Positions 1 to 42,614 of a stretch of 42,614 nt of DNA are shown here, piece by piece. Both the position numbers and the translations under genes were made by a program. The DNA comes from a virus. The first letter of the stretch is position 1; every line of letters starts with the position of its first letter. The stretch lies in IMG/VR virus record IMGVR_UViG_3300044712_000392, positions 1 to 42,614 of that record; one strand, 5' to 3'. The notes beneath the pieces were generated by a model, which saw only the letters and a list, made by a program, of their open reading frames with translations, had not been told where the DNA came from and ran no database searches.

Positions 1-127
1 GTGCCTCCGTATCCTGCCGTGGCGGTGCCTCCGTATCCTGCCGTGGCGGTGCCTCCGTATCCTGCCGTGGCGGTGCCTCTGACTCCTGCCGTGGCGGTGC
101 CTCCGTATCCTGCCGTGGCGGTGCCTC
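1..127. repeat. 127-bp terminal direct repeat, left copy (identical to 42488..42614)
   Basis: Five repeat units (Y Y Y V Y) plus seven bases match the last 127 bases exactly, starting at the same unit boundary. An overlap of exactly 127 bases is what a de Bruijn assembler with k=127 leaves at the ends of a circular contig. It is therefore probably an assembly overlap and not a biological terminal repeat. Confidence 0.85.
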
Positions 128-264
128 TGACTCCTGCCGTGGCGGTGCCTCCGTATCCTGCCGTGGCGGTGCCTCCGTATCCTGCCGTGGCGGTGCCTCC
201 GTATCCTGCCGTGGCGGTGCCTCCGTATCCTGCCGTGGCGGTGCCTCTGACTCCTGCCGTGGCG
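1..264 (-). repeat. 24-bp tandem repeat array, 11 units (left part)
   Basis: Eleven consecutive 24-bp units, identical except for a 6-base segment that exists in two versions: one encodes Tyr-Gly, the other Val-Arg. Reading the plus strand from base 1, the order is Y Y Y V Y V Y Y Y Y V. The array lies in frame inside the repeat protein and translates on the minus strand as GGTATAGY octapeptides. It continues at 42368-42614. Confidence 0.97.
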
Positions 265-605
265 GTGCCTCCAACTACGGCACCCTTTGCTCCATTAGCG
301 CGGATGAATTCGGTGGCTGATAACCTGTCTCCACAATGGACTACCTTAGCGGATTGGAATTTTACTTTTCCTTGCAGTTCAATAACTTCACCTTCGACCT
401 CGGCAACCAGCCATTTAGCACCTTCTGACCAATTCAGAAGAGATCCGTCACCTTCGCCCCATAATAGGCCATGCAATCCACCGCCACATACAGGTTCAGG
501 GTTCCAATCCATAGCCTCAACACGTCCCGATTCAGGCCACTTGAAACCGCCGTGACTCGTCATATCTGCGTCGCATGTTCTGAGTATCAGTTTTATTTCC
601 GACAT
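1..605 (-). CDS. DUF7666-like repeat protein, N-terminal part (gene continues across the contig junction into 42238..42487)
   Basis: The ATG at 603-605 follows GGAGA. The first ~110 codons encode a compact domain (start MSEIKLILRTCDADMTSHGG, then WNPEPVCGGGLHGLLWGEGD and a VVHCGDRLSATEFIRANGA stretch). I recall this pattern from small phage and bacterial proteins annotated DUF7666. It is followed by an octapeptide repeat GGTATAGY / GTATAGVR that runs off the window at base 1. Joining base 1 to base 42487, after removing the 127-bp duplicate, gives one 855-bp frame (284 aa) with 16 repeat units and a C-terminal domain ending at 42238. The length is an exact multiple of three, which supports the join. 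Function unknown; the repeats resemble glycine- and threonine-rich beta-solenoid repeats. Repeat copy number may be collapsed by assembly. Confidence 0.85.
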   Translation of the reverse strand, partial: MSEIKLILRTCDADMTSHGGFKWPESGRVEAMDWNPEPVCGGGLHGLLWGEGDGSLLNWSEGAKWLVAEVEGEVIELQGKVKFQSAKVVHCGDRLSATEFIRANGAKGAVVGGTATAGVRGTATAGYGGTATAGYGGTATAGYGGTATAGYGGTATAGVRGTATAGYGGTATAGVRGTATAGYGGTATAGYGGTATAGYGG

Positions 606-609
606 CTTT

Positions 610-804
610 TTATCTCCAATGGTATTTGCTCTTGTACCCGCAGTCCCTGATCCGTTCGGGCGGGGTCAGGCTGAGTTGCGCTATCTCCTCCGGGGTCAAT
701 GCCCTGCCAGGGTCGGGCTGGAATCCTGCGCGGATCATGGCTGATGTGTTGTAGTCGTGTAGGAATTCAATCGTGCATCGGGTTAGGTTGCTCCATCGGC
801 TCAT
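610..804 (-). CDS. small hypothetical early protein (64 aa)
   Basis: The ATG at 802-804 is preceded by GAGGGG about 6 bases upstream, and the stop lies five bases before the start of the repeat-protein gene. It is a soluble, proline-containing protein with a LTPEEIAQLSLTPPERIRDC segment that looks like a short helical recognition element, but I recognise no family. It sits second in the early minus-strand operon, tightly spaced between a zinc-ribbon gene and the repeat protein, so translation is probably coupled. Confidence 0.6.
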   Translation of the reverse strand: MSRWSNLTRCTIEFLHDYNTSAMIRAGFQPDPGRALTPEEIAQLSLTPPERIRDCGYKSKYHWR

Positions 805-813
805 ATCTGCCCC

Positions 814-951
814 TCAACTGACGGCGCTACATACCGTACATCGCCATTTCTGCATATCGTTTTGAGCTTTTCGTAATGGGTTATGGACTCTCATCCCCTG
901 CCCGTGCATTTCGTCCTGTTGGTCATGTTTGCATGTGCATTTCTTAATCAT
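814..951 (-). CDS. small zinc-binding phage protein (45 aa)
   Basis: The ATG at 949-951 follows AAGGGG. The protein starts MIKKCTCKHDQQDEMHGQGM, continues with RVHNPLRKA and ends WRCTVCSAVS. Cys-x-Cys-x-His near the N-terminus and Cys-x2-Cys near the C-terminus form a zinc-ribbon pattern typical of tiny phage early proteins. It is the first gene of the early operon, ten bases before the next start. Function unknown beyond probable metal binding. Confidence 0.7.
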   Translation of the reverse strand: MIKKCTCKHDQQDEMHGQGMRVHNPLRKAQNDMQKWRCTVCSAVS

Positions 952-1146
952 TCCGTTTCCCCTTTCAATTTGTATTTACCCCGTCACCCTCTCCCCGGAG
1001 GGCTACTCATCATCAACCAGGGAGAGGGCAGCATCGCGCCGCGCCGGAGGTAGCAGCGGAGAGATATGCGATGCTTTTGTTGATTTTTTCATCAAAACGC
1101 ATATACTGTTTCCTAGAAGTAATCAAAAACGCGCACGGAGGCATTT
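952..1146. promoter_or_regulatory. divergent regulatory region between early operon and HTH regulator
   Basis: The plus-strand promoter is TTGATT (1080-1085), 16-bp spacer, TATACT (1102-1107), serving the regulator at 1147. On the minus strand TTTGAT (reverse of 1122-1127), 16-bp spacer, TATATG (reverse of 1100-1105) could serve the early operon. The two -10 boxes overlap, so the promoters would compete. An imperfect dyad ATATGCG...CGCATAT (about 1063-1105) and TTGAT...ATCAA (1080-1095) cover them and are operator candidates. A 9-bp inverted repeat CCCTCTCCC / GGGAGAGGG (987-995, 1020-1028) lies in the early leader and could fold as a leader hairpin. Confidence 0.55.
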
Positions 1147-1437
1147 ATGTTTCGCATTAATCGGGAAAAACTAGGTCGTGAGGTTCAATATCTCAAAAAC
1201 CGCTCTAACGATTCATACAAATCTTTGGCGGGAGAGATCGGCGTTTCTGATGCTGTTTTGTGCCGGGTCGCCCTTGCGAAGGACATTGCGATTGATTTCA
1301 GGTCGTTTGAACTCATCACCGACTACCTGAAAATAGATCCGGTCAGCATGCTGGACACGTCTGACGATTACCTGTGCCTGTCCCGCCTTCCTGACGACAA
1401 GCGGAAAGCGGTTCTTGCGGTACTGCACGGGAAATGA
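1147..1437 (+). CDS. HTH (XRE/Cro-like) regulator, 96 aa
   Basis: The ATG follows CGGAGG with seven bases of spacing. Residues about 24-62 (SYKSLAGEIGVSDAVLCRV and on to ITDYLKIDPVSM) have the spacing of a Cro/CI-type helix-turn-helix with its following helices. It is one of two plus-strand HTH genes in the switch region and is read from the promoter at 1080-1107, which overlaps an opposing early promoter. It is therefore a candidate Cro-like or CII-like switch regulator. Its last 95 bases overlap the 3' end of a minus-strand gene. Confidence 0.75.
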   Translation: MFRINREKLGREVQYLKNRSNDSYKSLAGEIGVSDAVLCRVALAKDIAIDFRSFELITDYLKIDPVSMLDTSDDYLCLSRLPDDKRKAVLAVLHGK

Positions 1438-1615
1438 TCTGCTCGATGGATTGCAGCCGGTCATGGTGCATCTCCATCTGAACTGCGTAGGAGTTGAAAA
1501 TGTCAGCGGTGTCAAGGTTGTGTTCCCTTGCCGCTATATCTCGGAGAGTGTTAGCTGTACATCGGATGAAAGTTTGCTGATCGACGAGGGAGATGATTGC
1601 GTCTTGGATCGTCAT
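1343..1615 (-). CDS. hypothetical protein downstream of ribbon-helix-helix gene (90 aa)
   Basis: The ATG at 1613-1615 follows a strong GGGAGGAGG. The first ~64 residues (MTIQDAIISLVDQQTFIRCT, then an acidic helical stretch with MEMHHDRLQSIEQIISRA) look protein-like. The last 26 residues lie antisense to the HTH gene at 1147-1437 and are rich in Gly, Thr and Cys, so only the upstream part is convincing as folded protein. It probably forms a two-gene unit with the regulator at 1649-1795. No family recognised. Confidence 0.5.
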   Translation of the reverse strand: MTIQDAIISLVDQQTFIRCTANTLRDIAAREHNLDTADIFNSYAVQMEMHHDRLQSIEQIISRAVPQEPLSACRQEGGTGTGNRQTCPAC

Positions 1616-1629
1616 TGTGTCTTCCTCCT

Positions 1630-1645
1630 CCCGGCAACTGCCGGG
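1630..1645 (-). other. short perfect stem-loop between two small genes
   Basis: CCCGGCA-AC-TGCCGGG, with a 7-bp stem and 2-base loop, lies just upstream of the ribosome site of the 1343-1615 gene and after the stop of the 1649-1795 gene. There is no U-tract, so it is more likely an mRNA processing or translation-control element than a terminator. Confidence 0.4.
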
Positions 1646-1648
1646 GTG

Positions 1649-1795
1649 TTATTGCTCTGTTTCGATAATCTCCAAAATGGACATGACAATGTAGTTAGGG
1701 ACGGACAGCCCTTTTCTTGCCGCCGCTTCCTTTACCTGGGCGTCTCGGTCTTCAGGGAATCGCACCGTATAGCCTGATTTAGTTTTTCGTACCAT
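1649..1795 (-). CDS. Arc/MetJ-type ribbon-helix-helix regulator (48 aa)
   Basis: I chose the ATG at 1793-1795 (MVRKTKSGYTVRFPEDRDAQ) because AAGGAAG sits four bases upstream; the frame stays open further but without a ribosome site. The fold signature is complete: a beta-strand (SGYTVRFP), helix A (EDRDAQVKEAAARKG), then LSVPNYIVMSILEIIE as helix B. Such proteins bind DNA as dimers. It is driven by the strong minus promoter at 1848-1876 that faces the CI-like gene at 2046, so it is probably part of the lysis-lysogeny switch. Confidence 0.8.
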   Translation of the reverse strand: MVRKTKSGYTVRFPEDRDAQVKEAAARKGLSVPNYIVMSILEIIETEQ

Positions 1796-2045
1796 TTTGC
1801 TTCCTTTCTCACCGAAATATGTGTATTTTTCATGCGAACGTGGTAGACTTATACCAAGGACTAACGCAAAAATCAAGCACTTTTATTCTCAAAACGTGTA
1901 AAAAAACGCAAAATACATGCATTGAAGGCAAATCTAATGATATTCCAAGCATTTATGTACATTGTAAAATTTTGCCTATGCGCTAATTTCATGTAAAATT
2001 CAGCGTAGAGGTGATGATATGGGGGATTTGCGTGGGAGGTTTGAC
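1796..2045. promoter_or_regulatory. switch operator region between ribbon-helix-helix and CI-like genes
   Basis: Minus promoter: TTGATT (reverse of 1871-1876), 17 bp, TATAAG (reverse of 1848-1853). Plus promoter: TTGCCT (1972-1977), 16 bp, TAAAAT (1994-1999). The plus promoter's spacer and -10 lie inside an imperfect dyad CGCTAATTT...AAATTCAGCG (1981-2005). The direct repeat ACGCAAAA occurs at 1864-1871 and about 1910-1917. The region is strongly AT-rich. Dyads overlapping divergent promoters are what a phage immunity region looks like, but binding is inferred. Confidence 0.6.
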
Positions 2046-2408
2046 ATGGAAATTGGGAAGCGATTGCGGTCGTTCAGGAAGGCGAAGCGGTTGACGCAGG
2101 AAAAGCTAGCGGAGGCACTTGGCACCAACGCACAATATATATCTCAGTTGGAGCGGGGAGAAAGAGGGCTAGGGCATGACATGCTTTCCCGGTATTGCGA
2201 GTTCTTCAACCTGACAGCCGAGAGAATAGGGATGATAGAAGACGACAGGGGAGAACATACCCCTGCCGTCCGTGTGCTATTGGATCAAATAAAAGGATGG
2301 TCTGAAGCTGACGTGCTCAGATTAGCGGCCCATGCATCAGAGCAAAAGGCACCGCCAAAAACGATTGAGTTGCCGTTACAGAAAGTAACTGACGCAAAAG
2401 ATTCTTAG
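2046..2408 (+). CDS. CI/XRE-type repressor (120 aa)
   Basis: Residues 1-60 form a canonical HTH_XRE domain (MEIGKRLRSFRKAKRLTQEK, then LAEALGTNAQYISQLERGER), in which LTQEKLAEAL and NAQYISQLERG are the two helix-turn-helix helices. The short acidic C-terminal part has no LexA-type Ser-Lys protease motif, so SOS-type self-cleavage is not indicated. I prefer the ATG at 2046 (GGGAGG six bases upstream) over an in-frame ATG at 2019, which also has a weaker AGGTGA. It is transcribed away from the ribbon-helix-helix gene across a shared operator region and is the best candidate for the lysogeny repressor. Its 3' end overlaps the convergent gene 2317-2541. Confidence 0.8.
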   Translation: MEIGKRLRSFRKAKRLTQEKLAEALGTNAQYISQLERGERGLGHDMLSRYCEFFNLTAERIGMIEDDRGEHTPAVRVLLDQIKGWSEADVLRLAAHASEQKAPPKTIELPLQKVTDAKDS

Positions 2409-2541
2409 CGTATGGTGGGATGGAAGGATCGCTGTTGACTTTAACCAGTTCAATCTTTTTCCGGTATGGTGGTAGCTTCTTAATCTCCAAGCACGTCTTG
2501 TAGGCAGCCAGCAGATCACGGTCGGTTCCTAGGTCGTCCAT
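2317..2541 (-). CDS. hypothetical protein convergent with the repressor (74 aa)
   Basis: The ATG at 2539-2541 (MDDLGTDRDLLAAYKTCLEI) has GGGAGGG six bases upstream. The first ~52 residues look like a small helical protein with KKLPPYRKKIELVKV in the middle. The remainder is antisense to the 3' end of the CI-like gene, as at 1343-1437, so both regulator genes end inside a convergent neighbour. No family recognised; a phage regulator or antirepressor is possible but unsupported. Confidence 0.5.
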   Translation of the reverse strand: MDDLGTDRDLLAAYKTCLEIKKLPPYRKKIELVKVNSDPSIPPYAKNLLRQLLSVTATQSFLAVPFALMHGPLI

Positions 2542-2618
2542 ATCCTTCCCTCCCATATTTTTTATTGAACCTAAAATACAACCCTGTTTCCATTTTGTCA
2601 CGCTTTCTAATAATTGGA

Positions 2619-2636
2619 GTGACATCCAACGTCACA
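2619..2636. promoter_or_regulatory. short dyad in divergent gap (possible operator)
   Basis: GTGAC-ATCCAAC-GTCAC, with 5-bp arms, lies between the minus gene starting at 2541 and the plus gene starting at 2651, just upstream of the latter's GGAGG. It is a weak operator candidate. Confidence 0.25.
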
Positions 2637-2650
2637 AGTGGAGGTAAGTT

Positions 2651-2956
2651 ATGGAAAAGATTATGCTGATAGTTTTTACCATCGTCCTTCTCTCGACATT
2701 ACCGGCATCCGCAGGGCAGAAATACCAGAATTACAACGCTGATGATTATTACCACCAGCAGATAATTTACCAGCAGCAACAAATCATCGACTACCAGGAC
2801 CGGCAGATCGCCATAGAGAGGGCGCAAGCTCGGTATGAGTATAAAGTCGTTCAGCAGCTCGCGGCAGCACAGAAACGCGGAGATCGGAAAGAGGTACGAC
2901 GGTGTGCGCGGTATCTCCGGTCACGCGGCTATGATGTTGGTGAGTTGGATAGGTAG
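2651..2956 (+). CDS. secreted small protein, lysogenic-conversion (moron) candidate (101 aa)
   Basis: The ATG follows GTGGAGG. The N-terminus MEKIMLIVFTIVLLSTLPAS plus AG|QKY is a textbook signal peptide with a probable cut near residue 22. The mature part starts with a Tyr/Gln-rich stretch (residues 24-50, DDYYHQQIIYQQQQIIDYQD) and ends in a basic helical segment. It is a single plus-strand gene inside the prophage-expressed region, back to back with the convergent HNH gene whose last base is 2957. That position and an export signal suggest a protein made by the lysogen and sent to the periplasm or surface. Function unknown. Confidence 0.7.
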   Translation: MEKIMLIVFTIVLLSTLPASAGQKYQNYNADDYYHQQIIYQQQQIIDYQDRQIAIERAQARYEYKVVQQLAAAQKRGDRKEVRRCARYLRSRGYDVGELDR

Positions 2957-3571
2957 CTATCTCCAATCAGTAGCAAATTTGTTACTCTTCCCTAAGTTGC
3001 AATCTTCACAAAGCACTTGCAAGTTGTTAATATCAAGAGCCAAGTCTGGACGTATCGAACGCGGATGGATATGGTCAACGTGCAATATCACTCCATGAGC
3101 CTTCCTCGACCTTCCGCAGCACTGGCATGTAGCACCGTGCAATTCAAGAACTCTATATCTCACTGCTCGCCAACTATCAGATGCGAAAAATTCAGCACTC
3201 GGTATTTTGTTGGCGCTTTTGGATATGCGAATTTTGGGAGTAGATATAACTTTAATCGGTTTCTCTTTTACTTGCTCTTCGGTCTTACATCGTCCTCGCT
3301 TCCATTCGTTCCATACTGCATGTGAATATGGAATTTGAAGATAGTCTAATATTTCTGTCATGTCGGTTCTGTCGGGAAGTAGCGATTCTTTTATAAGAAT
3401 ATCGTGTATCACTGTGTGGCTAGGGAACTGCTTCCCTGCATCCGGGAACCATCCAGCATCCTTCAGGTAGTAGTAAGCACACATATAAAGCATAGTGTTC
3501 GTGCCGGTGCTGTATACCTTACCTAACCTGTGGCCTTTCAATGACCTTTTTCTTTTATATTCCTTTTTCAA
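2957..3571 (-). CDS. HNH endonuclease domain protein (204 aa)
   Basis: The C-terminal half has a complete HNH module: FFASDSWRAVRYRVLELHGA, then CQCCG (zinc pair), VDHIHPRS (catalytic His), and LQVLCEDCNLGKSNK (second zinc pair and final N). The N-terminal ~115 residues contain a helical region (CAYYYLKDAGWFPDAG) of unknown role. The start is TTG at 3569-3571, directly after an in-frame stop, with only a weak upstream AGAG; an internal TTG (at GHRLGK) is the alternative. It ends at 2957 with no gap to the convergent secreted protein. It could be a homing-type or nicking nuclease, or a recombination enzyme. Confidence 0.75.
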   Translation of the reverse strand: MKKEYKRKRSLKGHRLGKVYSTGTNTMLYMCAYYYLKDAGWFPDAGKQFPSHTVIHDILIKESLLPDRTDMTEILDYLQIPYSHAVWNEWKRGRCKTEEQVKEKPIKVISTPKIRISKSANKIPSAEFFASDSWRAVRYRVLELHGATCQCCGRSRKAHGVILHVDHIHPRSIRPDLALDINNLQVLCEDCNLGKSNKFATDWR

Positions 3572-3584
3572 TTATCTGCTCTTT

Positions 3585-3600
3585 ATTTCTCTGAAGAAAT
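3585..3600. promoter_or_regulatory. palindrome ATTTCT-CTGA-AGAAAT (site 1)
   Basis: 6-bp perfect arms (7 bp including flanking T/A) in the gap upstream of the HNH gene. It belongs to the dispersed set described under findings. Confidence 0.6.
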
Positions 3601-3605
3601 ATTCT

Positions 3606-3660
3606 GGACAAAAAAACGCCTCTACGGAATTTTGCGAGAATTCACGGGTAGAGGCGTTTT
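3606..3660 (-). terminator. rho-independent terminator of the integrase gene
   Basis: The 13-bp perfect stem AAAACGCCTCTAC / GTAGAGGCGTTTT (3613-3625, 3648-3660) has a 22-base loop. On the minus strand the hairpin is followed by a run of T (reverse of 3610-3616), giving a proper terminator downstream of the integrase stop at 3782. On the plus strand the T run is only four, so it may be weakly bidirectional. Confidence 0.75.
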
Positions 3661-3723
3661 ATGTGATGGCCTAGAGGGGCCGGGTGAATAAATTGTGGTT
3701 TACAACATCGTGAATTCTCGCAA
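3632..3723. other. candidate attP region with 14-bp inverted repeat
   Basis: TTGCGAGAATTCAC (3632-3645) and its exact inverse GTGAATTCTCGCAA (3710-3723) are separated by 64 bp, immediately downstream of the integrase gene. Next to it, 3735-3752 (CAAATCCCGCCCTCTGG) resembles the T-arm and acceptor 3' end of a tRNA, the usual target of P4-type integrases. In lambda and P22 attP also lies just beyond the integrase 3' end. This is inference only; no host att site is in the window. Confidence 0.35.
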
Positions 3724-3762
3724 GAAAATCATAGCAAATCCCGCCCTCTGGTGCAAGCAAAA

Positions 3763-3780
3763 CATTTCTCCGAGGAAATG
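3763..3780. promoter_or_regulatory. palindrome CATTTC-TCCGAG-GAAATG (site 2)
   Basis: It lies immediately downstream of the integrase stop. Its first 13 bases (CATTTCTCCGAGG) recur exactly at 5118-5130 upstream of the integrase, so the two copies bracket the gene. Confidence 0.5.
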
Positions 3781-3781
3781 A

Positions 3782-5011
3782 CTACGCTTCCTTCCGCAAC
3801 GGTATCACCTTCCCGCCGCACTTCAGCCCGTCCAGATAATCAGCCCACTGTTGCATCATCTTCCTGCGCTCTACCAGATGCGCGGTCCTGTTGTAAGCTC
3901 TGCCGAGGGGATCACGCACAGTATGAGCAAGCTGATGCTCGATGAAGTCCGGCCTGATGCCAAGTATCTCATCCATGATAGTTCTCGCCATTGCCCGGAA
4001 TCCATGACCCGTCATTTCGTAATTTTCGAATCCCATACGCCGGAGTGCAGCGTTGATGGACGTGTCGGACATTGGACGGCTTGCGTTCCTGGCGTTTGGG
4101 AAAACGTGCTTGCCGTTCCCGGTCATCTCGTACAGGTCACGGAGGATGGCCAACGCCTGATCCGACAAGGGGACAAGGTGAGCGATCCTCATCTTCATCC
4201 TTTCAGCCGGAATGTTCCATTCAGCGGTTTCAAAGTCTATTTCTGACCACTCCGCTTGCCGTAGCTCCCCAGGACGGACGAACAGCAAAGGAGAAAGCTG
4301 TAAGGCGCACTTGACCACGAAAGAGCCCTTATATGCTTCTATGGCTCTCAGTAACGGTGCTACTTCCTTCGGGTCGGTAATCGCCGCCATGCTTACAACC
4401 TTGTTTGTTGGCAACGCTCCTTGAAGGTCAATAGCGGGATTCCTGTCTGCCCTCCCATGAGAAACTGCGTATCGGAATATCCGCACAAGCATCCCCCGGA
4501 CCTTGTGGGCGGTAGATAGTGCGCCACGGGACTCGATACGCTGAAGGACGGCCAGCAGTTCAGGGGCGCGGATCGCAGCAATAGATTTCTTCCCAATCAT
4601 CGGAAACACGTTTATCTCCAACCAGCGGAGCGACTTGTAAGTGTGGATCTCCGTCATATCGGAGAAAAACTTGTTGTGCCATTCCCTCGCCACAGTTTCA
4701 AAAGTGTCGCCCTCCGGGTCGTCAGCTTCTTTTACCGCTTTCTTCGCATCCGCAGGGTCAACACCATTCTCGACAAGTCTCCTGGCACTCGTAGCGCGTT
4801 CTCTTGCGTCCGTGAGGGATACGAGCGGATAAGACCCTAGCGCCAGAGTCTTCCGCTTGTCGGAGTATCGGTAATCCAGCCTCCACAACTTCCCGCCTGA
4901 TGGTGTGACGAGCAGATACAATCCAAACCCGTCACTCACTTTGTAATCCTTCTCCTTCGGTCTGCTGTTCCTAACCTTCGCTTCGGTAAGTGGTGCAATT
5001 CTTTTCGGCAT
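3782..5011 (-). CDS. int: tyrosine integrase, P4/DUF4102 type (409 aa)
   Basis: It carries out site-specific integration and excision of the phage. Residues 1-95 match the DUF4102 arm-binding domain (LTEAKVRNSRPKEKDYKVSD, then GLYLLVTPSGGKLWRLDYR). Residues ~100-200 are the SAM-like core-binding domain. The catalytic domain shows R246 (VRPGELR), H336 and R339 (TGHGFRA), H363 (HQLAH) and nucleophile Y373 (RAYNRT). Length is normal for the family. I chose the ATG at 5009-5011 because GGAGG lies five bases upstream; an in-frame ATG at 5021 overlaps that ribosome site. A strong promoter lies at 5066-5094 and a terminator after the stop. Confidence 0.95.
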   Translation of the reverse strand: MPKRIAPLTEAKVRNSRPKEKDYKVSDGFGLYLLVTPSGGKLWRLDYRYSDKRKTLALGSYPLVSLTDARERATSARRLVENGVDPADAKKAVKEADDPEGDTFETVAREWHNKFFSDMTEIHTYKSLRWLEINVFPMIGKKSIAAIRAPELLAVLQRIESRGALSTAHKVRGMLVRIFRYAVSHGRADRNPAIDLQGALPTNKVVSMAAITDPKEVAPLLRAIEAYKGSFVVKCALQLSPLLFVRPGELRQAEWSEIDFETAEWNIPAERMKMRIAHLVPLSDQALAILRDLYEMTGNGKHVFPNARNASRPMSDTSINAALRRMGFENYEMTGHGFRAMARTIMDEILGIRPDFIEHQLAHTVRDPLGRAYNRTAHLVERRKMMQQWADYLDGLKCGGKVIPLRKEA

Positions 5012-5065
5012 GACAACCTCCATTTTTTACGGTATCCGGTTTTTGTCAACGTCCATATACCGCAA

Positions 5066-5094
5066 AAAGTACCGCATACATGACGGTATGTCAA
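5066..5094 (-). promoter_or_regulatory. integrase promoter with overlapping operator-like repeats
   Basis: On the minus strand: TTGACA (reverse of 5089-5094), 17 bp, TACTTT (reverse of 5066-5071). TACCGCA occurs at 5058-5064 and 5070-5076, with inverted CGGTA at 5030-5034 and 5084-5088, so the repeats cover the -10 and spacer. They could be integrase arm sites or repressor operators. Confidence 0.6.
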
Positions 5095-5117
5095 GCAACT
5101 AAAAGCGCACCGCCTCT

Positions 5118-5130
5118 CATTTCTCCGAGG
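5118..5130. repeat. CATTTCTCCGAGG direct repeat (matches 3763-3775)
   Basis: This is a 13-bp exact repeat of the sequence downstream of the integrase and a near-member of the palindrome family (site 3; the right arm is degraded). Confidence 0.5.
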
Positions 5131-5160
5131 TAATTATTTATTATCGTTTCAGAACAGCCC

Positions 5161-5176
5161 ATTTCTTCAAAGAAAT
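5161..5176. promoter_or_regulatory. palindrome ATTTCT-TCAA-AGAAAT (site 4)
   Basis: 6-bp perfect arms with a 4-base spacer, upstream of the integrase promoter. Confidence 0.6.
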
Positions 5177-5285
5177 CAAGTGTTTTAGGTTTTGCAGAAT
5201 GAAATCAGATTGAGGATGTAACGTGCCGGAATTGCTATGGGAGGGGACAAGGCAGGAAAATGGATACCGTCAAAAATGACTCTTT

Positions 5286-5301
5286 ATTTCTTCGGAGAAA
5301 T
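5286..5301. promoter_or_regulatory. palindrome ATTTCT-TCGG-AGAAAT (site 5)
   Basis: 6-bp perfect arms with a 4-base spacer. On the minus strand it is immediately downstream of the late-operon terminator. Confidence 0.6.
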
Positions 5302-5302
5302 G

Positions 5303-5333
5303 GACAAGAAAAAGCCCCTCAGATCAAGGGGCT
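5303..5333 (-). terminator. rho-independent terminator ending the late operon
   Basis: On the minus strand AGCCCC, a 9-base loop, then GGGGCT (5313-5318 with 5328-5333) is followed by a T-rich tail (TTTTTCTTG). It lies 40 bases after the last lysis-region gene. Confidence 0.85.
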
Positions 5334-5373
5334 ACAAGCCCGATACCTCCTATATTGAGGCAGAGCGGGAACC

Positions 5374-5469
5374 TCAATAATCATCCGAAATCGCCCGCCA
5401 TATCAAATACCCACACCCGCCGAGCAGCCAGGTATACAGAATCAGGATGGCGATAGCGAGGCGTTTCAT
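5374..5469 (-). CDS. 31-residue hydrophobic peptide (possible lysis accessory)
   Basis: Sequence begins MKRLAIAILILYTWLLGGCG, a positive N-terminus and one hydrophobic segment, and ends with ISDDY. LLGGC is a weak lipobox-like match, so a tiny lipoprotein (o-spanin-like) is conceivable, but the mature part would be only 13 residues. The start ATG overlaps the previous stop (ATGA). It is the last gene before the terminator. Confidence 0.5.
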   Translation of the reverse strand: MKRLAIAILILYTWLLGGCGYLIWRAISDDY

Positions 5470-5642
5470 TCCTTCTGCCCCGCGAACGCCGAGAGGATTG
5501 CCACAAACCCCATGATGCCAAGGTTGACGTAATCCGGCCCGTGCAGGGATTTGCCTTCTGCCTGTTTCGCCTCGTAAACCTTGGAACTGTTAATTGCCGC
5601 CTGGACGAAGTTCGTCATGAAAGTCTGAAAGTTAAATGCCAT
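5466..5642 (-). CDS. small hypothetical protein with C-terminal hydrophobic segment (58 aa)
   Basis: Begins MAFNFQTFMTNFVQAAINSS. The C-terminal VNLGIMGFVAILSAFAG is a short hydrophobic stretch. It overlaps its neighbours at both ends (start inside the stop of a 34-codon frame, stop as ATGA with the 31-aa peptide). The position after a holin-like gene suggests a lysis or membrane role; no family recognised. Confidence 0.55.
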   Translation of the reverse strand: MAFNFQTFMTNFVQAAINSSKVYEAKQAEGKSLHGPDYVNLGIMGFVAILSAFAGQKE

Positions 5643-5736
5643 TGTTTTTCCCCTTCCGGCTGAATAGCCGCTTGAGCCATCGCACGATTGCTATATCCCA
5701 ATCGCACTTGACAGTTTTCTCGTAGATGAGCTTCAC
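5632..5736 (-). CDS. 34-residue basic peptide nested in lysis region
   Basis: The GTG at 5734-5736 overlaps the stop of the holin-like gene (GTGA), and the stop overlaps the next start. The peptide is basic with two Trp (KCDWDIAIVRWLKRLF). AGGG lies eight bases upstream. Both-end coupling favours a real gene, but length and the GTG start keep this tentative. Confidence 0.4.
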   Translation of the reverse strand: MKLIYEKTVKCDWDIAIVRWLKRLFSRKGKNNGI

Positions 5737-6059
5737 AGCATCTGCCCTGAAATCTTGCTGTCCTTCCGAACGGGAGGAGGATCTGGTTGACGAAGGGCAT
5801 CCCCTGTTACAATCCGTACCTCTGCACCGGAAGCGATCTCTTTCGCCAGTTCCGCAGGAGTGATGGTTTCTGGCTCCTTCTTCTCCCCGAACACATCCGG
5901 AAGAAACGCCAGCAGCACACCGTAGATTGCGAGACACGCGGCCACGATAGCATCACCCTTGCTTGGGTCGATTGATACGCCGAAAATGCCCAGGAGGACG
6001 ATGATTCCCCTGTAAGTGCTGGCTTCCTTCAACCTGTTCTTGAAAAACTTAGCTAGCAT
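5733..6059 (-). CDS. holin-like membrane protein (108 aa)
   Basis: Start MLAKFFKNRLKEASTYRGII. Two hydrophobic segments (IIVLLGIFGVSI and AIVAACLAIYGVLLAFL) are separated by a short DPSKGDA turn and followed by a charged C-terminal tail. The KEASTYRGI lead-in and two-helix hairpin are what I recall from small phage holins. I chose the ATG at 6057-6059 over 6080 because GGAG lies upstream of it. It is close to the transglycosylase and holds the membrane-pore slot of the lysis cassette. Confidence 0.65.
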   Translation of the reverse strand: MLAKFFKNRLKEASTYRGIIVLLGIFGVSIDPSKGDAIVAACLAIYGVLLAFLPDVFGEKKEPETITPAELAKEIASGAEVRIVTGDALRQPDPPPVRKDSKISGQML

Positions 6060-6144
6060 GTCCGTAACTCCTTTATTCATGCGGGTTCCACGCTACGGCT
6101 TCCAAATTTCGATTCTGAGCGTGTTTTTCGGGTCAACCCTTACC

Positions 6145-6486
6145 TTACCCCTTCCCCAAATCGGACATTGAGAGTAAAATCACCTTCCCCTGCTGCATGG
6201 CGTAATCCCTCTCCTTCCTCGCACCCTTAGATGTCTCCCATGTGGGGTATAAATAGACCGCATCGCAAGCGTCAATCAGTGGATAGCAGAAACGAGTCAG
6301 CCAATCTTCATGTGACCATCCCTGGAACTTCGGGTCAATGTCTAAGTATGCCGTGATAAGGTGAGGGCATATTGGAGTGTGACCAGCAAGTAGGACTTCA
6401 GCGGCGGCGGAACGGGCGCGTTCAAGATTGAGTGCGACAAGCCATAAACTTTCAGCCGAGTACGGGCCGGAACAGAATATCAGCAT
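6145..6486 (-). CDS. DUF4406-like / nucleoside 2-deoxyribosyltransferase-fold protein (113 aa)
   Basis: The pattern MLIFCSGPYSAESLWLVALN, then ARSAAAEVLLAGHTPICPHL, LIDACDAVYLYPTWETSKGA and KERDYAMQQGKVI matches DUF4406, a family with the fold of nucleoside deoxyribosyltransferases: glycine-proline-tyrosine near the N-terminus, central P-H, and a SKGARKE-x-D-Y signature. The substrate is unknown. The ATG follows GGTGGTGG and starts directly after the stop of the phosphoesterase gene. Confidence 0.75.
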   Translation of the reverse strand: MLIFCSGPYSAESLWLVALNLERARSAAAEVLLAGHTPICPHLITAYLDIDPKFQGWSHEDWLTRFCYPLIDACDAVYLYPTWETSKGARKERDYAMQQGKVILLSMSDLGKG

Positions 6487-7335
6487 TTAAACCACCACCT
6501 TTCTGACGTGCGCAATTCTAGAATCCCGAATCTCTGCAACGGTATACCCTATCTCCACCGGATCGTAGCCGAACCGTTCAGCGTAGCCCGACATGCCGAG
6601 GAGTTGGTTTTTGAGGAAACTTCCTGTGTTCACGAACCACCGATGGTCAGGATGAATGAACGTCCCTGTTTCGTGAACAGGCTTCAGATAGTCCTGCTTC
6701 ACCTTCTCGCCATCGTCGTACAGGTACAGGGCATGGGTAGGAGGGGAGATTAGTAGCTTGTGGGAATGCCCCATCGCCATAAGCGACACGTCAGCGGCTT
6801 TGTTCTGCAATTTCCGCTTCAGCGTCAATCTCATGTTCGCTTTGCGCCGGATAGGGTCATCAGCGGTGCTTGTTACGCTGCCGAACCCATGCGTGGTGAA
6901 CAGTTTATACTGCGTATTTCCCGTACTATTAATGACTGTCAGTTTGGAAGAGTAGGTGCCATATGGGACATCCAGTTCACGGCATACAACATCCTTCACG
7001 AACCCGATAGTGTTGCTGTGCCTGTTGTCGTGGTTGCCGTCGTTGATGTAGAGTATCTTTCCCGCAATCGGCTTCAACAGTTCTATCACCCTCAGATACT
7101 GCCTCATGGGTGTTGACATGGAAGCGTCGGAAATGTCAGGGTCGAAGCGTTTATCGTCGCAACAGATAGCCTCTGCGAGATCACCCAGGAGGATAAGATA
7201 GTTCTTCTTGCCCTTCCCCACCGCTTCTATTAACTCACCTATGCCGTCATAGTGTGTTCCGAGACTCCCAACGTGGAGGTCGGAGGCTAGGTAAATGTTG
7301 CAATCTGCTGGTAGGTGGCGCATGAATAATTGCAA
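6487..7335 (-). CDS. metallophosphoesterase (282 aa)
   Basis: All calcineurin-type motifs are present in order: DLHVG (residues ~19-23), GDLAEA (~50), NDGNHDNR (~98), THGFGS (~148) and GHSHK (~189). The last binds the second metal. The family hydrolyses phosphomonoesters or phosphodiesters such as nucleic-acid ends or cyclic nucleotides; the phage substrate is unknown. The TTG at 7333-7335 sits next to the upstream stop with AAGGA eight bases before it. The ATG at 7323 would give a 278-aa protein but lacks its own ribosome site. Confidence 0.9.
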   Translation of the reverse strand: MQLFMRHLPADCNIYLASDLHVGSLGTHYDGIGELIEAVGKGKKNYLILLGDLAEAICCDDKRFDPDISDASMSTPMRQYLRVIELLKPIAGKILYINDGNHDNRHSNTIGFVKDVVCRELDVPYGTYSSKLTVINSTGNTQYKLFTTHGFGSVTSTADDPIRRKANMRLTLKRKLQNKAADVSLMAMGHSHKLLISPPTHALYLYDDGEKVKQDYLKPVHETGTFIHPDHRWFVNTGSFLKNQLLGMSGYAERFGYDPVEIGYTVAEIRDSRIAHVRKVVV

Positions 7336-7584
7336 TCAGCGAGTCCTTTCACGGCAGAAGATACAGGTAATATATCCGTCGTCTTGATCCGGGTGAAGTT
7401 TGCTACCGCATCTTACGCACGATCTCTCGTCCAACCTTGTCTGCCGATTCCTGATTGTCCTCTGCCGGTTCAACTCAATGTGTCGAGGGCAATAGCGGTA
7501 GCCTGGTGCTACGGGGGTGGAGCAGTCTGCACAAAGACCTTTCAGCCGGTGTCGGAGTTTATAAGCGCTACGATGCTCCACCAA
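7336..7584 (-). CDS. zinc-ribbon protein (82 aa)
   Basis: Four cysteine pairs are visible (LCADC, YCPRH, CVRCG, CIFC), giving two zinc-binding knuckles around a basic middle (LNRQRTIRNRQTRLD). The start is TTG or the adjacent GTG, inside the 3' end of the transglycosylase gene (17-base overlap). Likely DNA or protein binding; no specific family. Confidence 0.65.
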   Translation of the reverse strand: MVEHRSAYKLRHRLKGLCADCSTPVAPGYRYCPRHIELNRQRTIRNRQTRLDERSCVRCGSKLHPDQDDGYITCIFCRERTR

Positions 7585-8044
7585 GAGCCTCTTGAGCGTA
7601 TTTCGTCACCTTGTCAACGTAATCCTGATTAACCCACTTCCCATCTTTTTGTTTTCGTGGTGAACCGGCATTGTAAGCGGCAATCACACCCGCCCATCCA
7701 TACTCCCGGTAGTGACGCTCCTTGAGTTTTGACAAATGACGGCATCCCCAATACAACCCAACATCAGGGTCGAGCAGGGTTTCAAAGGGCGCGGTAAAGC
7801 CCATTTCCCTTGCCACTTGTCCCATCAGTTGCATCAGTCCCCAGGAGGTTGCTCGTCCTTGCGCTTCCTCTCCCGCGAGTCCGAGCTTGATGATGTAACG
7901 CTTGAAGAATCCCGGTTCGTATCGAGTGGCGCTTGGATTACCGGAGGATTCCTGACAGACTATCCCGGTGACAACGGAAATGGGAAGCCCTACATCAAGT
8001 GCCGCTTCCTGTATACACTTTTTAATATCTGCCGACAGTTTCAT
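7568..8044 (-). CDS. soluble lytic transglycosylase (endolysin), 158 aa
   Basis: It is an SLT/lysozyme-like fold enzyme that cleaves the MurNAc-GlcNAc bond of peptidoglycan. The catalytic Glu32 lies in VCQESSGNP, followed by SWGLMQLMG (~67-75) and IAAYNAGSPRK (~122-132), the three diagnostic SLT motifs. It has no signal peptide, so release would depend on a holin, and holin-like genes are nearby. It is short enough to be a stand-alone endolysin. Its start overlaps the previous stop (ATGA). Confidence 0.9.
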   Translation of the reverse strand: MKLSADIKKCIQEAALDVGLPISVVTGIVCQESSGNPSATRYEPGFFKRYIIKLGLAGEEAQGRATSWGLMQLMGQVAREMGFTAPFETLLDPDVGLYWGCRHLSKLKERHYREYGWAGVIAAYNAGSPRKQKDGKWVNQDYVDKVTKYAQEALGGAS

Positions 8045-8181
8045 AATCCAAACGTCCCCGCTTCAATCACTCTTGCGCCCTCAAACATCTCCGGGTCAGG
8101 TCCATCTGCCGGGAGTTCGTCCGCGCATAGGCAGTCATCGCACACCTGCCCGTTGAGAGGGCATCTAGTCGTGATGCACAT
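8041..8181 (-). CDS. cysteine-rich small protein (46 aa)
   Basis: Begins MCITTRCPLNGQVCDDCLCA. Five cysteines in the first 20 residues form a metal-binding knuckle, followed by an acidic tail. The stop overlaps the transglycosylase start (ATGA) and the start overlaps the upstream gene's end. Function unknown. Confidence 0.6.
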   Translation of the reverse strand: MCITTRCPLNGQVCDDCLCADELPADGPDPEMFEGARVIEAGTFGL

Positions 8182-8377
8182 TCGTTTGACTCCTTTCAAC
8201 TATTCGCAGATCCGGGGGAGGCAATTTTACGAAACCTCCGTCACGGATCCTCTCGCAGAAATCCTGATACCAGAAGAAGATTTCATCCCTTTTCGCCTTC
8301 ACTTCTTCCAGTTCTGCCTCAAGTTCTGCGTTTCTTATTTCCAACTCCTTCAGCTTTCTGTTCAAGTGGAAGGGCAT
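8165..8377 (-). CDS. coiled-coil protein in lysis region (70 aa)
   Basis: The ATG at 8375-8377 follows GGAGGG. Residues ~5-35 are a heptad-rich helix (LKELEIRNAELEAELEEVKA). There is no membrane segment or signal, so it is not a typical spanin, although the location next to the transglycosylase would fit a lysis helper. Confidence 0.6.
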   Translation of the reverse strand: MPFHLNRKLKELEIRNAELEAELEEVKAKRDEIFFWYQDFCERIRDGGFVKLPPPDLRIVERSQTNVHHD

Positions 8378-8397
8378 CGTTTTCCCTCCATACACAT

Positions 8398-8577
8398 TCA
8401 GGATTCGTCACATGATCCATCGCACCCATCATCTTCGCCTTGCAGTTCTTCGGACACTCCTTCATCGGTAGTCCCTTCATCTATCGGCTTGCAACTCCCC
8501 GCGCAAAATCTCCGCTCACACGCCCTAGGACCGAAACGATATAGCCACTCGCATGTTGAGGAGGTTTCGCAGTTCAT
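8398..8577 (-). CDS. cysteine-rich acidic protein (59 aa)
   Basis: Starts MNCETSSTCEWLYRFGPRAC and continues ERRFCAGSCK. The ATG overlaps the stop of the upstream gene (ATGA). Cysteines are spaced in pairs and the C-terminal third is very acidic (EELQGEDDGCDGSCDES). Metal binding is likely; function unknown. Confidence 0.55.
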   Translation of the reverse strand: MNCETSSTCEWLYRFGPRACERRFCAGSCKPIDEGTTDEGVSEELQGEDDGCDGSCDES

Positions 8578-8822
8578 TTTATCCACCCCAGCATAGTACC
8601 CGCTTTTATCGCCGCGCCCTTCGCCAGCAACGCCCATAACGCCAGGGCAACGAAGATGTAGATGATTGCCTTCTTAAACAGTTTGCCGCCGCTTGCCATG
8701 TCCTTGATTATCTGCCGTTCTTCTTCCGCAAAACGACACTCATGCTGTGACGCGGCAAATGCTCTGACAATTCGGGCAACGTCCTCATCAGTGAGCCATC
8801 CGCTGTAGTCTGGTCGTGTCAT
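8574..8822 (-). CDS. single-pass membrane protein, holin/antiholin-like (82 aa)
   Basis: A soluble N-terminal half (TRPDYSGWLTDEDVARIVRA) is followed by one strong transmembrane helix (AIIYIFVALALWALLA, residues ~54-69) and a short tail. GGGG precedes the ATG. Its position between fibre genes and the transglycosylase fits a holin or holin regulator. With 5733-6059 it gives the phage two small membrane proteins near the lysis enzyme. Confidence 0.6.
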   Translation of the reverse strand: MTRPDYSGWLTDEDVARIVRAFAASQHECRFAEEERQIIKDMASGGKLFKKAIIYIFVALALWALLAKGAAIKAGTMLGWIK

Positions 8823-8831
8823 CTATAACCC

Positions 8832-9119
8832 CTATATCACCATCAAAATATCCGCAATCGCTTCAAGTTTCTGCCCCGCGCTGGTCACAACTTTGAACGT
8901 CCGCGAGTAATATTTCCCCGCCGTCCCGCCTACCAGTTTATACGCTACCGTAGTCCCCGATACCGTCACACTGCCTGATACCATCGTTGCGGTAACATCG
9001 GTGCCAGCGGTAACATCGGTGACGGTGAGCGTACCGGATGATAGCGTTTCTCCGGTGGCAAGCTGCGGCGAAAAGTCGAATGTGCGAAGTTCCTCGTTGT
9101 ATGCAAATTTATCAATCAT
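8832..9119 (-). CDS. beta-sandwich virion adaptor (fibre-tail adaptor-like), 95 aa
   Basis: A beta-rich protein (FDFSPQLATGETLSSGTLTV, then GKYYSRTFKVVTSAGQKLEA) resembling the small Ig-like phage proteins placed next to tail fibres and annotated as fibre-tail adaptors. Its start overlaps the stop of the fibre gene (ATGA), supporting partnership. Family assignment is from recollection. Confidence 0.6.
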   Translation of the reverse strand: MIDKFAYNEELRTFDFSPQLATGETLSSGTLTVTDVTAGTDVTATMVSGSVTVSGTTVAYKLVGGTAGKYYSRTFKVVTSAGQKLEAIADILMVI

Positions 9120-10492
9120 CGGACACTCCGGGCGTACTCTGTGAATGTGCGTGATGGCGCGTACTCGATGTAGCTGCGGGATGGCGCGTACTCGGTTGCG
9201 ATCACCACTCCGGCAGTTGCAGGACCGGATGACGTAGCGGAGAAACCAGTAAGGATGTACGATCCGGGTGTCGCGCCGCTGATATATGCTGTCTTGCGTG
9301 ATGTCGCGGAAACGCCTGTTAATGTGTAGCTGCCAGCGTCGGCATTGCTCTGGATCGACTTGTAACCTGTCGCCACATATCCGGTAAGGGTATATGCCCC
9401 CGGAGATGCGTCACTCAATAGAGCGCGGATATCTGACGTTGCGAAACCTGTCAGCGTGTAGCTACCGGCCTCCGCAATGCTTACCGTGTCGCCAGCCTCG
9501 CTAACTGTGGATGTTGCGTCATATCCCGTGAGAGTATAGCTTCCTGGACTTGCCGAACTGACCAGGGCGCGGAGAGATGTAGCCGCCACTCCGGTCAGTG
9601 TGTAGCTTCCTGCCGCCGCATTGCTAAGTAGCTGGCGGGTGGATGTTGCCGCTGTGCCGGTGAGCGTGTACGAGCCAGCAGAGGCGTTGCTTAATAATTG
9701 GCGTGTGGAAGTGGCGCTGAAACCGGTCAGGGTGTAGCTGCCGGGAGTTGCCTCTGATGTTACGTTGCCGCCAACCTCCGCAGTGCCGCCAACCCACAAA
9801 TTGCGACTGAATATCTGATACGGATTGGCGTGAAGAGATGCTATTTCGGAAGGGGAAAGGGCGCGGTTGTACCTGAACATTAAATACATCTTACCTGTCA
9901 CGTTATCATTTAACGGGTAAGATGCGCCTATATTGAATGTCCCTGACACAATATTGTTCCAAGAGGACATGGAAACGTCTTGTAAAAATACTCCGTTTAA
10001 ATATCCTGATGCAACTAAACCTTTTACAACTACCGCCATAGATGATTTTGAGGATGGCGACGCTATGGCTGAAAACTGGTAGTCTCCCGATGCTGATTTT
10101 GTTACCCCCATCTTTCCTGTATTGTTATACATCTCAAACTTATATGCCCATCCACCGTCTGAGTTGTTACCACCAGAGCATATAGTTGAAACCGCTGAAG
10201 CGGTACTAAACTCTCCCACTGTGAATATTGTCAGCGGAGGATTGTTGTATGAACTGGGGCCACTATTTTGTAAATAGCTTGACCCGTCAAGGTTTATACC
10301 ATCAGCAGACCTAGTTATCGTTCCAGATACAGTGCTTCTCTTTTGCGTAACTACATCATAAAAACTATTACCGCCGCCCTCATTAAATAGCCAGCAGCCC
10401 ACTAAACCTTGAGCCAAAGGGTGTAGCCGGTTCAGCCGAACGCCAACCGGAGGTTTACTGGTATACGGTTTTTTGATTAACGACAGCGACAT
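9116..10492 (-). CDS. fibre/decoration protein with LamG-like lectin domain and eight GSYTLTG repeats (458 aa)
   Basis: Residues ~20-235 look like a concanavalin/LamG jelly roll (GLVGCWLFNEGGGNSFYDVV, then MYLMFRYNRALSPSEIASL), a fold used to bind sugars on cell surfaces. Residues ~245-425 carry eight copies of a ~22-residue beta repeat centred on AGSYTLTGFSATS. The C-terminus has a short repeat EYAPSR. The likely role is a tail fibre or surface appendage recognising host glycan. It is directly followed by the adaptor-like gene. Repeat count may vary by recombination. Confidence 0.7.
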   Translation of the reverse strand: MSLSLIKKPYTSKPPVGVRLNRLHPLAQGLVGCWLFNEGGGNSFYDVVTQKRSTVSGTITRSADGINLDGSSYLQNSGPSSYNNPPLTIFTVGEFSTASAVSTICSGGNNSDGGWAYKFEMYNNTGKMGVTKSASGDYQFSAIASPSSKSSMAVVVKGLVASGYLNGVFLQDVSMSSWNNIVSGTFNIGASYPLNDNVTGKMYLMFRYNRALSPSEIASLHANPYQIFSRNLWVGGTAEVGGNVTSEATPGSYTLTGFSATSTRQLLSNASAGSYTLTGTAATSTRQLLSNAAAGSYTLTGVAATSLRALVSSASPGSYTLTGYDATSTVSEAGDTVSIAEAGSYTLTGFATSDIRALLSDASPGAYTLTGYVATGYKSIQSNADAGSYTLTGVSATSRKTAYISGATPGSYILTGFSATSSGPATAGVVIATEYAPSRSYIEYAPSRTFTEYARSVR

Positions 10493-10954
10493 TTACGCTC
10501 CCGGCACGAATGATTTCGGTACTGCCGTCAACGCCCATCCCTCCGCAACAGATTGCCCCGCCTGGTTCTCTATGCTGAACTGACAGCCGGAAGACAGCGG
10601 AACATCTGTAATCACAAAATAGTTCGTCCCGGTGCTGGCAAGTGAAAGTGGCAAGACGAAATTCCCCACAAACATGCTCTTGATGTTCGCACTTGGCGCA
10701 GGAGCGTCATTGTTTGCATCTGCTCCTACGTTCAAATCCTGCCGATACAATGCTATTGCAGGGCTTCCGGTTGATGCCAAGGCACCGCCGAAACCAACCG
10801 TCTTTAGCACGAAATCAGCGTAGGGATAATCACTGTGATTCGCAGAGGAGAGTGCCGCATCATTGGCAGCGACAAAAGCCGCTGTAGCCGCACTCGCCCC
10901 TGATGCCTCAAGAGCGACACTTGCCGCATAGGTGTATTTCATCTCGTTAGCCAT
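10493..10954 (-). CDS. virion-associated hypothetical protein (153 aa)
   Basis: An Ala/Ser-rich, beta-rich protein (ends SVAEGWALTAVPKSFVPGA) with no cysteine-metal motif. GGAGG precedes the ATG, and the stop is one base before the fibre gene start. Amino-acid composition and location suggest a head or tail surface protein; no family recognised. Confidence 0.55.
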   Translation of the reverse strand: MANEMKYTYAASVALEASGASAATAAFVAANDAALSSANHSDYPYADFVLKTVGFGGALASTGSPAIALYRQDLNVGADANNDAPAPSANIKSMFVGNFVLPLSLASTGTNYFVITDVPLSSGCQFSIENQAGQSVAEGWALTAVPKSFVPGA

Positions 10955-11624
10955 TGGATACCTCCCGTGGCGTACAGTCCTGATTCCAAACGTAATTCAT
11001 CGACCCGACATGCCAGATCAGTTTTGACGTGTCGTGGTCTATGTAACAGGGATAACCAGCCTTCCGTGCTTCACGGTAGAACGGGTGATCCTCTGTGGTG
11101 TAATGTCCTGTCTCTTTGTTATACTCGATGAGAAAGCGAGGCTGCTCCACCGCTTCAAACACTTTTCTTTCTATTAATGCAAACCCGAACCCCGCATAAT
11201 ACGCTTCCTCAAGTCCGGTCAGTTCCTTGGTTGTCTGCACCCTGCCCTTCTCGTAGTCCAGTTTCAACGCTGTGAAATCGGCAGGGGGGACACGCATCCG
11301 GTAGTTACAAGCGACTATTGGAAGTCTGCGTCTGATAAGACCGTGAAGGGCTGACATATCCCAGCCCATGTCCTCGTCGATGAACAGCACATGCGTCATT
11401 CCCGGCTTGTCTAGTGCTTGCTGTATCAGTGCTTCCCTGCCTGATGAGATCCCCGACCCTTCAATCACCAGAAAATCAAGGTTCTGCTGCTCCACCTCTG
11501 GCAATGCCCTGACTTGGGAGAAATAGGCGGTCATCCGCGCCAGTGACACGGCATACGCAGTCTTAACTTGCCCGGTGGATGGAGTGCAAACGACGATACC
11601 GAGGCTAGTAGTTGTTGAGGACAT
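10947..11624 (-). CDS. glycosyltransferase-like (GT-A fold) protein (225 aa)
   Basis: MSSTTTSLGIVVCTPSTGQV, then THVLFIDEDMGWDMSALHGL: the FIDEDM segment is the DxD-type sugar-nucleotide and metal site, followed by VACNYRMRVPP and a later YYAGFGFALIERKVFE stretch. This arrangement recurs in phage proteins annotated glycosyltransferase family 2-like. I chose the ATG at 11622-11624 (AGAGG upstream) over an in-frame TTG or ATG nine codons earlier. It is paralogous in outline to the gene at 24001-24675 and may glycosylate virion or host-surface components. Confidence 0.7.
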   Translation of the reverse strand: MSSTTTSLGIVVCTPSTGQVKTAYAVSLARMTAYFSQVRALPEVEQQNLDFLVIEGSGISSGREALIQQALDKPGMTHVLFIDEDMGWDMSALHGLIRRRLPIVACNYRMRVPPADFTALKLDYEKGRVQTTKELTGLEEAYYAGFGFALIERKVFEAVEQPRFLIEYNKETGHYTTEDHPFYREARKAGYPCYIDHDTSKLIWHVGSMNYVWNQDCTPREVSNG

Positions 11625-12072
11625 GCGATACCTCTGCGGCTTGAGTTGCACCTACATAGTTGCGCTTTATGGCTGTCACTGTGCCGGACGTAGCGCTCGT
11701 ACCGCCGAACAGCACTTCTACCTTCAAGGCATATTCAGCACACGCATTAAGCATCACGGTTTCGTCAGCAGTAGGCCACACGTCGACTATGGCAGCACGG
11801 ACCTTATCCCTCGTCGGGTCGATAGGTGCGAAGTCAAGCAGGATACGCCACGCGTCACGTTTCCCGGCTGATAGCCCGTCGTATGATGTAAGATTCATGT
11901 TGTCGAACAACTCTTCTCTGCTCACTGACGTTTTCCACGCCTTCGTAGTCGATACCTGGTTGTACCAATCGGCTATTGCCGAGTCATTCCGTGCCGCCAA
12001 TGCCGAGACAACTGCCGCATCTGTGTTTGCCCGTATATCTGCCGCAAATATTACATGCTGTTCTGGTGTCAT
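11605..12072 (-). CDS. phage structural-type protein of the MTPEQH family (155 aa)
   Basis: The start MTPEQHVIFAADIRANTDAA and the later WKTSVSREELFDNMNLTSYD and GKRDAWRILLDF segments match a widespread small phage protein family I recognise by its N-terminus, WR/KTSV motif and late AxLFGGT element (here VEVLFGGTSATSG). It is usually found among head and tail genes; function undefined. The start overlaps the stop of a 58-aa gene (ATGA). Confidence 0.65.
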   Translation of the reverse strand: MTPEQHVIFAADIRANTDAAVVSALAARNDSAIADWYNQVSTTKAWKTSVSREELFDNMNLTSYDGLSAGKRDAWRILLDFAPIDPTRDKVRAAIVDVWPTADETVMLNACAEYALKVEVLFGGTSATSGTVTAIKRNYVGATQAAEVSHVLNNY

Positions 12073-12245
12073 TTATTTAGCTCCTTGTCTTTATACCCGC
12101 TGCACTTCACCACCACCGTCACCATCCCCCTATCCGCTGCCACCACCACATTAGCCCCATGCTCCCGTAGCATCTGCACTATCTGAGCGAGGCCGCAGGG
12201 TATCGGGTCGAGCGGGTGGAGTTGGCATGTTTCGCAGATGGTCAT
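12069..12245 (-). CDS. small zinc-finger-like protein (58 aa)
   Basis: Begins MTICETCQLHPLDPIPCGLA with a Cys-x2-Cys knuckle, then a helix and a beta-rich VVVAADRGMVTVVVKCSGYK. Start and stop overlap both neighbours (TAATG and ATGA), so it is co-translated in the fibre module. Function unknown. Confidence 0.65.
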   Translation of the reverse strand: MTICETCQLHPLDPIPCGLAQIVQMLREHGANVVVAADRGMVTVVVKCSGYKDKELNK

Positions 12246-12667
12246 TATGCCAGGGTGAAGATTGTACCGGCAGTGCTGTCGTTATTGAAATTGATGGTGA
12301 ATGTCTCCCCCGCCGCCAGATTGACCGCACTGCCATGATTCCACGCGCATACTAGCGGATCGCCGGTAGCCGTGTCGTTGTAGATGGCGTAATACTGGAA
12401 GGTCGGCACGGTGTCGGTCGCAGTGATTACAACCTGATCCACTCCAACTGTCGTCGTACCGGTAGTTTCGCTGACAGTCACAGTCACGGTAGGAGCCGCA
12501 CCGCCGGAAATGTTCGTGTAGGCAATCTGTGTCACTGCCGCAAGGTTGACGTTAGTTGCCACAATTTCAGCCGAGCAGAGGGCAAGTTTGAAGGTGTGAG
12601 TGCCGAATTGATGGATACCTTTCGTGAGCTGTTCCGAAAAATCCTGGATCTTGATGAATGTTGCCAT
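12245..12667 (-). CDS. virion/fibre-module beta protein (140 aa)
   Basis: MATFIKIQDFSEQLTKGIHQ, then TFKLALCSAEIVATNVNLAA: a beta-rich protein of a type repeatedly found beside phage fibres (KGVH-, THTFKLAL and YNDTATGDPLVCAW segments). GGAG precedes the ATG. Probably a surface or fibre accessory protein. Confidence 0.6.
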   Translation of the reverse strand: MATFIKIQDFSEQLTKGIHQFGTHTFKLALCSAEIVATNVNLAAVTQIAYTNISGGAAPTVTVTVSETTGTTTVGVDQVVITATDTVPTFQYYAIYNDTATGDPLVCAWNHGSAVNLAAGETFTINFNNDSTAGTIFTLA

Positions 12668-12676
12668 GTTGTCTCC

Positions 12677-13051
12677 TTATTTCAGCCAGAAAGTTGATAC
12701 CGAATCTTTCGGCAATACCTTGTAAGCCGTATCCGTATTCACCGCCATCTTCGTTGCCTGGTCCACGCCTATCTGCGTTGCTATGTAATCGGCGGTAACG
12801 GTGAAGGTGGTTGATTTGGTGAGGTAGTAGTTGTACGTTGCGCCGGACTCCAAAGCAAAGCCCTGTATAGGCACGATGTTGTCGTCCTTCCTGAGTACCC
12901 GTTTCATCACCGTAACGCGCAGATTAGGCGTTGAGGTAGCAGCCGAAGACGTGATGGAAAATACCAAACTCGTCACGTCAGCACATTCGCCGTTTCTCGG
13001 AAGAAATGAAATGAGCAAAAAAAGGGGGAGGAGGTAGATAAGCTTTTTCAT
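12677..13051 (-). CDS. exported protein in the fibre module (124 aa)
   Basis: The signal peptide MKKLIYLLPLFLLISFLPRN-GECA is followed by a beta-rich domain with no cysteine. A strong minus promoter (13075-13103) lies just upstream, so this gene heads its own transcript. Sec-exported proteins are unusual in a virion operon. It could be a lysogenic conversion or superinfection factor, or a virion protein with a hydrophobic N-terminus. A GTTTCT-CGGA-AGAAAT near-palindrome lies within the signal-peptide codons (12992-13007). Confidence 0.65.
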   Translation of the reverse strand: MKKLIYLLPLFLLISFLPRNGECADVTSLVFSITSSAATSTPNLRVTVMKRVLRKDDNIVPIQGFALESGATYNYYLTKSTTFTVTADYIATQIGVDQATKMAVNTDTAYKVLPKDSVSTFWLK

Positions 13052-13074
13052 GTGGGTGTCTCCTTGTCGCGGGT

Positions 13075-13103
13075 ATTGTACGCTTATTTCGTGGAGTTTA
13101 CAA
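13075..13103 (-). promoter_or_regulatory. minus-strand promoter for the exported protein and fibre module
   Basis: TTGTAA (reverse of 13098-13103), 17 bp, TACAAT (reverse of 13075-13080), 24 bases upstream of the 13051 start. Confidence 0.6.
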
Positions 13104-13120
13104 TTCTTGAATTAGGATGC

Positions 13121-13148
13121 TTGACGTTTCCTTAAATTGTGGTAATGT
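13121..13148 (+). promoter_or_regulatory. plus-strand promoter inside the late region
   Basis: TTGACG (13121-13126), 16 bp, TAATGT (13143-13148), followed by GGGAGGTGG and the 22-codon frame at 13172. It diverges from the minus promoter at 13075-13103. Confidence 0.55.
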
Positions 13149-13171
13149 TGGCTCCGAAGGGAGGTGGAGTT

Positions 13172-13240
13172 ATGGTCGAAATATTCATCGGCTTAGGCGT
13201 GTTCATCGCCATCATGCTTGCTAATCTTGTTGATCGGTAG
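13172..13240 (+). CDS. 22-residue hydrophobic peptide on the opposite strand
   Basis: Sequence begins MVEIFIGLGVFIAIMLANLV and ends DR. It is one membrane helix, with a strong ribosome site (GGGAGG) seven bases before the ATG and a promoter upstream. Its last 20 bases are antisense to the end of the 13221-14681 gene, and no terminator is visible after it, so the transcript would run antisense into the ejection-protein gene. It resembles small membrane toxins or membrane peptides in composition only. Confidence 0.55.
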   Translation: MVEIFIGLGVFIAIMLANLVDR

Positions 13241-14681
13241 TCATGACGGCTGATTCCACGGGAGACATTCCCGGTGACTTCTTCGCCGCTTCAATCGCCG
13301 CCGCTTTCGCCGCCGCATCTTTGGCAAATTTCGGAATTGCTCTGACAATCTGCTTCGTCAATTTTGAACTATACCCAAGTGCCTGAATAAACTCCCCTGC
13401 AATCCTAGGAGAGCTTGCGGCAAGCAACGGCAACATCTTCGGGTTCATATACGACAGGACAGCCGTACCGCTTCCCAGCCCAGCCGCTTCTATCCCTCTC
13501 GGCACCCAAGAACTAGCAGTATGCCCCGCTACCGCACCCGCAACGTCCTCCGCGCCCCTTGCGCCCAACTCCTTCACAAGTTCATTCCTGAGCGTGAAAT
13601 TGTCGCGCATTGAAGATGAGAGTCGGCGCAATGTCTGGTCTGCCGTTACCCTGCCCGTCATCCCTTGCTTCCGCATCATCAACCCGGATTCGATATCCTT
13701 TATCAGCTTGGTTGCTTCTGCATACCCCTTCGTCATGGTATTGTATTCTGGCACTGCATCTACTATGGTTTGCCTTACCCTGTCCCTGATAGATGAAACA
13801 AGCTGACGAGCCTGTGAGGAGTCAGAATAAAAATCGTCGAGTTGACGTTTCAATGTATCAAGCCCTATTGCCGTATCATCCCCCGCTTGTGTTCCCCATT
13901 TCGTAATTGTGTCCACAACATTCTTTATGTCCCTTCTGCCGGTTCTACCCATTGCCACACGTGAATAATCAACAGCCCCGGTCACAGGGTCTACCTTGAT
14001 ATTGTATCTTTGCATCAGGTTCCCCAATTCACTGCGGATAGGAGTCATGTCGATTGCTACCGTGTTTCCTTGAATATTCTGCAACTCTGCCTGATACGCC
14101 GCCGCCCTACTATCCCTGATATTCCCAAGGGCAGACTTGGCAACACCCACCACATCGTCACCGTCCAGTTTGCCCCGCATGGCTTGTGAAAAGTTCGTGG
14201 TCGTTTTAAGTGGATTTGCTGCCACGCCACTCTTGAACGCCTCCTCAACCATCCCACTCCCGGCACCCGTAAGCCTTCCTATCACTTGCTTCCCAATGGG
14301 GGCAACAACCTTATTGCTCACCGTTGACGCAATATCAGCTAAAGGCTTAAAAGTCTGTGCCGTGGTTCCCCCGCCCAACGCCCAACCAAGGGAGTTGTTA
14401 AGCGTTTCTTGCCTCTGCGCTTCACTTGTCGGTTGCCTTGCAACATCCTTCAGCGTACTCAGCGTTACGGGGTTCGGGTCGTTGAGGGTCTTTCCTATCC
14501 ATGTCTTATCGAATACCCCTTTCGCCGCCCCTGCAAGCCCGTAGAGCGTCGGGTTATCCTTCCCCCATTGCGGCACGTTTTCAGTAGGGGTAGCTGCTTG
14601 TGGGGTATCCCACTTCACCTTGCTCACATCAATCGGGGATTCGTCCCACTTGACTTTTGACACGTCAATATTATTGCCCAT
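13221..14681 (-). CDS. internal virion / ejection-type protein (486 aa)
   Basis: The N-terminus has a tandem nine-residue repeat (IDVSKVKWD twice). Most of the rest is predicted helical with Ala/Gly-rich membrane-active-looking patches (~residues 385-430, AGLGSGTAVLSYMNPKMLPL) and a Lys/Ala-rich C-terminus. This composition and its place as the third of three large adjacent proteins after the tail genes resemble podovirus ejection proteins (P22 gp7/gp20/gp16 position). The ATG at 14679-14681 has GGGAG upstream and overlaps the previous stop by 11 bases. Confidence 0.6.
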   Translation of the reverse strand: MGNNIDVSKVKWDESPIDVSKVKWDTPQAATPTENVPQWGKDNPTLYGLAGAAKGVFDKTWIGKTLNDPNPVTLSTLKDVARQPTSEAQRQETLNNSLGWALGGGTTAQTFKPLADIASTVSNKVVAPIGKQVIGRLTGAGSGMVEEAFKSGVAANPLKTTTNFSQAMRGKLDGDDVVGVAKSALGNIRDSRAAAYQAELQNIQGNTVAIDMTPIRSELGNLMQRYNIKVDPVTGAVDYSRVAMGRTGRRDIKNVVDTITKWGTQAGDDTAIGLDTLKRQLDDFYSDSSQARQLVSSIRDRVRQTIVDAVPEYNTMTKGYAEATKLIKDIESGLMMRKQGMTGRVTADQTLRRLSSSMRDNFTLRNELVKELGARGAEDVAGAVAGHTASSWVPRGIEAAGLGSGTAVLSYMNPKMLPLLAASSPRIAGEFIQALGYSSKLTKQIVRAIPKFAKDAAAKAAAIEAAKKSPGMSPVESAVMTTDQQD

Positions 14682-16410
14682 ACTCAACGCTCCCGTCAGA
14701 GTATTGGATAACCTTCTTTCCGTCCATCGTGCCTGTCCGCGCTATCTTTCTGTTAGGAGATGGAGCGCTACCGCCAGGACTCGACGTGTTCCTGTTTCTG
14801 TAGAACTGTGTACCGCCCCACGTTTCGCCATAAACACCCTTGGCGTTGTTCTGGATGGAGCCGAGATACGACTGAACTTGTCGGAGGGTATCCGCTGCGG
14901 CTTCTTCTCCCATCTTCGGATCGATGGTTGCTATCATCTGCTCGACTATGGGCCATTCCTTTTCCGTCATCATCCCGATAGACCCACCGGAGCGCATTAC
15001 TTCAAGACCGGCTTTCTTGAGATCCGACTTTATGCTTTCAAGTTTAGCCCTTGCGTTCTGCGTTTCTCCCGGCATTTTGTTCGTCAGATAAGCGTTGTAC
15101 CCTCCGAACAGGTTTGAGAACGCAGGGGAGTTGATTACCTCGTCTATCTTCTTGTTGGCATTGGCGGTCTGTACTTCCAGCCCCTTCAACGCACTAACAT
15201 CCTTGCCGTGGAGCCGAGAGTTCTTGATATAGAGGTCGGAGCCGGGGATCAATTCAGCCTCGCCGTTTGCGTTCAACCTTTCCCCTGCCCTCAGTTTCGG
15301 TCTATCTGCGCCACCGGTTTGTCTTGCATCTATTTCTGCCAACCTTGCCCTATGATTAGCTTCGGCAAGGGCCATTCTGTTTGTCCAATTATTTTCAGCC
15401 ATTTGACGTTGCGCGTCTGTCCGCACTGCCGCTATATTCTCGTTCGCATCTGTGCGGTTCAGTGCACTCCTGAAATTCAGCCGAGCAGCTTCAGCGTTAG
15501 GATGGACACTACCCATCAGCCCCATTGTAGCGTTCTGCGTATCCACAAGGTCGGCAAGGGATCGCTTCTTGATATCCTCACGGTTGCCGTACACCCCTTC
15601 TGTTGATCCCATCGAGATAGGGATATTGTTCACACCCTGCCCCAAAGTGACGGGACTTGCCTTCTGCCATGCAGCCATGAGGGAGTTGTTCTGTGTGTCG
15701 GTAAGCGGTGCGCCGAGGGTCGGATTGGACGAATTGACATTGTACGCCGGGATGACGGACGAACCGCTGTCAATCGTTGCGCCTATCTGCTCCTGATTCG
15801 GGATATATGCTTCCTTAGCCTGTTGAGCCAATGTGCCGATGGTGGAGGTGAAGGGCTGCGTTGCAAAATCCGGCTTCTTGTTCTGGTCATCGAGGACGAG
15901 GCCACCTTGGGCGTAACCGGCAAGAGTCTGACCTTGTGGCTGCTTAGGAGGGTCGGACGCATCACCCAGCTTCGCCTTTGCCCCTTCCACCAACTTATTC
16001 AGTTTGTCGATACCGAGGAACCTTACCACTTCTTCGGGGATGATGTACTCGCCTGTCTTGGCCGAGATGATGGTATCGTCACCGGGGGCGGGTGCTGCGG
16101 GTGCTGCTGCCATTGCGAGGCTTCCGGGAATAGGTCCACCTTTGGCGAAGCCCTGATCGGCATCCTCCCGCGTGAATACTCCTTTCCCCAATCTGCTTAT
16201 CGCCGCCAGTGAATACTTGTTGTCGCTATTCTGCCCGAAGCCTATATCATCAGCGGCTTGCCCTAGTATGTCGGCGGCGTATCGAGGGTTCAATTTCGCT
16301 TCCATGTTGGCGGCGTTCGCAAGGCTCACTCTTTCCTTGCCCGACATGCCGATGGTGAAGCCATTGTTGATATTGGACCGAAGTTTGCTTATCAGGTCAT
16401 CGTATGCCAT
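14671..16410 (-). CDS. large internal virion protein (579 aa)
   Basis: MAYDDLISKLRSNINNGFTI leads a helical N-terminus. The segment IISAKTGEYIIPEEVVRFLG (~112-131) is a motif seen in large phage virion proteins. Residues ~335-375 are a charged helix (MAENNWTNRMALAEANHRAR) and the C-terminus ends with KKVIQYSDGSVEYGQ. The Gly/Pro/Ala-rich linkers suggest a multidomain internal or ejection protein. Follows GGGG at four bases. Confidence 0.6.
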   Translation of the reverse strand: MAYDDLISKLRSNINNGFTIGMSGKERVSLANAANMEAKLNPRYAADILGQAADDIGFGQNSDNKYSLAAISRLGKGVFTREDADQGFAKGGPIPGSLAMAAAPAAPAPGDDTIISAKTGEYIIPEEVVRFLGIDKLNKLVEGAKAKLGDASDPPKQPQGQTLAGYAQGGLVLDDQNKKPDFATQPFTSTIGTLAQQAKEAYIPNQEQIGATIDSGSSVIPAYNVNSSNPTLGAPLTDTQNNSLMAAWQKASPVTLGQGVNNIPISMGSTEGVYGNREDIKKRSLADLVDTQNATMGLMGSVHPNAEAARLNFRSALNRTDANENIAAVRTDAQRQMAENNWTNRMALAEANHRARLAEIDARQTGGADRPKLRAGERLNANGEAELIPGSDLYIKNSRLHGKDVSALKGLEVQTANANKKIDEVINSPAFSNLFGGYNAYLTNKMPGETQNARAKLESIKSDLKKAGLEVMRSGGSIGMMTEKEWPIVEQMIATIDPKMGEEAAADTLRQVQSYLGSIQNNAKGVYGETWGGTQFYRNRNTSSPGGSAPSPNRKIARTGTMDGKKVIQYSDGSVEYGQ

Positions 16411-16421
16411 GATTACCCCTG

Positions 16422-17591
16422 TTAATCTGATATGTTGTTGATTTCCTGATACGACGAGGAGTTGTTCGTGTAATCTGACGCATTACCGCTACCCTGTGCC
16501 TGTACGCTTGCGGTAGCGGAAACGGACGTAGCAAATGCCGACAGGATGCTTGAATTGAGTTGCGCGAGGGATTTCATCCCTTCCATTCTGAGCATGAGAT
16601 AGTTCTTAACCTGTTCGATGATGTTCGTATCGGTTCTCCACGACGCTTCCGACTTGGCTTTTGCGCCCTCTATATCTGCCGCGTACTTCTGGGTGCTGGC
16701 GGTAAGCTCTTTGCTTCCTATCTCCGCTTCGGTGGAATATCCCATCATCTGCGCCTTAAATATCTCTGCCTGGGCGTTTGCTTTGGCTGCAAGGGCATTG
16801 TATATCTCGGCGTACACCTTCACCTTCGTCATCGCCGCTTCAAACGTCCTGATGATGATTTCAGGCTCTATCTTCGCCGCTTCAAGGGAACGTGTCTGGT
16901 CAGAGGAGTGTTTTTGTTCCATCACGTTCTCTAATTCCGTCCCGGTCTTCAGGTAGACTTCTTCCTGCTGTCTGGCTAATTCAGCCATCTTGACGGTGAT
17001 TTCCTTGCTCGTCGTCTGCCTGTTCTCAAGGTACTTCGCGTGTATCTCCTGCCGAGCCGCAAGCAACGCGCCATCAGGCAAGCCTAAATCCCCTGCGGCT
17101 TCAGCCCATTCAGCGGATACGGCATCGAGCCGGTCAGCAACAGCCTGTTCGTCACGCAACTGGTTCCGGGCATACAGGGCATCCTCAATATCAGCACCTA
17201 ACCCCGATCCCCCGTCCTCTACACCATCCTTCAACTTCAGCTTCAACGCTTCCCTGAGTTCCGAGGAGTACGGGGAGTCGGAATAGTTGAAGCCGGGAAT
17301 GGGCGTGTCAAGGTCGGGAACGGTGAAGGTCGGAAAGTCTACTGTCGGTGCAATCGGTAGTTCCCCCGTCGTGAGGGTATACCGCGCAAACTCCGGGTCT
17401 TCAAAATCGGGGAAAAGTTCCATCGGCGTCAAGCCGGTCAAGAAATCCTCAAGGGCGGCAAACTGCTCCTTGGTATCCTCGTAGGACGAATTGATTTTCT
17501 GGTATGCGTCGTAGAACTTGCCCTGCACTGCCCCGATAGCTTGGCTGGCTATGGATGCCGACAATCCCGATGGTACTGTATATCCTGGCAT
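16422..17591 (-). CDS. coiled-coil internal virion protein (389 aa)
   Basis: The N-terminal ~90 residues are loop-rich (ALEDFLTGLTPMELFPDFED). Residues ~150-330 are almost continuous helix with heptads (EITVKMAELARQQEEVYLKT, and AKSEASWRTDTNIIEQVKNY) and the C-terminus is Ser/Asn-rich. It sits first of three internal-protein-type genes. Ejection or inner core function is inferred from position and helical content. Confidence 0.6.
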   Translation of the reverse strand: MPGYTVPSGLSASIASQAIGAVQGKFYDAYQKINSSYEDTKEQFAALEDFLTGLTPMELFPDFEDPEFARYTLTTGELPIAPTVDFPTFTVPDLDTPIPGFNYSDSPYSSELREALKLKLKDGVEDGGSGLGADIEDALYARNQLRDEQAVADRLDAVSAEWAEAAGDLGLPDGALLAARQEIHAKYLENRQTTSKEITVKMAELARQQEEVYLKTGTELENVMEQKHSSDQTRSLEAAKIEPEIIIRTFEAAMTKVKVYAEIYNALAAKANAQAEIFKAQMMGYSTEAEIGSKELTASTQKYAADIEGAKAKSEASWRTDTNIIEQVKNYLMLRMEGMKSLAQLNSSILSAFATSVSATASVQAQGSGNASDYTNNSSSYQEINNISD

Positions 17592-17593
17592 GG

Positions 17594-19015
17594 TTACTCC
17601 TCTTCAGATGACGACCCAATAAACACCGTTGACACTCCCCACCAGAAAGTTTGAGATACATCACCTATCTCGGTCCATTCTATTACGCCCGTTTCCTTAT
17701 TGATCCCCTGCAACAGTTTATACTTAATGGTTGTGGTAGGGTTGGCGTAAGCAGAATGATATCCAGATACATAGACGTACTTATCATCCACATCTATATC
17801 CGACAGGAATGGCCCTCCACCGGCTATCAACGATGCTTGATAATTGTAGTTCGTTGACCACTTCAAATTACCATCAAGGTCGTAATGCTTTACATCGTAC
17901 CCGTCTTTTGTGGTTGTGGCTGAATATCTCTGACATACAATGTAAACGCCTGTCTCATCAGAAGTTACACCAACATCCCTTGTATTATTATCCCACGGGA
18001 CGTATCCATATTCATGAGTGGCTATCGTCGTACCATCAAGTGTCTTTAACCAGTTTTCACTCAGTATGAACACTTTAGACAGATCGTTCTTTTTTTTGTC
18101 TTGAACAGATATCGCTATGTCTGCCGGGGTTTTGTAGCTAACAGCACTATATTCTGCATCTGAAAAGGTACTTATCAATGCTCCTGATTCTTTATCAAGC
18201 GTTATCACGTTCCCTTGATATTTGCCTGTACTCAGATTGAGCAGTTGGTAGGCAACATAAACATATTTACTGTCCACATCAATAGAGTGGGGGGTGTAAT
18301 AACCACTGGCAATTCCGGCCTTTGAATGAACGATGCTCCAAATTACTGCTCCGTTTTTCCTGCTCCTCATCTGTACCTGAACGTTATTAGTTGTGTATTT
18401 ACGACCAGTTACATACACACCAGTGCTATCCGAAGCAACATCGGTAATATATCCGCTATTGTCTGCTACAATCCATTTTTCCTTTCCGCTCAAGGTGCTT
18501 TTCTTTATCGCCCATGAATTTGATATTGAATAGTCTCCGTTGTAATAACCGCCTATTGAATACAATTCGCCCTTATCATTCGCGTCTACCTTCCAAGAAT
18601 AATACGTCAGTGATTTGTCAGAGTTCTGGACATTCCATTTCTCTTCGCCATCTTTACTGTAAGAGGATAAATCCCATGTCGTAAGAGACGGGTTGTCTAC
18701 TCCACTTACAAACAAATACCATTTGTCGCTTACCTTTATTGGCGATTTTACACTCGCTAACGGCTTATAAACATCCGCATAGTCCTTACCCGCCACCGTC
18801 CACACCTTGATAACCGTGCCATCGGAGAACATGCGCGGAGGCATGGCGTAATAGCCGGTAGCGTTCAACGTACGGAGTTGGTGGAGGGAACGGTTGACCT
18901 CCCCAAGATAGGCGCGGCACCCGTCCTCATCTCCACGGGTCGTTATGCGCGTGTTTGTTCCGAACATCGAGAAGGTTGCCATGAGGAGTCCCGTTATCAG
19001 TAAAGCCCGTATCAT
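17594..19015 (-). CDS. exported beta-propeller protein (473 aa)
   Basis: The N-terminus MIRALLITGLLMATFSMFGT is a signal peptide or anchor. From ~residue 60 on there are repeated blades of the PQQ/quinoprotein type (for example GVYVTGRKYTTNNVQVQMRS, KYVYVAYQLLNLS, GVYIVCQRYS, KYVYVSGYHS), at least five with D-x-x-G-V/Y-Y-V cores, giving a predicted disc-shaped propeller. Codon third positions look more AT-rich than those of the flanking virion genes. The start overlaps the preceding stop (ATGA). Possible roles: tail surface adhesin or a factor acting in the periplasm. Confidence 0.7.
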   Translation of the reverse strand: MIRALLITGLLMATFSMFGTNTRITTRGDEDGCRAYLGEVNRSLHQLRTLNATGYYAMPPRMFSDGTVIKVWTVAGKDYADVYKPLASVKSPIKVSDKWYLFVSGVDNPSLTTWDLSSYSKDGEEKWNVQNSDKSLTYYSWKVDANDKGELYSIGGYYNGDYSISNSWAIKKSTLSGKEKWIVADNSGYITDVASDSTGVYVTGRKYTTNNVQVQMRSRKNGAVIWSIVHSKAGIASGYYTPHSIDVDSKYVYVAYQLLNLSTGKYQGNVITLDKESGALISTFSDAEYSAVSYKTPADIAISVQDKKKNDLSKVFILSENWLKTLDGTTIATHEYGYVPWDNNTRDVGVTSDETGVYIVCQRYSATTTKDGYDVKHYDLDGNLKWSTNYNYQASLIAGGGPFLSDIDVDDKYVYVSGYHSAYANPTTTIKYKLLQGINKETGVIEWTEIGDVSQTFWWGVSTVFIGSSSEEE

Positions 19016-19887
19016 CGCCGGTTCGTCCGAGCCGCTATCAACTCTAGCCGTCTAATCTCAAAGTCTGCTCCGGCCACGTTGCTAACCTTCCATTGCCATT
19101 CTTGACCCGTGACGCCAAGGGCGCAAGGCCATCTCCGGTTCTTCAGCGCGCCGTTGCCGGTGAAGGTATACGTCTGCCCTGTCGCGGTATCGTCTGCTTT
19201 CAGGTTCAACGTGAGATTGCCGTTGACATTCGTGAGCGCAAACACGTCTGTAATGGCTTTGACGGTGGAGCTGCCCATATTGCCCTTGCCGCCAGTGATG
19301 TATGCTGATATGACCGTTCCTGCGTCCGTGGTGCCTTCTAGGAGGTATATCCCGGTGCTGGTGACACCGTAATACTTCCCTTCGTATTCGAAGAAACTGT
19401 TGAAGGCGTAGTTGCTGTATTCCGTCACGCCACGGTTTGCCATGTTGACGGAGAGGACGTAGTATGTTCCGAGAGAGACAACGTTTCCGGTGAAGTTGGG
19501 GAGCGTACCGAGGATGGTCCCGGCTGATACGAACTGTGCTGCTATACTGCCGGTGAAGTTTGGGAGACTACCCGATACAACCGCTATCTTGTGCGGAACT
19601 GCGGTGATGCTTCCCGTGAAGTTGGGGAAGGTGCCGGATAGAGCAATCGCCCTGCCGCTCTTGGCATCTATCTCCCCGGTAAAGTTAAGCAGCGACCCGG
19701 AAACTATCCCGAATTGATTGGTGATACCTTCCAATTCCCCGGAGAAGTTGGGAAGTTCACCGTATACAGCGTTAAGGTGCTGGTCTGCGAGGACATCCCC
19801 ATCGAAATTAGGGAGATGTCCACTCAGAATACCGTCAGAACCGGGATAGTAGAAGTTCGGTAATGTGCCAAGAATGTAGTCTGCCAT
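19012..19887 (-). CDS. repeat-containing tail protein with LPNFTG repeats (291 aa)
   Basis: Residues ~1-150 hold seven repeats of about 22-25 residues whose core is GxLPNFTGxI (for example SGSLPNFTGSI, LGTLPNFTGNV). Residues ~155-291 form a domain I recall from phage tail proteins (EYSNYAFNSFFEYEGKYYGV, then GIYLLEGTTDAGTVISAYI). The C-terminal domain probably anchors to the tail while the repeats form an extended beta structure. GGGG precedes the ATG. Confidence 0.7.
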   Translation of the reverse strand: MADYILGTLPNFYYPGSDGILSGHLPNFDGDVLADQHLNAVYGELPNFSGELEGITNQFGIVSGSLLNFTGEIDAKSGRAIALSGTFPNFTGSITAVPHKIAVVSGSLPNFTGSIAAQFVSAGTILGTLPNFTGNVVSLGTYYVLSVNMANRGVTEYSNYAFNSFFEYEGKYYGVTSTGIYLLEGTTDAGTVISAYITGGKGNMGSSTVKAITDVFALTNVNGNLTLNLKADDTATGQTYTFTGNGALKNRRWPCALGVTGQEWQWKVSNVAGADFEIRRLELIAARTNRR

Positions 19888-19902
19888 GATTCCCCGCTAG
19901 TG

Positions 19903-20688
19903 CTAGGACGCTGGCCAGGAGATAGATACGCTCGATATTGTAGTTGTTGCGCCACTTGTCATGGTGGTGGAACTCATCGTCATGATTGAACCGGCTGTTG
20001 CTATGTCCATATCGCAACGGGGCAGGGTGGTTGATGAAGCCCCGGCATCGGCTATTGACCCCACGAACCGCGCCCATCCTGCCGTACCAGAAGCGGCATT
20101 GACACCAGACCATGTGCCTGACATGCCTATCGTGCCTGAAGCGGTAGTGCCGAACAGGATACCGTTTGCAGCATCAACACCGTTGGCAAAATCAACGTCT
20201 GTCGTGGTCAAGGTCGTGCAAGTTGCGGTAATATCTGCCGCGTTGATGGAGTCGCCAAGACCCGGAAGGGGCTTGACAGTGACAACCGCCGCCGCACTGG
20301 TAGCCTCGTAGCCGTGCCACCATGTCCCTTTGTTTATCTGCAATGCGACATTCGCGGCTGTGGTGGTAAGGTCTGAGGAAAATGTCACGGGTACGGCTGC
20401 GGAGAACTGGTTAGGCTGTAGCAAGTCGATAGCTGCCGCCGTTACCTTTACGTTGTCCACGCTTCCCGATGAACCGGCTATGGTTACAGTTGCTGAAGCC
20501 CTTACCTCTGCCGTCCTTGTTCCGCTTGCAGAAGTGATGGTACACAACAGCGTTCCCGAAGGAGCGTCGTCAGCCGAAGCCGGTTGCGTACCTGAGTAAA
20601 TGAGCAGTGCGCCATTCTGGAAAGCCTGTTGAAACGAACCACCTCTCATCAAGTGGGTACGAAGTCCTGTTGAGTTTCTGAATCCCAT
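19903..20688 (-). CDS. virion protein, beta-rich (261 aa)
   Basis: MGFRNSTGLRTHLMRGGSFQ, then LIYSGTQPASADDAPSGTLL: a Thr/Ser/Ala-rich protein with this N-terminal pattern is frequent among phage head and tail surface proteins. AAGGAG precedes the ATG. Function not defined. Confidence 0.6.
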   Translation of the reverse strand: MGFRNSTGLRTHLMRGGSFQQAFQNGALLIYSGTQPASADDAPSGTLLCTITSASGTRTAEVRASATVTIAGSSGSVDNVKVTAAAIDLLQPNQFSAAVPVTFSSDLTTTAANVALQINKGTWWHGYEATSAAAVVTVKPLPGLGDSINAADITATCTTLTTTDVDFANGVDAANGILFGTTASGTIGMSGTWSGVNAASGTAGWARFVGSIADAGASSTTLPRCDMDIATAGSIMTMSSTTMTSGATTTISSVSISWPAS

Positions 20689-20699
20689 GTTGTATCTCC

Positions 20700-21071
20700 T
20701 TACGTTAGAATGACCGGATCAGGTTGATTTATCACCCATGAATTTATAGTCATCGTATTGCCTGATGTGAGCGTCTGTGTCGTGCCTTCTGTGGCATACA
20801 GCAACTCCGAATCGTCAACGAGGGCAACATGAGTTGCATCGTCGGAAGCATCCACTGCAACTCCCGTCTTCTGCGCCACCGTCAGTTTGCGTCCTGTTGT
20901 CCCGTCTGCCTTGGTGAAATCGCCGGAAGATACCGCCACGTCAGCTAGTTTGTAGGTCGTTACCGCCTCCGTTCTGGTGGTAGGCAGGGCAGAACACACA
21001 GTCATCAGATTAGCGGTTGCAATTTTGTCGAGCGAAGCATCCAATACTGAGTTAGAAGCGAATCCTGCCAT
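20700..21071 (-). CDS. virion-associated small protein (123 aa)
   Basis: MAGFASNSVLDASLDKIATA and the SDDATHVALVDDSELLYATE segment are typical of small phage tail/decoration proteins. The C-terminus ends NSWVINQPDPVILT. It is in the middle of the structural run with GGGGG upstream and its neighbour ending one base away. Confidence 0.6.
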   Translation of the reverse strand: MAGFASNSVLDASLDKIATANLMTVCSALPTTRTEAVTTYKLADVAVSSGDFTKADGTTGRKLTVAQKTGVAVDASDDATHVALVDDSELLYATEGTTQTLTSGNTMTINSWVINQPDPVILT

Positions 21072-21566
21072 TTATGCCCCCGCCACGTCCGAAATACGGA
21101 TGGTCTTGCATTGTGCCGCTGCTACCTTGTCCCACTGCACCGTGCCTCCTTGTGAAGACGATACGCTTCCCCACGTTACCGTAGCTCCTGTAGCAGCCGC
21201 CACGTCAGCCCATGCCATCATGCTTCCAGAACCTTCTTGAACATCATCCCAGGCAACAGGACCACTCGGAGAGGGAGGCGTAACAACATGTGGATTTACC
21301 CATGCTTCCTGCGGTATCGTCCCCGCCCTCGTTGCGGTCTGTCTGATAACCGACTCTTTGACAACTAACAGGAAGTTGATGAAACTTGGTGTCGTGTTAT
21401 TCAGCCCGAAAACAGAGTCAATAACGTCAAGGATATGGTTCTGGTTGAACGTCACCACCTCAGACTCAATACCAATGACGGACTCCGTAACCACAAAGAC
21501 GTGTGAATCGGTGGAACTTGTACTTCCGTATATTGCCGAACCGTATGTAGATGCCCCGTATGACAT
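21072..21566 (-). CDS. virion protein with Trp-containing repeats (164 aa)
   Basis: Begins MSYGASTYGSAIYGSTSSTD. The C-terminal third has four short repeats around W-x-D/S-V (VAWDDVQEG, MAWADVAAA, VTWGSVSSS, VQWDKVAAA). The start overlaps the previous stop (TAATG). No known family. Confidence 0.55.
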   Translation of the reverse strand: MSYGASTYGSAIYGSTSSTDSHVFVVTESVIGIESEVVTFNQNHILDVIDSVFGLNNTTPSFINFLLVVKESVIRQTATRAGTIPQEAWVNPHVVTPPSPSGPVAWDDVQEGSGSMMAWADVAAATGATVTWGSVSSSQGGTVQWDKVAAAQCKTIRISDVAGA

Positions 21567-22375
21567 TAGGCTACCCTTCTAATGAACACTGTGCCTGACT
21601 GAGCAGTTGGAAATACTAACGTGCCGAGCGAAGTCCATTCTGTTGACTCGTCCTCCCATGCAGTGTGGAAGTTCTGAACCAAAAGTGAATCGTCAGGCCC
21701 ACGTCCTATAAAATGGGAAAGCACACCCTTTGACACAGTGATAGTTGATATGTGGGAGAACGACTCGATCACATAGCCAGAAGCCACCACGAAGCAATTA
21801 GTCACGCCCGTACCTGGGGTAACGTTACCGTAATAGGCATAAGCAAAAGCGTCTGTTACGGTGGTATTGTTCGGCTGCAAGGTAGGTGCGCCCCAATCCC
21901 CTGGCACCGTGTTACCTTTTCCGATAATGGTCATCTCGTACTTGCCAGCGGTGGTAGCTACATTAAGAGGCACGGAGGTATCGGCAGAATATGTCACCTT
22001 TACCGTTTCACCCACCGACATCGAGTAATCTGAAGCCTCCGAAGTGACATCCCAAACCGTGTATAACTGCGTCCATGTCCCTGCTGTATCGTTGCAAGCA
22101 ATCCTGTCTCCGGTACTCCACGCATGGCCTGACGTGCCTTCCCTACCCCTGACTATGGTGAAAGCGTCGGTGGATCGGGCCGTCACTTCGATTATCTCCG
22201 CGTTGCTGTCGAGATCGGGAGATGCGAATGTTGAATGCCATATCACGCAAACGAAGGTGCCGGATGAGGGGAATTTAGCCCCTGCGCCCGACGCGACGGA
22301 AAGAGAGGTTGCGGAGTTGGTGATATTCCCGTCTATGGTTGTGGCTGCAAAGTTCGCTTTCGTGTAAAAGGACAT
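21566..22375 (-). CDS. virion protein (269 aa)
   Basis: The N-terminal half (AATTIDGNITNSATSLSVAS, then TVVRGREGTSGHAWSTGDRI-type segment) matches the common phage module that forms a small beta domain in tail and decoration proteins. The C-terminal half is beta-rich (GVLSHFIGRGPDDSLLVQNF). Likely tail or baseplate surface protein. Confidence 0.6.
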   Translation of the reverse strand: MSFYTKANFAATTIDGNITNSATSLSVASGAGAKFPSSGTFVCVIWHSTFASPDLDSNAEIIEVTARSTDAFTIVRGREGTSGHAWSTGDRIACNDTAGTWTQLYTVWDVTSEASDYSMSVGETVKVTYSADTSVPLNVATTAGKYEMTIIGKGNTVPGDWGAPTLQPNNTTVTDAFAYAYYGNVTPGTGVTNCFVVASGYVIESFSHISTITVSKGVLSHFIGRGPDDSLLVQNFHTAWEDESTEWTSLGTLVFPTAQSGTVFIRRVA

Positions 22376-22378
22376 GGT

Positions 22379-23287
22379 TTACCTGTACGCCGTAATGAAA
22401 TGCGTCTGTCCGTCTATTTCACGCGCCATGCTTGCCCCTGTGGTACCGGAGGGCATAGCATACTTGTCTTCCGTGAGGTTCAATATCTGCCCTTGCGGGA
22501 GTCCCATGCACACTCCATCATCGGTGGTGAATACCGGGAATACGCCCTCTATCTGTAAGCCGCTGATTTCCGAGGCGTCCCGGTACTGCACGGGGATATC
22601 CTTCGCCCCGCAACTCGACACCTTGCCAAACGGCATCTTGAGGGGATTTCCACCCGGGCCGTAGAAGATAGCTTTCTCGGTGCCGACGTATATCCCTTCG
22701 GGACCGGACGCGATCATGCGGATAGGGTGCGGGAACTGTTTGAAGCCGAACCGGAGGTCTGCGCGGGAAAGGGGCTTCACGTCCGACACCCACAGCATGT
22801 TGTCAACGCCGACATACAGCCGCGCTTTGTGGTGAGCGATAGCCTGTCCTGCCGGGAGTGTAGTTTTGAAGGCTACGGTGGTAGTTCCGAACAGCGAAGC
22901 GGCACCGTCCTTCACTTCTCCGATAACCACACCGTTGCTGAAGAAGATACGCCCCGCACCCGTGCAATAGCGCATGGTGGAATCGTTGCCTACTCCGACG
23001 AGAGGGGTGAACGTCCACACGCCCGGGACAAAGGAATACAGTATGCCACCCTTGACGCACAGGCATGTGCCACTATCAGAGAAGCCAGAATGCGCCCCTG
23101 CAAATGCGGCAGAGAGGGCGAATCCAACACGTCGGGAGATTTTACCGGAATCGTCGAGCACCACGTTCACCGCTGCCGACAGATCGACGCGCCCATCATC
23201 ACCGGGGAGGGTGCGGATACGGTCAGCAGGAAGGCGGGTGTTTATCCCGGTGAAGCCTTCTATGATAATGGGACCTACGTCAACCAT
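22379..23287 (-). CDS. tail hub / nozzle-like beta-propeller protein (302 aa)
   Basis: MVDVGPIIIEGFTGINTRLP followed by repeating beta blades (GTCLCVKGGILYSFVPGVWT, ARLYVGVDNMLWVSDVK, GIYVGTEKAIFYG, VFTTDDGVCMGLPQGQ). Small propeller-like proteins directly after the head-tail adaptor are tail nozzle or stabilising proteins in P22-like podoviruses. I place it there by position, not by a specific motif. The start ATG overlaps the previous stop (TGATG). Confidence 0.55.
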   Translation of the reverse strand: MVDVGPIIIEGFTGINTRLPADRIRTLPGDDGRVDLSAAVNVVLDDSGKISRRVGFALSAAFAGAHSGFSDSGTCLCVKGGILYSFVPGVWTFTPLVGVGNDSTMRYCTGAGRIFFSNGVVIGEVKDGAASLFGTTTVAFKTTLPAGQAIAHHKARLYVGVDNMLWVSDVKPLSRADLRFGFKQFPHPIRMIASGPEGIYVGTEKAIFYGPGGNPLKMPFGKVSSCGAKDIPVQYRDASEISGLQIEGVFPVFTTDDGVCMGLPQGQILNLTEDKYAMPSGTTGASMAREIDGQTHFITAYR

Positions 23288-23997
23288 CACGCCATCCTCG
23301 TATTACAGCGCGGAGCCACCCCGCCACCATATCGCTTTTCCAATGCCTTCTTGACTTCTGCACATTTAGACAGGAATATCCCCTCGTAATATGCTGCCTT
23401 GTCAGAGTTCAATGTCTGTATATCATTCTTCTGGTATGCTAAAGACATAATCCCCGGCATCAGCACATTATGGTATTCAGACCGAAAACCTATTGTCGGG
23501 GCAGGAGTAGCGTCATTATCAAGACGTGTCAGAGGGAGCCGTGAAACTGTGAGATACGCAGTGTCAACAGTGGAAGGAGGAGGGAGTATCACTATCGCGT
23601 CAGTCTCTAAATCAGCGCAATAGTATTCCGGAGTTCCGTTGTCCAGATCGCGCCAGTTCTCATAGACGGAAGGTATCTCGTCCCGACGAAGGAGCTTTAG
23701 AGGTTCGGTCTGTTTGCCGAGTTGGATATCCAGCACCTCTATTATCTTGCTACTGATGGCGTATTTGTAAGTCCCGGCAACAAGCGTGATTCGGCATAGC
23801 GGGAGTGGGGATGTTTCGGTGTCTGTTGATGTGGTGGAGTCGATGACGAGGTATCGGCAGAGATTGAACATCCTGTCTCTTGCCTCATTACCGTAATCAT
23901 CAATCAATTCCGCGTCACTCCAAAGGTATTCGGAGCTGGTCCCTGCTGTGTCCCGCAGTCTTGCTCGTACAGCCACTAACAACTCCGCTTGCGTCAT
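23287..23997 (-). CDS. head-tail adaptor (gp4/gp6-like), 236 aa
   Basis: MTQAELLVAVRARLRDTAGT, then WSDAELIDDYGNEARDRMFN: the short helical N-terminus with L-x-D and W-(T/S)-D-A-E-L is the pattern of phage adaptor proteins (DUF6682-like) that extend the portal. The centre is a beta domain (GTYKYAISSKIIEVLDIQLG, and TAYLTVSRLPL). The position after head genes fits. Confidence 0.65.
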   Translation of the reverse strand: MTQAELLVAVRARLRDTAGTSSEYLWSDAELIDDYGNEARDRMFNLCRYLVIDSTTSTDTETSPLPLCRITLVAGTYKYAISSKIIEVLDIQLGKQTEPLKLLRRDEIPSVYENWRDLDNGTPEYYCADLETDAIVILPPPSTVDTAYLTVSRLPLTRLDNDATPAPTIGFRSEYHNVLMPGIMSLAYQKNDIQTLNSDKAAYYEGIFLSKCAEVKKALEKRYGGGVAPRCNTRMA

Positions 23998-24000
23998 ACT

Positions 24001-24675
24001 TTACCCCTTGGGTTGAGCCATCAGGAACCGGTGATAATTGCCCTTGCTGCCAGCATGTTCAAAATCAATGTCAGGGACGATCCATATCTCTCCCAACGCT
24101 TGCGCCCACAACCGGCAGAAGGCGAAATCCTCACCGACCCATCGCCCGTTATACAACCCCTGAGGGAAGAGGTCGTACAATTCCTCTTTCAATTTCCCTT
24201 TCGGCGTGTAGTTTGCGTATTTCTGTTGAGGGTGGAAAGACTGTAGCCTCTCAATCGCGGATCTCTTTATCCTGAGAAATCCTGTTGCAACGGACGCCGC
24301 AGCGATACATCCGTCTGGACGCACTATCGGGCGATGCTTCGCGTCGGTATGGATAACGACAGGGTAATTTTCCTCTTCCGTCCTGAACGGGTACACACCC
24401 GCCACTATCTCATCCGGCATCTCTATCAGTTTCAATGCCGCTTCCGAAGGCCAGGAAATATCATCGTCGAGGAAGAACAGCGTGTCACACTCCGATTCCA
24501 TAAATGCCCTCACAAGCTCGTTACGGGCTGTTTGAAGGTAACAACTGCCTTCCAGGATGGTCATGTGTCCTTCGTGGCCCCTCTCCGCGCACAGCTTCAA
24601 CGTGGCTTCCATTGAGTCAAGAAAAGGGTGGTGCTTAATGCCTCTGTATGCCGGTATTGCAAAGAGTATTTTCAT
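24001..24675 (-). CDS. glycosyltransferase family 2-like protein (224 aa)
   Basis: MKILFAIPAYRGIKHHPFLD, then TLFFLDDDISWPSEAALKLI (DDD is the metal and sugar-nucleotide site), VAGVYPFRTEE, and GRWVGEDFAFCRLWAQALGE (the GED-F acceptor-side motif). These are the standard GT-A landmarks of phage glycosyltransferase-like proteins, here between head-fibre and adaptor genes. Substrate unknown. Confidence 0.75.
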   Translation of the reverse strand: MKILFAIPAYRGIKHHPFLDSMEATLKLCAERGHEGHMTILEGSCYLQTARNELVRAFMESECDTLFFLDDDISWPSEAALKLIEMPDEIVAGVYPFRTEEENYPVVIHTDAKHRPIVRPDGCIAAASVATGFLRIKRSAIERLQSFHPQQKYANYTPKGKLKEELYDLFPQGLYNGRWVGEDFAFCRLWAQALGEIWIVPDIDFEHAGSKGNYHRFLMAQPKG

Positions 24676-24683
24676 TCGGTAAA

Positions 24684-24705
24684 GGGGAGGCTGTCACACC
24701 TCCCC
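24684..24705 (-). terminator. hairpin after head-fibre gene (attenuator/terminator)
   Basis: Minus strand: GGGGAGG-TGTGACAG-CCTCCCC then TTTACC. It is near-identical to the hairpin at 24997-25016. The U-tract is short, so partial termination or mRNA stabilisation is likely. Confidence 0.5.
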
Positions 24706-24713
24706 ATCCTTTC

Positions 24714-24974
24714 TTATGCCGATCCTTTGATGATTCCGATTGCGATAAGTGCAAGCCTCATCTCAAGAATAAGAGCAACTGCCGCATCAGCCGCCGTGGA
24801 GGACAGAAAGCCCCACCCCGTGCTTTGCGTCATGGTTGTGGAGAAAACAGCCTGTGTTGCGCCCGATCTCTGGGCGATTGGAGTTACTCCGTAGAAAGAT
24901 ATCTTTTCCGAGGTGGAAGATCCGAGGGAAGTACCATCGGGGTTCCCGTTGCCAATGTATTCACCCACTGCCAT
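24714..24974 (-). CDS. head fibre / capsid decoration protein (86 aa)
   Basis: The sequence GEYIGNGNPDGTSLGSSTSE then KISFYGVTPIAQRSGATQAV and the AADAAVALILEMRLALIAIG C-terminal helix fit the phage head-fibre family (phi29 gp8.5-like; Phage_fiber_2 by recollection), with the characteristic FYG-x-TPIAQRSG segment and C-terminal trimerising helix. It lies directly after the coat gene, flanked by twin hairpins. Confidence 0.75.
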   Translation of the reverse strand: MAVGEYIGNGNPDGTSLGSSTSEKISFYGVTPIAQRSGATQAVFSTTMTQSTGWGFLSSTAADAAVALILEMRLALIAIGIIKGSA

Positions 24975-24996
24975 TGTCTTTCTCCTTGTATTTTAA

Positions 24997-25016
24997 GGGG
25001 AGGTGTCACCCTCCCC
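24997..25016 (-). terminator. hairpin between coat and head-fibre genes
   Basis: Minus strand: GGGGAGG-GTGACA-CCTCCCC then TTAAAA. It shares both arms and the TGACA loop core with 24684-24705. Confidence 0.5.
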
Positions 25017-25031
25017 CGTCAAATGTTGATG

Positions 25032-26276
25032 TTACTTGGTCACGCGACACGCTAACTGAGGCCGGATGGTCTTGCACCCATAGAAAACGTCGATACGACA
25101 AGGGAACTTGTCGTTGTTAATGTCGTACTGACGAACGATCCTCATGCTGATGTTGTCGATAACCTTCCGTGCCGCGAAATGGACACCTTCCGGCATTTCC
25201 AGGTCAGCGGATACGAAAGCAAAGGCATCCTTGTGATAGCAGAGGTTCTGCCCGTATGCCGTGGAAGGACTTGCAGAAGCCGCAGCGCCGCCGCAATCCG
25301 CGCCGCCCTTGAAGATAACAGCCGCATCACTCCCCGGAGTGCCGTATACGTTCTGGCTTGCCCCGGAGGTTACGATGGTAGGGGAAATCTTCAGTGCTGC
25401 GATGGTGGTATTCGCGCCGCCGCCGTCGCCGCCCGTCGCCGCTTCAGTAACGACAAACTGCTGAAGGTGCGAATACGGGGTTTTGGTTTCTGGGTGTACT
25501 GCGTAATAACCGGCGATGGTGAACACTTCGCCCTTGGCAATGGTGGTTGACGCGCCGAGGGCTTTCAGGGCTATAGTTGCGCCGGAAGGGGCTGCTCCGT
25601 CGATGGTGATAGATCCGGTACGAGTACCGGTGGTGAGTACCGGGAGCAAATCGTTTTCCGCGAAGGTGAAGCCAGCGGTGCGCCCCATGATGCCCTCGCG
25701 GTACTGTGCGGCAATCTGCCCGGAGTCCTGGAACAGTGATTTCAAACCGCCTACCATTGCAGCGGAGGTAGCGGAATCAACGAGCGCCATCCTGTTCTGA
25801 TCGCGGGGAGCAAGGTATTGATTCAACTTGGTCTTCGCGTTGAGGAACATGGAGAGATCGTTCGGTACGGTGCCGGTGGTCCCGGCCTGGTTGTAGATGT
25901 CGAGAACCATAGAGAGTGCGTCAGACTCGATAGCAGAAGCGAGTACCGACATCGCGGGTTCAATGTGCCTTTCGCTGAAATCCTCTTCCGACATGGTGAG
26001 TTCGCGGGAAGAGAAGTTCATGTCAACGCCCTTCTGCGTGGCAACGGTGAGGTCAACTTTCGTAGCGGTGGAGTCCTGCACGTTGATAGTTGCGCCGGTT
26101 CTGACGGTGTACTCGTTCGGTAAACGGATGCGGAGGGTTTCGCCAATCTTGCCGCCTGAGCTGGCAAACTGGCTGTCGTACTGCCGGTTGATGCTGCCGA
26201 TGAAATTCAACTTCGCGTGAAGTACCTGTAGTGCTTTCCGGGTTATGATGTCCGGGGTCAAAAGTGTATTAGCCAT
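25032..26276 (-). CDS. major capsid protein, P22 coat-like (414 aa)
   Basis: MANTLLTPDIITRKALQVLH is the start pattern of the P22 gp5-type coat family, followed by IGETLRIRLPNEYTVRTGAT (N-arm), TVATQKGVDMNFSSRELTMS and EEDFSERHIEPAMSVLASAI, all expected for HK97-fold P22-like coats. The middle contains an inserted beta domain (~230-310). The protein forms the icosahedral shell around scaffold. It lies after scaffold as in P22. AGGAG precedes the ATG. Confidence 0.85.
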   Translation of the reverse strand: MANTLLTPDIITRKALQVLHAKLNFIGSINRQYDSQFASSGGKIGETLRIRLPNEYTVRTGATINVQDSTATKVDLTVATQKGVDMNFSSRELTMSEEDFSERHIEPAMSVLASAIESDALSMVLDIYNQAGTTGTVPNDLSMFLNAKTKLNQYLAPRDQNRMALVDSATSAAMVGGLKSLFQDSGQIAAQYREGIMGRTAGFTFAENDLLPVLTTGTRTGSITIDGAAPSGATIALKALGASTTIAKGEVFTIAGYYAVHPETKTPYSHLQQFVVTEAATGGDGGGANTTIAALKISPTIVTSGASQNVYGTPGSDAAVIFKGGADCGGAAASASPSTAYGQNLCYHKDAFAFVSADLEMPEGVHFAARKVIDNISMRIVRQYDINNDKFPCRIDVFYGCKTIRPQLACRVTK

Positions 26277-26316
26277 CTTTTATCTCCTGGTCGGTGTTCT
26301 CCGACAAAGGCTTGGA

Positions 26317-27114
26317 TTAGTAGAGACGACCCAATTTTTTCAACCGTTCCTGTTCTCTACGATGCCACTCGTTGTCATCCTTGATATCGTGGAGATTAGT
26401 AATTGTCTTGTCCCTGTTTCCGACAGGGCTAATCGGGTCGGGTGCTTTCGTCACCCTCTTGGTAGGTGACGGTTCATCCTTCTTCTCAAAACGTGTTTCA
26501 ATCTTTCCGATTTCGATCAGTTGCCGATGTATCGGCATGGAACTGATTTTTTGAGCCTGGTCCTTGTTCTTGCCGAGGTAGTAGATGATGTCAGCGGAGT
26601 GGTCACTTTCCACGATTGCATCCAGGGTGGATTGCTGGAAAAGAATGTCCCTCGCGCTGTCTAATACCTCTTCAAAGTCCTGATATACTTCCTTCGCCTT
26701 GGATGCGCGCTCTTGGTGAGACGCTGCGTTCTGACTGCGTTGAGCTTCTATCTTCCTCTGCTCCGCTACCCTTTCCCGTTGCTCAAGCTTCCAATCGGTG
26801 AGGGCTTCAACGTAGGCATCGTAATCCTCAAACTGCTCAACCTTGGGCTTTCCGGGGTCCACCACTGCCGGAGTCTGCTCAACCGGCTTCTTGCCTTCCG
26901 TGGCTACCCGCTCCCAATATTCTGCCTTGCGCCTCTCTTCCTGCCGCTTGCGCCGTTCTTCTTCAAGGGCTTTGAGCGGTACGGTAACGGGTTTCTCTTC
27001 TTCCGTTTCCGTTTCCCCCGGCGACGAGGTTTCTTCTTCGCCCGTTTCTTCCGCTACTCCTCCGGTAGTCTCTTCCGGCGCAATCTCTTCAGTTACGTTT
27101 TCTTCGTCTGCCAT
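26317..27114 (-). CDS. scaffolding protein (265 aa)
   Basis: Strongly acidic N-terminus (EETTGGVAEETGEEETSSPG), a charged coiled-coil middle (LKALEEERRKRQEERRKAEY) and a basic C-terminal helix-turn-helix (NEWHRREQERLKKLGRLY), the coat-binding element of P22-type scaffolds. I chose the ATG at 27112-27114 (GGAAGG upstream); an upstream in-frame start lacks a ribosome site. It sits between portal and coat, as in P22. Confidence 0.8.
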   Translation of the reverse strand: MADEENVTEEIAPEETTGGVAEETGEEETSSPGETETEEEKPVTVPLKALEEERRKRQEERRKAEYWERVATEGKKPVEQTPAVVDPGKPKVEQFEDYDAYVEALTDWKLEQRERVAEQRKIEAQRSQNAASHQERASKAKEVYQDFEEVLDSARDILFQQSTLDAIVESDHSADIIYYLGKNKDQAQKISSMPIHRQLIEIGKIETRFEKKDEPSPTKRVTKAPDPISPVGNRDKTITNLHDIKDDNEWHRREQERLKKLGRLY

Positions 27115-27185
27115 TGCTTTTCCTTCCTCGCCCGTTTGCGTCGGCGGCACGAATCGCCCGTTATCCCCGGCGGCGGGTTATTTAT

Positions 27186-27205
27186 CTGAATATTTACATA
27201 TTCAG
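27186..27205. promoter_or_regulatory. dyad CTGAATAT-TTAC-ATATTCAG
   Basis: An 8-bp-arm dyad in the AT-rich scaffold-portal gap, 24 bases from the ATTTCT palindrome. Operator or late mRNA hairpin. Confidence 0.35.
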
Positions 27206-27229
27206 TTTCTTTATATCCTAGCACAAATC

Positions 27230-27245
27230 ATTTCTTAGAAGAAAT
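27230..27245. promoter_or_regulatory. palindrome ATTTCT-TAGA-AGAAAT (site 6)
   Basis: 6-bp perfect arms immediately downstream of the portal stop. It is the only exact member of the family inside the late operon. Confidence 0.6.
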
Positions 27246-27252
27246 GAAAAAG

Positions 27253-29037
27253 TTACGGCTGCCCCTGTGGAGGTGCTGCGGGCTGCATCATCATCATCTG
27301 CTGCTGTTGTTTCTGTGCCTCTATATTCTGCCTGAGACGATCCGATATTTCCTCTGCTCCGGGCCAATCGCTGTTCTTGAATACCAGATCCCCCGCTACC
27401 ATCATTAGGTCGGGGACGGCCTGGATAATCTGCATCATGGCTTCTGCCGCTTCCTGCCGTTGCGTGGTGTAGGACGGGCCAACAGTCACATATACGTCAT
27501 ACTTGCCAACCGTGATGTCGTTGACCAGCACCCGCCCGCCGTTCTCGTCTACCATGTACTTGTTGATATCTGCCTGTTGAGTGCGTCCATCAGGTCCGAG
27601 CAGCCGGATGGTGCGCTCCGTGTCGTAAATCTTCGGTATCAGGTCTACGAGTATCTTTCCAGTGAACTGGATAGCGCGGGTAAGGTTGTCGATGAATTCA
27701 AACATCCCTACATCCGATTCCGTCTTTCTCTCCCTGATGGCAAGACCGGATCTCTCGTTCGACTGCTGACCGAGCGCAGCCTTGTATATGCCGGTAGTCT
27801 CCTGCAAATCCTCTGTTGCCTGTTGCGAGAGTTGAATGTATCCGGGGTTCGTGGTTACGCCGGTTGCACGTTGCGGAGGAGGGGCAATAGGATCGGGATT
27901 ATATTGCAAGTAGGGGTAAGGAACCTGATTCGCGTTCTTCCACTGAGGCTCAAAACCTTCAACCTGTTTGGGGGTGACGAGATACGGAACCTTCGGGGAT
28001 AGTGCCGTCATCTCCACGTTCTGCGAGATCATGTAGTTGTACATCTTCTGCGAGTCCTTGGAATCCCGTATCAGGCTCTTGTAGTGCGTCTGCCCCTTGA
28101 TATTCCAGGTATCGCCAAAAACCGGAACGATGCGGATGTACTTACCCGCAACGTCCTTCGGCCCTTCCAGAACTTCGCTGCCGGAAACGAGGCACCACTT
28201 CACCTTATGCGTCTTTACCTTGCGCTCCCTTATGACGCGGGAAGGTTCTCCCATCTCGTCAAGCAGCATCTTTCCGCCCATCCCGTCATCGGTGGTGAAG
28301 TCTTTTACGGTATCAGCGTCTACGGTTTCGCCGGTATCGAGGAGGTATCTCGTTTTTTCTTCCGGCTCACGATACCAGTATTCAGCAATACGGCACTCGC
28401 CATCCATCCACCACCCTTCCCGCTCTTCACCAGAACTTTGGTCAAAGTTTCCACCCTCCTTTTCCGGGTATCGTTTCTTGAACTCCTCCTTGGTGATTGT
28501 CTCCGTGACAAAGCACCAATCAAGACCGCCCTTGTAAACGTCCTGTATCGTCTGAGGGTCAGGGTAGACGGTGAAGGCATTGTGGATGGGGTTAATCACG
28601 ATGTCCTGGTCAAACGAATCCTCGTCGGCGTACTCCGTGTCGATACGCCAGAAACCGGGATACCCACCCCCTACCGCCTGCTTGAATGCCGTATCGTAGG
28701 CAATAGCCGCCTGGGAGTTATATTCAATATTCCGAATATGTCCCTCAAATATGTCGGCAACGAGCGGATCGGCTACGGAATCGACAGGGCGACACTTGAT
28801 AGACGGCCTGTTCTGCCTCTGGTCCCCAGTGACTTGCTTCACGAACTTCGGCAGCTTGTTTACCGTGAGCCGTGGGCGGTTTTTCCTGGCTGTTATCGCA
28901 TCTTCATCCCACTGATTATCGCCACCGAGTAGAAATTCAAGATCCTCTATGGATTCATCCCTTTCCTCCCTGAAAGCGTCCATAGAGTAGGTGAACCTGT
29001 CCTTTATCTCTCTCAAAAACTCCTTATCGTCTGCCAT
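27253..29037 (-). CDS. portal protein, P22-like (594 aa)
   Basis: MADDKEFLREIKDRFTYSMD, then FLLGGDNQWDEDAITARKNR and PRLTVNKLPKFVKQVTGDQR are hallmark P22 gp1-type portal segments. Later come HNAFTVYPDPQTIQDVY, SQNVEMTALSPKVPYLVTPK, GIYKAALGQQSNERSGLAIR and the Gln/Met-rich C-terminus. It makes the dodecameric DNA channel at one capsid vertex. Follows GGGGG. Confidence 0.9.
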   Translation of the reverse strand: MADDKEFLREIKDRFTYSMDAFREERDESIEDLEFLLGGDNQWDEDAITARKNRPRLTVNKLPKFVKQVTGDQRQNRPSIKCRPVDSVADPLVADIFEGHIRNIEYNSQAAIAYDTAFKQAVGGGYPGFWRIDTEYADEDSFDQDIVINPIHNAFTVYPDPQTIQDVYKGGLDWCFVTETITKEEFKKRYPEKEGGNFDQSSGEEREGWWMDGECRIAEYWYREPEEKTRYLLDTGETVDADTVKDFTTDDGMGGKMLLDEMGEPSRVIRERKVKTHKVKWCLVSGSEVLEGPKDVAGKYIRIVPVFGDTWNIKGQTHYKSLIRDSKDSQKMYNYMISQNVEMTALSPKVPYLVTPKQVEGFEPQWKNANQVPYPYLQYNPDPIAPPPQRATGVTTNPGYIQLSQQATEDLQETTGIYKAALGQQSNERSGLAIRERKTESDVGMFEFIDNLTRAIQFTGKILVDLIPKIYDTERTIRLLGPDGRTQQADINKYMVDENGGRVLVNDITVGKYDVYVTVGPSYTTQRQEAAEAMMQIIQAVPDLMMVAGDLVFKNSDWPGAEEISDRLRQNIEAQKQQQQMMMMQPAAPPQGQP

Positions 29038-30645
29038 TTATACCCCCATCCAGCTTTGAGGTGCCATATCGTCATCAAAAACGCCCTTTTTCTTTTTGCC
29101 TTTACGGAAAAATCTGTCATTACGGAAATATGTCATGGCAAGAGCATCGGCCTTGTCAGGAGAGAAGCCTATATTCTTGCGAATGTCCTTCTTGTCGCCA
29201 ATCTTCACTTTGTTTCCATTGTTCTCCTGCTTGATGGCCCCCAATTCCATTATCAAATCAACATCGTTGGGTATCGAAATAGCCTTGTTCTCAAACGCCA
29301 TCTTGAGCGTCCAGTACATTTCGGCACGCTTGTTGATGAATTTCTCCGGCTCGTCCAGAACACGAGTACTTCTGGCATCGGCAGGGCGCGAATCTATGCC
29401 GCGAGTAGCAAGAGCCTTGGGAAGATACCAGCCGAGGCCGATATTATCCACAAAGGCAACATCAGCCTCCTCTTTAAGCAGTATCCCCGCGCTCCAATCA
29501 GCCAGATCATCAGGATCGGAAGTGCGTTTCTCGAAGAAAGCCTTAACCATCGGACCCTGCCGCACACAAACAACGCTCCTATCCCCTCCACCCCCTGCAT
29601 CCACCCCGCACATGACGGGATCGAACTCGGAGATATCGAATTCCCTGTCTACCGCGTCAAGTATGACCTCATGAGGTATCAAACTGTTGGAGTCGGCAAG
29701 AGGAGGCATACCGAGAATGCCAATCCGATACGCCGGGGAATCAGTGCCGAACTTGGCAATACGCTCGATCTGCTCTCTAGGTACGTTGTCGGAATCGAAA
29801 GCGTCCCAATGGATGCATAACCATTGCTCTTTCAGCTTACCGTGAGTGTCAATCGCATAACCTGTGTTGCGGGTAGGGTTGAATATCCCGAACACTATAT
29901 TGAGCTTCCCGGTAAGCGTCCTGTCAAGGGGCTTAAACACTGCATCGGGGATGCCGGACCATTCATCAATAACGATAACCATGTGGTCTGCGTGGCGACC
30001 GGAAAGGCTCTCCCCCTGCTCGTCAGGTGTAGCTTTCGTGTTTATCGTCACCAACTCCATGAAATGCCGCTTGCCCCTGTCGTTCTTCTCGGGCAGATTC
30101 GCAAACAGCTTCCCGGTCTGCATCTCAAAGTTGGTATGCAAGTCGCTTTTCGATTCAGGGTCTTTCGGGTCAGCCTTCAAAGCGAGGTTCCGCACATTTG
30201 CAACCTCGCTCCAAAAGACGTTCGCCAACTGGTGACCCGTATTCGCAGTAGCCATGCCCCTAGCATCACGAAACAGCGCCATGAAGTGCCAGGTAATGAT
30301 GGAGGCAAGGAAGTCCTTACCGTTGCCGTTGGAACTCATGATACTCATGCCGATCTTCCTGCTCAATTCCTCCTGTCGGGGAGTGAGAGGTAAGCCATTA
30401 GCAAGCCGCAATTTAGCCTCTATCAACTCGCCCCACTGCCGTAACGCATCCTCCTGCTGATACGACAAACCGGAAGCGGTAGCGGGGCGACCAGTGTAGA
30501 CAAACACCCCGTCCCGTATCCTTCCGGCACGTTCCTGTGCCTTGTAGATATTGTCACCGAAGAAAGCACTGACCCACTCAAGCGGCTTTATCTTCCACGT
30601 CGCTATCGTGTCGAGAGTTTTCTTTGATGTCGGCTTGACTGCCAT
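29038..30645 (-). CDS. terL: terminase large subunit (535 aa)
   Basis: The ATPase domain has a degenerate Walker A (SSNGNGKD, ~104-111) and Walker B VIVIDEW (~223-229). The C-terminal nuclease starts at CGVDAGGGGDRS (~346) with the catalytic Asp. GNGKD instead of GxGKT/S is seen in other phage terminases. I chose the ATG at 30643-30645 (AAGGG upstream). It packages DNA into the procapsid through the portal. Confidence 0.9.
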   Translation of the reverse strand: MAVKPTSKKTLDTIATWKIKPLEWVSAFFGDNIYKAQERAGRIRDGVFVYTGRPATASGLSYQQEDALRQWGELIEAKLRLANGLPLTPRQEELSRKIGMSIMSSNGNGKDFLASIITWHFMALFRDARGMATANTGHQLANVFWSEVANVRNLALKADPKDPESKSDLHTNFEMQTGKLFANLPEKNDRGKRHFMELVTINTKATPDEQGESLSGRHADHMVIVIDEWSGIPDAVFKPLDRTLTGKLNIVFGIFNPTRNTGYAIDTHGKLKEQWLCIHWDAFDSDNVPREQIERIAKFGTDSPAYRIGILGMPPLADSNSLIPHEVILDAVDREFDISEFDPVMCGVDAGGGGDRSVVCVRQGPMVKAFFEKRTSDPDDLADWSAGILLKEEADVAFVDNIGLGWYLPKALATRGIDSRPADARSTRVLDEPEKFINKRAEMYWTLKMAFENKAISIPNDVDLIMELGAIKQENNGNKVKIGDKKDIRKNIGFSPDKADALAMTYFRNDRFFRKGKKKKGVFDDDMAPQSWMGV

Positions 30646-30897
30646 GAAGACCCTTTTGTTTGATGTGGGCTGAAAGGGGAGAATTGATATATACACACAG
30701 AGTCGCTGTGCCCATACCCCCCTAGCACCCCTATCCCCTACCTATTCATTCAATCATCAATATATTACGGATGTCTACAAGTTCCTGATTCCTGCAACCA
30801 TGATTCTGAATTGGAAACCTTATTGACTATCTATAATACTGTAATCATTGAATATGTGTTGAGTACTGTCTGTAATATACTGTTATAACTACCACTA
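30646..30897. other. terminase intergenic region, candidate packaging site
   Basis: About 250 bp with no gene. It is strongly AT-rich and has TACTGT at 30837, 30864 and 30878 and TGTAAT at 30841 and 30871, just downstream of the small-subunit gene. Direct repeats next to terminase genes can be small-subunit binding (pac) sites; function not shown. Confidence 0.4.
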
Positions 30898-31338
30898 TCA
30901 CTCGCCACCAGGGAGATCGGGAGCCTCCGAGAGTACCCGGAAGAACACGCTCTGATTGCTCGTAGATTGGCCCCGTTCTAGGCGCTCCTTGTCGTAGAGG
31001 ACACCAGCGGAGATTATCTTGTCGCGGAGGGAAGCCTTTTGAAGATCCTCCTGGGTGATGCTTGCAACAATCTTCTCCTGCATCCCCGCAAAGAAATCCG
31101 CTCTATTACCCTTGTAATCCTCTGTCTGTTGTCTCTCTATCCCGTGCCGCTGAAATAGCCGTACTACGGCAGTGTGGTCGATGTTGTTCAGCGCTCCGAG
31201 CTCCCTTGTCGTGATACCTGGACATCGGTTCACCTGGTCGAGCAATTTGGTGATGGGCGTGTTCTTCGCTCTCTTCTCGGGGGCGACTAGTATTTTCTTC
31301 TTCCCTTCACCGTTTTTCACACCTTGGGGCCGTGCCAT
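30898..31338 (-). CDS. terS: terminase small subunit, HTH type (146 aa)
   Basis: I chose the ATG at 31336-31338 (MARPQGVKNGEGKKKILVAP). Residues ~30-65 form a helix-turn-helix (TKLLDQVNRCPGITTRELGA then LNNIDHTAVVRLFQRHGI), followed by a helical oligomerisation part (FFAGMQEKIVASITQEDLQK). It is immediately upstream of the large subunit, the standard order. A DNA-recognition role is inferred from position and HTH. Confidence 0.7.
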   Translation of the reverse strand: MARPQGVKNGEGKKKILVAPEKRAKNTPITKLLDQVNRCPGITTRELGALNNIDHTAVVRLFQRHGIERQQTEDYKGNRADFFAGMQEKIVASITQEDLQKASLRDKIISAGVLYDKERLERGQSTSNQSVFFRVLSEAPDLPGGE

Positions 31339-31565
31339 GCAGAATCCTATCTTTTTGAAAATGAATATCAAAATGAATTACAGACGAGACGATCTCCCTT
31401 GCCTGTAAATAATGGCACTCCACAGAATAAGATAATAACGGTGTCCAGGTCCGAGTTTACCACCGTGTGCAGATTGCCGATTATCTGCTCTCTCTCTTTC
31501 TGCGCTCCTCCTCCCGTTGTGTTGTAACCGGGAGTTCATGCGGAGGGGACAGGGGCGCGGTCGAT

Positions 31566-31751
31566 ATGTTTCTGTATCCGCTGTTTGCTATCTGGAACGG
31601 TGCGAGTTCATCGAGCTACACCAGGCGCGGTCTGCAACTTCTGTTCTATGGTATCGGCTATATTGAATATTCTACACCTTATCATTTCCCCGACGCAATA
31701 CATATTTCTCGGAAGCAATGTCAGGATGATACAACACTGTCATATTTATGA
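31566..31751 (+). CDS. possible small hydrophobic ORF (61 aa)
   Basis: Begins MFLYPLFAIWNGASSSSYTR with a hydrophobic N-terminus. A purine-rich GGAGGGGACAGGGG lies 10-20 bases upstream, imperfectly spaced. No promoter or family; listed as tentative. Confidence 0.25.
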   Translation: MFLYPLFAIWNGASSSSYTRRGLQLLFYGIGYIEYSTPYHFPDAIHISRKQCQDDTTLSYL

Positions 31752-31887
31752 CGATTTCAGAATCATGCAACAGCTTGTTTTTGCAATACGTTTTGCCTTC
31801 TTGTGTTGTCATCGTTCCAATATCGAACACATTGCTTCTGAGAAATGATACAGTTCCCCCCCGTTTCTCACGCTCATTCCCTCCCTC

Positions 31888-31903
31888 ATTTCTCCCACGA
31901 AAT
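31888..31903. promoter_or_regulatory. near-palindrome ATTTCT-CCCA-CGAAAT (site 7)
   Basis: It matches the family except one arm base and lies upstream of the plus-strand operon promoter. Confidence 0.35.
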
Positions 31904-31954
31904 AATTTATCATCAGCAATTCCATACACTTACCCCACTATTCCAACCTTTTCC

Positions 31955-31983
31955 TTGTGTTTGGCATGTGATATGCTTATAGA
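31955..31983 (+). promoter_or_regulatory. promoter of plus-strand small operon
   Basis: TTGTGT (31955-31960), 17 bp, TATAGA (31978-31983), about 50 bases before the start at 32034. Confidence 0.6.
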
Positions 31984-32033
31984 TATGTACATAACGGCGA
32001 AACAGGGAGAGCGAGAAAACGGAGGTGATAATC

Positions 32034-32336
32034 ATGAAATGCGAGAAATGCGGTAAAACACTGGAGCAGTACGAACGTTTTCACACGGTAACGAGTTATG
32101 TTCAGTACCCCCACAAGACAGAGCGGAGAGATTACACGACATGCCGTCATTGTTTTGAGGTGCACATTGAAGAAACAACCGGCTTTCCTAATGGCATGAC
32201 GGACGGACACAGGAAACAGTATTGCGACATGGGCGGCGAAGCGACTTTCTTGGAGTACAACAAATGCAACCTCGGATATGTCGAACAGCTTCGGAACAGC
32301 AAACATATGTTGATAAGGATGTACCTTGAGAACTAG
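32034..32336 (+). CDS. zinc-finger protein (100 aa), plus-strand operon
   Basis: Starts MKCEKCGKTLEQYERFHTVT. CEKCG and TTCRHCF form a zinc ribbon with the EVHIEETTGFPNGMT region after it. I chose the ATG at 32034 (GGAGGTGAT five bases upstream), not the in-frame GTG at 32025. It is one of two plus-strand genes opposed to the rest of the genome, so probably early or lysogenic. No known family. Confidence 0.7.
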   Translation: MKCEKCGKTLEQYERFHTVTSYVQYPHKTERRDYTTCRHCFEVHIEETTGFPNGMTDGHRKQYCDMGGEATFLEYNKCNLGYVEQLRNSKHMLIRMYLEN

Positions 32337-32394
32337 CAACCCCTTTCGCCACTATCACCAATCGCCTGATAATACAACGGAGGAGAAAAAGACG

Positions 32395-32619
32395 ATGAAA
32401 AAGACAATTGAAACCCCGACGCTGGCAATCCTTAACGAAACTGACGACCCTAAACGGTTCGGTGGCGAACTCCTGGGCGATGACGGACAGGGAAACGAAC
32501 TGTGGCTGTTCCGCTCGATTGACAAAGTGGCAAACCGCTGGTCTGACGACGAGGGCAACGTACAGTGGGATGATGACATCGAAGGATGGAATTATACCGA
32601 CGAATACGCTTTAGACTGA
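32395..32619 (+). CDS. small acidic protein (74 aa)
   Basis: Starts MKKTIETPTLAILNETDDPK, followed by GGELLGDDGQGNELWLFRS and a Trp/Asp-rich end (WDDDIEGWNYTDEYALD). The GGAGGA ribosome site is about 10 bases upstream. Highly acidic, so DNA mimicry or anti-host binding is conceivable, but this is speculation. No family recognised. Confidence 0.6.
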   Translation: MKKTIETPTLAILNETDDPKRFGGELLGDDGQGNELWLFRSIDKVANRWSDDEGNVQWDDDIEGWNYTDEYALD

Positions 32620-32749
32620 CATTCACGCGCCGCCGGTCGCTCACCGGCACCACCGCAAAGCCCACGGGCGACGCAAAGGAGAAAGAAAATGCTAAACATA
32701 GGCTAGCAACAAAAAACCTTGCGTAAAGTAATTACGCCAATACTTTAGG
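32620..32749. other. gap between convergent small operons
   Basis: It contains a stem-loop GCCGGT-CGCTC-ACCGGC (about 32629-32645) and a GCGTAA-AGTAA-TTACGC dyad (about 32720-32736). A five-codon frame (MLNIG) at about 32688-32705 follows an excellent AAAGGAG; it may be a relic of a gene or a leader peptide. Confidence 0.4.
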
Positions 32750-33010
32750 CTAATACTCTCCGATATCGCATGGCTGATATGTCTGTTTCCTGCACATCTC
32801 GCACAATGTACCCGATACGGCTGTTTTCTCATCGTCGCATTCGGGGCAGGCGCACAAACAAGTTGCAACTGTCTCGGATGCCTCCGCTAGAATATCGTAC
32901 TTGATCATCTCTAGCGCACCAATTACCTCCGCATAACTCACGTTCAAGTTGTCTCTACCATTGTCGATTGCCTTGTTAATCTCGGAAACCAATTTATCAA
33001 CGTTTGTCAT
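32750..33010 (-). CDS. cysteine-rich early protein (86 aa)
   Basis: Begins MTNVDKLVSEINKAIDNGRD. Residues ~50-70 contain CLCACPECDDEK and later CEMCRK, giving zinc knuckles. AGGGG precedes the ATG. It is the last gene of the minus-strand early run. Function unknown. Confidence 0.65.
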   Translation of the reverse strand: MTNVDKLVSEINKAIDNGRDNLNVSYAEVIGALEMIKYDILAEASETVATCLCACPECDDEKTAVSGTLCEMCRKQTYQPCDIGEY

Positions 33011-33096
33011 TTCAAGCCCCTTTGTTTTGATGACCCCTGCCTTCCTATTCCCTACCCACCAAAAACGCCTCACGCGTCAAATATCGCTGTCCTGCG

Positions 33097-33252
33097 CTAC
33101 TTTCCGTCGTCCTCCCCTCGCTCGATGTAGTCACATACCGCATCAATGGCAGTGCCTAGTTCGTTCCGAGTTGGTGTTTTATAGGTGCCATCGTACCAAC
33201 GCCGACATTTATTGTACTGCCTCAGCATATCTACCGCTTCCCTGATTTCCAT
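33097..33252 (-). CDS. small helical protein (51 aa)
   Basis: Begins MEIREAVDMLRQYNKCRRWY and includes TRNELGTAIDAVCDYIERGE. It starts at the stop of the upstream gene (TAATG overlap). No family recognised; the tight coupling supports it being real. Confidence 0.65.
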   Translation of the reverse strand: MEIREAVDMLRQYNKCRRWYDGTYKTPTRNELGTAIDAVCDYIERGEDDGK

Positions 33253-33602
33253 TATCGCATATTCTCCTTGCTGACAAGCCGCGCTATTTGGAAACTAGAG
33301 GGAATTAACGCTACTTCTCCAATGCCAACACCGTTCCCCCATTGCAGATCTATTTGTCTATCTCGCAATGTGATGTAAAGCCGAACCCCTTGATGTTCTA
33401 TTGTGAGATTGTTACCTTGTACATATCGGCGTTTCGATGACGATCCTCGCCCCTCGCCTGTGCAAACATAATCATCAACAAAGATCGGTGATGGTGTCTG
33501 GTTATCTACATACTCATTCAATGCCCGTACTGCCGCATCCCTCTGTCTAGCGATGCCCTTAATGTGTTCTTGCGCCCATTTTGGTAATTTTGTTATTTCC
33601 AT
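33252..33602 (-). CDS. DUF7239-like phage protein (116 aa)
   Basis: MEITKLPKWAQEHIKGIARQ, then RDAAVRALNEYVDNQTPSPI and a beta part RRYVQGNNLTIEHQGVRLYI. I recognise this N-terminal (LPKWAQEHI, RDAAVRALNE) pattern as a common early phage family, named DUF7239 in my recollection. GGAGGTGGT precedes the ATG. Function undefined. Confidence 0.7.
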   Translation of the reverse strand: MEITKLPKWAQEHIKGIARQRDAAVRALNEYVDNQTPSPIFVDDYVCTGEGRGSSSKRRYVQGNNLTIEHQGVRLYITLRDRQIDLQWGNGVGIGEVALIPSSFQIARLVSKENMR

Positions 33603-33639
33603 ACCACCTCCAAACTATCGGATCGAGCGGACGGGCCGC

Positions 33640-33831
33640 TCATCCTCGATCTGTTATTTTTATGATTTCTACGCCAACCAAATGATAATGTTCGTAGGCA
33701 TCTTCACCGAACCCCCCGGAGGTCAAGCAACGTTCCAGGGTTTCAATATCACCGTCTATAGTTTCAAATGATTGCCCTTCGGCACCGCTTACATTGTCTT
33801 TCCAGTTTTTACTGACAATGAATCTGAGCAT
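33640..33831 (-). CDS. small hypothetical protein (63 aa)
   Basis: Begins MLRFIVSKNWKDNVSGAEGQ and ends YHLVGVEIIKITDRG. GGAGAG precedes the ATG. A small alpha/beta protein without recognised relatives. Confidence 0.6.
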   Translation of the reverse strand: MLRFIVSKNWKDNVSGAEGQSFETIDGDIETLERCLTSGGFGEDAYEHYHLVGVEIIKITDRG

Positions 33832-33871
33832 TTGTCTCTCCGATCTCTGGCAGAAAATAACCAGAACATAC

Positions 33872-33888
33872 GACCGGCCAGGCCGGTC
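33872..33888. other. 17-bp palindrome GACCGGCC-A-GGCCGGTC
   Basis: A perfect 8-bp-arm palindrome with a one-base centre in the gap between two early genes. It may be a protein-binding site. Confidence 0.3.
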
Positions 33889-33897
33889 AATTTATCG

Positions 33898-34113
33898 TTA
33901 CGCGCAAGAATCATCCATCTGCTTAATCGCGTCTTTGAACTCATAAATAGCTTCCCTAATGTCGCTGGCAATCCAATGCGAAGGGTATTTTTTCGCTTCA
34001 GTAATTCTGCATATTTCCGAATTCATCGACATTAACGTAAATCCTGCCGCTGTCAGCAATTTTTCTGCCGTATCGCGGTCAATAACAATCAAGTCCTTCA
34101 TCGGTATTATCAT
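33898..34113 (-). CDS. small hypothetical protein (71 aa)
   Basis: ATG at 34111-34113 (MIIPMKDLIVIDRDTAEKLL) with AAGGAG upstream. The later IASDIREAIYEFKDAIKQMD is a helix. No family recognised. Confidence 0.6.
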   Translation of the reverse strand: MIIPMKDLIVIDRDTAEKLLTAAGFTLMSMNSEICRITEAKKYPSHWIASDIREAIYEFKDAIKQMDDSCA

Positions 34114-34128
34114 TCTCAACTCCTTCCG

Positions 34129-34272
34129 TTAAAGTCCCAATTCCCCTTGCACCATATCCACCCGCGCAATCGCCTCTCCCTCGCTCATCCCTCCGTCATG
34201 CACCATAATGGCCAGCCTCTCTTCGCGGAGTTGGTCGGCATCAGAGAGTTGCAGGAACTCGCGGAGGGTCAT
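34129..34272 (-). CDS. small helical protein (47 aa)
   Basis: Begins MTLREFLQLSDADQLREERL and has MVHDGGMSEGEAIARVDMV. Its start overlaps the upstream stop (TAATG). The SEGEAIARVD helix suggests a small regulator-like fold; no function can be assigned. Confidence 0.6.
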   Translation of the reverse strand: MTLREFLQLSDADQLREERLAIMVHDGGMSEGEAIARVDMVQGELGL

Positions 34273-34469
34273 TATGTTAAAAATCTCATTCTGCCAGGGC
34301 ATACCATTTCAACCGTGCCATCATCTTTTTCGATTATTGCCGCCGTGAATGGTCCGGTAGCAGTGCCGTCAGAATATTCGATACAATCCGTTCCCCACCC
34401 ATGAAACTTGCCCTCATAAGAACCTGTCAATATGCCACCAGTATATGCTTTCACTTCCACCTTTCTCAT
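34272..34469 (-). CDS. small beta-rich protein (65 aa)
   Basis: The ATG at 34467-34469 (MRKVEVKAYTGGILTGSYEG) follows AAAGGGG. TATGPFTAAIIEKDDGTVEM follows. No family; it sits just after the replication gene. Confidence 0.6.
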   Translation of the reverse strand: MRKVEVKAYTGGILTGSYEGKFHGWGTDCIEYSDGTATGPFTAAIIEKDDGTVEMVCPGRMRFLT

Positions 34470-34479
34470 ATTCACCCCT

Positions 34480-35619
34480 TTAATTGTTTTCATGTATCCA
34501 GTCGCCTTCAGGCATGAACTTGCATCCCTGCACAAGTTTGAACGTCCTAGCAAGATTATTGGGGTTCACTCCTGCGTGTCGCCAGTTCTTACCCTTCTCG
34601 ATTTTAATTTTACCGTTTTCCATGCTGAGATACAGACGAGGTTTTTCAAGCGTAATGTCTCCACCTTTGCCGGTCCTGGCCCCGTGCTTTTTCTGAATCG
34701 CAATTATGGCAATGCCTGTTGTCAGCTTCTCGTAGATCTCTTTGAACATGGCCCCGACTTTCCAGAAATCCTCATGAAGCTCCAAAAAGTCGATGATGTT
34801 GATTTTGTCTGGTACTATCACATCTGCGAAGTTGGAACTTCGGTTGTATGCTGAAAATCGCCACTTATCGAGAGGAATGTCGAATTTTGATAAGCGATCA
34901 TGCATTTCACATTCTGACATTTCACTACTAAAGTAGTTTATATAATACTTATACATATTAGATCTTAGTATATTAAGCAGAAAAGCAGTCTTTCCGCTAT
35001 TTGGCGAACCTGCTATAACTACTAGGTTTTTCGGCATTATTTTGACGTATTCGCCTATTCCTAATGGCAAGTCTATCGGGAACTCGTCACCCGAGGCATT
35101 TCGCCAGTCCAACACCTCAAGATCTTGATCAACAATCCTATACATCCCCGCCCTACTTCCTTGTTTATTCAGCACTTTTTCTTGCGTAAGCCGGTGCAGA
35201 ATTTGCCGTATTGCTGCCTTATCTTGCTTTGTCACAACTTGTAACGCGGTGTAACAATCTGTCACAGATATGTCACCACTTGTCACAGAGATGATATTTA
35301 AGATCTCATCCCGGAGGTTACGCTTTTTGGTATCATCATCATCACCTCTGGCTAGTTCTGCGGCTAAAAGGCTAATGATTTTAGTCTTTAAATGGTTCGG
35401 GGCTCCACCCTTTGAAAGATATTCCCCCACTTCCGTCAAGCTGATAAATCCGGAGCCTTGTGACACGCTGTGACGAGGTTGTGACAAGTTGTTACACGGT
35501 GTGACAGTTGTGACGCTTGTGACAGGTTGTGACAATGGTGACGTTTGTGACAAAACTAGTGGGTCATCAGCCCACGGGCCAGGATCGTCGTCCTGCCAAA
35601 ATTGGGAGGCGTCATGCAT
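34480..35619 (-). CDS. phage replication protein with RecA/DnaB-type ATPase domain (379 aa)
   Basis: A low-complexity N-terminus (residues ~20-58, rich in Val-Thr, Ser-Gln and Pro) is followed by a winged-helix-like region (~85-165, including DCYTALQVVTKQDKAAIRQI), then an ATPase core with Walker A AGSPNSGKT (203-211), Walker B INIIDFLE (273-280) and IAIIAIQKKH (303-312). Such proteins (RepA/DnaB/RecA-like) load or act as the helicase. The DNA coding for the N-terminus and the winged-helix segment carries two clusters of TTGTGACA repeats, a likely origin. A stem-loop leader and promoter lie upstream. Confidence 0.8.
   Translation of the reverse strand: MHDASQFWQDDDPGPWADDPLVLSQTSPLSQPVTSVTTVTPCNNLSQPRHSVSQGSGFISLTEVGEYLSKGGAPNHLKTKIISLLAAELARGDDDDTKKRNLRDEILNIISVTSGDISVTDCYTALQVVTKQDKAAIRQILHRLTQEKVLNKQGSRAGMYRIVDQDLEVLDWRNASGDEFPIDLPLGIGEYVKIMPKNLVVIAGSPNSGKTAFLLNILRSNMYKYYINYFSSEMSECEMHDRLSKFDIPLDKWRFSAYNRSSNFADVIVPDKINIIDFLELHEDFWKVGAMFKEIYEKLTTGIAIIAIQKKHGARTGKGGDITLEKPRLYLSMENGKIKIEKGKNWRHAGVNPNNLARTFKLVQGCKFMPEGDWIHENN
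34917..34990. other. AT-rich segment inside the replication gene (candidate unwinding element)
   Basis: This stretch (start ACATTTCACTACTAAAGTAG) is much richer in A and T than the rest of the gene. It lies about 240 bp from the nearer iteron cluster, where a DNA-unwinding element would be expected. Confidence 0.4.
35229..35288. repeat. iteron cluster B (TGTCACA / TGTAACA), six copies
   Basis: Plus strand: TTTGTCACAA, TTGTAAC, TGTAACAA, TGTCACAG, TGTCACCA and TTGTCACAG occur within 60 bp. They are the inverse of the cluster A motif and encode residues 111-131 of the replication protein. Confidence 0.75.
35458..35553. repeat. iteron cluster A (TTGTGAC), about ten copies
   Basis: Ten copies or near-copies of TTGTGAC(A) in 96 bp on the plus strand, spaced about every 8-12 bases, encoding residues 23-54. 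The repetition also shows as VTSVTTVT in the protein. Confidence 0.8.
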
Positions 35620-35622
35620 GTC

Positions 35623-35790
35623 CTATTGCCTCCCTTGCCGTTCACATTCCTGTAATTTTTCATGGATCAGTTTACGAATGGCATATCTTGCAAGTTGCCC
35701 CGGCTTTATCTCAATCTCTTTAGCTATGGAGTGGAGTAATTGAAAGTCATCCTTGGTCAGCCTTACAGGAAAAGTTTCCGACAGTGCTTT
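35623..35790 (-). CDS. ribbon-helix-helix-like protein upstream of the replication gene (55 aa)
   Basis: Start MKALSETFPVRLTKDDFQLL, followed by HSIAKEIEIKPGQLARYAIR and KLIHEKL. The order (beta strand FPVRLTK, helix, turn IKPGQL, helix) is the RHH fold. I reject the upstream in-frame ATG at 35946 because it lies inside a -10 box (TATAAT) and has no ribosome site. GAGGTG precedes the chosen start. A regulator of the replication operon is likely. Confidence 0.65.
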   Translation of the reverse strand, partial: KALSETFPVRLTKDDFQLLHSIAKEIEIKPGQLARYAIRKLIHEKLQECERQGRQ

Positions 35791-35809
35791 CATCGACACC
35801 TCAACAAGA

Positions 35810-35847
35810 AAGCCCGAAGCATGTGGGGTCAGCACATGAACGGGCTT
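35810..35847 (-). promoter_or_regulatory. large stem-loop in the leader of the RHH-replication operon
   Basis: Nested arms: AAGCCCG (35810-35816) with CGGGCTT (35841-35847), and CATGTG (35820-35825) with CACATG (35833-35838), giving a 7+6 bp interrupted stem with a 7-base loop. It ends 20 bases before the RHH start and could be an attenuator or translation switch. Confidence 0.55.
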
Positions 35848-35942
35848 CCGGGTTTGACTGACAGTGCAGCCATAACCAAAGTATTTGCTACCGCATTCTG
35901 ACCCAATGCGTTTGCTGTTATTCAGTTTTGTCTCTACACTTT

Positions 35943-35972
35943 CCATTATAACCCAGCCAACTCTACGTCGTA
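35943..35972 (-). promoter_or_regulatory. promoter for RHH-replication genes
   Basis: Minus strand: TTTACG, 18 bp, TATAAT. The -10 is consensus. The leader to the RHH start is about 140 bases and contains the stem-loop. Confidence 0.6.
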
Positions 35973-36004
35973 AAGTGAGTATCTGTGATTATGCCTTGGT
36001 GGTG

Positions 36005-36226
36005 TCATCTATTGTCGTAATCACTACGCCGCATCTCAGCCAATGCCCGAGTGAGATCCATGCTGGCTCTGCGTACTGCGCCAGATTCGCGAGGATGGTA
36101 GTCATAATAATTGGCTGAATTACCATACCGTTCGTCTTGATCCTTATTCGCCTCATCAAGTTCATTGATAGCCGACATCAGACGCTTGATTTCAGTTTTA
36201 ACCTTGGCTACTCTATCTTTTTTCAT
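36005..36226 (-). CDS. coiled-coil small protein (73 aa)
   Basis: ATG at 36224-36226 (MKKDRVAKVKTEIKRLMSAI) with GGAG upstream. Charged helices throughout (INELDEANKDQDERYGNSAN). No family recognised. Confidence 0.6.
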   Translation of the reverse strand: MKKDRVAKVKTEIKRLMSAINELDEANKDQDERYGNSANYYDYHPRESGAVRRASMDLTRALAEMRRSDYDNR

Positions 36227-36405
36227 CTCATCTCCTTCCATGCACACTCGTAACAGAGGTATCGAAATATTCCATCAACCTCCGTTGCAATCCGCCCACT
36301 CCGACACTCCCCTGTGAGCCTGACAGGACACTTTTTACAGTCGTTCTGACAGGGGATAGCGCCGCAGAGGTGGCATGTGCCGCGAGCTATGCCGGTGACG
36401 CTCAT
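36223..36405 (-). CDS. zinc-binding protein (60 aa)
   Basis: Start MSVTGIARGTCHLCGAIPCQ, then NDCKKCPVRLTGEC and CYEC. At least three zinc knuckles. The start overlaps the preceding stop (ATGA). Confidence 0.65.
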   Translation of the reverse strand: MSVTGIARGTCHLCGAIPCQNDCKKCPVRLTGECRSGRIATEVDGIFRYLCYECAWKEMR

Positions 36406-36638
36406 AATTCCCCCTGTTCCCACTTCAGCTTTTCAGCCTTCGCCACCCTTGCCGCCTTCTTCTTGTCCTTCAATTCCCGTTTCCACACGTCTTCCCGTAC
36501 CAGATAATCAGTGTCAGGGCAGAGGACATAGTTGGTGCCTTTGATGACACATGCGCCGTAATACCGAGAAATGCTGAGTTGCGAATTGCGCCAGTAGTCC
36601 GGGCCGATGCGCTCGATTTTACTGGTGTCTAGACTCAT
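36402..36638 (-). CDS. small basic protein (78 aa)
   Basis: Begins MSLDTSKIERIGPDYWRNSQ, with a Lys-rich C-terminal helix (VWKRELKDKKKAARVAKAEK). GGGGG precedes the ATG. Overlaps neighbours at both ends. DNA or RNA binding is possible from charge only. Confidence 0.6.
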   Translation of the reverse strand: MSLDTSKIERIGPDYWRNSQLSISRYYGACVIKGTNYVLCPDTDYLVREDVWKRELKDKKKAARVAKAEKLKWEQGEL

Positions 36639-36937
36639 AATTCCCCCGTATCATGCACATGCTTGTGGCAATCCACACATAACGTCACCAGTTTATCCGG
36701 CGATACGAGCAGATGCCGATAGACGTAGTCAATAATCTTGTTCCATTCTACACCGTCGAGGTGGTGGATCTCCGTCTTGACCTCTCTACCCTTTGCCGCT
36801 GATTTCCTCTTGCCGCAAACTTGGCAAGTTTTGTTGTCTCTTTTCTCTGCTGCCGCACGTTCACGGCTTCTCAACCAGCATTGTCGCAGGGCAGACCGGA
36901 CTCGGGATCGAGGTGTAGTGGGGAGCTTTCTACTCAT
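36635..36937 (-). CDS. HNH-type protein, early operon (100 aa)
   Basis: The ATG at 36935-36937 (MSRKLPTTPRSRVRSALRQC) leads a basic N-terminus, followed by CQVCGKRKSAAKGREVKTEI, HHLDGVEWN (catalytic His) and LVTLCVDCHKHVHDTG. It is a compact HNH nuclease. Its start overlaps the end of the upstream gene. It differs from the larger HNH at 2957. Confidence 0.75.
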   Translation of the reverse strand: MSRKLPTTPRSRVRSALRQCWLRSRERAAAEKRDNKTCQVCGKRKSAAKGREVKTEIHHLDGVEWNKIIDYVYRHLLVSPDKLVTLCVDCHKHVHDTGEL

Positions 36938-37328
36938 TAGCCACCCCGTACTTTGCGCGGATCTTCTCGACCGCACAGAACATGGTACTCTTGTCGTAGC
37001 ACTCAGAAGGATTGTAATTGTCGCAACAATTTGTAGCTGCACAACACCGTTCCTCTACCTGTTCCATGATTTCACAGCACTCCCGCGCCACCCTCTTTCT
37101 CTCCATCGCAACAAGGTATTCCTGATCTGCGAGGTGGGTAGCGGCTAGGGCTGTCAACCGTTCGCACTCCTCGGCAAGCGTCTGCTTCGTTTTTTGGGCG
37201 CGTTGCAAGAGGATGGTGAGGCGATCGATTTCCCTTATAAGGAAAGAGATCCTACCCGCGACCTGTGGATTGAAACTGCCATTTACATTCGGGTGCGCCC
37301 ACCACGTTCTAATTTCCTCGATATTCAT
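36930..37328 (-). CDS. cysteine-rich coiled-coil protein (132 aa)
   Basis: ATG at 37326-37328 (MNIEEIRTWWAHPNVNGSFN) after GGAGGG. A helical middle (LAEECERLTALAATHLADQE) and a C-terminal cluster of cysteines (VEERCCAATNCCDNYNPSEC). Function unknown. Confidence 0.6.
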   Translation of the reverse strand: MNIEEIRTWWAHPNVNGSFNPQVAGRISFLIREIDRLTILLQRAQKTKQTLAEECERLTALAATHLADQEYLVAMERKRVARECCEIMEQVEERCCAATNCCDNYNPSECYDKSTMFCAVEKIRAKYGVANE

Positions 37329-37498
37329 TTTCCCTCCTGACATGCCGCCTCCATCCCATGCTTGAACCCATGTTCAAACGCCGTCCGGTAGTGAAAGCCA
37401 ATGATATTAAGGTTATCAATTTCAGGGTCGTGGGCTACCAGAAGATCCTCGATGTATTTCCAATGGTCCATAGCGAGTTTTTCGCCTTCTGCGCTCAT
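37325..37498 (-). CDS. small hypothetical protein (57 aa)
   Basis: ATG at 37496-37498 (MSAEGEKLAMDHWKYIEDLL) after GGGGG. The His-rich C-terminal FEHGFKHGMEAACQEGK ends at an ATGA overlap. Resembles a family of short phage proteins with GFxHG near the end; not named. Confidence 0.6.
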   Translation of the reverse strand: MSAEGEKLAMDHWKYIEDLLVAHDPEIDNLNIIGFHYRTAFEHGFKHGMEAACQEGK

Positions 37499-37749
37499 CG
37501 GTAATACCCCCTTCTGGCGCATCCAACCGCCACCCTGGTATAAGCTCCATAAGCATCAGCTTCGTGCCTCTCCATTGCGATATGAAGTAGCGTGTCTGCT
37601 GATTGCTGGCAGTCTACAGCTTCGTCTGCTACATGGTTCCAATCCTGCTTGAGTATCGCCGCGCCTACCTCCATCACTTCGGAAAGAAGGTGGAACCACT
37701 GGCGGTATATGGTGTTGCGGTCTGCGAAAATTGTTCTTGGGAAAAGCAA
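37495..37749 (-). CDS. MazG-like all-alpha NTP pyrophosphohydrolase (84 aa)
   Basis: Residues 24-27 (E-V-M-E) and 43-46 (E-A-V-D), 15 residues apart, form the ExxE...ExxD metal site of MazG-like enzymes that hydrolyse nucleoside triphosphates. The start is TTG at 37747-37749 with AGGAGG upstream. Such enzymes in phages may alter host nucleotide or alarmone pools. The C-terminal part is short, so function is probable, not certain. Confidence 0.65.
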   Translation of the reverse strand: MLFPRTIFADRNTIYRQWFHLLSEVMEVGAAILKQDWNHVADEAVDCQQSADTLLHIAMERHEADAYGAYTRVAVGCARRGYYR

Positions 37750-37770
37750 TGTTTCCTCCTAACTTTATAT

Positions 37771-38055
37771 TTAGTCCGCAACTGCCTTGCTTATTGCATC
37801 TCTTGCTTTTTCAAGTGCCTTAACAAGTGAGTATTTCGTCATCTCATCACCAGAAAGTACGCTTGCTGCCAGTTTAAGAGCGTCCAGTAGTTCAGGAGCG
37901 GCGGCAATCAATCTCGCATCTGCTTCTTCATAAACGTGGTCAGAGATGCATTCTCCATCATCGCCATATTGAATCTGGTAATTTGTGATTGCCTTATTGT
38001 TATAGTGAGGGCCAGCGTCAACCATCTTCCACGGAGCAGGTGTGTGTTTTGTCAT
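37771..38055 (-). CDS. phage TPAPW family early protein (94 aa)
   Basis: ATG at 38053-38055 (MTKHTPAPWKMVDAGPHYNN), with ADARLIAAAPELLDALKLAA in the middle, a common small phage family recognisable by these two segments. GGAGG precedes. Function unknown. Confidence 0.7.
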   Translation of the reverse strand: MTKHTPAPWKMVDAGPHYNNKAITNYQIQYGDDGECISDHVYEEADARLIAAAPELLDALKLAASVLSGDEMTKYSLVKALEKARDAISKAVAD

Positions 38056-38381
38056 TTTTCCTCCAAATCCCCCTGAAACTTCAGCATCACTTCGTTCCAG
38101 CAATCGCACCAATGCTGTAGCAGCTCCACGTCAACCGGCTTCCCATTCCCCCGCGCCAGATCCAGAAGGGCATCCGTAACAGCTTTGATTTTCCGGTGAT
38201 TCCTCTTGTGCTGCGGAATGAATTGCTCAAGCTGCGTTAGCACTATTGTCCCGACCGACACGCCGAGAGTGATTAAACCTTCATCCGTGAAATCCTCCAC
38301 TTTCGGGAGTTTCGGTGCCGGCGGGACGTAGGGGAGGTAGCGAACGCGGTTGCCTTGTTGCGTCTTCTGGTAGAGTTCCAT
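38052..38381 (-). CDS. hypothetical early protein (109 aa)
   Basis: Begins MELYQKTQQGNRVRYLPYVP, then KAVTDALLDLARGNGKPVDV and a Cys/Trp-containing end. It begins within a few bases of the ATPase stop. It follows the recombination pair, so it may be an accessory protein. No family. Confidence 0.6.
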   Translation of the reverse strand: MELYQKTQQGNRVRYLPYVPPAPKLPKVEDFTDEGLITLGVSVGTIVLTQLEQFIPQHKRNHRKIKAVTDALLDLARGNGKPVDVELLQHWCDCWNEVMLKFQGDLEEK

Positions 38382-39385
38382 CATGCCTCCTTCGGTAGTT
38401 TGCGGAGTTTACTCAATGCCGAGCCAACCCACTTCTGGAATTTCTCGTTACTGTTCGGCTTCCGCAGATCGTCAGGAGACAGGAAGCCCTCCTTCCCCGC
38501 AGCCGTCTGGTAGAAACTGCACTCACGCAGCACATCAGCCGGAAATAGCCCTGTGGATAGACAGTAATCGTCTAGCTCGGTGAGGAGGTGCTGTTGAGCT
38601 TCGGAGATGATAGCGGGGGCTTCCTGTTCTTTTTTCTTCTCCGGTTTCTTCTCTCCACCAGCCGCCCACTCAGCCACCAGCCACCCGGATTCCTCACTGA
38701 TAGGCTTATCGAGCGGGAACATTGCTTTATGCTGCTCTTGTAGTTTCAGCGGTTGAGGGTATCCGGCCTTATCGGGAGTCAGTAGAATAGAAACAGTCAA
38801 CTCATACGGTAATTCCTTGGAGCAGATAGGTTGCCACCCGATAGGCACAATCACCGTTTTGTTGTTTTGGTCCTTCTCCATCTTCACTTTCTCCTCTGCA
38901 CGGAAGCACAGAATTAGAGTAGCGTTGACCTGAAGGAGCCGTTGAACCATTTGCTTGTGTCCCATCTTCGGTTTGATCCAAGCCGCCATTTTACAGGCTT
39001 CCCGCTTCTTCCAATCGTCACCTGCCATGCGGGTCAATTCTTCTTCCTGCCAATCGAGTATCCCGCCCTCTCCCGCCCATTCGTGAGAGCATGAATCAAC
39101 AACGATTGCCTTATATCCTGCCGCGTCTGCCGCCTTAATAGCCTCAACGTAAGATGCAGGGCGAAACGGGGCGTGAAGTTCACACATATCGAATTGGAAC
39201 TTGTCGGCATAGTGAAGGGATCGCCGCGCCTCCGTGTCGATAACTGCGAACCTGTTTCCTGGTCCGACTATGCCTGATGCCAACCGCATTGCTGAAAAGG
39301 TCTTGCCAGAGCCAGAACAACCCATCAGCCCTATCAGTAGCCCTACTTGTTCTCTTGTTGCCGGTCTAAACGTGTATCCGCTCAT
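38381..39385 (-). CDS. RecA-fold / AAA ATPase (Sak4-like recombination ATPase), 334 aa
   Basis: Walker A is LMGCSGSGKTFSAM (~residues 20-33). IDTEARRS (~49-56) and AIVVDSCSHEW (~94-104) give Walker B and sensor-type elements. The C-terminus is helical with SSSAP-like linkers (EKKPEKKKEQEAPAIISEAQ). A RecA-type ATPase beside a RecE-like nuclease is a common phage recombination pair. A single-stranded annealing or loading role is inferred. Its start overlaps the nuclease stop. Confidence 0.75.
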   Translation of the reverse strand: MSGYTFRPATREQVGLLIGLMGCSGSGKTFSAMRLASGIVGPGNRFAVIDTEARRSLHYADKFQFDMCELHAPFRPASYVEAIKAADAAGYKAIVVDSCSHEWAGEGGILDWQEEELTRMAGDDWKKREACKMAAWIKPKMGHKQMVQRLLQVNATLILCFRAEEKVKMEKDQNNKTVIVPIGWQPICSKELPYELTVSILLTPDKAGYPQPLKLQEQHKAMFPLDKPISEESGWLVAEWAAGGEKKPEKKKEQEAPAIISEAQQHLLTELDDYCLSTGLFPADVLRECSFYQTAAGKEGFLSPDDLRKPNSNEKFQKWVGSALSKLRKLPKEA

Positions 39386-40251
39386 TCATCCGCTCCTATT
39401 GTCTGCGCTTTACTCTCCCATTGGGCCAACGCCCATGCCGGATTATCGAGGTAGCATATCCTGTTTGGGTATCCAGGCCACTCCCCGGTGAACATGCACT
39501 TTTCCCAAACGTGTATCCCGTAATCCACCTTCTCCTTTGCCATTGCCTGGAAATCAGGGGGCAATCCGATGAACGAGCAGAGATACGGTGCCGATGTTTC
39601 CTGGACCACAAAGACGAATTTTGGTGAAACGTCCTCAACCGCCTTCACTCCGCGCCGGTAAAACGCATACTGAATGTCGTAGCCAAGAGAAACCATCTTC
39701 CGTGCGAAATTTGTAGGATCGGCACTTTCCCCGGTCGTTTTGTAATCCAGGATTAGTTTCCGATTCTTGCTGATCCAATCTGGGCGCACTCTGAACCATG
39801 TTTCTCCCTCTTGCCAGATGTAAGAGAGTTCTGAATCGCCCTGCCTTCGGAGATCCTTGATATTGAGATCTGGGCAGCTTGCAATCTGTCGTTCAGCCGC
39901 AATCACCATGTCTTTGACTGAATCATACTGATGGATAAGCAGGGGTATTTTCCCGGCATCTCGCGCTATGTCCCGTTCCTCCTTCGCTTCCTTTTTGCGC
40001 CAGTCGGGTGCATCAACCACATGAGCTTGGTCGAGTCCTTCCAGCAACAGAGCATGAGCCATTTTCCCAACGTCAAACTTCGCTTCACCTTCATCCGGTT
40101 CATAGATTGGATTCAGTCTCGGATGACCGTACCAAGCATGAGCGGGGCTTTGATAAAGCAAGGTATGTAACGTACCCCTTGACAGTGACGGCACTACGCA
40201 CGGATCGGCGTGATATTCCTCATTCGTTAAAACGTGTACTCCTTGTTTCAA
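39382..40251 (-). CDS. PD-(D/E)XK exonuclease, RecE/DUF3799-like (289 aa)
   Basis: The active site appears as RVRPDWISKN (Asp) and LILDYKTTGESADP (D-x-K), with the fold start MKQGVHVLTNEEYHADPCVV, then LSRGTLHTLL and GKMAHALLLEG. It belongs to the exonuclease VIII-type family (PF12684 by recollection). It degrades dsDNA ends to produce 3' single strands for annealing. Its partner is the downstream ATPase. Confidence 0.85.
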   Translation of the reverse strand: MKQGVHVLTNEEYHADPCVVPSLSRGTLHTLLYQSPAHAWYGHPRLNPIYEPDEGEAKFDVGKMAHALLLEGLDQAHVVDAPDWRKKEAKEERDIARDAGKIPLLIHQYDSVKDMVIAAERQIASCPDLNIKDLRRQGDSELSYIWQEGETWFRVRPDWISKNRKLILDYKTTGESADPTNFARKMVSLGYDIQYAFYRRGVKAVEDVSPKFVFVVQETSAPYLCSFIGLPPDFQAMAKEKVDYGIHVWEKCMFTGEWPGYPNRICYLDNPAWALAQWESKAQTIGADE

Positions 40252-40265
40252 TTCCCTCTCCTCTC

Positions 40266-40634
40266 CTACGCCGCGACACTAATCCCTACGCCTGGTCGCG
40301 GGTTATTCCTACCCTTCCATTCCGGGTTTTTCATCCATCTGCCATTCACTTCGATAATCGGAGCCGGTCCCGTTCCCGGTCCTTGTTTCCATATCCGCAG
40401 TTTCGTAGCGCAATGGCTACAATACGGGCGGCCAGTGTTGATTCGCATGGTATTAGTACATCCCTCAACCCCGCACTGTTTGTATTGCCATGCGCCGTTC
40501 AGCACCTTTTCCCCTTTGTCCACCTCGGCGGGCTTCGGCAGATCTTCGTACACCCGTTTACCGCAATACCAGCAACACGATTCGTCGGGGCGTAGTTGGT
40601 GCATCGGACCGCTACATTTCGGGCAACGTGTCAT
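40266..40634 (-). CDS. zinc-finger protein (122 aa)
   Basis: ATG at 40632-40634 (MTRCPKCSGPMHQLRPDESC). CPKC, CWYCG, CGVEGC and CSHC give two zinc ribbons. A basic C-terminus (KLRIWKQGPGTGPAP). Likely nucleic-acid binding and part of the recombination/replication operon. Confidence 0.65.
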   Translation of the reverse strand: MTRCPKCSGPMHQLRPDESCCWYCGKRVYEDLPKPAEVDKGEKVLNGAWQYKQCGVEGCTNTMRINTGRPYCSHCATKLRIWKQGPGTGPAPIIEVNGRWMKNPEWKGRNNPRPGVGISVAA

Positions 40635-40918
40635 GGTTCCTCCGGGTCGATTTGGCAGACGTGAGGCAAAACGTTGACCTCGATATTGCCTGAGCCGCAC
40701 AGCCTGAGTCTGGCGCGGATCGGCTGAGTGCATACGTCGCACACCACGGTGATTCGCGTTTCAATCTCATTGGCGAATTTGTGCTTATCTTGCCAGAAAT
40801 CATTCTTGCTGCCGTGTTTGTTTTCCTGGCACAGACTCACCCCTTCCATCGTCCGGTAAAATCTGCCACACGCACATTCCACCGCGCCTGCTCTCAATTC
40901 CTCTGCTGTGTTGTTCAC
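40631..40918 (-). CDS. zinc-binding protein, GTG start (95 aa)
   Basis: The GTG at 40916-40918 overlaps the upstream stop (GTGA) with GGGGAGGG upstream. ECACGRFYRTMEGVSLCQ and VCDVC give zinc sites. No family recognised. Confidence 0.65.
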   Translation of the reverse strand: MNNTAEELRAGAVECACGRFYRTMEGVSLCQENKHGSKNDFWQDKHKFANEIETRITVVCDVCTQPIRARLRLCGSGNIEVNVLPHVCQIDPEEP

Positions 40919-41208
40919 GCAAAACCCTCCCCGCGTCTGTAAAGCACCCAAGTCCTGACTCCCTGCCTTTGGTAGTAAAATTCAGACAAGGGGCCAACAA
41001 TATGTATACGCCAGTCGTGATTCGGCTCCTTTACCGCCATGTCCTCGGCTTGCTGCACTGTCATGCAATCATCAAACTCCGTCTCGTATTCCTCGCGCCA
41101 CACAACTTTGCCATCCTTGAGCAGTGAAGCGTCACCAAAGCCGACGGCAATGACTTCATCCATTGAAAGCAACTTGCTTCCGTCTACTGGAGTTTGTTTT
41201 TCCCACAT
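40915..41208 (-). CDS. hypothetical protein (97 aa)
   Basis: MWEKQTPVDGSKLLSMDEVI and QQAEDMAVKEPNHDWRIHIV; the WRIHIVGPLSEFYYQRQG region resembles a common early phage protein family without known role. GAGGGAG upstream. Confidence 0.6.
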   Translation of the reverse strand: MWEKQTPVDGSKLLSMDEVIAVGFGDASLLKDGKVVWREEYETEFDDCMTVQQAEDMAVKEPNHDWRIHIVGPLSEFYYQRQGVRTWVLYRRGEGFA

Positions 41209-41223
41209 TCTTGACTCCCTCCG

Positions 41224-41499
41224 TTAATACCCCATCATCAATCTCTCTTTAGGATCCACCAACCTCTCCGCTGCATCGCTCTCCATCGCTTCCCAAAGTG
41301 CTTTCTCGATGTCGTCCAGGCAGCAGCAGGATATGATTTCGGTAATGTCATCCCCGGAGTGATGGACGGTGTTGATGATGATTTCCTCGTCCTCATCCGG
41401 CTCGATGGGGATGCCGTTCTCACGTCTGCCACGGCTGGCAGGGTAGTGGTCGAAGTCGATGGTGAGGTCGATGCCTTCGATGGTTACTGTCTTTTCCAA
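41224..41499 (-). CDS. hypothetical phage early protein, TTG start (91 aa)
   Basis: I place the start at the TTG at 41497-41499 (read MEKTVTIEGIDLTIDFDHYP) because GGAGGAAAT lies right before it. The frame is open further upstream without a ribosome site. A beta-rich part is followed by an acidic segment (EPDEDEEIIINTVHHSGDDI) and a helix (LDDIEKALWEAMESDAAERL). No assigned function. Confidence 0.65.
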   Translation of the reverse strand: MEKTVTIEGIDLTIDFDHYPASRGRRENGIPIEPDEDEEIIINTVHHSGDDITEIISCCCLDDIEKALWEAMESDAAERLVDPKERLMMGY

Positions 41500-41509
41500 A
41501 TTTCCTCCT

Positions 41510-41689
41510 TTAATCAGACAACATGCAGCACCATACCGGTGATGCTGACGTGTGAATATTGACCGGGTAAACGGTTCCAATTCTCCAGTCCTTGCCTAAT
41601 CCGTCCTTCTCGACGTAGAAACGCACAATGGTATTTCCGTACCTCTCTTTGTGTCTTTTTAGACCGCCTATCAGATCATCAACCCTCAC
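41510..41689 (-). CDS. small phage protein, GTG start (59 aa)
   Basis: The GTG at 41687-41689 overlaps the upstream stop exactly (GTGA) with GGAGG before it. Starts MRVDDLIGGLKRHKERYGNT and continues VRFYVEKDGLGKDWRI. A common small phage family by these two segments. No known function. Confidence 0.6.
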   Translation of the reverse strand: MRVDDLIGGLKRHKERYGNTIVRFYVEKDGLGKDWRIGTVYPVNIHTSASPVWCCMLSD

Positions 41690-41949
41690 TGCCTCTCCCT
41701 CCACTCCCTCTCCACCCACGCCGCCAGTATCCGATCAGCAAGGCCAATATGCTGCTCACGGTCAAATTCCGACTGGCGTGACATGATTTCGGCTCTCTGC
41801 TCTCTGGTAAGCGGCTGAATCTCCTGTTCCTCTCGATACTGGCACTGACCGACTATGCCGAGCAGGAGGATTACAATAAGGATACCGATGATGTAGAAAT
41901 ATGGTCGGGTGTCGGCTTTGCTCTGCGTTTGGTAATAGTTACCTCTCAT
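41686..41949 (-). CDS. single-pass membrane protein (87 aa)
   Basis: MRGNYYQTQSKADTRPYFYI, then IGILIVILLLGIVG (membrane helix, residues ~20-34) and a long charged cytoplasmic helix (REQRAEIMSRQSEFDREQHI). It is paired with another membrane gene upstream (ATGA overlap). Possibly superinfection exclusion or host interaction; not determined. Confidence 0.65.
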   Translation of the reverse strand: MRGNYYQTQSKADTRPYFYIIGILIVILLLGIVGQCQYREEQEIQPLTREQRAEIMSRQSEFDREQHIGLADRILAAWVEREWRERQ

Positions 41950-42137
41950 GTCGGCTCCCCTCCAGTAATCTCATCAGGACGAGTAACCATCTCGTCCAGG
42001 CGCTCACTCATCCGCTTCTCGTACTCGTCCCTCTCCCAATCTGCGCGACCGGAGGATACGACCAGGCACATGATGACCACTCCGGTCATGCCGCCCACAA
42101 ACAACGCCAGAAATGCGAACCATATCGAAACTTGCAT
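41946..42137 (-). CDS. single-pass membrane protein (63 aa)
   Basis: ATG at 42135-42137 (MQVSIWFAFLALFVGGMTGV, then VIMCLVVSSG) with GGAGG upstream. One membrane helix and a charged C-terminal helix (RADWERDEYEKRMSERLDEM). It forms a pair with 41686-41949. Confidence 0.65.
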   Translation of the reverse strand: MQVSIWFAFLALFVGGMTGVVIMCLVVSSGRADWERDEYEKRMSERLDEMVTRPDEITGGEPT

Positions 42138-42147
42138 ACCCACCTCC

Positions 42148-42222
42148 TTATCTGTGCAGCATCCATCTACCAACGCCCCGTGTATCCCATCTGGCCAGAG
42201 CTCTTTTCCATCTGATTTTCAT
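42148..42222 (-). CDS. 24-residue basic peptide
   Basis: MKIRWKRALARWDTRGVGRW ends MLHR. The ribosome site GGGAGG sits six bases upstream, and it follows the repeat protein stop by 15 bases. Very basic with three Trp, which may suggest membrane or nucleic-acid binding. Tentative because of length. Confidence 0.4.
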   Translation of the reverse strand: MKIRWKRALARWDTRGVGRWMLHR

Positions 42223-42237
42223 GGCTACCTCCCGATA

Positions 42238-42614
42238 TCACACCTCTACAGGTTTGTTTTTCTCGTCGAGTCGGTATGCGGTGTTAGGCTTGATTCCTTT
42301 TTCACCGACGTATGCCAAAGTGAAGCGGTAACGTTCTTTTTTGTTGTCCCAAAATTTGAAAATCATCACACCTCCGTATCCTGCCGTGGCGGTGCCTCCG
42401 TATCCTGCCGTGGCGGTGCCTCCGTATCCTGCCGTGGCGGTGCCTCTGACTCCTGCCGTGGCGGTGCCTCCGTATCCTGCCGTGGCGGTGCCTCCGTATC
42501 CTGCCGTGGCGGTGCCTCCGTATCCTGCCGTGGCGGTGCCTCCGTATCCTGCCGTGGCGGTGCCTCTGACTCCTGCCGTGGCGGTGCCTCCGTATCCTGC
42601 CGTGGCGGTGCCTC
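42238..42614 (-). CDS. DUF7666-like repeat protein, C-terminal part (joins 1..605 across the contig junction)
   Basis: The frame from the 24-bp repeats continues as GGVMIFKFWDNKKERYRFTL, then AYVGEKGIKPNTAYRLDEKN and stops at 42238. The domain YVGEKGIKPNTAYRLDEKNK-PVEV is what I recall at the end of GTATAG-repeat proteins. The last repeat unit provides GGAGGT three codons before the internal ATG at 42364-42366, so the C-terminal 42 residues could also be made alone. Of this segment 42488-42614 duplicates 1-127 and should be counted once. Confidence 0.8.
   Translation of the reverse strand, partial: GTATAGYGGTATAGVRGTATAGYGGTATAGYGGTATAGYGGTATAGYGGTATAGVRGTATAGYGGTATAGYGGTATAGYGGVMIFKFWDNKKERYRFTLAYVGEKGIKPNTAYRLDEKNKPVEV
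42368..42614 (-). repeat. 24-bp tandem repeat array, right part
   Basis: Ten units plus seven bases, reading Y Y Y V Y Y Y Y V Y on the plus strand. Units at 42488-42607 and the 7-base tail duplicate 1-127, so five units here are unique (42368-42487). With the left part this makes 16 units. Confidence 0.97.
42488..42614. repeat. 127-bp terminal direct repeat, right copy (identical to 1..127)
   Basis: Exact match to 1-127 beginning at a repeat-unit boundary. Removing it gives a 42,487-bp circle. Confidence 0.85.

Follow-up and report, generated by a model that had tools for sequence, protein, structure and literature searches.

Background

Replication origins that lie within the gene of a replication protein are already known from several phages. 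Lambdoid phages are a documented case, with origin repeats inside their initiator gene (PMC7466680), and in SPP1 the gp38-oriL repeats are found within the gene of the origin binder (PMC6316719). TP901-1 ORF13 and Tuc2009 Rep2009 bind direct repeats in their own genes, and these repeats constitute the ori (PMC8965321). SaPI Rep and SCC Cch2 are helicases that load themselves and recognise short repeats; their origins are located downstream of the gene (PMC7581432).

Our analysis concerns an array-bearing gene in a viral genome, IMGVR_UViG_3300044712_000392, analysed over positions 1-42,614 (hereafter the window). An initial annotation had placed an origin in this gene and compared it to lambda. 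The carrier indeed differs from lambda O, but in-gene origins are not confined to lambda, as SPP1, TP901-1 and Tuc2009 demonstrate. In the literature searched, which does not prove absence, we found no account of phased in-gene arrays in this family of DnaB-like ATPase/Prim-Pol proteins; the paper on MetMV, a virus that encodes a relative, does not mention replication.

The gene and its encoded protein

The gene at 34480..35619 (minus strand; ORF and translation) encodes P0001, a replication protein of 379 aa, which consists of a disordered N-terminus, helices at residues 61-91, a winged helix at residues 102-162 and a DnaB/RecA-like ATPase. The ATPase domain comprises residues 185-376 (34492..35067, minus strand), with Walker A near 34987-35013. 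Its match to DnaB_C (E=1.6e-7, 31.4 bits against a Pfam cut-off of 27), the presence of Walker A and the fold, the PHROG assignment as DnaB-like helicase and the Foldseek matches to RadA/KaiC/DnaB agree with the RecA/DnaB-type ATPase named in the initial annotation. About 50 residues of DnaB_C are matched, so a full-length DnaB architecture is not present; the ATPase is small and its helicase role is predicted. No homology to lambda O or Phage_rep_org_N was detected in P0001, as the Pfam and PHROG matches above cut-off are solely DnaB_C and DnaB-like.

In the AF2 model (pLDDT 83, pTM 0.64), residues 1-57 are disordered, and the winged helix (35134..35316, minus strand) occupies the place of the DnaB N-domain. 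Its secondary structure elements are H102-112, E116-118, H119-126, H131-146, E150-152 and E159-162. Residues 131-146 form the recognition helix (35182..35229, minus strand), which includes the codon of Arg138 at 35206-35208. P0001 is without a Prim-Pol part, and no other primase-like ORF was found among the early-region ORFs scanned, which were part of the ORFs.

Several neighbouring features of the window were noted during the analysis. Two genes are HNH endonuclease-like (36635-37042 and 2957-3571), the first of them a weak match (0.0021) near the replication gene. At 38381-40251, an Exonuclease VIII-like gene adjoins the gene of an AAA_24 protein, a likely recombination pair. A 24-bp tandem repeat is present at both ends (1-272 and 42371-42614), with an exact terminal overlap of 127 bp; the map is therefore probably circular, with the break within a repeat.

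Two phased arrays within the gene

Array 1 (35458..35553, plus strand) contains ten GT[G/T]AC cores every 9-11 bp, namely nine GTGAC and one GTTAC at spacings of 10, 11, 10, 10, 9, 9, 10, 9 and 9, and codes for the disordered residues 23-54. Array 2 (35229..35288, minus strand) contains six opposed cores every 10-11 bp, four GTCAC and two GTAAC at spacings of 10, 10, 10, 11 and 10. It codes for residues 111-131, i.e. the end of helix 1, the strand, helix 2 and the turn of the winged helix. Between them, a spacer (35289..35457) codes for helices 61-91 and a linker, and these helices sit where Prim-Pol-fused relatives have PriCT-1. These counts, 10 TGTGAC cores at 35458-35553 and 6 opposed ones at 35229-35288, agree with the about ten TTGTGAC(A) copies and six inverted copies reported initially, and the repetitive Val-Thr/Ser-Gln segment noted in the protein is likewise present in P0001. 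The motif nearly matches the palindrome TGT-S-ACA, so the description as opposed hangs on the central base.

Single near-copies of TTGTGACA occur 39 times in the whole window against 34.5 expected, which is the level of chance. The phased pair TGTGACN{3,5}TGTGAC occurs five times, always in array 1, against an expectation of 0.00 (100 shuffles). It is thus the clustering, and not the motif itself, that is special.

The cores fall in all three reading frames. We compared the arrays with 20,000 synonymous recodings of the encoded amino acids with phage codon usage, none of which reached the observed score: array 1 has a motif score of 15 (null mean 2.2, maximum 9) and array 2 a score of 8 (null mean 0.8, maximum 6). 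Moreover, in the copy of array 2 where GTGAC would give an in-frame TGA, it is replaced by GTTAC. Taken together, these observations indicate that the constraint acts on the DNA, as had been supposed, and the arrays are not explicable by protein sequence or codon choice. As in the in-gene phage origins, the clustered repeats lie inside the coding sequence of the putative initiator itself.

The initially proposed AT-rich stretch, a candidate unwinding element, does exist (34917..34990, 76% AT); it is one of two such 74-bp spots in the window and the sole strong one near the arrays, about 240 bp beyond array 2. Relatives do not clearly keep such a stretch on the downstream side of array 2 (mean percentile 0.37), and it is not a general feature. 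Most Prim-Pol-fused relatives possess an AT-rich tract 40-80 bp 5' of array 1 (combined P 3e-10, ignoring kinship), which is absent in the window genome. GC skew, suggested initially as a check, has no turning point at the arrays. The missing tract and the skew both count against an origin in the window.

Arrays across relatives

A first scan of viral sequences with the single P0001 protein as query gave no match, nor did tblastn against plasmids. Scans with alignments yielded 49 viral relatives and 6 from MAGs; 32 further non-redundant relatives were added later, and the combined set comprises 73 non-redundant viral relatives. Commonly, they are fusions of Prim-Pol, PriCT-1, winged helix and DnaB-like ATPase, in which array 1 is placed between the Prim-Pol and PriCT-1 parts. 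Relatives are also encoded by MetMV and vir555, two annotated viruses with methanogens as their assigned hosts; MetMV has ACCACAA arrays and vir555 a GTTGAA array at homologous places.

In the first set, a phased repeat scoring 6 or more was found within 1100 bp before Walker A in 21/41 non-redundant relatives, compared with 4/177 background segments of the same loci. In the combined set, 44/73 relatives possess an array phased at about 10 bp at one or both of two fixed places in the same gene. Array 2 was detected in 30 of the 73, against 1/292 control windows placed inside the ATPase code of the same genes, and array 1 in 29, against 1/146. Most starts of array 2 lie at -287 to -245 relative to Walker A, with a peak at -276 to -274. 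The mode of unit spacing is 10 bp, and the units of the two arrays use the reading frames nearly equally (57/50/43 and 51/48/39). About 29/73 relatives have no array by the phased-repeat test, and some have lost or moved it. The L049 array is for the most part situated 5' of the frame that encodes the ATPase, past the stop of the upstream frame, and in L157, L165, L340 and L401 an array is found downstream of the ATPase core (three units only in L340).

The initial annotation had regarded a lack of TTGTGAC in relatives as evidence against an origin. TTGTGAC is indeed not conserved there, yet a different repeat with the same phasing occupies the same place, and conservation of this word was consequently the wrong test. 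The opposed clusters are no defining feature either, as most relatives with both arrays have the same motif direction in each.

Each genome has its own motif, among them TGTCTACA, TGTCCACA, TGTCAACA, TGTCGTCA, GACCACA, CGTTACA, CGTGACA, GCGTAACA, GGGGACA and TGACTTCA. Within a genome, the two arrays usually have their motif in common: the word of array 2 has a mean score of 4.37 in array 1 of its own genome, compared with 1.73 in those of other genomes. A change of motif is visible in the protein as concerted dipeptide switches (VT, ST, SS, TT) at three sites of one domain.

TGTGAC repeats phased at about 10 bp were also noticed in ORFs of unrelated replication proteins (Phage_rep_org_N and RepA-like AAA_25; L048, L052, L055 and L096), where they code for Val-Thr/Ser-Gln/Cys-His segments. 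Among the matches listed, those of the control pattern CAGTGT mostly have an in-frame spacing of 9 bp, while TGTGAC matches mix spacings. Phage initiators may commonly have arrays within their genes. In addition, two related phages contain a long array of TAGCGTC(T/A/G)GG units, spaced at 9-10 bp, at a great distance from the helicase gene, namely 5' of Walker A by about 4.2 kb in L124 and about 3.2 kb in L136.

Motif and recognition helix

Of 231 alignment columns outside the code of the arrays, residues 138, 142, 139 and 135 best track the motif class, and they are spaced as one face of the recognition helix. These four ranked highest in the first set and again after its enlargement to 41, where residue 138 has a z of 12.6; the chance that all four fall in the helix is P 9e-6, ignoring phylogeny. 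Arg138 accompanies 17/17 GTNAC arrays, Ser138 10/12 TCTACA and 4/4 TCGTCA arrays, and Asn138 3/3 ACCACA arrays. Because the Arg138 pattern was noticed in the first set, the held-out relatives, whose motif class was assigned automatically, provide a fair test: Arg138 is found in 7/7 of their GTNAC arrays at a base rate of 15/32 (hypergeometric P 0.002), some of these arrays being short, with three units each in L340 and L406. Two Arg138 loci do not follow the simple pattern, L399 with GCGTTGCA and L361 with TGAAAC.

As array 2 adjoins the code of the helix, linkage could add to this association. The motif has little association with wing columns or with those immediately 5' of array 2, and the rule is still valid for arrays located beyond the winged-helix code (L049, L132, L140, L156, L165, L172, L329, L340, L401, L406). 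On a tree inferred from the ATPase domain only, the motif class requires at least 21 changes and residue 138 at least 18. Near-identical ATPases (L124, L135, L126, L136; L149/L154; L152/L173) differ in motif and helix residue, and in the supported independent pairs, which are few (3, and about 5/6), both change together and never oppositely. The likely reader of the arrays is the ATPase's own winged helix, judging from this covariation.

Proposed function and alternative explanations

Our preferred explanation, to which we assign a probability of roughly three in four, is that the arrays are an origin read by the winged helix of the protein encoded across them. The two arrays would be the section of a phage replication origin that the initiator binds. 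With one contact per helical turn, all units would face one side of the DNA, and the bound copies may gather a ring of the DnaB-like ATPase. They would open a neighbouring AT-rich tract and would load the replicative helicase or serve as that helicase themselves. A Prim-Pol primase forms part of the same polypeptide in relatives. In its general form, the initial proposal of an origin-type DNA element in a replication-protein gene gains strong support from the comparison of relatives, whereas its details did not fare as well, i.e. conservation of TTGTGAC, the opposed orientation, the AT-rich stretch and a ribbon-helix-helix (RHH) reader.

The code of the DNA-binding domain contains array 2, and the site and its putative reader are therefore passed on and swapped as a unit. 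A more far-reaching hypothesis, which we rate only somewhat above even odds, is that of a self-referential specificity cassette, in which the gene's DNA is the recognition array of the domain it encodes. Site and reader would switch jointly and drag the protein sequence along, and a near one-helix code, apparently Arg138-GTNAC, Ser138-TGTCNACA and Asn138-GACCACA, would have been rewritten at least about 20 times in viruses of bacteria and archaea.

Alternatively, the arrays could be an autoregulatory operator, on which the winged helix represses its own gene by roadblock or looping, with the origin elsewhere. The same association of motif and helix is expected in this case, and initiators often autoregulate. 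However, the arrays are situated well within the gene: Prim-Pol-fused relatives have several hundred bp between gene start and arrays, and in some relatives (L340, L401, L157, L165) an array follows the ATPase core. As many as 16 phased sites next to an AT-rich tract resemble an origin. We consider an operator unlikely.

Less probable still is that the sites are read by another replication factor of phage or host, and that the helix association reflects linkage or shared ancestry. The direct contact of the helix code with array 2 and the TGTGAC arrays in unrelated replication genes would fit such a reader. It does not account for the little association of equally near columns across array 2 and in the wing, for the validity of the rule in arrays outside the winged-helix code, or for the repeated switches of motif and helix on the ATPase tree.

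RHH proteins of the ParR type recognise clustered repeats of 10-11 bp, and a small protein with an RHH-like C-terminus (P0002; 35623..35946, minus strand) is encoded next door, upstream. Centromere-like (parC-type) arrays bound by this protein, for partition or silencing, are nevertheless very improbable: the motif tracks the ATPase's own helix, and no ParM-type ATPase was found among the ORFs scanned. The protein has no family above cut-off in Pfam or PHROG. No homologue is present at the loci of array-keeping relatives and no relative of it was found near any homologue of P0001, so that an RHH binder is not conserved with the repeats, and we rejected this candidate reader, which the initial annotation had also suggested.

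Finally, a low-complexity Val-Thr/Ser-Gln repeat at the protein level without DNA function, for which the disordered segment encoded by array 1 would speak, is contradicted by the synonymous recodings, all of which score lower, and by units in all frames, a folded domain encoded by array 2 and the position of most of the L049 array, 5' of the ATPase frame and past an upstream stop, and was rejected.

If the preferred explanation is correct, origins and initiators would be predictable from sequence alone for dozens of viruses that have not been cultivated, some of them assigned to methanogens. Dual coding is strong enough here for a DNA motif to dictate the sequence of a portion of a folded domain, and the arrays account for the odd Val-Thr, Ser-Thr, Ser-Ser and Thr-Thr repeats of these proteins. 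The relatives would offer a natural series of matched pairs of reader and site, with which a winged-helix recognition code could be probed by swapping single residues.

Comparison with known systems

Lambda iterons are about 18 bp long. In lambda O, iterons in the initiator's own gene are read by that initiator and adjoin an AT-rich tract (PMC7466680). The present arrangement resembles this, with a putative reader and with an AT-rich tract next to array 1 in most Prim-Pol-fused relatives. Lambda has four longer iterons (six in Stx phages), and O is without an ATPase (PMC7466680); here, one-turn units form two arrays, one of them in the code of the DNA-binding domain, within the gene of a DnaB-like ATPase. 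The proteins of TP901-1, Tuc2009 and SPP1 have no helicase domain and act as replisome organisers or bind the origin (PMC8965321, PMC6316719), and in SPP1 loader and helicase are separate proteins (PMC6316719). SaPI Rep and Cch2 similarly combine a helicase with an attached DNA-binding domain that reads short repeats (5-nt in Cch2), but their DNA-binding domain is C-terminal, the helicases belong to other families and the origin lies downstream (PMC7581432). P0001 likewise has a winged helix, an ATPase and matching repeats, with binding and helicase activity as predictions. ORF904 of pRN1 is comparable in joining a primase-polymerase to a helicase-like motor in one protein; its required DNA is reported to lie up- and downstream of the operon, and no in-gene phased array is described there (PMC4234260). 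Compared with the known in-gene origins of lambda O, SPP1 gp38 and TP901-1 ORF13, four things are new, namely the protein family, repeat units of one turn, the location of an array within the sequence that codes for the DNA-binding domain, and an apparent code between motif and helix.
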